This document shows, piece by piece, positions 1 to 36,928 of a stretch of 36,928 nt of DNA (within the stretch, counting starts at the first letter, position 1; each line of letters starts with the position of its first letter). The DNA comes from Microbacteriaceae bacterium PS02332 (GTDB lineage Bacteria > Actinomycetota > Actinomycetes > Actinomycetales > Microbacteriaceae): assembly GCA_029959645.1 (NCBI GenBank), contig JASCOJ010000012.1:1-36928 (forward strand), written 5' to 3'. The notes under the pieces were generated by a model that did no database searches, was not told the DNA's origin, and worked only from the letters and a program-made list of their open reading frames with translations. Position numbers and translations under genes: made by a program.

Positions 1-77
1 GGGGGGGGGTGTACTTTGAAAAACCCCCCCCCCCCCGCCCCGCCCCCGGGGGGCCCCGCCCCCCCCCCCTCGCCCGG
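1..77. other. Contig-end homopolymer tract, probable artefact
   Basis: This stretch is almost only runs of G and C, with one short mixed island at about 10-24. It carries no recognisable gene signal, and reading frames through it are low-complexity proline/glycine. Together with the poly-G at the other end it looks like sequencing or assembly noise at a contig terminus. The believable sequence starts at about 78. Positions 78-160 hold the region in front of nrdI, with no complete gene. An nrdH gene would be expected just upstream in this family of clusters but lies outside the window. Confidence 0.8.
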
Positions 78-160
78 TGGCGGGCAGACAGCCTGGAGGC
101 TCGTCCCGCCCCCGCCACACCCCTCCGGTCCGCAGTCCGCACCTCGCCAGGGAGCGCACC

Positions 161-577
161 ATGAGCCGCCTCGTCTACTTCTCGAGTGTCTCGGGCAACA
201 CCGCCCGGTTCGTGGAGAAGCTCGGCCAGGACGCCGACCGGATCCCGCTCCTCCCGAGCGAGCCGTTCCTCCACGCGGACGGCCCGTACGTGCTCGTCCT
301 GCCCACCTACGGCGGCGGCAACGGCCACGGAGCGGTCCCCAAGCAGGTCATCAAGTTCCTCAACGACGAACACAACCGGGCACTGATCCGGGGCGTGATC
401 GCCGCCGGCAACACGAACTTCGGCGAGGCCTACGGTCTCGCGGGCGACGTGATCGCACAGAAGTGCCACGTGCCCGTTCTCTACAGATTCGAACTCTTCG
501 GGACCCCTGACGACGTGTCGGCGGTCAACTCAGGATTGGAAGCATTTTGGACGCAGCAGTTGCAGACGTCGATCTGA
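161..577 (+). CDS. nrdI: NrdI flavodoxin-like protein of class Ib ribonucleotide reductase
   Basis: NrdI is a small FMN protein that supplies the oxidant used to assemble the dimanganese-tyrosyl radical cofactor of NrdF in the cytoplasm. The 138-residue product has the flavodoxin-type FMN phosphate loop (SSVSGNT, residues 8-14), the glycine-rich loop [10 protein letters not shown] (51-60) that shapes the flavin pocket, and a conserved GNTNFG segment (83-88). Length is normal for the family. The ATG at 161 is chosen because AGGGAG (149-154) precedes it at good spacing. The 3' end overlaps the start of nrdE by 31 bases if the TTG at 547 is used, so the two are probably co-translated in an nrd operon. 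Confidence 0.95.
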
Positions 578-2700
578 CGTCGCCGCAGACGGGGATGGAC
601 TACCACTCCCTCAACGCGATGCTCAACCTCTACGACGCGGACGGGAACATCCAGTTCGACAAGGATCGTGAGGCGGCCAAGCAGTTCTTCCTGCAGCACG
701 TCAACCAGAACACCGTCTTCTTCCACAACCTGAAGGAGCGGCTGGACTACCTGGTCGAGAACGAGTACTACGAGCAGGCGACGATCGACCTGTACTCGCT
801 GGACTTCATCCAGCAGCTCAACGACCTGGCGTACTCGAAGAAGTTCCGGTTCCAGACCTTCCTCGGCGCGTTCAAGTACTACACGAGCTACACGCTCAAG
901 ACGTTCGACGGCAAGCGCTACCTCGAGCGCTTCGAGGACCGCGTCGTGATGACCGCCCTCGGCCTCGCGCAGGGCAACGAGCAGCTCGCGATCGACCTCG
1001 TCGAGGAGATCATCGCCGGCCGCTTCCAGCCCGCCACCCCGACGTTCCTCAACACCGCGAAGGCCCAGCGCGGCGAGCTCGTCTCCTGCTTCCTCCTCCG
1101 CATCGAGGACAACATGGAGTCGATCTCGCGCGGGATCAACTCGTCGCTGCAGCTCTCGAAGCGCGGCGGCGGCGTGGCCCTGCTCCTCTCCAACATCCGC
1201 GAGGCCGGCGCCCCGATCAAGCAGATCGAGAACCAGTCCTCGGGCATCATCCCCGTGATGAAGCTGCTGGAAGACTCCTTCTCCTACGCGAACCAGCTCG
1301 GTGCGCGTCAGGGTGCCGGCGCGGTCTACCTCAGCGCCCACCACCCGGACATCATGAAGTTCCTCGACACGAAGCGCGAGAACGCGGACGAGAAGATCCG
1401 CATCAAGACGCTGTCGCTCGGTGTCGTCGTGCCGGACATCACGTTCGAGCTCGCGAAGAACAACGAGGACATGTACCTCTTCTCGCCGTACGACGTCGAG
1501 AAGGTCTACGGCGTCCCGTTCGGCGACGTCCCGATCTCCGAGAACTACCGCGCGATGGTCGACGACTCGCGCATCAAGAAGACGAAGATCAAGGCGCGTG
1601 ACTTCTTCACGACGATCGCCGAGATCCAGTTCGAGTCGGGCTACCCGTACATCGTGTTCGAAGACACGGTGAACAAGGCCAACCCGATCAAGGGCCGGAT
1701 CAACATGTCCAACCTGTGCTCGGAGATCCTGCAGGTCAACACCCCGACCACCTTCAACGAGGACCTCTCGTACAAGGAGATCGGCAAGGACATCTCCTGC
1801 AACCTCGGCTCGTTGAACATCGCGCTGACGATGGACTCGCCGGACTTCGGCAAGACCATCGAGACCGCCATCCGCGGCCTGACCTCGGTCTCGCAGATGT
1901 CGCACATCACCTCGGTGCGCAGTGTCGAGGACGGCAACGACAAGTCGCACGCCATCGGCCTCGGCCAGATGAACCTGCACGGCTACCTCGCTCGGGAGCG
2001 CGTCTACTACGGCTCCGACGAAGGCATCGACTTCACGAACATCTACTTCTACACGGTGCTGTTCCACGCCCTGCGCGCCTCGAACAACATCGCGATCGAG
2101 ACCGGCGAGACCTTCGACGGGTTCCGCGACTCGAAGTACGCGTCGGGCGAGTTCTTCGACAAGTACACCGACCAGGTCTGGACGCCGGCCACCCCGCGCG
2201 TTGCGTCGCTGTTCGACAACGCGAACATCACCATCCCGACGCAGGACGACTGGAAGGCGCTGAAGGCGTCCATCCAGGAGCACGGCATCTACAACCAGAA
2301 CCTGCAGGCCGTCCCGCCGACCGGTTCGATCTCGTACATCAACCACTCGACGTCGTCGATCCACCCGATCGCGTCGAAGATCGAGATCCGCAAGGAAGGC
2401 AAGCTCGGCCGCGTCTACTACCCGGCGCCGTTCATGACGAACGACAACCTGGACTACTACCAGGACGCGTACGAGATCGGCGCCGAGAAGATCATCGACA
2501 CCTACGCGGCTGCCACCCAGCACGTCGACCAGGGCCTGTCGCTGACGCTGTTCTTCAAGGACACCGCCACCACGCGCGACATCAACAAGGCCCAGATCTA
2601 CGCATGGCGCAAGGGCATCAAGACGATCTACTACATCCGTCTGCGCCAGCTCGCCCTCGAGGGCACCGAGGTCGAGGGCTGCGTTTCGTGCATGCTGTGA
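547..2700 (+). CDS. nrdE: Class Ib ribonucleoside-diphosphate reductase, alpha subunit
   Basis: NrdE reduces ribonucleoside diphosphates to deoxyribonucleotides together with NrdF. The 717-residue product is close to full-length mycobacterial NrdE. Visible catalytic elements are the redox cysteine pair C181 and C418, the active-site segment NLC-E with N389, C391 and E393, the radical-relay tyrosines Y695-Y696, and the C-terminal CVSCML tail (C712, C715) that exchanges electrons with NrdH/thioredoxin. The N-terminal ATP-cone of class Ia enzymes is absent, as expected for class Ib. The start is taken at TTG 547, behind GGAAG at 538-542; an ATG at 595 is an alternative, but its upstream signal is weak. 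Codon use is strongly biased to C/G-ending codons, consistent with high expression. Confidence 0.96.
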
Positions 2701-3813
<1,113 letters not shown>

Positions 3814-3833
3814 TCCCGGTCTGATCCGTGAGG

Positions 3834-3863
3834 ACGCCCCGCTGGCTCCGGCTGGTGGGGCGT
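3834..3863 (+). terminator. Possible hairpin terminator after nrdF
   Basis: ACGCCCC (3834-3840) and GGGGCGT (3857-3863) form a seven-base stem with a 16-base loop, 20 bases after the nrdF stop. The following bases (TTGCTCGTGT) are only weakly T-rich, so an intrinsic terminator is plausible but not certain. From 3864 to 4002 I see no gene. Confidence 0.4.
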
Positions 3864-4002
3864 TGCTCGTGTCAGCGCATCGTCGAACATGCGCCCCGTA
3901 CGGCAGCCCGCTCGAAGCTCCTTCCGGACGGGCCGTGTGACACGCCGGCCCCACAGGACGGCAGGTACGACACGTCGTGCTGGCCGGAGAATCCCCGAGC
4001 GG

Positions 4003-4461
4003 TCACTCCAGGAGCGATTGCACCGCGTTCCAGAGGTCGTGTTGCTGCCCTCCTGAGAACCAGGCACCAGCTCGCTTGTAGCGGTAGGCCGTGTTGCCTG
4101 CCTCGGCCCACCCGGACCTACGCACGTGACCGACGGGACTCCCGTTCGCTTCGGTCACGTCCCAGTCTGACGGCGAGCCACTCGGAGAGCCATCGCATGT
4201 CACGACGTAGTGGTGTCCAGCGTCGGTCTCGACCTCGAACCGCTGATGATGATCGAGGTCGGCGTCGCGACCCTGCTCCTGACCGTCGACCGTCACCCTT
4301 GCGATGTTCGCCTGCACGCCGCCATTCTGCAAGGCTCCGGGAGGATGCGTCGTCGTGCTGGAGCAAGTGCACGGCGTTCGAGCGGTGCCTGGCCCAGGCG
4401 AAGAGACCAGGGTCTTGAGGTCGATCCGAGCAATGCCGATGCTGAGCAGCGGGTCGGTCAC
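4003..4461 (-). CDS. Hypothetical protein downstream of the SDP-like locus
   Basis: I do not recognise this protein. From a GTG at 4461 it would have 152 residues and be soluble, with no signal peptide or membrane segment. It has a hydrophilic, histidine- and aspartate-rich middle, a mixed alpha/beta-looking part with two cysteines near residues 30-35, and a tail rich in W, Y and G. The start is uncertain: a TTG at 4512 would lengthen it by 17 residues and no good Shine-Dalgarno sequence is visible. The GTG lies at the end of a 33-bp segment that duplicates the 3' end of the PRC-barrel gene. It follows the PH-like membrane protein gene by 97 bases on the same strand, so it may be the last gene of the sdp-type operon, possibly an accessory or immunity factor; that role is a guess. 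Confidence 0.5.
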   Translation of the reverse strand: MTDPLLSIGIARIDLKTLVSSPGPGTARTPCTCSSTTTHPPGALQNGGVQANIARVTVDGQEQGRDADLDHHQRFEVETDAGHHYVVTCDGSPSGSPSDWDVTEANGSPVGHVRRSGWAEAGNTAYRYKRAGAWFSGGQQHDLWNAVQSLLE

Positions 4462-4490
4462 GCCGGTGGTGTCGTTCCCGCGCCCTCGGT
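4458..4490. repeat. 33-bp copy of the 3' end of the PRC-barrel gene
   Basis: This segment matches 7623-7655 at 30 of 33 positions. On the minus strand it encodes the same ending as the PRC-barrel protein (TEGAGTTPPA followed by a stop), but six codons further upstream the frame is closed by a stop, so only a fragment remains. The copy sits between the hypothetical gene and the PH-like membrane gene. It probably marks an old duplication or rearrangement border. Confidence 0.65.
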
Positions 4491-4558
4491 TCGGATGAAA
4501 GCCGCGCCTCAAGGCCGGGGCCGCGTCCGAGAACAGGTGACCAGCTCACCGAGCGAGA

Positions 4559-5011
4559 TCATGCGCGTTCGGGCACGATCGCGGCGATCACCTGCTCCGG
4601 GTCGTCCGACGTGGCGAGGAAGACCTGACCGTTGTCCCGGGTGATCTGGACGGCTTGTTGTCCGTTCGCGGCCAGGAGCAGGCCCTTCTTGCGACTGGAT
4701 CCCTTGACTCCCCAGCCGCCGAAGTCTTCGAGCGGGCGAACGTCGACGCTCGTGATCGACGCGATGTCATCGCGTCCTATCCGGACTGCCCAGAACGGGA
4801 CCGCGATGAGCCATACGGCTGTGCTGTTGGTCGTGATGACCACCGCCGGAGCAGCGAGCATCAGCGCGATGAGCCCAGCGCCGATGCCGAGCATCCACCA
4901 ACCGCCCGCCTGCGGGAACTCGGCGAGGGAGAACACGCACACCAACAAGGGACCGCCGCAGAGGATGAGTCGCAAGCCGATGTTGAACCGTTGCCAGGAG
5001 AGGATCTTCAT
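4559..5011 (-). CDS. Small membrane protein with PH-like C-terminal domain, candidate SDP immunity or accessory factor
   Basis: The 150-residue product has two hydrophobic segments near residues 10-30 and 36-56, and a third moderately hydrophobic stretch at about 58-76. The C-terminal half is hydrophilic and resembles the short bacterial PH (bPH-type) domains of actinobacterial membrane proteins: a GGWGVKG turn near 98-104, then alternating strands ending in DDPEQVIAAI. Its ATG overlaps the stop of the sdpB-like gene (ATGA, 5008-5011), so the two are almost certainly co-translated. No classical SdpI lies in the operon; a coupled small membrane protein is a natural immunity candidate by position, but nothing in the sequence proves that. 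It could also help SdpA/SdpB mature the toxin. Confidence 0.8.
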   Translation of the reverse strand: MKILSWQRFNIGLRLILCGGPLLVCVFSLAEFPQAGGWWMLGIGAGLIALMLAAPAVVITTNSTAVWLIAVPFWAVRIGRDDIASITSVDVRPLEDFGGWGVKGSSRKKGLLLAANGQQAVQITRDNGQVFLATSDDPEQVIAAIVPERA

Positions 5012-5955
5012 CGGTCAGTCCGATCTGTTGAAGGCACCCGGAGGTACAGCACGAGGAGTGCGGCCATGGAGAAGAAGAAGGACCAGAGTCCGAACACCAC
5101 CCCGATGCAGAGGTGGAATGCGAGCAGGGCTGGAAGGGCGATCCTGCGTGTGCTGGGTCGGACGAACAGCAACGCTGCCGCGAACAGCTCCAGAGCCATG
5201 ACGCCGTAATTGACAGCAACTGCGCCGATGAGCGAGTGCTGCGTCGCTTCGATGAGCCACAGCAGCGGCGCCGGCGGTCGAAAGCTCGGCTCCTGGATCC
5301 AATACCAGAGCGCTGTGCCGTTGGCCCACTCGGCGACGGCGAACTTCGCGATTGCCGCGTTCGCATAGAGCACTGAAGCTTGTACCCAGACGATCACGAG
5401 GACGGCCCAGGCTGTTCCTCGCGCGCCCCACGTCCGGGACCTCCATCCTTTGTCTCTGACCCAGTGGTTGCCCCGACGGTCCAGAAGGAGGAGCGGAACC
5501 AGGAGCAGCGTGAGCACCGCTGCGACCTGATCGCCGCCGTCACGGACGGGGGATCCGATGTTGAGACTCCACGAGACCCACCAGTGAGGGATCGCGGTGA
5601 CCGCTGGCAGGTAACCGCTGAGCACAACGAGCGTGACCGCAACCACGATCAGCAGCCTCAGCGGCGAACCGCCGCCAGCCGTGCAGAACAGGGACCATCG
5701 TGCGGTGACCGCATCACACACCACTCCATCGGGGTTGTCGGAGCTCGAGAGGAACAGCGCTCCGCTCGGTGTCAGAAGGACGGTCAGGAGCGTCGACAGC
5801 GCAAGCAAGGACCGAGCGATCGCCAGCGACGAGTTGTACGGCGAGTTGTGTTGGACGAGATCCGCTGCGCTGCGCAGGAGCGTCTGGCTCGTCGAGCTCG
5901 CGCTCCGCCACTCGGCCTGCACGCCGGTCGTCAGCCAGTGCAGGGTCACGCGCAC
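5008..5955 (-). CDS. sdpB: SdpB-family membrane protein (HTTM-like), toxin maturation
   Basis: SdpB-family proteins are multi-pass membrane proteins needed, with SdpA, to convert pro-SdpC into the active SDP peptide in Bacillus subtilis. This 315-residue product has the family signature near the N-terminus: an NSPYNSS...ARSLLALSTLLTVL block with the following ALF and a C-D-...-SLFC segment. It then has about six further hydrophobic helices, including AVLTLLLVPLLLLDRRGNHW and an ALWYWIQEPSF loop typical of HTTM/vitamin-K-carboxylase-like folds. Length is close to B. subtilis SdpB. Two in-frame GTGs, 5955 and 5949, are possible starts; GGAAG lies four bases before the first. The gene is 65 bases downstream of sdpA and overlaps the next gene by four bases. 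Codon use is less GC-rich than in the nrd genes. Confidence 0.88.
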   Translation of the reverse strand: MRVTLHWLTTGVQAEWRSASSTSQTLLRSAADLVQHNSPYNSSLAIARSLLALSTLLTVLLTPSGALFLSSSDNPDGVVCDAVTARWSLFCTAGGGSPLRLLIVVAVTLVVLSGYLPAVTAIPHWWVSWSLNIGSPVRDGGDQVAAVLTLLLVPLLLLDRRGNHWVRDKGWRSRTWGARGTAWAVLVIVWVQASVLYANAAIAKFAVAEWANGTALWYWIQEPSFRPPAPLLWLIEATQHSLIGAVAVNYGVMALELFAAALLFVRPSTRRIALPALLAFHLCIGVVFGLWSFFFSMAALLVLYLRVPSTDRTDR

Positions 5956-6020
5956 TCGACTTCCACTGCTACGACCTGCTCGATGGGAGCTTTGGTTCCG
6001 CGGAACGCCCAGGGGACAGG

Positions 6021-6476
6021 TTACCTGCGCGCGAGGATGACGTCGCCGCAGAGTGATTGCGCCGCGTCCTTGATCCGCACCCGTTGCGGCTTCAGGTCCG
6101 CACTGCACGCGGATACGGTCGCGGCGACGTCGCAGGGTCGCCACGCGTCGCCGTCGAGTTTCTCGATGACCCTGTCGACGTCGATACCGCCGAGTCGTGA
6201 GGCCCGGTTCAAACCGAATGCCCATCGTGGTTGCGCGTTCGGCGCGGTTCCGAGTTCCGAGCCGTTTTCGTCGAAGGCGACGACGAACGCTTCACGGGGC
6301 GATTTCGTGAAGAAAGACCAGCCCTCGGGCAGGATCTCCCGCACCACGTTCACCGCACGTTTCGTCCTCGGCGCAAGGTGATCCGCCGGTGGCAGGGAAA
6401 TCGCCGTCAGGCATGTCACGACGACGACGACGATCGCCCCGCACAACGCAAGCATGCGAGCCTGCTGACTGAGCAT
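6021..6476 (-). CDS. sdpA: SdpA-family protein, toxin maturation
   Basis: SdpA is the second protein required to produce mature SDP toxin from pro-SdpC. The 151-residue product has an N-terminal membrane anchor (about residues 8-28) and the family hallmark LPEGWSFFTKSPRE at 49-62. A FGLNRASRLGG segment follows near 87-97, and there are three cysteines in the C-terminal third (near residues 115, 124 and 143). The rest is expected outside the membrane. The ATG at 6476 lies six bases after the stop of the toxin gene and has no separate Shine-Dalgarno sequence, which suggests translational coupling. The order here is toxin-A-B, whereas in B. subtilis it is A-B-C. The C-terminus ends soon after the last cysteine, slightly shorter than I would expect for the family. 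Confidence 0.88.
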   Translation of the reverse strand: MLSQQARMLALCGAIVVVVVTCLTAISLPPADHLAPRTKRAVNVVREILPEGWSFFTKSPREAFVVAFDENGSELGTAPNAQPRWAFGLNRASRLGGIDVDRVIEKLDGDAWRPCDVAATVSACSADLKPQRVRIKDAAQSLCGDVILARR

Positions 6477-6482
6477 CGGTGA

Positions 6483-7121
6483 CTACGCGACCGTGGAGAC
6501 GATCTGCACAGCGAGTCGCTCGCGTGCTGCGGTGCTGTCGTCTCCGGCGGCGGCTTTACCGCACCAGGTCCACGCTCCGCACCACAGTGCCACTGAGACG
6601 ACGACTGCCGCGGCTGCAGTTGCCACGGCCGCGTTGTGCACGCCGACTGCCGCGTAGGCGACACACACGACAGCGACGCCGCATCGACCGCTTCCCTCCG
6701 CGGACGGTAGCCCCGCTGGCGCGATGCCTTCAGCATCCATCTCTGCGCGAGTGTGCTCGACGACGATCTGACCGAGGTGCGCCGACCCCCTCTGCACGCG
6801 GTAGACGTCTCCGCTCCGGAGGTCAGCGATGACCGGCTTCAATCGCTGTTCCTCTGCTGCCACCACTTCGATGCTGGCTGCATGGGCCTTCGCTCGGTAG
6901 TCGTCGAGGTCGAAGCTGTCCGACACGAGGAGGTCCTTGCCGACCTCGGTGCCGAGCTCACTTGCCAGATCGCCCGCCCCGTACGCGAGAGCGTCGACGA
7001 TGTCGACATCAGACGGACCGGTTGCCGTCGATGATGTGGTCGTGCCGTACGAGGGGGTGGCAATCATCAGGGACCCGACGAGAACGGCCGTAGCCCCGAG
7101 CGCGGCGATTGAGTGCTTCAC
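6483..7121 (-). CDS. sdpC: SdpC-family antimicrobial toxin precursor
   Basis: This 212-residue protein looks like the precursor of an SDP-like cannibalism toxin. A signal peptide covers about residues 1-26 (basic start, then ALGATAVLVGSLMIA, then polar residues). A hydrophilic, mostly helical propeptide (about 35-140) follows, then a very hydrophobic core from C147 to about G188. C147 and C153 give the C-x5-C that in B. subtilis SDP forms the disulfide between residues 1 and 7; the 42 residues from C147 to G188 match the length of mature SDP. A second C-x5-C (C181, C187) lies at the end of the core. A charged tail (about 189-212) would be removed. GTG 7121 is chosen because AAAGGA precedes it by six bases. 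Total length is close to SdpC (203 residues). The toxin activity is inferred from the family. Confidence 0.87.
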   Translation of the reverse strand: MKHSIAALGATAVLVGSLMIATPSYGTTTSSTATGPSDVDIVDALAYGAGDLASELGTEVGKDLLVSDSFDLDDYRAKAHAASIEVVAAEEQRLKPVIADLRSGDVYRVQRGSAHLGQIVVEHTRAEMDAEGIAPAGLPSAEGSGRCGVAVVCVAYAAVGVHNAAVATAAAAVVVSVALWCGAWTWCGKAAAGDDSTAARERLAVQIVSTVA

Positions 7122-7400
7122 AAGCAGTCCTTTCGTTGCGGGACCGATGCTGGCATGTCTATCTCGCCCGCACAACAGAACATGCAAAATATTACAAGTC
7201 AGGCATAGCGAGGCTGTCGTCGAAGTTGGCTTCAGCCTGTTTGCTGCTCTCGTCGCGATGGCTCAGCTTGAGTTCCGAACCCCGACCCCTGAGCCTCCGG
7301 GCCAGGCCCTGAGCCGGGGACCCATCGGGCACGACGGATCACGGCCACCTCCTCACCGAGCGGAGCCGTCAGCATCTTCCGGCGGCAACTACCCCGACCA

Positions 7401-7445
7401 GCGCCGCGCGCAAGGAGAGCCATCCCGCAGTTGGCGCCGGGGATG
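7401..7445 (-). pseudogene. Remnant of a MesD/MetE-like 3' region
   Basis: Positions 7419-7445 match 10071-10097 inside mesD at 25 of 27 bases, and similarity continues weakly down to 7401. On the minus strand it encodes NCGMALLARGAG, almost identical to the zinc-ligand segment NCGMAPLARGAA of MesD. No more of the gene is recognisable on either side. It is a fragment only, beside the sdp-type operon, and suggests that a MesD-like gene or part of it was once adjacent. Confidence 0.65.
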
Positions 7446-7520
7446 GCCTACACGCTCCGGCTCATCGCCGACATGTGAGGGGCGGCGGCGCCGTCGCCGC
7501 GTGTCCGCGACCATGTGGCT

Positions 7521-7560
7521 GACTGGAGGCACGGTGTCAGCTGGCACCGCGCCTCCAGTC
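7521..7560. repeat. Palindromic repeat, second copy
   Basis: Two 20-base arms (7521-7540 and 7541-7560) are complementary except for two positions, with no loop between them. The arms carry the same GACTGGAGGC-CGGTG core as the palindrome at 2756-2797. Partial half-sites with the same core (CCGGTCTGGAGGC) occur at 9866-9883 and 24424-24440. This indicates a dispersed extragenic palindrome family in this genome. It lies in front of the PRC-barrel gene's 3' end and could also act as a bidirectional terminator. Confidence 0.8.
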
Positions 7561-7622
7561 CGACGAGACAGAGCAGTACCGTCAGCTCCGTCCCGACGGC
7601 TCGGGTCAGTCGCCGGCGCTGC

Positions 7623-8048
7623 TCACGCCGGCGGCGTCGTGCCCGCGCCCTCGGTGTCGTCCGCACCCGCCGGACCGGTCCCGGCCTGATCGAGGCTCTC
7701 GTGCGGGTCGCCCATGTCGCCGGTCGCCTTGCCGGCGGGGGAGAGCCCGAAGTGCTTGCGGACCGCGTTCGCCTCGGTGACGGACAAGGTGTTCCCGGCT
7801 CCGGGGAGGGGCGCTCCCTTGATCGCGCTCTTCGCGTACCCGACGCGCAGGTCCGTGCCGTCGAACGTGGCGTCCTCGACCGGGACGAGCGTGGCGTGAC
7901 CCCCGAAGAGTCCTGTCACAACGCTGACGAACGCAGCGCTGCCGTCCTCGTCGGAGGGGAACACCTGCGCGACCTTGCCGACCGATGCGCCGTCGCGGTC
8001 CCGAACGGTCGCGTTCTCGACCTCGTGGATCATGCTCTTGGTGATCAT
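7623..8048 (-). CDS. PRC-barrel domain protein
   Basis: The 141-residue product starts with a PRC-barrel-like beta domain (about residues 5-75): an ENATVRDRDGASVGKVAQVF opening, then a VTGLFGGHATLVPVEDA strand pair. This is the pattern of small stress-associated PRC-barrel proteins such as those resembling YsnF/DUF2382 partners. A helical segment (about 88-107) and an unstructured glycine/threonine-rich tail follow. PRC domains bind RNA or protein partners; the role here is unknown. ATG 8048 is chosen by analogy to the family; TTG 8060 in the same frame is also possible, with GGGAG just upstream. The last ten codons are duplicated at 4458-4490. Confidence 0.82.
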   Translation of the reverse strand: MITKSMIHEVENATVRDRDGASVGKVAQVFPSDEDGSAAFVSVVTGLFGGHATLVPVEDATFDGTDLRVGYAKSAIKGAPLPGAGNTLSVTEANAVRKHFGLSPAGKATGDMGDPHESLDQAGTGPAGADDTEGAGTTPPA

Positions 8049-8181
8049 GGGCGTAGTCAACGCTCCCGACCTGTCCCACTTGTGTCAGTGACGGCGAGGC
8101 GAGCCCGAGCGCTTCAGCGGGGTGCTCCGGGTGGGTTGCGCTGCGCGCCCCGCGGGCCTCGGCCTGCTGGGCGTTCGCTGT

Positions 8182-8478
8182 TCAATGATGCGTCTCGTCG
8201 TGCCCGGTCGGTTGCGGCGCTGACGCTTCGGCGACGGCAGCAGCTGCTCGCTCGATCGAGACTCCGGGATGGCCTTCGCGGTACCTCCGGACGTCTGCGG
8301 GATCGATCTCTGTGCCGACAGGAAGCTCGATCGGCTCGCCGGAGCTCCAACTCGTCGTCGCCATCCAGAGCGTGACTGCTCCGATCCAGCCGGTGAGGAG
8401 CGGGCTCAGGTACAGGCACCCGTACGCCGTGGATGCAGCGCCGACGACGACCGCAGGGATGCGGATCAACCTCTTCAT
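8182..8478 (-). CDS. Small membrane protein, hypothetical
   Basis: From ATG 8478 this gives 98 residues: a short basic start, one or two hydrophobic helices (about 5-45, with a YLSPLLTGWIGAVTLWMA core), then a soluble tail with VGTEIDPADVRRYREGHPGVSIERA and a histidine-rich end. I do not recognise a family. The frame stays open upstream to a TTG/ATG region at 8511-8556, and no Shine-Dalgarno sequence clearly decides the start. It is divergent from the SdpI-like gene, with about 155 bases between the two start codons. A role in the toxin locus is possible only by position. Confidence 0.55.
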   Translation of the reverse strand: MKRLIRIPAVVVGAASTAYGCLYLSPLLTGWIGAVTLWMATTSWSSGEPIELPVGTEIDPADVRRYREGHPGVSIERAAAAVAEASAPQPTGHDETHH

Positions 8479-8592
8479 GGAAGAGCAGCATGCCCTGGCT
8501 TCGCTTGACATGCAACATGGGAACGGTGAAAGATCAGCATGCTTCCTGCCGCGCATGGCAGGACGCTGCGGTCTTCAGCATCACCGTCCGAT

Positions 8593-8612
8593 GGCCGAGC
8601 GCGCGCTCGGCC
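8593..8612. promoter_or_regulatory. Perfect 20-bp palindrome before the SdpI-like gene
   Basis: GGCCGAGCGCGCGCTCGGCC reads the same on both strands and is followed by TTTCT. It lies 21 bases before the GTG of the SdpI-like gene. It may be an operator for a dimeric regulator or, if transcribed, a short hairpin near the ribosome-binding site. No upstream gene on this strand would need a terminator here. Confidence 0.6.
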
Positions 8613-8633
8613 TTTCTGAGAAAGGGGTGGAGA

Positions 8634-8861
8634 GTGGTTTTCGTAAAGATGATCGCTGCCGTGTTGACCGTGGTCTTCGTGGTGTTGCCCTCGTGGGGCG
8701 TCATCGGCCGGAACTCGTTCGTCGGTGTTCGAACGCGAGCGACGATGCGCGACGCAGCGGCCTGGCGGGTGAACGACGTCTCCGCGGTGATCCCCTGCGC
8801 TGCCGTGCTGCTTGCTGGCGGGTTGTGGAGTGTGGCCGCTGCACATCGCGCAGTCCGGTGA
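8634..8861 (+). CDS. Very short SdpI/YhfL-family membrane protein, candidate immunity protein
   Basis: SdpI of B. subtilis is the membrane immunity protein against SDP. This 75-residue protein carries the most conserved segment of the SdpI family: GRNSFVGVRTRATMRDAAAW (about 25-44), between two hydrophobic helices (about 5-24 and 51-70). That is only the core of the domain; the actinobacterial relatives I know of are longer and have further helices, so it may be truncated or a minimal version. GTG 8634 is chosen because AAAGGGG (8621-8627) lies six bases upstream. It ends seven bases before the CPBP protease gene, so the two form an operon. Its position about 1.5 kb from the SDP-like toxin gene supports an immunity role, but this is inference. 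Confidence 0.75.
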   Translation: MVFVKMIAAVLTVVFVVLPSWGVIGRNSFVGVRTRATMRDAAAWRVNDVSAVIPCAAVLLAGGLWSVAAAHRAVR

Positions 8862-8868
8862 GGACCTG

Positions 8869-9903
8869 ATGCTCCGCGTTGCCAGCCCGGTTGCTCCCGC
8901 GCCCACGGCCGCCCAGGTCGACTGGACTTCGGTTCTGATCTTCACGATCCTCGCTTGTGGGCTCGGATGGCTCGTCTGCCTCCCACTGTGGATCGATCCG
9001 GCTGGCTTGCAATCGGCACACGTTTGGTGGGTACTCCCGTTGCTGATGTTCACGCCTTGCGCAGCAGCAGTGATCGTCGCGGTGCTCCACCAACGTCTTC
9101 CGGTACGGCACGCGTTCCGGCAGCTCGGGATCGTACCGATCCGCCCCATCGGGAGGACCCTGGGCTTCACTCTCGCCGCGATCGTTCTGCTGCCAGTGGT
9201 CGTGGCCGCCGGCATCACACTCGCCGAGCTCCTCAATCTCGTCCGCCTCGACCTCGACACGTTCAGCGGATTTGCCGCTCTGCTTCCCGAAGAAGCGCGG
9301 GGCCTCCTGCCGATCGGAGTACTCGTTTTCGTGCAGGTCGTGTCGATCCCGGTCGCCGCGATACCGAACGGGGTGCTTGCGTTCGGTGAGGAGGTCGGGT
9401 GGCGCGGCTTCCTGCTCCCTGCCCTACGACCTCTTGGCAACTGGCCCGCCGTGCTGACCACCGGGGTGGTGTGGGGCCTGTGGCACAGCCCGATCATCTT
9501 GCTGGGCTACAACTTCGATCGTCCCGACCTGTTCGGGGTCATCCTGATGGTCGTCGGAGCCACCGCAGTTGGGATGGTCCTCGGCTGGCTGAGGATCTGG
9601 AGTGGCTCCATCTGGCCCGCCGTTCTCGGCCACGGGGCGTTCAACGCAGCGGGCGGTCTGGTGCTGCTGTTCTCGTCCGCGGAGTACCCGCCTGACCTTG
9701 CTCTCGCGGGGCCGCTCGGGGTCGGGACCTGGATCGTCGCGGCAGTGTTCGCAACGATCGTCATTGGCTGCTCGCGTCGATCCGGTCGTCGCTCGAACGG
9801 TGATCGGGATGGTGGCGCGACGACTGGTGAGGCCCGTTGCGACGCAACCAGTCAGTCGGACGGCAGCCGCGCCTCCAGACCGGATCGAGAACCGGGCATC
9901 TGA
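8869..9903 (+). CDS. CPBP-family (CAAX-type) intramembrane protease
   Basis: CPBP proteins are membrane-embedded metallo- or glutamate proteases; bacterial members often sit beside bacteriocin genes and act in immunity or peptide processing. The 344-residue product has about eight hydrophobic helices and all four motifs: E174-E175 with R179 (GEEVGWR), H206 in WHSP, and H255 with N259 (HGAFN). The ATG at 8869 follows GAGG (8860-8863) and lies seven bases after the SdpI-like stop. The last 45 residues are basic, polar and without helices, and run through a half copy of the palindromic repeat (9866-9883). That suggests the original stop was lost and the tail is not conserved. A role in processing or resisting the SDP-like peptide is a reasonable hypothesis from context. 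Confidence 0.88.
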   Translation: MLRVASPVAPAPTAAQVDWTSVLIFTILACGLGWLVCLPLWIDPAGLQSAHVWWVLPLLMFTPCAAAVIVAVLHQRLPVRHAFRQLGIVPIRPIGRTLGFTLAAIVLLPVVVAAGITLAELLNLVRLDLDTFSGFAALLPEEARGLLPIGVLVFVQVVSIPVAAIPNGVLAFGEEVGWRGFLLPALRPLGNWPAVLTTGVVWGLWHSPIILLGYNFDRPDLFGVILMVVGATAVGMVLGWLRIWSGSIWPAVLGHGAFNAAGGLVLLFSSAEYPPDLALAGPLGVGTWIVAAVFATIVIGCSRRSGRRSNGDRDGGATTGEARCDATSQSDGSRASRPDREPGI

Positions 9904-9916
9904 TGGAAGCGATCAA

Positions 9917-9954
9917 CAGGGCGGCCCTCCTCGTTGCGGAGGGGAGCCGCCCTG
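9917..9954. terminator. Bidirectional hairpin terminator
   Basis: CAGGGCGGC (9917-9925) pairs perfectly with GCCGCCCTG (9946-9954), and the stem extends inward with CCTCC/GGAGG. It lies between the ends of two convergent genes (CPBP stop at 9903, mesD stop at 9965), the right place for a shared terminator. There is no marked T-run on either side. Confidence 0.75.
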
Positions 9955-9964
9955 CTGGTGGTGG

Positions 9965-11014
9965 CTAGCGTCCCGACGGGACAGCAGCGCCGACGAGCTC
10001 AGCTCGCACGATGTCCGCACCCGCTGCCAGCGCGCCGAGCTTCTGTAGGGCCGCACCGCGGGCCAGCGGCGCCATCCCGCAGTTGGTGCTGGGGATGAGC
10101 TTGTCCGCGTCGACGAACTCGAGCGCCCGACGGAGGACCTCCGCGACCTCCTCCGGCGTCTCGACGGTCTCGGTCGCGACGTCGATCGCCCCGAGCATGA
10201 CCTTCTTGCCGCGGATGAGCTCGACGAGTTCGAGCGGCACGTGCGAGTGGATGCACTCGAGCGAGACGATGTCGATCGAGGACTGCAGCAGGAGCGGGAA
10301 GGACTGCTCGTACTGGCGCCACTCGGCTCCGAGGGTCTCCTTCCACCTGTTGTTCGCCTCGATGCCGTAGCCGTAACAGATGTGCACGGCGGTCTCGATG
10401 CGGAGGCCCTCGGCAGCGCGTTCGAGGGCGGCGACACCCCAGTCCTGCACCTCGTCGTGGAAGACGGTGAAGGCGGGCTCGTCGAACTGGATGACGTCGA
10501 CGCCGGCGTCCTGGAGTTCGCGGGCCTCCTGGTTGAGGATCGTGGCGAACTCCCACGCCAGCTTCTCGCGGCTCTTGTAGTGCTGGTCGGAGAGGGTGTC
10601 GATCATGGTCATCGGGCCGGGGAGCGCCCACTTGATCGGGCGGTCCGTCTGCGCCCGGAGGAACGCTGCGTCCTGCACGAACACGGGTGCCGGCCGACTC
10701 ACGGCACCGACGACGGTCGGGACGGCGGCGTCGTACCGGTCGCGGATGCGGACGGTCTCCTTGCGCTCCTGGTCGATGCCGTCGAGGTGCTCGATGAACG
10801 TCGTGACGAAGTGCTGGCGGGTCTGCTCACCGTCGCTGACGATGTCGATGCCGTGGCGCTCCTGCTCGTGGACGGCGGCCCGGAGTGCGTCCTGCTTGCC
10901 CTCGGTCAGGGCGTCGCCCTGCAGGAGCCAGGGGGACCAGAGCCGCTCGGGCTCGGCGAGCCAGGACGGTTTCGGCAGGCTGCCGACGATCGCGGTGGGC
11001 AGGAGGGTGGTCAT
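9965..11014 (-). CDS. mesD: Folate-independent methionine synthase, core-MetE family
   Basis: This 349-residue protein is the catalytic C-terminal half of cobalamin-independent methionine synthase without the MetE N-terminal domain. The zinc site is complete: H211 and C213 (VHICYGYG), E253 (SLE) and C312 (NCGM). The substrate segment QFDEP is at 176-180. Standalone core-MetE proteins encoded next to a DUF1852 gene form the MesD group, which makes methionine from homocysteine using a methyl donor other than methyl-folate and depends on the DUF1852 partner. ATG 11014 is chosen because AGGAA precedes it by ten bases. It lies 20 bases downstream of mesX. A decayed copy of the C312 region is found at 7401-7445. 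Confidence 0.9.
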   Translation of the reverse strand: MTTLLPTAIVGSLPKPSWLAEPERLWSPWLLQGDALTEGKQDALRAAVHEQERHGIDIVSDGEQTRQHFVTTFIEHLDGIDQERKETVRIRDRYDAAVPTVVGAVSRPAPVFVQDAAFLRAQTDRPIKWALPGPMTMIDTLSDQHYKSREKLAWEFATILNQEARELQDAGVDVIQFDEPAFTVFHDEVQDWGVAALERAAEGLRIETAVHICYGYGIEANNRWKETLGAEWRQYEQSFPLLLQSSIDIVSLECIHSHVPLELVELIRGKKVMLGAIDVATETVETPEEVAEVLRRALEFVDADKLIPSTNCGMAPLARGAALQKLGALAAGADIVRAELVGAAVPSGR

Positions 11015-11034
11015 GCGGGTGCGGTTCCTGTCGC

Positions 11035-12012
11035 TCAGTGGGTGAGGGCGGTCTGGCTGGAGGCCCACCGCTCGAGGAGGGATCGGTGCGGCTGCACGAG
11101 GTGCTCCTCCGTGTACCGCCCCTGGGTCGCGCCGAGACGGCTGCGCTCCTCCCGGTCGTACGTGACGGGAGGCGTCGCGTAGTCCGTGTGCTCGAGGGTC
11201 GGGCGGTACGTGCTCGGGGCGACCGTGGTCGCGTTGTAGATCTCCGGCCGGTAGATCTTCTGGAACGTCTCCATGGTGCTGATCGTGCCGATGAGCTGGA
11301 GGTCCGTGTAGTCCCCGGTGAGGTCACCGCGCGTGTAGAACGCGAGCGGCGCCTTCGCTCCCGGCGGCATGAAGTAGCGGACCTGCATGCCCATCCGGCC
11401 GAAGTAGTCGTCGGTGAGGGAGGAGTGCTCGTGGTGGTACTCCGCACCGAGGACCGGGTGGACGACACCGGTCTGTCGGTACGTCTGGCTCGTCGAGACG
11501 CTGATGCAGACGACCGGCTCGGCATCGAACTGCGACCGGAAAGCGTCCGACTCGAGGAATCGCTGGAAGAGCGCCCCGTGGAGCTCGCCGAAGTCGGACG
11601 GGATGCCGGCGCTCTTGTCGAGAGACGGCAGCCGCACCGCGAAGTCGTAGTCGCGGAGGTACGAGGAGAAGTTGTTGCCGAGGATGCCCTGGTGGCGCTC
11701 CCCGGTGTGCTGGTCGAGGATCCCGACGTCGAGCACCTCGAGCAGCGGGAACTCGACGTGCGAACCGCCGTCCTCGAACTGCATCGTGACGGAGACGATG
11801 TCGAGCTCCACGCGGTACCAGTCGCCGTCGGCGTCGCCCGCGAGGTCGTTGCAGCGGCGGTCGATCATGGCGAGGGCGCTGCGCAGGTTCTGCCGGCGGT
11901 GCTCACCACGCGCGAGGTTGGCGAAGTTCGTCGTCAGCCGCGAGCTGTCCGAGGGGGAGTAGTCCTCGTCGAACCGGGTCCGGGTAATGCTGAAGGTGAG
12001 GTCGTTCGCCAT
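11035..12012 (-). CDS. mesX: MesX (DUF1852), partner of the MesD methionine synthase
   Basis: The 325-residue soluble protein matches the DUF1852 family throughout: a FSITRTRFDEDYSPSDSSRLTTNFANLARG start, a central LEVLDVGILDQHTGERHQGILGNNFSSYLRDYDF block and an ATPPVTYDREERSRLGATQGRYTEEHLV end. DUF1852 proteins are required for methionine synthesis by MesD in organisms where this was tested, with a proposed oxygen-dependent role; the exact reaction is not clear to me. It is the first gene of the leftward pair. ATG 12012 is the natural start of the conserved sequence. The upstream signal is weak, and the longer frame to 12069 would run into the regulatory region shared with the LysR gene. Confidence 0.9.
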   Translation of the reverse strand: MANDLTFSITRTRFDEDYSPSDSSRLTTNFANLARGEHRRQNLRSALAMIDRRCNDLAGDADGDWYRVELDIVSVTMQFEDGGSHVEFPLLEVLDVGILDQHTGERHQGILGNNFSSYLRDYDFAVRLPSLDKSAGIPSDFGELHGALFQRFLESDAFRSQFDAEPVVCISVSTSQTYRQTGVVHPVLGAEYHHEHSSLTDDYFGRMGMQVRYFMPPGAKAPLAFYTRGDLTGDYTDLQLIGTISTMETFQKIYRPEIYNATTVAPSTYRPTLEHTDYATPPVTYDREERSRLGATQGRYTEEHLVQPHRSLLERWASSQTALTH

Positions 12013-12094
12013 GGTCGGGAGTCCGTACGTCGAGCGCCTGAGGCACTGCGGGAGGTGTCCCACGAGCATGACGGGAGGCGCGGGTCATCAGGTA

Positions 12095-12119
12095 ATACCG
12101 AGACGCTATGCGTCGGTAT
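12095..12119. promoter_or_regulatory. LysR-type operator (T-N11-A) between mesX and the LysR gene
   Basis: ATACCGA (12095-12101) and TCGGTAT (12113-12119) are perfect inverted arms with exactly 11 bases between them, the classical LysR-type box. The right arm touches the likely -10 element of the LysR gene (TAGCCT, 12119-12124), which fits autoregulation. The box lies 83 bases upstream of mesX, a good distance for activation. A homocysteine- or methionine-related co-inducer is likely from the genes controlled, but that is inference. Confidence 0.8.
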
Positions 12120-12130
12120 AGCCTCCGCCT

Positions 12131-13072
12131 ATGGCCCGCGTCTCCAACGACATCACCCTGCAGCAACTGCGGTATTTCATCGAGGTCGCGTCCGAGGGCT
12201 CGATCAGCGCTGCGGCCGATCTGCTCTACGTCTCGCAGCCGACGCTGTCGGCGGCGATGAAGGACCTCGAGACGCGGATCGGTCGTCCGCTCTTCACCCG
12301 ATCGGCGCGCGGCGTCGTGCTCACCGTCGACGGCGTGGAGTTCCTCGGCTACGCCCGGCAGGTCGTCGAGCAGGTCTCCCTCCTCGAGCAGCGTTACGTC
12401 GGCAAGCAGCCGTCCCGCCGCCTGCTCGGGGTGTCCGCCCAGCACTACTCGTTCGCCGTGGAGGCCTTCGTCCGGATGGTCGAGGGAGCCGCCGCGGACG
12501 AGTACGAGTTCTCGCTCCGCGAGACCCGCACCTGGGACATCATCGAGGACGTCCGCACACTCCGGAGCGAGGTGGGCATCCTCTACCGCAACGACTTCAA
12601 CCGGCAGGTGCTCGGGAAGCTGATGCGCGACGCCGGTGTCGTGTTCACCCCGCTCTTCGTCGCGCAGCCGCACATCTTCGTCGCCCGGCGGAACCCGATC
12701 GCATCACAGACGCGGGCGACCCTCGACGACCTCGCGGACCTCCCTCGGCTCACGTTCGACCAGGGCGCGAACAACTCCTTCTACCTGGCCGAGGAGATCC
12801 TGTCGACGATGTCGAGCAAGCGGGAGATCCGCGTCTCGGACCGGGCGACCATCTTCAACCTCATGATCGGCCTCGGCGGGTACACGATCTCGACGGGGCT
12901 CATCAGCGACGACCTCGACCCCGAGATCGTCGCCATCCCCCTCGACGTCGACGAGCGGATCGAGATCGGCTGGATCGCGCACGCCTCCATCCCGCTCACC
13001 GTGCAGGCGCAGGCGTACCTCGACGAGCTGCGGGCGGTCGTCGTCAGCTACGGCGTCGAGCCGCTCGGGTAG
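12131..13072 (+). CDS. LysR-family regulator of the mesX-mesD pair
   Basis: The 313-residue protein has the LysR winged helix-turn-helix at residues 5-65 (TLQQLRYFIEVASEGSISAA, then VSQPTLSAAMKDLE as recognition helix) and a periplasmic-binding-like effector domain from about 90 to 305. It is divergent from mesX, with a T-N11-A operator between them, so it very likely controls that pair and itself. The ATG at 12131 lies six bases after TAGCCT (12119-12124) and has no Shine-Dalgarno sequence, so the mRNA is probably leaderless. Confidence 0.92.
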   Translation: MARVSNDITLQQLRYFIEVASEGSISAAADLLYVSQPTLSAAMKDLETRIGRPLFTRSARGVVLTVDGVEFLGYARQVVEQVSLLEQRYVGKQPSRRLLGVSAQHYSFAVEAFVRMVEGAAADEYEFSLRETRTWDIIEDVRTLRSEVGILYRNDFNRQVLGKLMRDAGVVFTPLFVAQPHIFVARRNPIASQTRATLDDLADLPRLTFDQGANNSFYLAEEILSTMSSKREIRVSDRATIFNLMIGLGGYTISTGLISDDLDPEIVAIPLDVDERIEIGWIAHASIPLTVQAQAYLDELRAVVVSYGVEPLG

Positions 13073-13162
13073 GTGCGTAGCGCATTCCGTCGGCGTTCCG
13101 CGCTCCGGCTGGAGCGGACGGGAGGGTGCCCAGACGATGATGGGGAGGTGCGGTTCGGTGAA

Positions 13163-13702
13163 GTGCTCGGTCAAGCTGACGTCCTGACGCTACGAGCCGA
13201 GGTCGCCGCACTCCGGCTGCCCGAGCGCCGACTCGCTCGTGGCGTGAGCACCCGACATGGCCAGGGCGAACGCGCGAGGCAGTTCCAGGCTGTCATCGAC
13301 GAGCGACGACAGAGCTGGACGTTCGACCGCCAGGGGGACAGCCATCGTGATCGCTTCGCGGACGGTGTGCTCCATTCGCCTGACGGGCCGGTGGAAGTCG
13401 ATTTCGCTCGGAGCGGCGCAGTCGCTCCGCCGGTCCGGCTGCTCACTCCGGAGCTGCTCCTCCTCTGGGGACCGCCCGCCAGCTACGCACCGGTCAGTGT
13501 CCAACGGGACGGAGAGCACCAGCTGCTCCTGACCTTCGAGCACGAGCGCGATCGAGCGCAACAGGTGACGTTGGTCGTGGATGAACGCGACGGCATCGCC
13601 CGTCGCTTCTCCGACCAGGACGAGACGACGGTGATCACCGAGGTCCGCGTCATGGGCGACGGTGAGCCTGAGCCTGGGCGTCCGCGCTTCTCGCGGTCGT
13701 AG
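13163..13702 (+). CDS. Hypothetical protein
   Basis: I do not recognise this 179-residue soluble protein. It has no signal peptide or membrane helix. The first third is helical and charged. The later part has well-formed beta-rich segments (GPVEVDFAR, VRLLTPELLLLWGPPASYAPVSV, HQLLLTFEHE, QQVTLVVDERDGIARRF, TTVITEVRVM) that look like a real domain. The start is uncertain: GTG 13163 and GTG 13148 are both in frame, and the frame opens directly after the LysR stop at 13073. From 13703 to 13930 I see no convincing gene. Confidence 0.55.
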   Translation: MLGQADVLTLRAEVAALRLPERRLARGVSTRHGQGERARQFQAVIDERRQSWTFDRQGDSHRDRFADGVLHSPDGPVEVDFARSGAVAPPVRLLTPELLLLWGPPASYAPVSVQRDGEHQLLLTFEHERDRAQQVTLVVDERDGIARRFSDQDETTVITEVRVMGDGEPEPGRPRFSRS

Positions 13703-13930
13703 AGATGGGCCCGTTCCGAGTCCGGAACCACGCCGTGACCGACGTCCCCCCTCCCCGCCGTCATCCAGCACGACCCCGTCGCGTCACGCGCTGCACGGCG
13801 GCCGTTCGGCCACCTGTTGGGCCTGGAACGCGGGCTCGTGCTGCTACGTCATCGCGACGGTCGGTGTGCCGTCCGTCATCGACGGGCAGACGGTCATCCG
13901 AGACGGCTGACGTCCGCTGCTCGGCGACCG

Positions 13931-14131
13931 CTACCGCTTCCCGGTGAAGCGGGCGCGGAGTGCGACGAAGGTCACCACGACGGCCAACCCGACGACCAGA
14001 ACGGGGATGCCGTACAGCTGGCCGTCGACGCGAGCGAGGAAGGACCCAGCTGCGAAGACGGCGAGGCCGACCGCGAACAGGACCCACAGCCATGCGGGTG
14101 TGCGGCGGTTCGGGCGAGGAGTCTCCGGCAT
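13931..14131 (-). CDS. Small two-helix membrane protein
   Basis: The 66-residue product has two clear hydrophobic helices (about 13-32 and 41-60) with a short polar loop containing an RVDGQLYG segment and a basic C-terminus. It looks like the small actinobacterial membrane proteins of unknown function. ATG 14131 lies six bases after a -10-like TAGGTT (minus strand, 14138-14143) without a Shine-Dalgarno sequence, so it is probably leaderless and has its own promoter. Confidence 0.75.
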   Translation of the reverse strand: MPETPRPNRRTPAWLWVLFAVGLAVFAAGSFLARVDGQLYGIPVLVVGLAVVVTFVALRARFTGKR

Positions 14132-14182
14132 GCGCTGAACCTACAACTCCGCGCCCTGCGCCGAGCGATGCTGTTCGCACCG

Positions 14183-15064
14183 TCAGCTTTCCGGAGCGGC
14201 CGCGTGTAACCGCCGCAGCACGTCTGACGCCTGATGCTGCGTCAGCTCGATGTCCTGGTTGCGGATCGGGACGGAGAACGTCAGTACACGGTCAGTGCCG
14301 TCGGCGACGACCGCTCGTACGTGGGCGGAGCCTCCGCCATCGGGGCGGGACACCGTGAACCGGCAGGACTCATCCGTCGTCCTGAGGAGCGCTTCTCCGG
14401 CACCCCCGCCGCACAACCGTCCGAGGTCAGCGAGGAACGTGGTCAGGTGATCGAGGCGGAGCGCCGTGGCAACCGATGCAGTGAATTCGCGGGAGTGCAC
14501 CTCGATGCCACAGTCGATCCGGCCTTCCTCGTCCTGCGCGTCGGCCAGCTCGATGATCACGTGGTCGCCCGAGCGGCCCAGGTGGAGGGTCGCCGGGGAA
14601 CGGGACACGATCCGCCGTTCGAGCGTCCGGAGCTGCGTGGTCGGGAAGTGATCGAGCCATTCCTCCCGGTACCGGTCCTCGCCAGTGCCGCTCAGGAGCC
14701 GCGCGGCGGCGACGGCGACTGACTGCGTGAAGGACACCGTCTCCACCTCGAAGGACGACATCCTGGTCCGATGAGTACCCGGGTGGCGATCAGGGTCGTC
14801 CTCGTACTCGTCGAGACGAACGTCGAGGACGCCGTCGGCGCTCGCGATCGACCATCGGTACACGGCCGGCTCACCGGCCCAATCGAGCGTCTCTTCCGTC
14901 GAACCCTCGAGAAGTCGGATACACACGGCGAGGAGATCCGGGATCGCGTCCGTGACGTAGGAGACCGACAGCGTCTGCGTGGCGGAGCCGTGCCCAACGG
15001 CAACGTCCATCCAGCCAGCACGAGGGACGCCGAAGCCGAGATCGAATCGACGGGCACGGTCCAC
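14183..15064 (-). CDS. Hypothetical protein with two related-looking halves
   Basis: The 293-residue soluble protein shows no signal peptide. The N-terminal part (about 10-105) has the pattern of an actinobacterial uncharacterised family, with TLSVSYVTDAIPDLLAV and EPAVYRWSIAS-GVLDVRLDEYEDD. The C-terminal part (about 150-290) repeats the general layout: DCGIEVHSREFTASVATALRL, LTTFLADLGRL, and a final strand-helix pair (PIRNQDIELTQHQASDVLRRL). I cannot assign a function. GTG 15064 is used; its ribosome-binding site is poor, and shorter starts are possible. Confidence 0.65.
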   Translation of the reverse strand: MDRARRFDLGFGVPRAGWMDVAVGHGSATQTLSVSYVTDAIPDLLAVCIRLLEGSTEETLDWAGEPAVYRWSIASADGVLDVRLDEYEDDPDRHPGTHRTRMSSFEVETVSFTQSVAVAAARLLSGTGEDRYREEWLDHFPTTQLRTLERRIVSRSPATLHLGRSGDHVIIELADAQDEEGRIDCGIEVHSREFTASVATALRLDHLTTFLADLGRLCGGGAGEALLRTTDESCRFTVSRPDGGGSAHVRAVVADGTDRVLTFSVPIRNQDIELTQHQASDVLRRLHAAAPES

Positions 15065-15118
15065 GTAACGATCTTCGCGCGCGATCCGGGCGGATTGCCA
15101 GTCAACGCTCCGCGGACT

Positions 15119-15312
15119 TCAGTTCCGCGGCGGCGACCGCTGCATCGACGAGGAGGTCCATCGGCAACGCCCGATCACTGTCACAGCGGACAACTCGCCG
15201 TCGACGACGAACGCACGTCGTTGCCCCGAGTTCCCACCGACGGCCATCACGCTTCTGTCCGTCGAGGAAGACCCCACGGCGCCGGGCCGGATCGGGATCA
15301 GCGCCCGCGGCC
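15119..15312 (-). pseudogene. Frameshifted remnant of a hypothetical gene
   Basis: Reading leftward, one frame encodes a natural-looking stretch (RRAFVVDGELSAVTVIGR at about 15186-15239), then loses sense. A second frame takes over with ALPMDLLVDAAVAAAEL and a stop near 15115. Joining them needs one indel near 15180-15190. No plausible start codon precedes the fragment, which begins directly after the next gene upstream. It is either a decayed C-terminal piece or a sequencing frameshift. Confidence 0.35.
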
Positions 15313-15314
15313 TC

Positions 15315-15593
15315 CTACATCGGCCCTTCGTGGAACTCGAGGAGGCGGTCTTCCTCGGAGCCGCCTTCGACCACGAACATCCAGGTCCTGCTGTCGTGGA
15401 GGCCGCGCTGCATCTTGCGCCGCTTCGCGCGGGTCGGCACCTGCTCCAGAACACCCTCCGGCAGCCGCTCGCCAGAGCCCTCCACTGCGGGCGAAGCGCC
15501 CCCGGCGCACCATTCGATCCGCCACTTCGCCCCGGCAGCGAGACGGTCCTCGACCTCGTCTCGGGTCAGCGCTCCTTCGGGCCAGGAGTCCAT
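15315..15593 (-). CDS. Small hypothetical protein
   Basis: A 92-residue soluble protein, rich in charged residues, with a helical start (LTRDEVEDRLAAGAKWRIEW) and a C-terminal pair of strands around TWMFVVEGGSEEDRLLEFHEG. No family is recognised. ATG 15593 has no strong ribosome-binding site. It lies 250 bases upstream of the neighbouring hypothetical gene on the same strand, with the frameshifted remnant between them. From 15594 to 15740 there is no gene. Confidence 0.5.
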   Translation of the reverse strand: MDSWPEGALTRDEVEDRLAAGAKWRIEWCAGGASPAVEGSGERLPEGVLEQVPTRAKRRKMQRGLHDSRTWMFVVEGGSEEDRLLEFHEGPM

Positions 15594-15752
15594 GGAGGAA
15601 TCGTGTCACGCCTCCCACCCGTTCAGTGGTCGACCGACGCTTACGCCACTGAAGGACGTTGCGCTGATCGCCCGCGGGCACCGCCGACCCTTCGCGTCGT
15701 CCTACCCGAACAGGGGCCTGCGCGAGTCCACAGGGTTCACTAGCCTCGCCGC

Positions 15753-16850
15753 GTGAGCCGCCTGACGCCGAGGACCCCGGTCGACGTCGTGCGCCCGTTC
15801 ATGCCGACCGAGCGGCGGCGCTACGAGACGTGGCGGTGGATCGGGCTCGGGCTCCTCGTGGTCGGTGTCGTCCTCGGTGTGGTCCGGGCGGAGGCTGTCG
15901 GCATCCTCGTCGTCATCCCGATCGTCCTCGGCGGGGTCCTGTTCACCGTGTCGTCGATCCGGTGGTGGAACCTCGCCGTCGACACCGCCTGGTCGCTCCG
16001 GACCTGGCCGGTGGCCGGGCAGCCGACCGTCTCCGTCGCCGGCGTGGTCAGTGCGCGACGCGTCGCCGTGGTGCTCAGCGCCACCGCCTCCGTCCTCGCG
16101 CTCGTGGCGGGGCTCGGCAGTGGCGTGCTCCCGGCGCTCGCTCCCGCGCAGACCGCGGAACCGCTCCGGGCCGTCGTCGACGAGACACACCCGACCCCGA
16201 CTCCGACGGCGACACCGACACCCACTCCGACCGTCGCCGCGGCACGCGGTGCGCACGGCTTCCCCGTCGCGCCGTTCGCCGTCGAGGGCGGCGCGGTGCG
16301 CATCGGGCAGGTGGAGGACGAGGACGCCTGGTGGGCGGTCTGCGGATCGGCGATGGGGGACTCCGACTGTCTGGCCTGGGGCGTCGTGGCCTCGGTCGAC
16401 TGCGACCTCGAGGCCACCGTCAGCTTCGCCGACACCGAGACCGGCCCGGTCACGCGCACCGAGGTGCGATCGGTGCGTGTCCGCCCGGGGACGGCGGCGT
16501 TCTTCGCCTCGGTCGGGGAGGAACCCTGGAGCAGCATCGACGCCGCTGGCTGCCGACCTCGACCGGATGTCGACGCCGGCGTCGCCACGTGGTTCGAGAC
16601 GCTCGACCACGAGGCGGAACCCGAAGGGTGCTGGGACGCCGGTTGCATCGGCTTCGATGTGATCCCGCACCAGGACTGTGCCCAGGCCGACGTGCAGTTC
16701 GCCGTGTACGACGACTACGGCGCGCTCGGCAACCCGCACGACCTCGTGATACCGCTCGAACTGCACGAGGGCGTGACCGTCACCGCGTGGGCCGGCGGCA
16801 TCGACAGTTTCGAAGGCGACGCTGTCCTCACCCGGATCTCGTGCCGGTAG
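15753..16850 (+). CDS. Membrane protein with extracellular cysteine-rich domain
   Basis: The 365-residue protein has hydrophobic helices near residues 29-45, 47-68 and 106-130, a Pro-Thr repeat linker (about 148-160, alternating PTPT), and an exported C-terminal domain (about 165-365) with eight cysteines that probably form disulfides (for example CGSAMGDSDC, CWDAGC). The linker composition is typical of proteins that span the actinobacterial cell wall. No enzymatic motif is seen. GTG 15753 lies six bases after TAGCCT (15741-15746) and lacks a Shine-Dalgarno sequence, so it is likely leaderless. Confidence 0.78.
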   Translation: MSRLTPRTPVDVVRPFMPTERRRYETWRWIGLGLLVVGVVLGVVRAEAVGILVVIPIVLGGVLFTVSSIRWWNLAVDTAWSLRTWPVAGQPTVSVAGVVSARRVAVVLSATASVLALVAGLGSGVLPALAPAQTAEPLRAVVDETHPTPTPTATPTPTPTVAAARGAHGFPVAPFAVEGGAVRIGQVEDEDAWWAVCGSAMGDSDCLAWGVVASVDCDLEATVSFADTETGPVTRTEVRSVRVRPGTAAFFASVGEEPWSSIDAAGCRPRPDVDAGVATWFETLDHEAEPEGCWDAGCIGFDVIPHQDCAQADVQFAVYDDYGALGNPHDLVIPLELHEGVTVTAWAGGIDSFEGDAVLTRISCR

Positions 16851-16877
16851 GGCCCGGGGACCACCGCCCCGTCGCCG

Positions 16878-17363
16878 TCAATTCCCGAGTCGGAACTGGT
16901 CCGGCATCCCGTCGGAGCACTTCGAGACGACGGAGATCCGGTAGTTGCCCGGGTACGCGTCGAAGCTCGCCGAGACCACCGGGCCGCCTCGCCCGCGGAC
17001 GCCCGGCACCGGACCGGGACCACCGCTCTGGTACTCGTCGACGGTGATGCCGAGGTCCTGCCACTGCTTGCTCACCGTTCGGACGTCGGCGCTCGCATCG
17101 GCGCCGTCGGTGTCCACACGCCTGACGATGTACACGAAGGTGGTCCCGGGGGTGCCGCTCGCCTGCTCGCACTCCCGGACGCCGGGGCCGCTCGCACGCT
17201 CCCAGTGCCCTCCCATCGCGACAGACGACTCCTCGGCGAAGTCGATCACCGACTGCTTCGCGGTGGACGGCTGCACGACGGGCTCACGCGCGGCGTCGCC
17301 ACAGCCGGACAGGAGGAGTGCGACGCAGCCGAGTGCCACCGAGGCCGCGATCGACCTCGCCAT
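16878..17363 (-). CDS. Putative lipoprotein
   Basis: The 161-residue product begins with a lipoprotein signal: MARS, a hydrophobic helix, then the lipobox LLSGC with C21 as the lipidated residue. The mature part has a conserved-looking layout: a helix after the anchor (VIDFAEESSVAMGGHW), a strand-rich middle and one pair of cysteines (near 60 and 149). It resembles small actinobacterial lipoproteins of unknown role. ATG 17363 is used; GTG codons at 17366 and 17369 are just upstream. It is convergent with the preceding membrane protein gene, 27 bases apart. Confidence 0.75.
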   Translation of the reverse strand: MARSIAASVALGCVALLLSGCGDAAREPVVQPSTAKQSVIDFAEESSVAMGGHWERASGPGVRECEQASGTPGTTFVYIVRRVDTDGADASADVRTVSKQWQDLGITVDEYQSGGPGPVPGVRGRGGPVVSASFDAYPGNYRISVVSKCSDGMPDQFRLGN

Positions 17364-17441
17364 CACCACGTCGACCCGACGTCGAGGGGCATCGGACCGA
17401 GTTCCGCAGCCGCCGCGGAGCGGCGTTCGACGGTCACGACG

Positions 17442-18110
17442 TCACACCCGCGCTTCCGTCCGCCGCGGCTTCAACCGCTCCGGCGCGTCGGTCGCCGGCA
17501 CCCACTCGCAGGTGAACGTCCCGCGGTAGCCGAACAGGAACCCGAACACCCGGTTGTGCACCTCGAGGTCGACGTGGAAGGCCTCGTCGTCCTCCGACCA
17601 CCACTCGTGCAGCGTCGCGCGACCGCTGAACAGCATCGGGAAGCGGAACGAGACCGACCCCTCGTGGAACCGCTGTGCGTCGGACGTCAGCACGAGCCCG
17701 CCGCGTTCGTCCACCCGCAGGTCGAGGTCGACCGCGAGGTGCTGGTGCGTCCCGAGGTAGTCGAGGACCCGGCCCTCCGAGAGCACCATCGTGGCGTCGA
17801 AGCGCGCCGGCCGTCCGGGACGGGTCGCGTAGGTGCGGACGAACGTGACGGTCTCACGGCCGAGGTCATCCCGGTACGGGTAGTTCTCGATCGTGAACGG
17901 CACGTCCGTGCCGAGGTCGGGCACGAGGATGTTCCGCAGCCGCCCGATCTGGAGGAACGGCACGGTCCACCACGGACCGCGACGGATGGTCATCGTGCCG
18001 CGGCCGACGCACGCCTCCGCGGCGTCGAGGCCGACGCCGAAGCGGCGCTGCATCATCGGGTGCAGGCGACGGAAGTCCGCGCCCAGGGCCCGCTCGAAGA
18101 CGGACGTCAT
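17442..18110 (-). CDS. DUF4166 domain protein
   Basis: The 222-residue soluble protein matches the DUF4166 family over nearly its whole length: FERALGADFRRLHPMMQRRFG at the start, GRGTMTIRRGPWWTVPFLQIGRLRNIL, PFTIENYPYRDDLGRETVTFVRTY, and VHNRVFGFLFGYRGTFTCEW near the end. The function of the family is unknown to me. Its ATG shares one base with the stop of the SRPBCC-like gene upstream (TGATG), so they are co-translated and probably work on the same small molecule or lipid. Confidence 0.87.
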   Translation of the reverse strand: MTSVFERALGADFRRLHPMMQRRFGVGLDAAEACVGRGTMTIRRGPWWTVPFLQIGRLRNILVPDLGTDVPFTIENYPYRDDLGRETVTFVRTYATRPGRPARFDATMVLSEGRVLDYLGTHQHLAVDLDLRVDERGGLVLTSDAQRFHEGSVSFRFPMLFSGRATLHEWWSEDDEAFHVDLEVHNRVFGFLFGYRGTFTCEWVPATDAPERLKPRRTEARV

Positions 18111-18736
18111 CACGGGCCTCCCGGCTCTGGCAGTGCCGCCACGGTGGGCGGCGCGTCCCGCAGGTGGTCATCGCGTCGGCGGCCGCCGACGGGCGCGCGG
18201 AGCGTCCTGGAGGCCCGTGGCCGGTCTGGTCGCCAGACGTGCAGGACGCTGGTGAGCGGCCAGGCCTCCGGCTCGGGTCCGCCCTCGAGCCAGATGCGGA
18301 GACGGTCGAAGCTCCAGGCGGTCGCCCAGCCGAGGAGCGGGCGCACGACGACGTCGAGGACACCCCACCCGGACTCGTAGTCGTAGCCCGTGAGGAAGCG
18401 GGTCCGACCGTCCGCGGTGGGGACGTAGCGCCAGTAGCCGCGGCCAGCGCGGATGGGGGAGAGACGGTCGCCGGTGGCGAAGCGGAGCGCGGACGTCCGC
18501 GAGCCGTCCGGACGGCGGCGCTCGCCGAGGCTGACGCCGGTGCCGTGGACGTCGTGGACGATCGACCGGCGGACGTAGGTGAACCGCGTGACGCCGTCGT
18601 CGTCGGCGGGCTCGGGCACGATCGCCGAGAAGCGGACGTCCCACCGGACGTGCAGCTCCGGGTCCTGCGTGGCGTCCCAGACGCGGTCGAGTGGCGCGTC
18701 GATGACCGTCTCGACGTAGATCCCCCGAACCCCCAC
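18110..18736 (-). CDS. SRPBCC (START-like) family protein
   Basis: The first part of this 208-residue protein has the START-like ligand-binding pattern: YVETVIDAPLDRVWDATQDPELHVRWDVRF at 7-36, then strands with FTYVRRSIVHDVHGTGVSLGERR and RGYWRYVPTADGRTRFLTGYDYESGWG (about 104-130), and a long C-terminal helix. Such proteins bind hydrophobic ligands in the cytoplasm. The last 40 residues are polar and probably disordered. GTG 18736 sits seven bases after a -10-like TACGCT (18744-18749), with no Shine-Dalgarno sequence. It heads an operon with the DUF4166 gene. Confidence 0.82.
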   Translation of the reverse strand: MGVRGIYVETVIDAPLDRVWDATQDPELHVRWDVRFSAIVPEPADDDGVTRFTYVRRSIVHDVHGTGVSLGERRRPDGSRTSALRFATGDRLSPIRAGRGYWRYVPTADGRTRFLTGYDYESGWGVLDVVVRPLLGWATAWSFDRLRIWLEGGPEPEAWPLTSVLHVWRPDRPRASRTLRAPVGGRRRDDHLRDAPPTVAALPEPGGP

Positions 18737-18796
18737 GTGCCGGAGCGTAGCGCGGCGAGGGCTGGCCGGGGGAGACCTTCGTTCGCGGGCGGGCCG

Positions 18797-19900
18797 CTAC
18801 GCGGACGGGACGGGCAGGATCCGCCGCCGGCCGAGGTCGTCGAGGAGCTCCACGAGCCGGTCGGCCGAGTCGTGGCACTCGGCGAACCCGGCCTGGCGGA
18901 TCTTGATCAGCGACGAGACGTTGTCCCACGTCGAGTTCAGGATCATGTCGGCGAACCGCCAGTCGACGAGGTCGGCGTAGGGGGTGGCGACGAGCCCGTG
19001 CCGCTCGACCATGCGCTGCCACAGGTCCTCCCGTGAGGGCATCACCTGCGCGAGTTCCATCGACTGGGGCTCGGCGAGGTCGAGGCCGTGGTGGTCGGCG
19101 AGGCGCTCGAACAGGTGGCTCCACCGGACGACGTCGCCGTTCGTGATGTTGAACGCCTGACCGGCCGCGGCGGGGGTCGTGCCCGCCCAGTCGGTGGCAC
19201 GAGCGAGGAGCTCGGCGTCCGTCATCTGGTAGAAGATGCCGTCGTAGGTGGTGCGGGCGCCGGGGAACCGCAGCGGCAGCCCGAGCTCCTTCGTCATGCT
19301 CACGTAGGTCCCGACCGCCATGAGCAGGTTCATGGGCGTGCCCTGGGCGTACCCGATCACGGCCTCGGGGCGGAGCACGGTCATCGCGAAGCCCCGGGAC
19401 GCTGCACGCTCGCGGAGCAGGTCCTCCTGGTCGTAGTAGAAGTTCGGGACCATGAGGCGCTGGTCGTCCTCCTTCGCGGGCGTCTTGAAGCGACCGAGGT
19501 GTGCGCCGTAGTACTTCATCCCCTGGTAGAGCGTGACGTGCCGGAGCGGAGCGTCGAGCCGGTCGAGGGCGTCGAGCGTGTTCTCGAGGAGGGCGACGTT
19601 CGGGGCGATCTGTTCGGCGAGGTCGCCGTGCTCGACGTACGCGGCGAACGCGAGGCGCGTCGTGTCGGCGGCCGGGCGCAGTCCCTCGACCGCGGCCTCG
19701 GCGTCGGACAGGTCGACCGGCAGGTGGTCCCACCCGGACGCGGGGCCCTGCGGCGCACGACGACTGACACCACGGGCGCGGACGCCACCGCGGGCGAAGT
19801 GCTCCACGACGCTGCGCCCGACCACGCCGCCGGCTCCGGCGACGAGGACCACGTCGCTGCTGTCGACGGACGGTGCGCCTGCGGGGGCTTCGTGGTTCAC
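18797..19900 (-). CDS. Atypical short-chain dehydrogenase, PRISE type
   Basis: The 367-residue protein is an NAD(P)-dependent oxidoreductase of the extended/atypical SDR type. The nucleotide-binding loop is GAGGVVGR (22-29). The catalytic residues follow the progesterone-5beta-reductase/iridoid-synthase-like pattern: K129 in QGMKYYG and Y155 or Y156 in NFYYDQED (153-160). Bacterial members are called PRISE-like reductases and reduce activated C=C bonds; the substrate here is unknown. GTG 19900 is chosen because AGGA lies eight bases upstream. A longer frame to 19939 has no such signal. Confidence 0.85.
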   Translation of the reverse strand: MNHEAPAGAPSVDSSDVVLVAGAGGVVGRSVVEHFARGGVRARGVSRRAPQGPASGWDHLPVDLSDAEAAVEGLRPAADTTRLAFAAYVEHGDLAEQIAPNVALLENTLDALDRLDAPLRHVTLYQGMKYYGAHLGRFKTPAKEDDQRLMVPNFYYDQEDLLRERAASRGFAMTVLRPEAVIGYAQGTPMNLLMAVGTYVSMTKELGLPLRFPGARTTYDGIFYQMTDAELLARATDWAGTTPAAAGQAFNITNGDVVRWSHLFERLADHHGLDLAEPQSMELAQVMPSREDLWQRMVERHGLVATPYADLVDWRFADMILNSTWDNVSSLIKIRQAGFAECHDSADRLVELLDDLGRRRILPVPSA

Positions 19901-19993
19901 GGTGTCGGTCCTGTCGGGTTCGGGAGCACGGGGTGGCACCTTCCGGGCCGATGTCGATCCTGCCCCGCGGGACCCGCTGGCAGCACAGGAACG

Positions 19994-20707
19994 TCAGCGC
20001 CCGGGCAGCGCCACCACCCGTTCGTGATCCCACGGCTCGGTCCAGCCGACGCGGTCGAACAGCCCGTCGAGCAGCGTCGCCGTGAAGCCCCACACCACGT
20101 GCGACCCGGCGTCGGTGTCGATCGTGAACGCCGGACCACGCCAGACTCGGCCGTCGCGGCGGAACTCGGTGATGCCCCGGTTCGCCGGGTCGAGCAGGTC
20201 GGCCACGGGGGCGCGGAACACCGCCGCCGACTCCGCCTCGTCGACGACCCGCACGGGTGACGGCGCCCGCCACCAGCCGAGCACGGGCGTGACCAGGTGG
20301 CGTGAGAACGCCAGCGGCACGGGTGTCGCGGTGCCGAGCACCTCGATGCCCGCAGCCTCCACGCCGGTCTCCTCCCGGGCCTCCCGGAGAGCCGCCGCCA
20401 CCGCGTCCGTGTCGCCGGGATCGACCCGGCCGCCGGGGAAGGCGACCTCGCCGGCGTGCGCGCGCAGCGTCGTGGCGCGGGCGAGCAGGAGCACGTCGAG
20501 GTCCTGCGCGACCGCGCTCGCCTCTGCGGCACGGTCGCTCGGGGTCGCGTCGAGCGGACCGAAGAGCATGAGCACCGCCGCCTGACGCGAGTCGGCGGCC
20601 TGCGGCATCCCGGTCACGAGGGGCGCCGAGCCGGGGGCGACGGCAGCGGCGAGCTGCGCGCGCGCCGCGTCACCGGAGGCGACGGGCAGCGTGCGGGGGA
20701 GGACCAC
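19994..20707 (-). CDS. Nudix hydrolase, CoA-pyrophosphatase-like
   Basis: The 237-residue protein has the UPF0035 signature LRAHAGEVAFPGG (81-93), which marks coenzyme A pyrophosphatases such as NudL, directly followed by the Nudix box (about 92-116, ending REAREETGV). The first glutamate of the box is replaced by aspartate, as in several relatives. It probably hydrolyses CoA or related nucleotides. GTG 20707 lies six bases after TAGGCT (minus strand, 20714-20719) without a Shine-Dalgarno sequence, so the transcript is likely leaderless. It diverges from the SMP-30 gene across 107 bases. Confidence 0.88.
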   Translation of the reverse strand: MVLPRTLPVASGDAARAQLAAAVAPGSAPLVTGMPQAADSRQAAVLMLFGPLDATPSDRAAEASAVAQDLDVLLLARATTLRAHAGEVAFPGGRVDPGDTDAVAAALREAREETGVEAAGIEVLGTATPVPLAFSRHLVTPVLGWWRAPSPVRVVDEAESAAVFRAPVADLLDPANRGITEFRRDGRVWRGPAFTIDTDAGSHVVWGFTATLLDGLFDRVGWTEPWDHERVVALPGR

Positions 20708-20814
20708 GGAGCAAGCCTAGGCACCGGACTGGAGCTCGGCTCATCCCGCCGGATCGCCGTGCGTTCTGCAGACCCCGGGGGTCAGCGCCCGGGTGCGCCT
20801 GGCAGGCTGGCCCC

Positions 20815-21684
20815 GTGCACACCACCATCGACACGGCGACCGACGTCGTCACCGGCATCCGCTTCCCCGAGGGCAACCGCTGGCACGACGGCCGGCTCTG
20901 GTACTCGGACATGCACACGGGCGAGGTCTTCTCCGTCGACCCCGCGTCCGGCGACGAGCCGCGCCTCGAGGCGACGGTCGACGGGCAGTCGTCCGGGCTC
21001 GGGTGGCTGTCGGACGGACGTCTCGTCGTGAGCGCCATGGAGGCCCGCACGCTCGTGGCCGTCGACGCCGACGGCGCGACGGAGGTGTTCGCCGACCTGT
21101 CCGCGGTCGAGTCGTCGCTCATCAACGACCTCGTCGTCGACGCCGAGACCGGTCGGACGTACGTCGGGGCCTTCGGGTACGACCTCTACGCCGGCGAGGA
21201 GCTCCGCCCGGGGCCGTTGTACGTCGTCGACCCCGACGGGTCCGTCCGGCTCGCCGCCGAGGGCCTCGTCTTCCCGAACAGTGCGAGCGTGCTGCCGGGG
21301 ACGCGGACCCTCGTCGTCAGTGAGACCTGGGGCGGCCGCCTGACCGCGTTCGACATCGAGGTGGACGGGTCCCTCACCGGGCGGCGCGAGTGGGCAGCAC
21401 TGCCGGCCGGGGTGACGCCGGACGGCAGCACCGTCGACGCCGAGGGTGCGATCTGGGTCTGCTCCGTCGACACGGGCGAGTTCCTCCGCGTCGTCGAGGG
21501 TGGGGAGGTCACCGACCGGATCGACGCCCCCGGCCTGTGCGCGGTCGACTGTGCGCTCGGCGGATCCGACGGCCGGACGCTCTACCTCGCCACGGCGGAC
21601 AGCTACGACCCGGCCACCACGGAGCGGACGCGTTCGGGGCGCATCAGCGCGATCCGGGTCGCGGTCCCCGGCCCTCAGGGGTAG
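20815..21684 (+). CDS. SMP-30/gluconolactonase family hydrolase
   Basis: A 289-residue six-bladed beta-propeller lactonase-type protein. Metal-ligand candidates occur at the expected places: E19 (RFPEGNRW), N103 (LINDLVVD), N160 (VFPNSASV) and D209 (DGSTVD). Such enzymes open sugar lactones in the cytoplasm; the substrate is not evident. GTG 20815 lies six bases after CAGGCT (20803-20808) and no Shine-Dalgarno sequence is seen. The 3' end overlaps the convergent PIN-like toxin gene by ten bases. Confidence 0.88.
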   Translation: MHTTIDTATDVVTGIRFPEGNRWHDGRLWYSDMHTGEVFSVDPASGDEPRLEATVDGQSSGLGWLSDGRLVVSAMEARTLVAVDADGATEVFADLSAVESSLINDLVVDAETGRTYVGAFGYDLYAGEELRPGPLYVVDPDGSVRLAAEGLVFPNSASVLPGTRTLVVSETWGGRLTAFDIEVDGSLTGRREWAALPAGVTPDGSTVDAEGAIWVCSVDTGEFLRVVEGGEVTDRIDAPGLCAVDCALGGSDGRTLYLATADSYDPATTERTRSGRISAIRVAVPGPQG

Positions 21685-22079
21685 TTCAGGCGCTTCCGGC
21701 GGAGGCCCCGCTCCCCGAGTGACATCACGAACGGCGGTGCGACCGTCGCCAGTCGGTGGAGGGCGCGTTCGTGCTCGAGACAGAGGTCGCCCATCGCTGC
21801 GGCCGTGAGCTCGCCATGCACGAAGGCGACCACGCGAGCTTCGTGCATGTAGATCGCCTGTGCCTCCAGCGGGCGACTCGCAACGCGATGGTCCTTCGCG
21901 AGCAGCACGTACCCGGAGCGCGTGCCCTCCGCGATCCACTCCTCGTCGGGCATCGCCTGCGCTCTGGCGTCGCCGTACTCCTCGGCCAAGGTCCTCGCAT
22001 CCCAGCCTGCGTCGCGCAGGCGCGTCACGAGGAGCCGGCCACCGACCGACCGGTCGAGCAGGAACCGTGCCGCGGCCAT
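21675..22079 (-). CDS. PIN-like (DUF5615/VapC45-type) toxin of a toxin-antitoxin pair
   Basis: The 134-residue protein has the PIN-like layout: FLLDRSVGG at the start with D9 as the first acidic residue, then GWDARTLAEEYGD, MPDEEWIAEG, and the GYVLLAKDHRVA strand-loop with D84. This matches the DUF5615/VapC45-like group of predicted RNases. It starts two bases after the upstream gene's stop. The pairing with a DUF433-like protein is a common TA arrangement. Confidence 0.82.
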   Translation of the reverse strand: MAAARFLLDRSVGGRLLVTRLRDAGWDARTLAEEYGDARAQAMPDEEWIAEGTRSGYVLLAKDHRVASRPLEAQAIYMHEARVVAFVHGELTAAAMGDLCLEHERALHRLATVAPPFVMSLGERGLRRKRLNYP

Positions 22080-22081
22080 GA

Positions 22082-22756
22082 TCAGGCAGCCTGCAGCAGC
22101 AGGGACCGGATCTCCTCCTCGGCGAGACCGAAGTCACCGGCGACGTCCGTCATGGCTTCCCCCGCGCGGACGCGACTGAGGACGTCTTCGACATCGACAC
22201 CGATCCGCGCGATGGTCGGTCGCCCCGAATTCCGCAACGGGTCGACCACGACGTGCACTCGCTCATAGGCCGGGAGGCGGAGGGACTCGACGAACCCGTC
22301 ACGGTACGAAATGGTCCGGAGGTACTCGGAGACGACATCGCGGAAGACACCCTGCTTGTTGCGGACGACGACGAGTTCGCGGTCGCCGTTCTCGATGAGG
22401 ATCTCCGCGCCGTCCGTCCGCAGGCGCTCGCTGAGGAGCGCGTGCTCGAGCCCGATCTCCTTCCGCAGTGCGTCGACTGCGGGTCGGATGCGTGCCATCG
22501 GGAGGCCCGCTCGTCGGAAGGACTCGATGATGTAGCCCTCCGCGAGGGCGTTGAAGGAGACGGTGTACCCGCGACCGCTCCTGATGTCCGTGAGGAGCGG
22601 CTCGCTCCAGCCCCACTCGCCCTCGTTGCGCTGTCGGAACCGGTGTCCGTGCGCCCATCGCGCGAAGGACGACGAGGGAGCCCGGACGATCTGCGCGGCC
22701 TCGCTCAAGGAGTAGATGGGGGTCGAGTGCGCTGCACCCGCGGTCGGCGTTTGCAT
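22082..22756 (-). CDS. DUF433-type antitoxin / DNA-binding regulator
   Basis: The 224-residue protein has an N-terminal MerR-like or winged-helix element (YSLSEAAQIVRAPSSSFARWAHG, about 14-36), a middle part with EPLLTDIRSGRGYTVSFNALAEGYIIESFRRAG, and a C-terminal DUF433 domain (about 174-224: SGRPTIARIGVDVEDVLSRVRAGE then VAGDFGLAEEEIRSLL). DUF433 proteins act as antitoxins and autorepressors of PIN-like toxins. The ATG at 22756 lies inside a 14-bp palindrome and six bases after TACACT (22763-22768), so the mRNA is probably leaderless and the operator overlaps the transcription start. Confidence 0.85.
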   Translation of the reverse strand: MQTPTAGAAHSTPIYSLSEAAQIVRAPSSSFARWAHGHRFRQRNEGEWGWSEPLLTDIRSGRGYTVSFNALAEGYIIESFRRAGLPMARIRPAVDALRKEIGLEHALLSERLRTDGAEILIENGDRELVVVRNKQGVFRDVVSEYLRTISYRDGFVESLRLPAYERVHVVVDPLRNSGRPTIARIGVDVEDVLSRVRAGEAMTDVAGDFGLAEEEIRSLLLQAA

Positions 22757-22762
22757 GCAAAC
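22749..22762. promoter_or_regulatory. 14-bp palindromic operator over the antitoxin start
   Basis: GTTTGCATGCAAAC is a perfect palindrome centred on the antitoxin ATG and directly next to its -10-like TACACT (22763-22768, minus strand). Binding by the antitoxin would block transcription initiation of the pair, the usual autoregulation of TA modules. Confidence 0.72.
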
Positions 22763-22812
22763 AGTGTAGCCGACTCGGTCCGACCAGCAGGCGGACCGCT
22801 CCGGGCTGCCCG

Positions 22813-24390
22813 TCAGAACCGCGTCGTCCCGCGCAACCCGCGCGGCCGCCCATCCGGGTCCACCGCGAGCCGGGCCGCCGGCGCCGCCCACAGTCGCTGC
22901 AGCGCCGACACCGGCTCCGGCAGGTGCTGGCGGACGCGACCGGCGGGACGGGGCCCCGGCTGCCCGTCCTCGTGCCAGTGGTCGAGGGCGCGGGCGTGCG
23001 ACCGCCACAGCGCGAGCAGCTCGGCTCCCGAGCCGTCCAGGCGCGGGTCGTCGGGCGTCGTCGCGAGGTGCTCCGCCCAGAGCTCGTGCCGCAGGTCCCG
23101 CGCGGTCGATCCGTCGCCGTCCGGGCCGTCGACCACGGCGCACGTCAGCTCGCTGTCCGTCGTCCAGGAGCGACGGTTGAAGTTGTCCGACCCGATGGTG
23201 AACCAGGTGTCGTCGACGATGCAGACCTTGGCGTGGATGTAGATCGGTCGGCCGGACTCGTGCTCGAGGTCGAAGACACCGACCCGGTCGGGGGCGGTCC
23301 GGCGGAGCTCACGGATGGCGTCGATCTGTCCGAGGCGGGCGGGCGGACCGCTGAACACCCCGTCGGAGTTCGGGTAGCGGGGGACCAGGATGACCACCCG
23401 GAGGTCCCGGTTGTGCTCGAGCGCCTCCGCGATGCCGGTCGCCACCTCGCGGGACCACAGGTACTGGTCCTCGATGGAGATGAGGTTCCGGGCGTTCCGG
23501 AACGCCTTGCCGTAGGCACGCGCGACGCTGCGTTCACCGTGCGGCGCGAACGGGAAGGGCGGACGCTTCACCCCGTAGGTGCGGAGGAGCTGCACGGCGT
23601 GGTCCCCGGCGGCCGGGGGAGCGGGCGTCCGCTCGGGCAGCGGCTCCGGGTGCCGCGGCATGTGCGTCAGACGCTGCAGGAGCATCCGGTACGGCAGGCT
23701 GCGGTCGAGCGGGTGCGGGTCGTCCCAGCGCTCGGCGAACACCGCGAGGACGTCGGCGACCACCGGGCCGCGGAGTTCCATCGAGGCGTCGTGCCAGGCG
23801 GGCTGCTCGCCGTAGCGGCCGTCGATCGAGATCGCCTGCGGGTCACCCTCGTGCGCGGCGTCGTCGCGGCGGCTGTGGCACAGGTCGATGCCACCGACGT
23901 AGGCGACGTCCCGCGAGGGGTCTTCGCCGTGCTGGATGACGAAGAACTTCTGGTGGTGTGACCCGAAGACGCGGACACGCTGGTCGAGCAGGACCTCGCC
24001 GCCGGCCTCGTTGATCTTCCGCCCGAGCAGCTCGTTCGAGCGGGCGCTGAGCGATGCCGAGATCCGCTCGCCGTGGGACCGCCAGATGAGGCCGCGGACC
24101 TCGACCCCGGCACGGGCGCGGTCGGCGAGCAGGTCCCCGATGGTCGGGCCGTCGGGGAGGAGGCGCTCGTCGGCGTCACCGCGCCAGTCCGTGAACCACA
24201 CGCGGTCGCCAGGCCCCAGGGCGGTCAGCTCGGCGTGCAGACGCTCGAAGTACGGCGCGCCGTGGACCAGCGGCCGGACCGCGTTGCCCTCGGACCACGC
24301 CGGGGCGTCGCCGCCGCCGGCGTGCACGTCGGTGGCGGTGTTGCCGCGCTCGTCGCGGGCGAGGAACCAGTGGTGCGGATCGGTGGGCAC
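22813..24390 (-). CDS. Phospholipase D family protein
   Basis: The 525-residue protein has both HKD motifs: H146-x-K148 with D169 in the first half (HHQKFFVI ... GGIDLCHS), and H386-x-K388 with D393 in the second half (IHAKVCIVDD), followed by SDNFNRRS at 401-408. No signal peptide or membrane helix is visible, so it probably acts in the cytoplasm or at the membrane surface. It could be a phospholipase D or a cardiolipin-synthase-like transferase. GTG 24390 lies six bases after TAGTGT (24397-24402, minus strand). Confidence 0.9.
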   Translation of the reverse strand: MPTDPHHWFLARDERGNTATDVHAGGGDAPAWSEGNAVRPLVHGAPYFERLHAELTALGPGDRVWFTDWRGDADERLLPDGPTIGDLLADRARAGVEVRGLIWRSHGERISASLSARSNELLGRKINEAGGEVLLDQRVRVFGSHHQKFFVIQHGEDPSRDVAYVGGIDLCHSRRDDAAHEGDPQAISIDGRYGEQPAWHDASMELRGPVVADVLAVFAERWDDPHPLDRSLPYRMLLQRLTHMPRHPEPLPERTPAPPAAGDHAVQLLRTYGVKRPPFPFAPHGERSVARAYGKAFRNARNLISIEDQYLWSREVATGIAEALEHNRDLRVVILVPRYPNSDGVFSGPPARLGQIDAIRELRRTAPDRVGVFDLEHESGRPIYIHAKVCIVDDTWFTIGSDNFNRRSWTTDSELTCAVVDGPDGDGSTARDLRHELWAEHLATTPDDPRLDGSGAELLALWRSHARALDHWHEDGQPGPRPAGRVRQHLPEPVSALQRLWAAPAARLAVDPDGRPRGLRGTTRF

Positions 24391-24532
24391 GTCCGAACAC
24401 TACGGCGCGCGGTCACGGTCGTCCCGGTCTGGAGGCCCGGGGCTGAGCAAGTCCACACGTCACGCTGCGAGTCGGACAGGAAACGCAGTCCTCCCGGACC
24501 CGGCAGGCCCGCGCGCCTACCGTGAACCCTTC

Positions 24533-26143
24533 ATGACAGCTGAACACCGCAAGCCCGCCGAGCCCGACGCGGCTCCCTCCGTCGCCCACCACGCCGCCTC
24601 ACACGCGGCGACCGCCGCCGCCGGCGACCCGTCGCACGGACCGCAGGACCCGGGTCGCGCTGCCCAGCAGGACGGCCGCACCCGGCAGGGCGGCGGCGAC
24701 CAGCAGGGCGACGGCGACCAGCCGGACCCGAACCGCTGGAAGGCGCTCGTCATCTGCCTGCTCGGCGGTGGCATCGTGCTGCTCGACGTCTCGATCGTCA
24801 ACGTCGCCCTGCAGTCCATCTCGAAGGGCCTCCCCGGGGCGACCCCCGAGGCCGTGCAGTGGATCCTCTCCGGCTACGCGCTGGCCTTCGGCCTGCTGCT
24901 GGTGCCGGGCGGGAGGCTCGGGGACGCCTCCGGACGCCGCCGCATGTTCGTCATCGGGGTCGCCCTGTTCACGGTGGCGAGCGCGCTGTGCGGCTTCGCC
25001 CCGAACGGCATCGTGCTGGTGATCGCCCGCCTGGTGCAGGGCCTCGCCGGTGGTCTGCTCACGCCGCAGGTGACGGCGCTCATCCAGCAGCTGTTCCGCG
25101 GCAAGGAGCGCGGCACCGCCTTCGGCCTGTTCGGTGCGACGGTCGGCATCGCCACCGCGATCGGCCCCCTCATCGGCGGTCTGCTCATCACGGCCTTCGG
25201 CACCGAGAACGGCTGGCGCTTCGTCTTCTTCGTGAACCTGCCCGTCGGACTCGTCACGATCCTCCTGGCCTTCCGCTACCTGCCGGCCGCGACCAGCGGC
25301 GGCAAGAGCGGGAAGAAGCACGACTTCGACCCGATCGGCATCCTGCTGCTCGGCGCCACCGTCGTCGCCCTGCTGCTGCCCTTCGTGCAGTCCCAGCAGT
25401 GGAAGAGCAACGCCAAGTGGTGGCTCATCGTCGTGGCGGTCGTCCTCGCCGTCGCGTTCGTGCTCTGGGAGCGGCGCTACCAGCGGACGAAGGAGCCGGT
25501 CATCGACCTGGGGCTGTTCCGTCGCCGCTCGTTCTCACTCGGCGTCGGCCTCGCGACCCTGTACTTCGCCGGGTTCACCCCGCTGTTCTTCGTCCTGACA
25601 CTCGCGCTGCAGTCCGGACTGCACTACTCGGCGCTGCTCGCCGGGGTGTCCTCGGTGGCGTTCGCGGTGGGGTCCGGCGTCGCGTCGACCGTCGGCGGAC
25701 GGGTGGTGCACAAGTTCGGCCGGCAGCTCATCGTCGTCGGGACGATCCTCGTGCTCATCGGCCTGGGCGGCGTGGTCTGGGTGGTCGCGAACCACTTCGA
25801 GTCGGACCTCGGCTGGTGGCTCGTCGTGCCGCTGCTCGTCGCCGGCGTCGGTTCCGGCCTGACGATCTCCCCGAACCAGACCCTCACGCTGTCCGAGGTG
25901 CCGGTCGAGCAGGGCGGGTCCGCGGGCGGGCTGATCCAGGTCGGGGCGCGTGTCGGGTCGGCCGTCGGCATCGCCGCGGTCGGCAGCGTCTTCTACTCGT
26001 CGCTCGCCAGTTCGCACGGTGACTACACGAAGGGGCTGCCGCTCGGGCTCGGTGTGTCCCTCGGCTTCGTCGCCGCGGCGCTCCTCGCGGGGATCGTCGA
26101 CGTCGTCGTCGGGAAGGTCCGGGGGACCGAGGCGTCGGTCTGA
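24533..26143 (+). CDS. MFS drug transporter, DHA2 (EmrB/QacA) family
   Basis: The 536-residue protein starts with about 70 polar, glutamine- and histidine-rich residues, then has 14 predicted membrane helices. The DHA2 signatures are present: LDVSIVNVAL in helix 1, WILSGYALAFGLLLVPGGRLGDASGRRRMF (helices 2-3, motif A), and GATVGIATAIGPLIGGLL in helix 5 (motif C of antiporters). It would export a drug or metabolite using the proton gradient. A -10-like TACCGT (24518-24523) lies nine bases before the ATG, suggesting a very short leader. No regulator is adjacent on this strand. Confidence 0.9.
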   Translation: MTAEHRKPAEPDAAPSVAHHAASHAATAAAGDPSHGPQDPGRAAQQDGRTRQGGGDQQGDGDQPDPNRWKALVICLLGGGIVLLDVSIVNVALQSISKGLPGATPEAVQWILSGYALAFGLLLVPGGRLGDASGRRRMFVIGVALFTVASALCGFAPNGIVLVIARLVQGLAGGLLTPQVTALIQQLFRGKERGTAFGLFGATVGIATAIGPLIGGLLITAFGTENGWRFVFFVNLPVGLVTILLAFRYLPAATSGGKSGKKHDFDPIGILLLGATVVALLLPFVQSQQWKSNAKWWLIVVAVVLAVAFVLWERRYQRTKEPVIDLGLFRRRSFSLGVGLATLYFAGFTPLFFVLTLALQSGLHYSALLAGVSSVAFAVGSGVASTVGGRVVHKFGRQLIVVGTILVLIGLGGVVWVVANHFESDLGWWLVVPLLVAGVGSGLTISPNQTLTLSEVPVEQGGSAGGLIQVGARVGSAVGIAAVGSVFYSSLASSHGDYTKGLPLGLGVSLGFVAAALLAGIVDVVVGKVRGTEASV

Positions 26144-27421
26144 CCTGGAGTCGGATCCGCCGCCGCGGCTCACCCGCGGCAGGAGCACGAGCGCGAGCAC
26201 GGTCGCGACCGCGTACGCGCTGGCCTGGACCTCGAGGAGCGGCACGGTGCCGATGCGGGCCTGGAGCAGCCCGGCGAGGAGGAGCCCGATCGCCTGCCCG
26301 ACCGCCTGGGCGAGTCCGAGTGCCGCGAAGGCGCTGCCCCGGGTGCCGTCGTCGGCCGCGCGCTGCAGGAGGCTCGTCAGACCGGCACCGATGAGGACGG
26401 CCGGGGCGCCCATCGCGGCGAAGAGCACCGCGTACACGGGCACGGCGGAGGTGACGAACGCGGCGTTCCAGGTCAGGGCGGTGAGCACCGTGAACGTGAC
26501 GATCCCGATGAGCGTGAGCTTGAGGACGTCGAGCCGGGCCCCGAGGACGCCGAGCACGGCCCCGGCGCCGATCGCACCGACCGCCTGCACGCCACGGAGC
26601 AGCCCGACGTCCGTCTCGTTCCCGGAGATGACGTCGGTGACGAAGAAGACGAACAGCACGACGAACAGGCCCTGCGCCACGGACGCGGTGAGCACCACGA
26701 CAACCGGGGCCCGGATGGCGGGCTCCGCGAGGACGTGGAGGATGCCGTCGCGCCGACCGTCCTCCCGGGCACGGCCTCCGACACCGCGCCGGGCGGCAGC
26801 GCGGGGTGGAGCGCCGGGGTCCGCTGCGCGCGGGAGGCTCAGGACGAGGGCGACCGCGACGACGTAGGTCGCGATGTCGACGAGCGCGACCACCCCGATG
26901 CCGCTCATCGCGAGCAGCACCCCGCCGACCGGGCCGCCGACGAGCCGCCCGAGGTCGTTGTTCAGCCCGACGAGGGCGTTCGCGCTCGTCACCTGCGCCG
27001 GAGCGACGAGGGTCGGCAGCAGGGCGTTCTTGGCCGGCTCGAAGAACGCAGCGCAGGTCGCGTGGACGACGATCACCGCGTAGACGATGTGGAGGTCTGA
27101 CCCGTCCCGGACGGCGAGCAACGGCAGCAGGGCCAGCGCCTGGACCGCCATCGCGACGACCATCACGTGCTTGTGCGGCAGTCGGTCGACGGCGCGGGCG
27201 ATGACCGGGGCGAGCACGACGGGCGGCACGAGTTCGAGCAGGAACGCGAGCGACGTGCCGAGCGCGGACCCGGAGAGCTGCAGGACCACGAGTGGCAGCG
27301 CGATGAACACCAGCCAGTCGCCGGCGTCGGACACGATGCCCGCCACCCAGAGCCGGCGGAAGGCCGGGACGGTCAGTGCGCTCCGCACTGCGGGGCTCGG
27401 AGGCGCGCTCGTCGTGCTCAT
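25535..27421 (-). CDS. MFS transporter with unusual C-terminal read-through
   Basis: The first 420 residues form a normal 12-helix MFS protein of the DHA3/MefA-like type: VPAFRRLWVAGIVSDAGDWLVFIALPLVVL at the start and a last helix ending VLALVLLPRVSRG at about 415. No stop follows; the frame stays open for about 200 more residues of charged, low-complexity sequence antisense to the EmrB-like gene, to 25535. The tail is probably not a real domain: the open frame is the usual shadow of GC-rich coding sequence. The natural end would be near 26150, so a lost stop or an error is likely. The ATG overlaps the ArsR-family gene's stop by four bases (27418-27421), so both form one operon and the efflux pump is under that repressor. 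Confidence 0.82.
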   Translation of the reverse strand: MSTTSAPPSPAVRSALTVPAFRRLWVAGIVSDAGDWLVFIALPLVVLQLSGSALGTSLAFLLELVPPVVLAPVIARAVDRLPHKHVMVVAMAVQALALLPLLAVRDGSDLHIVYAVIVVHATCAAFFEPAKNALLPTLVAPAQVTSANALVGLNNDLGRLVGGPVGGVLLAMSGIGVVALVDIATYVVAVALVLSLPRAADPGAPPRAAARRGVGGRAREDGRRDGILHVLAEPAIRAPVVVVLTASVAQGLFVVLFVFFVTDVISGNETDVGLLRGVQAVGAIGAGAVLGVLGARLDVLKLTLIGIVTFTVLTALTWNAAFVTSAVPVYAVLFAAMGAPAVLIGAGLTSLLQRAADDGTRGSAFAALGLAQAVGQAIGLLLAGLLQARIGTVPLLEVQASAYAVATVLALVLLPRVSRGGGSDSRSDRRLGPPDLPDDDVDDPREERRGDEAEGHTEPERQPLRVVTVRTGERRVEDAADRGDADGRPDTRPDLDQPARGPALLDRHLGQREGLVRGDRQAGTDAGDEQRHDEPPAEVRLEVVRDHPDHAAQADEHEDRPDDDELPAELVHHPSADGRRDAGPHRERHRGHPGEQRRVVQSGLQRECQDEEQRGEPGEVQGREADAE

Positions 27422-27987
27422 CGCCCACTCGAGAAGCCGGGCCGGGGGAACGCGGTGATCGCCACGTGCACGTGTTCGGCGTCCGCAGGGGCGTCCGTAC
27501 GCGTCGCCTGCACGTACGGCCGCAGCACGGCGTCGATCTGCCGTTCGACCTCCACGAGCTCGTCCGGGGTGAGGGCGAGGCCGTAGGAGGCGTGCATGTC
27601 GGCTGCGCGCCACGCGTCAGGCACCGTGTCCCGCCCGCGGAGGTACTCGCGGGCGAGGTGGTGGTCGAGCTCGACCGAGGCGGCGAGCATCTCGGACAGG
27701 CCCGGGACCTCGCCGCCGCCCTCGCCGTCGAGGGTGAAGCCGGTGAGTGTCGCCCGCCACGGGCGCGACCGACCGTCGCCGGAGTCATCGGGCTCGACGA
27801 GGCCGTGCGACGCCAGGACCCGGAGGTGGTAGCTGCAGTTCGACGGGGTGTCACCGACCGCGCGGGCGCACTGCGAGGCGGTGGCCGGCCCGACCGACAT
27901 CAGGTACCCGAGGACGTCGAGCCGCACCGGGTGCGCCAGGGCGTCGACGACCGCGGGGTCGGTGAGGTTGACGCGGCGTTCCTGCAT
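27418..27987 (-). CDS. ArsR-family (winged-helix) repressor
   Basis: The 189-residue protein has an ArsR-type winged helix-turn-helix: VVDALAHPVRLDVLGYLMSVGPATASQCARAVGDTPSNCSYHLRVLASHGLVEP (about 13-66). A longer C-terminal ligand domain follows, as in multidrug-responsive members (HTH_20 type). It would repress the downstream MFS gene and release it when a substrate binds. ATG 27987 has AGGAG nearby as ribosome-binding site. The promoter and two operator copies lie just upstream. Confidence 0.9.
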   Translation of the reverse strand: MQERRVNLTDPAVVDALAHPVRLDVLGYLMSVGPATASQCARAVGDTPSNCSYHLRVLASHGLVEPDDSGDGRSRPWRATLTGFTLDGEGGGEVPGLSEMLAASVELDHHLAREYLRGRDTVPDAWRAADMHASYGLALTPDELVEVERQIDAVLRPYVQATRTDAPADAEHVHVAITAFPRPGFSSGR

Positions 27988-28000
27988 CGTGGCTCCTGAT

Positions 28001-28058
28001 CTGAAAGACGATTTCAGGAATCTACCGTGGACCCCACGGATCTGCAAGAGCGTTTCAG
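28001..28058 (-). promoter_or_regulatory. Promoter with two operators for the ArsR-MFS operon
   Basis: On the minus strand, -35 TTGCAG (28042-28047) and -10 TAGATT (28019-28024) are separated by exactly 17 bases. CTGAAA-N5-TTTCAG (28001-28017) is a perfect operator directly downstream of the -10 box. A degenerate second copy, CTGCAA-N5-TTTCAG (28042-28058), overlaps the -35 box. The two are 41 bases apart, about four helical turns, so a repressor could bind both on one DNA face. Confidence 0.82.
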
Positions 28059-28059
28059 G

Positions 28060-28848
28060 TCAGCTCCGAAGCTGCTGCACCACCGCGTCCAAGAGCCCGT
28101 CTGTCGGGATGTTCGTCTGCGTGATGGACACCCATTCGTCACCGCGGACGAAGAACGTGAACGTGGTGTCGAGATGCTCGCCGTAGTAGGTCGATGTCTC
28201 GGTGTGCTGGCAGGACCGTCCGCCGTGCACCTCGGTGCAGTTCCACCCACGCGTGCGGAGCTCCTCGAGGCGGGCGTCGAGCGTGGCGGCGTCAGTCTGC
28301 CCCAGCTGCAGGAACAGGTTGTCCGTCTCCTCGGTGCTCCCGCTCCCGGACCACCGACACACGAGCACGGCGTCCGCGGTGAACGGGGTCTCGGGGTCCT
28401 GGAAGTACTGCTGTTCCGGCGTGCCGGGCGGGGTCGGGCGGAGCTGCTGCCGGACGAGCGAGCCGAACAGGCGGGTGTACTCACTCGCCGGGACGACGTC
28501 GGTGCACGAGGTCGGGATCGTCGAGGCAGCCGCTGTCGGAGCGGCGCTCGACTGCGGGGCCGGCGTGAGCGTGATCGGTGCGGACGGGGTGGTCGGCGTC
28601 TGCTCGGGGAGTGCGGGGGGCGTCGAGACGACCGGGGCCGGGGCGACGAACGGCTGCGGCAGCATCCCGAGCGCGACGGCGCCGCTGGCGGTCCCGATGC
28701 CGAGCAGTGCGACCACGGCCGTGGTGATGCCGACACGGCGACGGGCGGACTGCCGCCGTGGGCGAGCGATGAGGCGTCCGCGGACGTTCTCGCGCATGCC
28801 GGCGAGCATCTGCTGGAGCTCGTCGCCGACGGGGGGTTCAGCGCTCAT
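28060..28848 (-). CDS. Membrane-anchored protein, likely partner of the ECF sigma factor
   Basis: The 262-residue protein has a short cytoplasmic N-terminus (about 1-38), one membrane helix (about 39-61), a proline/threonine/serine-rich linker (about 65-115), and an exported domain with cysteines in SCTDV, VLVCRWSG, WNCTEVHGGRSC. The start overlaps the sigma-factor gene by 11 bases. This layout fits an anti-sigma-like or sensor protein, but a clear zinc-binding anti-sigma motif is not visible in the cytoplasmic part, so it may be the regulated output instead. Confidence 0.75.
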   Translation of the reverse strand: MSAEPPVGDELQQMLAGMRENVRGRLIARPRRQSARRRVGITTAVVALLGIGTASGAVALGMLPQPFVAPAPVVSTPPALPEQTPTTPSAPITLTPAPQSSAAPTAAASTIPTSCTDVVPASEYTRLFGSLVRQQLRPTPPGTPEQQYFQDPETPFTADAVLVCRWSGSGSTEETDNLFLQLGQTDAATLDARLEELRTRGWNCTEVHGGRSCQHTETSTYYGEHLDTTFTFFVRGDEWVSITQTNIPTDGLLDAVVQQLRS

Positions 28849-29380
28849 CGTTGGTCACCGCCTTCTTGATCCGTGCTCGGGAACGGGAGAGCCGCTGGGT
28901 CACGGCGCCGACGCTCAGGCCGAGCGTGGCGGCTGCCTCCGCGTACGAGCGGCCCTCGATGAGGCACAACTCGCAGACCTCGCGGTCGAGAGGAGACAAC
29001 CCGTCGATCTCCGCACGGACCCAGCGGAGGCGCTCGCGGGCCTCCGCGTCGTCGGAGGCCGCGCTCGCCAGTTCGGTCGGCAGTGCGTCGGTGTCGTGGC
29101 GGCGCTGCGTCCGGAGCAGGTTCCGCGCGTGGTTGCGGCACGTCACGAGCAGCCACGGCAGCACCGAGGTGCCGGGCACGTCGATGGTCTCCGCCTTCTG
29201 CCACAGCGTGACGAACGCGTCCTGGACCACTTCCTCGACGTCCATCCGGCTCGGGACGAAGGCCCACGTGTACCGGGTCATGGTCGCGGCGTGGCGGTCG
29301 AACAGCGTCGTGACCGCGGCGCGGTCACCACCGGCGGCGCGACGGACGAGTTCGCCGTCGGAACTCCGTGTTCGGTCCAT
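28838..29380 (-). CDS. ECF sigma factor
   Basis: The 180-residue protein has sigma region 2 (about 22-95, with FDRHAATMTRYTWAFVPSRMDVEEVVQDAFVTLW, then PWLLVTCRNHARNLLR) and region 4 (about 122-172, with LSPLDREVCELCLIEGRSYAEAAATLGLSVGAVTQRLSRSRARIKK). It would direct RNA polymerase to a stress or envelope regulon. ATG 29380 is chosen because GAAGGGGG lies just upstream. It is translationally coupled to the membrane-anchored protein. Confidence 0.92.
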   Translation of the reverse strand: MDRTRSSDGELVRRAAGGDRAAVTTLFDRHAATMTRYTWAFVPSRMDVEEVVQDAFVTLWQKAETIDVPGTSVLPWLLVTCRNHARNLLRTQRRHDTDALPTELASAASDDAEARERLRWVRAEIDGLSPLDREVCELCLIEGRSYAEAAATLGLSVGAVTQRLSRSRARIKKAVTNDER

Positions 29381-29467
29381 GAGCACCCCCTTCGATGAGC
29401 AGTGTCCGTGGCCGAGCACGCCTTCCATCCGTGCTGTGTCCGGGCGTGTCGTCGGCGGGTGGAGCGG

Positions 29468-30199
29468 TCAGCGGCGCCGTGCTGCGAGCGCTCCCCGGAG
29501 GAGGTCGGTGAGGACGGTCCCGCGCGACCCGGCGTCCTCCGGGTGCCACTGCACGCACCACACCGGTGCCGTCTCGTGCTCGACGGCCTCCACGGTCCCG
29601 TCGGGAGCCCGGGCGACGACCCGCAGCCCGTCACCCGGCCGGTCCACCGCCTGGTGGTGGGAGCTCCGGACGTCGAGCGTCGTCGCACCGAGGAGGCGTG
29701 CGAGCCTGCTGTCCGGGTCGACCGTGACGTCGTGGTCGACCATGCTGTCCGCCGGGTCCGGGGCGACGTGGCCGCCGCCCTCGAGGTGCTGGACGAGGTC
29801 GCCGCCGAGGGCGACGTTCACGAGCTGCATGCCCCGGCAGATCCCGACGAGCGGCACGTGGTCCGCGACCGCACGGCGGACGACGGCGATCTGCGCACGG
29901 TCGGCCGCCGGGAAGGTGTGACCGAGGTGCGGCTCGTCGGTCCGGCCGCCGTAGAACTCGGGGTCGACGTCCTCGCCGCCGGTGACGACCACCGCGCTCG
30001 CCGCGTCGAGCCGGTGGAGGAGCTCGTCGACCGCGGTCTCGGCGGCCGCCACGCGGTCGACGAGGAACCCGACGTCGGTGGCCGCGGCGACGACGCTCGC
30101 GGTCAGCCGCTGCAGCTCGGCTTCGAAGTCGGGGTCGTCGCGGTCGCCGTCGGCGACGTCGACGACGAGCAGGACGGGGCGCGCGGTCGGTTCGGTCAC
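29468..30199 (-). CDS. Class I glutamine amidotransferase, PuuD-like
   Basis: The 243-residue protein has the nucleophile elbow GICRGMQ (C121) and the partner residues H219 and E221 in WHPED. VTGGEDVDPEFYGG near 72-85 is typical of gamma-glutamyl-GABA hydrolases. It likely cleaves a gamma-glutamyl compound. GTG 30199 lies four bases after the stop of the YigZ-family gene, so it is probably translated by coupling. Confidence 0.88.
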   Translation of the reverse strand: MTEPTARPVLLVVDVADGDRDDPDFEAELQRLTASVVAAATDVGFLVDRVAAAETAVDELLHRLDAASAVVVTGGEDVDPEFYGGRTDEPHLGHTFPAADRAQIAVVRRAVADHVPLVGICRGMQLVNVALGGDLVQHLEGGGHVAPDPADSMVDHDVTVDPDSRLARLLGATTLDVRSSHHQAVDRPGDGLRVVARAPDGTVEAVEHETAPVWCVQWHPEDAGSRGTVLTDLLRGALAARRR

Positions 30200-30203
30200 G
30201 TCG

Positions 30204-30869
30204 TCATCGTGGCACGACGGGGGCGGTCGGGACGTCCACGATCCGTTCCTCGCCGAGGACGGGTGCCGCCGACCCCGCGGTCGCCGACGCGAGGTCGGCG
30301 TGGAGCGCCGCGAGGCCGTCCTCCGGCACCCAGACCTCGAAGGTCGCGGCCACTCCGTACGTCGTCGTCCCGAGGACCGCGTCGTGGTGCCGCACCCAGT
30401 CGCGGAGGACGTTGTCGAGCCGACCGGCCTCCGCGTGGTCGACGTCGAGGGTGACCTGCGTCAGCGCCCGGCGTGCGACGACCTGCGCACGGTCGAGCGC
30501 CTCCGAGACCGAAGTGGAGTAGGCCCGAACCAGCCCGCCGGCACCGAGCTTGACGCCGCCGAAGTACCGCGTCACGACGGCCACGACGTCGGTGAGGTCG
30601 CGGCGGCGGAGCACCTCGAGCATCGGCACCCCGGCGGTCCCCGAGGGCTCCCCGTCGTCGGAGGACCGCGCCTGGTCACCGAGCACCCCGGTGACCATGG
30701 CGGTGCAGTGGTGACGGGCGTCCCAGGCCACGCGACGGATGCCGGCGACGACGCGGTCGGCCTCCGCGGGGTCGGCCGCGGGGACGACGTGCGTGATGAA
30801 CCGCGACTTGGTGACCACGAGCTCGTGCACGACCGGTCCGGCGATCGTGGAGGGGTACCGACGGCTCAC
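30204..30869 (-). CDS. YigZ/IMPACT family protein
   Basis: The 221-residue protein has the UPF0029 signatures DDGEPSGTAG (71-80) and RYFGGVKLGAGGLVRAY (101-117), with a C-terminal ferredoxin-like domain. Related proteins bind RNA or ribosome-associated factors; some are used as proline peptidase-like or regulatory proteins, but the function is uncertain. GTG 30869 lies six bases after TACGCT (30876-30881, minus strand), with no Shine-Dalgarno sequence. It heads a two-gene unit with the amidotransferase. Confidence 0.9.
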   Translation of the reverse strand: MSRRYPSTIAGPVVHELVVTKSRFITHVVPAADPAEADRVVAGIRRVAWDARHHCTAMVTGVLGDQARSSDDGEPSGTAGVPMLEVLRRRDLTDVVAVVTRYFGGVKLGAGGLVRAYSTSVSEALDRAQVVARRALTQVTLDVDHAEAGRLDNVLRDWVRHHDAVLGTTTYGVAATFEVWVPEDGLAALHADLASATAGSAAPVLGEERIVDVPTAPVVPR

Positions 30870-31053
30870 CGGGCGAGCGTACCGGCGCACGGCGCGGGCC
30901 CTCCCACGCCGAGGCACGCGATCTGGATCGACCCCGGACCGCGTGGCTGCGCAGACGTATCCTGACACCGGAAGCAACGACGGTTCCGGCCTCCCGTTCG
31001 CATGCCGTCCTCCCAACGGCACGACGGACTCCCACTCGCGATCAGAGCTCCTC

Positions 31054-31413
31054 GTGGCAGAACACATCATCGAATTCGTCGCCCGTGACCGCACGGGCAT
31101 CACCGCGGTCGTCACCGAGACCGGGGTCATCGACGCGGACGTCGTCATCCGCAACATCCGTTCCGGGCACTCCGGCTACGCCGTCGCGGCCGCGGGGCGT
31201 CGGCGGGCGCAGGTGCGCAGCCTGACCGTGCTCGGCAGTGCCTACCTGTTCGCCAACTGGGACGGGTCGAAGCGGAACAACCTGCACGACCTCGCGTTCC
31301 ACGCGCCGGCCCAGCCGGTCGTCGTGCCGAGCGCAGGGGCGCGGTTCCGGGCCGCGCTCGGCGCGGTCTTCGGGTGGTCGCGCAGCGGCGCCGACCGCCG
31401 ACTCGGCGCCTGA
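31054..31413 (+). CDS. Small hypothetical protein
   Basis: A 119-residue soluble protein, chiefly a compact domain of about 85 residues (EHIIEFVARDRTGITAVVTETGVIDADVVIRNIR, then RRAQVRSLTVLGSAYLFANWDGSKRNNLHDL) followed by a basic tail. It resembles uncharacterised actinobacterial proteins; I cannot assign a role. GTG 31054 is used, with a weak upstream signal. A -10-like TATCCT lies at about 30958-30963. Confidence 0.65.
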   Translation: MAEHIIEFVARDRTGITAVVTETGVIDADVVIRNIRSGHSGYAVAAAGRRRAQVRSLTVLGSAYLFANWDGSKRNNLHDLAFHAPAQPVVVPSAGARFRAALGAVFGWSRSGADRRLGA

Positions 31414-31469
31414 CCCGGGCCTCCCGTCCGCTCGGCGCCGCTGACCGCTGACCGCGCGGCCCGCTGGGT

Positions 31470-32129
31470 TCAGCTGACGGCGTCCACCGCGCGCAGCACG
31501 TCCGCGACCTCGGTCCGCGTCGTGTAGTCGACGTGCACGTCGGCGAACCGGACCACGCCGGAGGCGTCCACGAACAGCACCGTGGGGAACGGGACGTCCC
31601 CGGTGCCGTCGGCGTTGCTGTCGGCGACGTCGAAGCCGAGGTCACCGTGTGCTGCACGCGCGGCCGCGCTCGGGGCGGTGACGACACCGAGTGCCCGCGC
31701 GAGGGCGTTGCCCGGGTCGGTGAGCACCGGGAAGGCCAGCTCGCCGTTCGCCACCGCGAGGTCCGAGGCCTCCGGGGTCTGCGGTGAGACGGCGACGAGG
31801 CCGACCCCGCGCTCGCGGAGGGCGGGCAGGAGCTCCGCCTGGTACGTCCGCAGCGTCAGGTTGCAGTAGGGGCACCACGAGCCGCGGTAGAGGACGAGCA
31901 CGACCGGGGCGTCGGCGCGGACGGTGTCGAGGGACACCGCCTCGCCGGTGGGGTCGAGCAACGTCGCGTCGGGCAGTCGCTGCCCCACCGAGACCGCGTC
32001 GGCCGGGACGCCGGCGGCGCGCAGGTCACGCTGTTCCTCGGCGAACACAGCGCTCAGTTCCGGTCCGATCTGCGCGGTGAAGCCCTCGTCGAACGCCGCG
32101 ACCTGCGTCGCGATGGTGGTGTCGGTCAT
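31470..32129 (-). CDS. Peroxiredoxin-like protein (AhpC/TSA family)
   Basis: The 219-residue protein has a thioredoxin fold with the redox motif GSWCPYC (C86, C89), preceded by VLVLYRG, and the later PTVLFVDASGVVRFADVHVDY strand pair. A long helical N-terminus (about 1-50) precedes the fold. It would reduce peroxides or serve as a thiol oxidoreductase in the cytoplasm. ATG 32129 has CAGGAGA as a good ribosome-binding site. It is separated by 114 bases from the FAD monooxygenase. Confidence 0.9.
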   Translation of the reverse strand: MTDTTIATQVAAFDEGFTAQIGPELSAVFAEEQRDLRAAGVPADAVSVGQRLPDATLLDPTGEAVSLDTVRADAPVVLVLYRGSWCPYCNLTLRTYQAELLPALRERGVGLVAVSPQTPEASDLAVANGELAFPVLTDPGNALARALGVVTAPSAAARAAHGDLGFDVADSNADGTGDVPFPTVLFVDASGVVRFADVHVDYTTRTEVADVLRAVDAVS

Positions 32130-32243
32130 CGTGTCTCCTGCCGTGTCGCGGCGGGTGCCGCTCCCGGTGGAGCGTACGAGCGTGCGGGAGGCCCGTCACC
32201 GGGCGCGGTAACGGGGCGTCACGCACGCCGCTCCCCGGCACGG

Positions 32244-33425
32244 TCAGTGCGGCATCACCGGCAGCGCGCGGTCGGTCCGGGCGACCTCGGTGAGCTTCGC
32301 CGCCAGGGGCCGGAACGGCTTCGACAGGAGCACGCCGTCCGCCACCCGACGAAGGGCGAGCGCGGCACGGGACTGCGGGTAGGCGAAGTGGGTGATGCCG
32401 CGCGGCAGGTCCTGCACATCGTCGACGAGCGGACGCATCCACGTCTCGTACGCGGCGAGGCCGTCGTCGAGCCGTTCGTGCTCGGCGATCGACGCAGCGA
32501 GGACGTACCCGGCGGTCACCGCGAGGGAGGCGCCACCACCGCCCATCGGCGTGACGCACCAGCCCGCGTCGCCGGCGAGCACGACCCGTCCGCGCCGCCA
32601 CCGCGACACCCGGATCTGCTCGAGGTCGTCGACGTACAGGTCGTCCGAGGTCGCGAACGCGTCGAGCACGCGCGGCGTCTCCCACGCGACCCCGGCGTAC
32701 CGCGCGCGGAGGCGGTCGAGCACCTCGTCCCGGGGCAGTCCGACCAGGCCGTCGGTCGCGGTGTACGCCAGGATCGCCCGGGTCGTGCCGTACGGGTCCG
32801 GACGCAGGTGCACCTGCCGGCCGGCGGTCGTCGTCAGCCAGCGCCACCGGTCGTCGTCGGTGGCGGTGCGCGGGATCGTGCCGAACGCCATCGTCACCCC
32901 GAGTGCGCGGCGGTCGACCGCGTCCCCGAAGACCATGCCCCGCGTGCCGGAGCGGACCCCCTCGGCGACGACGAGCAGGTCCGCGCCGATCGCGTCGCCC
33001 GACTCCGTGGTGACGGTGACCTCGTGGTCGCCGTCCTGCACGGCCGCGATCGGGTCGCCGTAGCGCACCTCGACGTCGGTGGGGAGTGCGTCGAGCAGCA
33101 CCCGGGCGAAGTCGCCCCGGAGGACCTCGAGCTCGGCGGTCGCCCCGTCCGGGCCGTCGGAGGGCAACTCGGCCCGCACCCGACCGCGCTCGTCGATGAG
33201 CACCGTCCCGGTCTCGGTGGTGTTCGCCGCCCGGATCGCCTCGAGGAGACCCATCCGGTCGACGACCTCGCGGGCGACCCCCCGGACGTCGACGTTCTGG
33301 CCGCCGTCCCGGAACTGCCCTGCGCGCTCGAGGACGGTGACCCGCCATCCGCAGCGGGCCATCCAGAAGGCGGTGGAGAGACCTGCGATGCTGGCTCCCG
33401 AGATGATGACGTGCCGTGCAGTCAT
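32244..33425 (-). CDS. FAD-dependent monooxygenase (PHBH fold)
   Basis: The 393-residue protein has the Rossmann loop GASIAG (10-15) with E33 for the FAD ribose, and the second FAD motif GDAGWCVTPMGGGGASLA starting near residue 285. The pattern is that of class A aromatic or antibiotic hydroxylases such as TetX-like and related enzymes. It uses NAD(P)H and O2; the substrate is unknown. ATG 33425 is divergent from the MarR gene across 59 bases, so MarR very likely controls it. Confidence 0.88.
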   Translation of the reverse strand: MTARHVIISGASIAGLSTAFWMARCGWRVTVLERAGQFRDGGQNVDVRGVAREVVDRMGLLEAIRAANTTETGTVLIDERGRVRAELPSDGPDGATAELEVLRGDFARVLLDALPTDVEVRYGDPIAAVQDGDHEVTVTTESGDAIGADLLVVAEGVRSGTRGMVFGDAVDRRALGVTMAFGTIPRTATDDDRWRWLTTTAGRQVHLRPDPYGTTRAILAYTATDGLVGLPRDEVLDRLRARYAGVAWETPRVLDAFATSDDLYVDDLEQIRVSRWRRGRVVLAGDAGWCVTPMGGGGASLAVTAGYVLAASIAEHERLDDGLAAYETWMRPLVDDVQDLPRGITHFAYPQSRAALALRRVADGVLLSKPFRPLAAKLTEVARTDRALPVMPH

Positions 33426-33444
33426 GGTGTCCTCCGTCGTTCGC

Positions 33445-33459
33445 GCTTTACAGTGAAGC
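33445..33459. promoter_or_regulatory. Imperfect palindrome, probable MarR operator
   Basis: GCTTTACAGTGAAGC is a 15-bp palindrome with one mismatched pair. It lies midway between the divergent FAD monooxygenase (start 33425) and MarR gene (start 33485), where a MarR-family dimer could repress both. Confidence 0.6.
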
Positions 33460-33484
33460 TACTCGCTCAGAAAGGATTCTGCCC

Positions 33485-33979
33485 GTGACCGATCCGCTCT
33501 CCCTGGAGTGGGAGCCCGAGGCGCTCGCGGCCTTCGAGGCCGTGCGGGCGTGGTCCCTGGCGAACGCCGAGCTCAACCAGCACCTGGCCGCCTGGACCGG
33601 CCTGCCGACGACCGACGCCAACGCCCTCGGCAACGTCGTCTGGGCGGCCGAGGGCGGCGAGCCCCTGTCGCCCGCACAGCTCGCCCGCCGGATCGGGATG
33701 ACGTCCGGCGCGACGACCGTGCTGTTGAACCGGCTCGAGGCGGCCGGCCACGTCGTCCGGACGCGGGAGAGCACAGATCGGCGCCGGGTGACCCTGCGAC
33801 CGAGTCCGGAGGCCCGCGAGGCCGCCCGGGCCTTCACCGCGTTCTCCGGGCAGGAGATCGCGGCCACCCTCCGCGAGGCGGCGCCGTCGGACCTCCGCGT
33901 CGTAGCGGACTTCATGGGCCGACTGGCCGCGGCGGCGACCGCCGGCAACGCGAGACTGCAGGAGCGTGACCGAGCATGA
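33485..33979 (+). CDS. MarR-family regulator
   Basis: The 164-residue protein has a winged helix-turn-helix with LSPAQLARRIGMTSGATTVLLNRLEAAGHVVRTRESTDRRRVTLRPS (about 61-105), the MarR recognition helix and wing, flanked by dimer helices. It probably senses a phenolic or similar compound and controls the FAD monooxygenase and itself. GTG 33485 has AAAGGA (33471-33476) upstream. The stop overlaps the diacylglycerol-kinase-like gene by four bases. Confidence 0.9.
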   Translation: MTDPLSLEWEPEALAAFEAVRAWSLANAELNQHLAAWTGLPTTDANALGNVVWAAEGGEPLSPAQLARRIGMTSGATTVLLNRLEAAGHVVRTRESTDRRRVTLRPSPEAREAARAFTAFSGQEIAATLREAAPSDLRVVADFMGRLAAAATAGNARLQERDRA

Positions 33980-34968
33980 CCGAGCACCCGAACCCGCTCC
34001 CGGGCCCCGACGAGCCGACCCGGCGCGCCGCGGTGGTCGTCAACCCGGTGGCGGTCGACGTCGTCGCGCTCCGCACGGCGCTGGCCGACCAGGAGGCCCG
34101 GTCCGGCTGGGCGCCGTCGGCCTGGTTCGAGACGGCGGCGGACGACGACGGCCGCGCTGCCGCCCGGGCGGCCCGGGAGTCCGGGGCCGAGGTGGTCCTG
34201 GTCGCGGGCGGCGACGGCACGCTCCGCGTCGCGGCCGAGGAGCTGCACGGCTCGGGGGCGGCGATCGCACTGCTGCCGAGCGGGACCGGCAACCTCTACG
34301 CCCGGAACCTCCGCGTGCCGATCGGCGACGTCGTCGGTGCGGTGCGGACGGCCTTCACCGGGTCCGACCGACCGGTGGACATCGCGTTCGCCGACCTCAC
34401 CGACGCGGCGGGTGCGGTCGGCCGGCACGCCTTCCTCGTGATGGCCGGCATCGGCCTCGACGCCCAGATGGCCGCGAACACGAACCCGCGGTTGAAGCGC
34501 CGGTTCGGCTGGGTCGCCTACTCCGACCCGATCCTCCGCTCGGTGTTCGGCAACCGCCAGGTCGAGTTCCGCTTCCGCCTCGACGCCGGCCCGGAGCGCT
34601 CGATGCGGGCCCACACCGTGATCGTCGGGAACTGCGGGACCCTGACCGCCGGCGTGCTGCTGCTGCCCGAGGCCCGTCCGGACGACGGCGTGCTCGACGC
34701 CGTGGCCTTCCGGCCTCGGGGCGCGGTCGGCTGGTCGAAGGTCGGCTACGGCCTCACGCTGAACCGGTTCTTCCACCGCACGGCGTTCGGCAGGCTGCTC
34801 GCGCGGTTCCTCCCGGTGTCCCGGACCCTCGGCTACACGAGTGCCCGACGGCTCGACCTGGAGCTCGACGGGCCGGAGCAGATCCAGCTCGACGGCGACC
34901 CGTTCGGCGAGGTGGTCGCCGTGACCCTCACCGTCGAACACGGCGGGCTCACGCTCCGGATGCCCTGA
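33976..34968 (+). CDS. Diacylglycerol/lipid kinase-like protein
   Basis: The 330-residue protein has the DAGK catalytic domain: GGDGT (78-82), PSGTGNLYARNL (about 101-112), and later GIGLDAQMAANTNPRLKRR and TLTAGVLLLPEARPDDGVLDAV. It would phosphorylate diacylglycerol or another lipid at the membrane surface. The ATG overlaps the MarR stop (ATGA), so MarR may also affect it. The C-terminus overlaps the convergent MFS gene by 20 bases. Confidence 0.9.
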   Translation: MTEHPNPLPGPDEPTRRAAVVVNPVAVDVVALRTALADQEARSGWAPSAWFETAADDDGRAAARAARESGAEVVLVAGGDGTLRVAAEELHGSGAAIALLPSGTGNLYARNLRVPIGDVVGAVRTAFTGSDRPVDIAFADLTDAAGAVGRHAFLVMAGIGLDAQMAANTNPRLKRRFGWVAYSDPILRSVFGNRQVEFRFRLDAGPERSMRAHTVIVGNCGTLTAGVLLLPEARPDDGVLDAVAFRPRGAVGWSKVGYGLTLNRFFHRTAFGRLLARFLPVSRTLGYTSARRLDLELDGPEQIQLDGDPFGEVVAVTLTVEHGGLTLRMP

Positions 34969-36175
34969 CGGTCGAGGCGGTCCCGGCAGTCCCGGCGGAT
35001 CCGGCGCTGCCGTCCCGCCTCCGTGGCAGCGCCCCGACCGCGCCGACCGCCGTCACGACGGCAGCGCCGAGGAAGGCCGCACCCGTGCCGACGGCGTCGA
35101 CGGCCGCCCCGGCGACCGCGGCGCCGAGGGCCTGGCCGAGCACCAGCACGACGAACAGCAGGGACGTCCCGGCCGGTGCGCGGTCGGGGTCGAGCTCCGT
35201 GGTCCAGGCGATGAGCGCCCCGGTCGCCGCGGTGTACCCCCAGCCGAACACCACGCAGGCGCCGAGGGCGACGCCGTTGACCTGCGGGGCCAGGGCGAGC
35301 GTCGCCGTCGCGACCGCGACCGCGCCCGCGGTGACGGCCCAGGCGGACCGCGCCCGGAGCCTCCCGGTCCAGCGTGCGGTGAGGGCGACGGCCGCACCGC
35401 CGACACCGAGGGCGATCCACGCGGTGACCGACAGCGCAGCCGGTGCGCCGGCGTCGACGAGGAGCGTCCGGCCGTACGTCCACACCGCGGCGGAGCCGGC
35501 CCCGAGCAGGAGCGACACCACCACGAGCCGACGGTGTGCGGTCAGCCACGAGCGAGGCGGGCGTGCCGCGGGACGGGTCGTCCCGGGTGCCGGACGGTGC
35601 TCGGTGGACTGCTCGGCCGCGCGTCCGGCGAGGAGCACCGCCGCGGCGGCGACGACGGTGGCGACCGCGGCGACCCACCACACGGCCCGCCACTCCGGCA
35701 GCAGCAGGAGTGCGAGCAGACCCGCGACCACGAGGCCCGGCCCGGTGCCCGAGTTCACGACGCTCTGTGCGCGAGCGGTGTCCCGGCGCACCGCGTGCTG
35801 CACGAGGGTGACGAGTGCCGGCGAGGCCAGTCCGGCACCCGCGGATGCAACGACGGCGGCCACGCTGAAGACGACCGGCGAGGGACTCGTCGCCATGCCG
35901 ACGGCCCCGGCGCCCGCGGAGACGCCGGCGAGCACGACGAGCAGTCGCGGGTGTGTCGGTGCCGCAACGAAGCCGACGAGTGCGCCGACGCAGTAGAGCA
36001 CGGACGACCCCGCTGCGGTCCACCCGGCGACGGCGGCTCCGAAGCCGAGGGAGTGCTGCACGTCGGGCAGGACGAGCCCGTACGCCAGACGCACCAGGCC
36101 GTAGGTCGCGGCGATGAGTGCCGTCCCGCTGGCCACGGTCACCGTCGAGGCCGGAACGGAAACGATCGTTTTCAT
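34949..36175 (-). CDS. MFS transporter
   Basis: The 408-residue protein has 12 predicted helices (YGLVRLAYGLVLPDVQHSLG in helix 1, ALVGFVAA, AVTLVQHAVRRDTARAQSVVNSGTGPGL in the 4-5 loop) and an alanine/glycine-rich tail. It resembles the CynX/NimT or sugar-efflux-like MFS group; the substrate is unknown. ATG 36175 overlaps a palindrome recognised probably by the divergent TetR protein, and lies seven bases after TAGGCT (36183-36188, minus strand). Confidence 0.88.
   Translation of the reverse strand: MKTIVSVPASTVTVASGTALIAATYGLVRLAYGLVLPDVQHSLGFGAAVAGWTAAGSSVLYCVGALVGFVAAPTHPRLLVVLAGVSAGAGAVGMATSPSPVVFSVAAVVASAGAGLASPALVTLVQHAVRRDTARAQSVVNSGTGPGLVVAGLLALLLLPEWRAVWWVAAVATVVAAAAVLLAGRAAEQSTEHRPAPGTTRPAARPPRSWLTAHRRLVVVSLLLGAGSAAVWTYGRTLLVDAGAPAALSVTAWIALGVGGAAVALTARWTGRLRARSAWAVTAGAVAVATATLALAPQVNGVALGACVVFGWGYTAATGALIAWTTELDPDRAPAGTSLLFVVLVLGQALGAAVAGAAVDAVGTGAAFLGAAVVTAVGAVGALPRRRDGSAGSAGTAGTASTVRASGA
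36160..36171. promoter_or_regulatory. TetR operator between the MFS and TetR genes
   Basis: AAACGATCGTTT is a perfect 12-bp palindrome covering codons 2-5 of the MFS gene and the expected -35 position of the TetR gene promoter. The -10-like boxes of both genes overlap in CCTAGG (36185-36190). One bound TetR dimer could block both directions. Confidence 0.75.
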
Positions 36176-36198
36176 TCTGCAGAGCCTAGGGTGCTCCC

Positions 36199-36783
36199 AT
36201 GCCCTTGCGTCCAGGAACCGAGCGACGGGTGCTCGACGCGGCCGAGGAGCTCTTCACCACGCAGGGCATCGCGGCGACCCCGGTCGACGCCGTCCTCGAG
36301 CGGTCCGGGGTGTCCGCCGCGACGCTCTACCGCGGGTGGTCCAGCAAGGAGGCCCTGGTCGCCGCAGCGCTCGGACGCCGACACGACGCCTGGCTCGCCA
36401 CCTGGGACGAGGCCGTCGCGGCACAGGTGGACGACCGCGGCCGGCTCCTCGCGGTGTTCGACGCGCTCGACGCGTTCCGGTCGACGTCGCACGGGTCGCG
36501 GTGGTGTGCGTTCCTCGGCGCGGCCGCCGAGTACGCCGAGGCGCCCCCGGAGCTCGCCGAGGTGCTGCACCGCGAGTCGGCGACGTTCCGGGAGCGCTTG
36601 ACGGCGTCCGCCGAGCCGCTCGTCGGTGCGCCCGCGGCATCGGCGCTCGCCGAACAGCTGCTGCTCGTGGTCTCCGGCGCGCTCGCGATGCGGCTGCGCG
36701 GACCGGGCGCGGACACGCTCGTCGCACGGTCGGTGGCCGGCGCGCTCGTCGACGCGGCGCTCGTGCCCGGTGCGTCCGGGTAG
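36199..36783 (+). CDS. TetR-family regulator
   Basis: The 194-residue protein has the TetR helix-turn-helix (RRVLDAAEELFTTQGIAATPVDAVLERSGVSAATLYRGWSSKEALVAAAL, about 9-57) and an all-helical ligand domain. It is divergent from the MFS transporter, with only 23 bases between the start codons, so it very likely represses that pump. ATG 36199 lies six bases after TAGGGT (36187-36192), without a Shine-Dalgarno sequence, so it is probably leaderless. Confidence 0.92.
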   Translation: MPLRPGTERRVLDAAEELFTTQGIAATPVDAVLERSGVSAATLYRGWSSKEALVAAALGRRHDAWLATWDEAVAAQVDDRGRLLAVFDALDAFRSTSHGSRWCAFLGAAAEYAEAPPELAEVLHRESATFRERLTASAEPLVGAPAASALAEQLLLVVSGALAMRLRGPGADTLVARSVAGALVDAALVPGASG

Positions 36784-36846
36784 GGCACCGCGTCCCACGA
36801 GCACTCCGGCCCGGGACCCGTCATGGTCGGGTCGCAGGCGGGGTGG

Positions 36847-36928
<82 letters not shown>

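What the first reader, a model, noticed from the sequence alone, without database searches (positions are those of the whole stretch)
5008..7121. SDP-like cannibalism-toxin operon in a high-GC actinobacterium
Three adjacent leftward genes encode an SdpC-type precursor (signal peptide, propeptide, 42-residue hydrophobic core starting with C-x5-C), an SdpA-family protein with LPEGWSFFTKSPRE, and an SdpB-family membrane protein. In B. subtilis SdpA and SdpB are both needed to make active SDP, which collapses the proton motive force of sister cells. Here the toxin gene comes first and the organism is not known to sporulate, so the role is probably inter-strain competition.
Basis: partly seen in the sequence, partly recalled or inferred. 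Interest (0 to 1): 0.88.

Follow-up and report, generated by a model that had tools for sequence, protein, structure and literature searches.

The report
SDP-like bacteriocin cassette with swapped immunity
A bacterium of the genus Curtobacterium carries a compact four-gene relative of the Bacillus SDP "cannibalism" toxin system, in which the usual self-protection gene seems to be replaced by a small membrane protein that related bacteria also pair with a different toxin.

Summary
In detail: sdpC-, sdpA- and sdpB-like genes lie at 7121-5008 (minus strand) of a Curtobacterium contig. SdpA and SdpB pass NCBIfam cut-offs. SdpC matches TIGR04032 (5.5e-8) below its cut-off (32.9 of 99.2 bits).
(1) A fourth gene (4559-5011) overlaps sdpB by 4 nt: two hydrophobic helices plus a PH-superfold-like domain, without a Pfam or NCBIfam match. 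Of 47 sdpCAB operons, 18 have this PH type nearby, 22 SdpI/DUF1648, 7 neither; in the genus 12 and 15 of 27. PH relatives also end four lactococcin-972 operons and stand alone in two genomes without sdpA. I read it as the immunity protein, in place of SdpI (inferred, untested).
(2) This strain's sdpA is cut by an in-frame TAA and lacks a cysteine kept in 44 of 47, so the strain may be an immune non-producer.
(3) The toxin core has two C-x5-C pairs, a subtype of 9 in 47 operons; 8 of the 9 have the PH gene.
Toxin-first order is the rule (47 of 47). Actinobacterial SDP-like genes are in print; my searches found no PH link.

The parts
6483..7121 (-). sdpC-like toxin precursor, 212 aa (GTG start); signal-peptide-like N-terminus (by eye), propeptide, hydrophobic core
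   Evidence: TIGR04032 E 5.5e-8 (below cut-off); 11 of 11 family members scanned, window included, match it at E up to 1, best 1.1e-21; dN/dS 0.13-0.17
6561..6683 (-). predicted toxin core, residues 147-187, two C-x5-C pairs (C147/C153 and C181/C187) with conserved VHN in between
   Evidence: cysteine positions; C147, C153, C181 and V161-H162-N163 invariant in the six four-Cys proteins aligned; core helices only at low confidence
6021..6476 (-). sdpA-like maturation gene, 151 aa, cut short by an in-frame TAA (6021-6023)
   Evidence: TIGR04034 72.1 bits over cut-off; the genome search reports '1 TAA' inside the match; model positions 3-154 of 181, the only one of 47 that stops so early
5008..5955 (-). 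sdpB-like polytopic membrane protein (HTTM), 315 aa
   Evidence: TIGR04033 186.1 bits over cut-off, PF05090 42.5 bits over cut-off
4559..5011 (-). fourth gene of the cassette, 150 aa: two hydrophobic helices plus PH-superfold-like domain; proposed cognate immunity protein
8634..8861 (+). short SdpI/YfhL-like ORF, 75 aa (relatives scanned: 116 and 123 aa)
   Evidence: PF13630 25.9 bits, cut-off 28.2; only PF13630 match of the genome at E up to 0.001
8869..9903 (+). CPBP/CAAX-type membrane protease starting 8 nt after the SdpI-like ORF (likely start chosen by eye); link to the cassette unproven
   Evidence: PF02517 68.8 bits, cut-off 22.4, for the longer frame 8812-9903

Best explanation
The locus is a four-gene SDP-like bacteriocin cassette, sdpC-sdpA-sdpB plus an immunity gene. 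The precursor is secreted through Sec; SdpA and SdpB are needed to turn it into a short hydrophobic peptide (about residues 147-187) with a C-x5-C pair near each end, which inserts into the membrane of sister or rival cells. The fourth gene makes a two-helix membrane protein with a PH-superfold-like domain that protects the cell in place of SdpI. Shown here: the genes, their homology, the conserved four-gene block, the presence of either SdpI/DUF1648 or the PH type beside most operons, relatives of the PH type at the end of lactococcin-972 operons and as solitary genes. Inferred: immunity function, secretion route, disulfides, killing mechanism. In this strain sdpA is truncated, so it probably makes little or no mature toxin but keeps the immunity gene.
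For: Profile matches. The blastn match between the window and the 10.5 kb locus L083 covers only 4576-7034, the four genes; L022 has the block at another spot near the same flanking genes. The slot: of 47 operons 15 PH without DUF1648, 3 PH with DUF1648, 22 SdpI or DUF1648, 7 none; in the genus 12 PH and 15 SdpI/DUF1648 of 27, none empty. In 13 of 47 the PH gene directly follows sdpB on the same strand. The PH domain shares one open frame with DUF1648 in L019 and L096 and lies next to a DUF1648 gene in L040; profile comparison joins the window's group to another operon group, the DUF1648-linked domains and the relatives elsewhere (E 5.6e-14, 1.4e-10, 8.8e-43). The PH label needs at least 4 changes on starred branches of the SdpB tree. 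Solitary relatives in L128 and L129, 73% and 66% identical to the window protein, dN/dS 0.19-0.29, in genomes without an SdpA match. Four operons of the order lactococcin 972, membrane protein, ABC ATPase, PH gene.
Confidence: 0.66

Rival explanations
1. The fourth protein is a maturation or export helper of the toxin, like the PH-domain proteins DdE/DdF of enterocin DD14, and self-protection comes from elsewhere (the short SdpI-like ORF, the CPBP protease, or housekeeping envelope genes).
For: DdE is a small bPH2 membrane protein in a bacteriocin cluster (135 aa, 2 TM in a table of PMC7332713) and DdE/DdF are reported to act in transport. The window does hold an SdpI-like ORF and a CPBP protease upstream.
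Against: SdpC and lactococcin 972 are taken to leave by Sec, so a leaderless-type exporter should not be needed (inference and recall). In the genus each of 27 operons has either the PH type or SdpI/DUF1648 nearby, and relatives are kept under selection in two genomes without an SdpA match. The SdpI-like ORF is short and under the cut-off.
Confidence: 0.22
2. The cassette in this strain is a decaying locus: sdpA is lost, the toxin is not made, and only the immunity gene is still useful (immune non-producer).
For: sdpA stops at model position 154 of 181, the only such case of 47; the lost part holds a cysteine kept in 44 of 47. Solitary relatives of the immunity gene exist in the genus and L136 has the PH gene directly behind an sdpB remnant.
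Against: The other three genes are open and conserved and the DNA behind the stop still resembles the relatives, so the change is recent or an error in a 339-contig draft. This is compatible with the best explanation, not an alternative to the gene assignments.
Confidence: 0.5
3. The hydrophobic C-terminal part of SdpC acts on the producer itself as a signal or stress peptide rather than on competitors.
For: In B. subtilis SDP also works through SdpI/SdpR signalling (recalled).
Against: None of the four flanking ORFs scanned (4003-4512, 7623-8060, 8182-8556, 8812-9903) matched a regulator family; patchy spread and solitary immunity-type genes look like warfare.
Confidence: 0.08

Closest known systems
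Bacillus subtilis sdpABC-sdpRI (SDP cannibalism toxin)
   Same: SdpC-type precursor with hydrophobic core starting C-x5-C (spacing in B. subtilis recalled); SdpA and SdpB partners over NCBIfam cut-offs
   Different: Gene order C-A-B, second C-x5-C pair, no full SdpI in the genome, fourth gene of PH type, sdpA truncated in this strain
B. subtilis yitPOM with yitQ (YIT toxin)
   Same: An sdpABC paralogue whose antitoxin is a membrane protein without similarity to SdpI (passages of PMC6818787), so a change of immunity type has a precedent
   Different: YitQ lies in another operon (yizB-yitQ-yitR); I had no YitQ sequence to compare with the fourth protein
SDP-like genes of Brevibacterium aurantiacum
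   Same: Weak sdpABC homologues in an actinobacterium, on a genomic island (passages of PMC5719810)
   Different: The passages I saw do not mention a PH-type fourth gene; the additional file was not seen
PH-domain proteins of leaderless bacteriocin clusters (DdE/DdF; bPH_2 proteins in Actinomycetota)
   Same: Small PH membrane proteins beside bacteriocin genes (passages)
   Different: DdE/DdF are reported for transport of a leaderless peptide; here the toxin precursor has a signal-like N-terminus, and there is no Pfam PH match
Lactococcin 972 operons
   Same: Four Curtobacterium operons of this type end with a relative of the fourth gene
   Different: Another toxin family (PF09683); the usual partners are a membrane protein and an ABC ATPase (recalled)

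Membership tests
SdpA family (TIGR04034 / PF17418) | score over the curated cut-off | tested here: met
   72.1 vs 53.1 and 68.2 vs 25 bits
SdpA family (TIGR04034 / PF17418) | full-length product with the four conserved cysteines | tested here: not met
   TAA at 6021-6023; reaches model position 154 of 181; fourth Cys missing, present in 44 of 47
SdpB family (TIGR04033) | score over the curated cut-off | tested here: met
   186.1 vs 178.4 bits; HTTM PF05090 42.5 vs 27.7
SdpC toxin family (TIGR04032) | score over the curated cut-off | tested here: not met
   32.9 vs 99.2 bits though E 5.5e-8; so 'SdpC-like', a divergent relative
SdpC toxin family (TIGR04032) | Sec signal peptide and proteolytic release of a peptide of about 42 residues | not testable with these tools
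   signal-like N-terminus seen by eye only; no mass spectrometry
B. subtilis-type SDP system | toxin gene directly linked to sdpA and sdpB | tested here: met
   contiguous; 47 of 47 operons C-A-B
B. subtilis-type SDP system | full SdpI immunity protein at the locus | tested here: not met
   only a 75-aa PF13630 ORF at 8634-8861, 25.9 vs 28.2 bits, the only PF13630 match of the genome at E up to 0.001
B. subtilis-type SDP system | SdpR regulator at the locus | tested here: inconclusive
   four flanking ORFs scanned without a regulator match; the genome was not searched for SdpR
PH superfold (fourth protein) | PH fold of the soluble domain | tested here: inconclusive
PH superfold (fourth protein) | match to a Pfam or NCBIfam family | tested here: not met
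   0 families for the window protein; over 9 relatives only matches of single members, best E 0.026 and 0.068
bacteriocin immunity protein (fourth protein) | protects a sensitive cell | not testable with these tools
   only genomic context

The most novel reading that the evidence does not exclude
A previously unnamed family of two-helix PH-superfold membrane proteins is a portable bacteriocin immunity family of actinobacteria: it replaces SdpI in SDP-like cassettes more than once, is fused to SdpI's DUF1648 part in others, guards against a different toxin class (lactococcin 972), and is kept alone by non-producers. It pairs with a four-cysteine, double C-x5-C subtype of SDP toxin, and the window strain is a natural immune non-producer with a broken maturation gene.
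Probability: 0.4. Interest if true: 0.78.

Novelty: new variant of a known kind. Interest (0 to 1): 0.6.

Why it matters
How cells outside Bacillus survive SDP-type toxins is, as far as I could find, open. Two kinds of membrane protein beside the same toxin operon, one of them shared with lactococcin-972 operons, would make immunity to two toxin classes testable with single genes, and would give a marker for unannotated bacteriocins in actinobacteria. It also offers a reason why an SDP operon can stand without a recognisable immunity gene.

Tried and rejected
Toxin-first order as a peculiarity: rejected, 47 of 47 operons share it. Chance ORFs: rejected by profile scores and dN/dS. SdpI as the cassette's own immunity gene: searched in the whole genome, only a short sub-cut-off ORF 1.5 kb upstream of sdpC. 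Promoter, terminator or RNA family for the operon: 0 promoter-like and 1 terminator-like site (shuffles 0.2 and 1.3), no Rfam match at gathering score. Toxin core fold: model too weak (mean pLDDT 53.2, core under 50). Sequence match of the fourth protein to solved structures: best E 0.44. Early iterated profile runs drifted (loose threshold, spurious hit in L019); the counts rest (threshold 1e-3) and on profile comparisons. L025 is counted as SdpI/DUF1648 type, although its DUF1648 protein ends in a weak PH-like part (E 0.53). Rows dropped: L026, L027, L028, L039 and L085, L087, L089, L091, each the same contig as a kept locus. L043 (sdpB and PH gene, no sdpA found) and L097 (own second HTTM protein) are not among the 47. 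The 47 include near-copies (L090/L093, L092/L094) and two loci outside actinobacteria (L034, L035), and are not independent. The window row was set to PH although it also has the SdpI-like ORF. In L037 and L040 the PH gene is on the other strand. L023 is counted although its sdpC has an in-frame stop. Literature: ten searches; no listed title or abstract start ties PH proteins to SDP, and one search found 0 papers with both 'lactococcin 972' and 'PH domain-containing'; the listing showed 20 of 2,168, that 18 of 19; most subscription papers are not held.
Full report
What is there. On the minus strand the window holds, in order, an sdpC-like gene (7121-6483, GTG start), an sdpA-like gene (6476-6021), an sdpB-like gene (5955-5008) and a fourth gene (5011-4559) whose ATG overlaps the sdpB stop by four bases. 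SdpA scores 72.1 bits on TIGR04034 (cut-off 53.1) and 68.2 on PF17418 (cut-off 25); SdpB 186.1 on TIGR04033 (cut-off 178.4) and 42.5 on the HTTM family (cut-off 27.7); SdpC 32.9 on TIGR04032 (E 5.5e-8, cut-off 99.2, so not met); the fourth protein has no match in either library at E up to 1. Of 11 SdpC proteins scanned, window included, 11 match TIGR04032 at E up to 1, best 1.1e-21. The four genes are under purifying selection between the window, L022 and L083 (dN/dS 0.13-0.31).

The organism and spread. The window is a whole contig (C33, 36,928 bases) of a 3.52 Mb, 339-contig genome. Locus L022, from a genome of the same genus, lies on a contig of the same length (159,665) as the named Curtobacterium record of L026, so the genus is Curtobacterium. 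Own genome included, SdpA is found in 22 of 67 genomes of the genus (27 places), 12 of 299 of a family sample and 4 of 396 of a phylum sample, one of these four below the cut-off. Among named genome records a scan with SdpB found 18 loci, 16 of them actinobacterial, one in a Gemmatimonadaceae bin and one in Pedobacter.

The unit has four genes. Between the window and L083 the DNA match covers 4576-7034 at 72.7% and nothing else of that 10.5 kb locus; between the window and L022 the block 4573-7159 matches at 79.6%, but sits on the other side of a conserved PRC-barrel-like gene. So the four genes travel together, and the fourth belongs to the unit.

The fourth gene sits in an immunity slot. I collected 47 operons (contigs seen twice dropped; some are near-copies). 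In 47 of 47 the order is C-A-B. Within 3 kb lie: the PH type without DUF1648 in 15, the PH type with DUF1648 in 3, SdpI or DUF1648 in 22, none in 7 (the window was labelled PH although it also has a short SdpI-like ORF). In 13 of 47 the PH gene directly follows sdpB on the same strand; in L037 and L040 it is on the other strand. In the genus, 27 operons: 12 PH, 15 SdpI/DUF1648, none without a candidate. These classes come from profiles that I built from a few seeds; of the seeds, three SdpI proteins pass Pfam's PF13630 cut-off, while the DUF1648 matches are below theirs (21.7-24.5 of 28.7). One protein, that of L024, carries both SdpI and DUF1648 matches. The PH domain shares one open frame with DUF1648 in L019 and L096 and is the neighbour gene of DUF1648 in L040. 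Profile-profile comparison joins the window's group with another operon group (L018, L075, L077, L080, L082; E 5.6e-14), with the DUF1648-linked domains and L037 (1.4e-10) and with relatives away from SDP operons (8.8e-43). On a tree of the 47 SdpB proteins the PH label needs 5 changes, at least 4 forced by starred branches: the slot was refilled more than once. Against this, the label is strongly clustered (0 of 500 shuffles as low), so it is mostly inherited, and the tool warns of long branches beside the window's group.

Relatives elsewhere. A search of 67 Curtobacterium genomes with the fourth protein's profile gave 19 matches above 70 bits: 7 in SDP operons, 1 beside an sdpB remnant (L136), 4 as last gene of lactococcin-972/membrane protein/ABC ATPase operons (L130, L133, L137, L138) and 7 near no bacteriocin gene that I detected in about 9.5 kb. 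The lactococcin-972 calls rest on PF09683, 38.7 and 29.7 bits over a cut-off of 22, for L130 and L138, and on tblastn for L133 and L137; the NCBIfam model TIGR01653 stayed below its cut-off for the two scanned. The PH gene of L130 is shorter than the others (133 aa) and the search reports a stop inside the match. Two solitary copies (L128, L129) are 73% and 66% identical to the window protein with dN/dS 0.19-0.29, in genomes without an SdpA match. This is what one expects of immunity genes kept by non-producers; it is not proof. Weaker matches (about 30-55 bits) occur in most of the 67 genomes and seem to be other PH proteins; three of the twelve PH genes in the genus's operons score no better than these (G735, G719, G715) and two were not found in that search (G692, G728), so their kinship rests on the iterated profile and, but for L081.

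The toxin. The core runs from C147 to C187 with C153 and C181: two C-x5-C pairs. 9 of 47 operons have four such cysteines (gaps 5-27-5, 5-33-5 or 5-27-6); 8 of these have the PH gene and the ninth (L025) a DUF1648 protein with a weak PH-like end. A C-x5-C as first pair occurs in 10 of 47, C-x4-C in 5, and 11 have no cysteine in the last 105 residues. The four-cysteine label needs 2 changes on the tree. I infer two small disulfide loops at the ends of a hydrophobic helical peptide; the model of the precursor is too weak to support details.

The broken partner. In the window sdpA ends at model position 154 of 181 with a TAA, the only such case of 47; three cysteines are kept in 46 of 47 and the fourth, in the missing part, in 44 of 47. 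The stop also opens a gap of 65 bases before sdpB, where L022 has an overlap of 10. Since sdpA and sdpB are both essential for active SDP in B. subtilis (stated in a passage of PMC5719810), this strain probably makes little toxin while its immunity gene is intact. The draft state leaves an assembly error possible.

Comparison with what is known. SDP-like genes in an actinobacterium were reported for Brevibacterium (passages). A replaced immunity protein has a precedent in YitQ of B. subtilis, a membrane protein unlike SdpI (passages). Small PH proteins are known beside leaderless bacteriocins, where DdE and DdF are reported as transporters and one paper speaks of immunity and transport (passages); that is the main rival. 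I found no print that ties PH proteins to SDP-type toxins or to lactococcin 972 in the searches listed.

Verdict. Gene assignment near certain; a divergent member of the SDP kind with a new immunity partner (about 0.66); the wider claim of a portable PH immunity family about 0.40.

Noticed in passing
window 8634-9903 (+): A short SdpI/YfhL-like ORF followed 8 nt later by a CPBP-type membrane protease, opposite to the cassette; may be a second, partly eroded resistance pair.
   Followed up: partly
L130:1460-4839, L133, L137, L138: Four lactococcin-972 operons of Curtobacterium end with a relative of the window's fourth gene; order toxin, membrane protein, ABC ATPase, PH protein.
   Followed up: partly
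L023:5442-6107: The sdpC of the Mycetocola reblochoni locus (same contig as L028) is interrupted by an in-frame stop while sdpA, sdpB and the PH gene are open.
   Followed up: no
L136:3870-4837: An sdpB remnant of about 160 codons directly before an open PH gene, without sdpA or sdpC in the fetched stretch: a decayed cassette that kept the fourth gene.
   Followed up: no
L076, L078, L079, L081, L074: Several Curtobacterium operons show two sdpC-like matches.
   Followed up: no
L019:30-410 and window 2770-3813: In another genus of the family an SDP operon also lies downstream of an nrdF-like gene (by eye), as in the window; possibly a shared insertion spot.
   Followed up: no
G000:C5:9423-10106 (L002, L097): A second, weak SdpB/HTTM relative of the genome (49.7 bits, below cut-off); no sdpA or sdpC match in the 8.3 kb fetched.
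   Followed up: no
SdpA proteins of 47 operons: Four conserved cysteines (46, 46, 46 and 44 of 47) suggest that SdpA's main domain faces the outside and carries disulfides; not followed.
   Followed up: no
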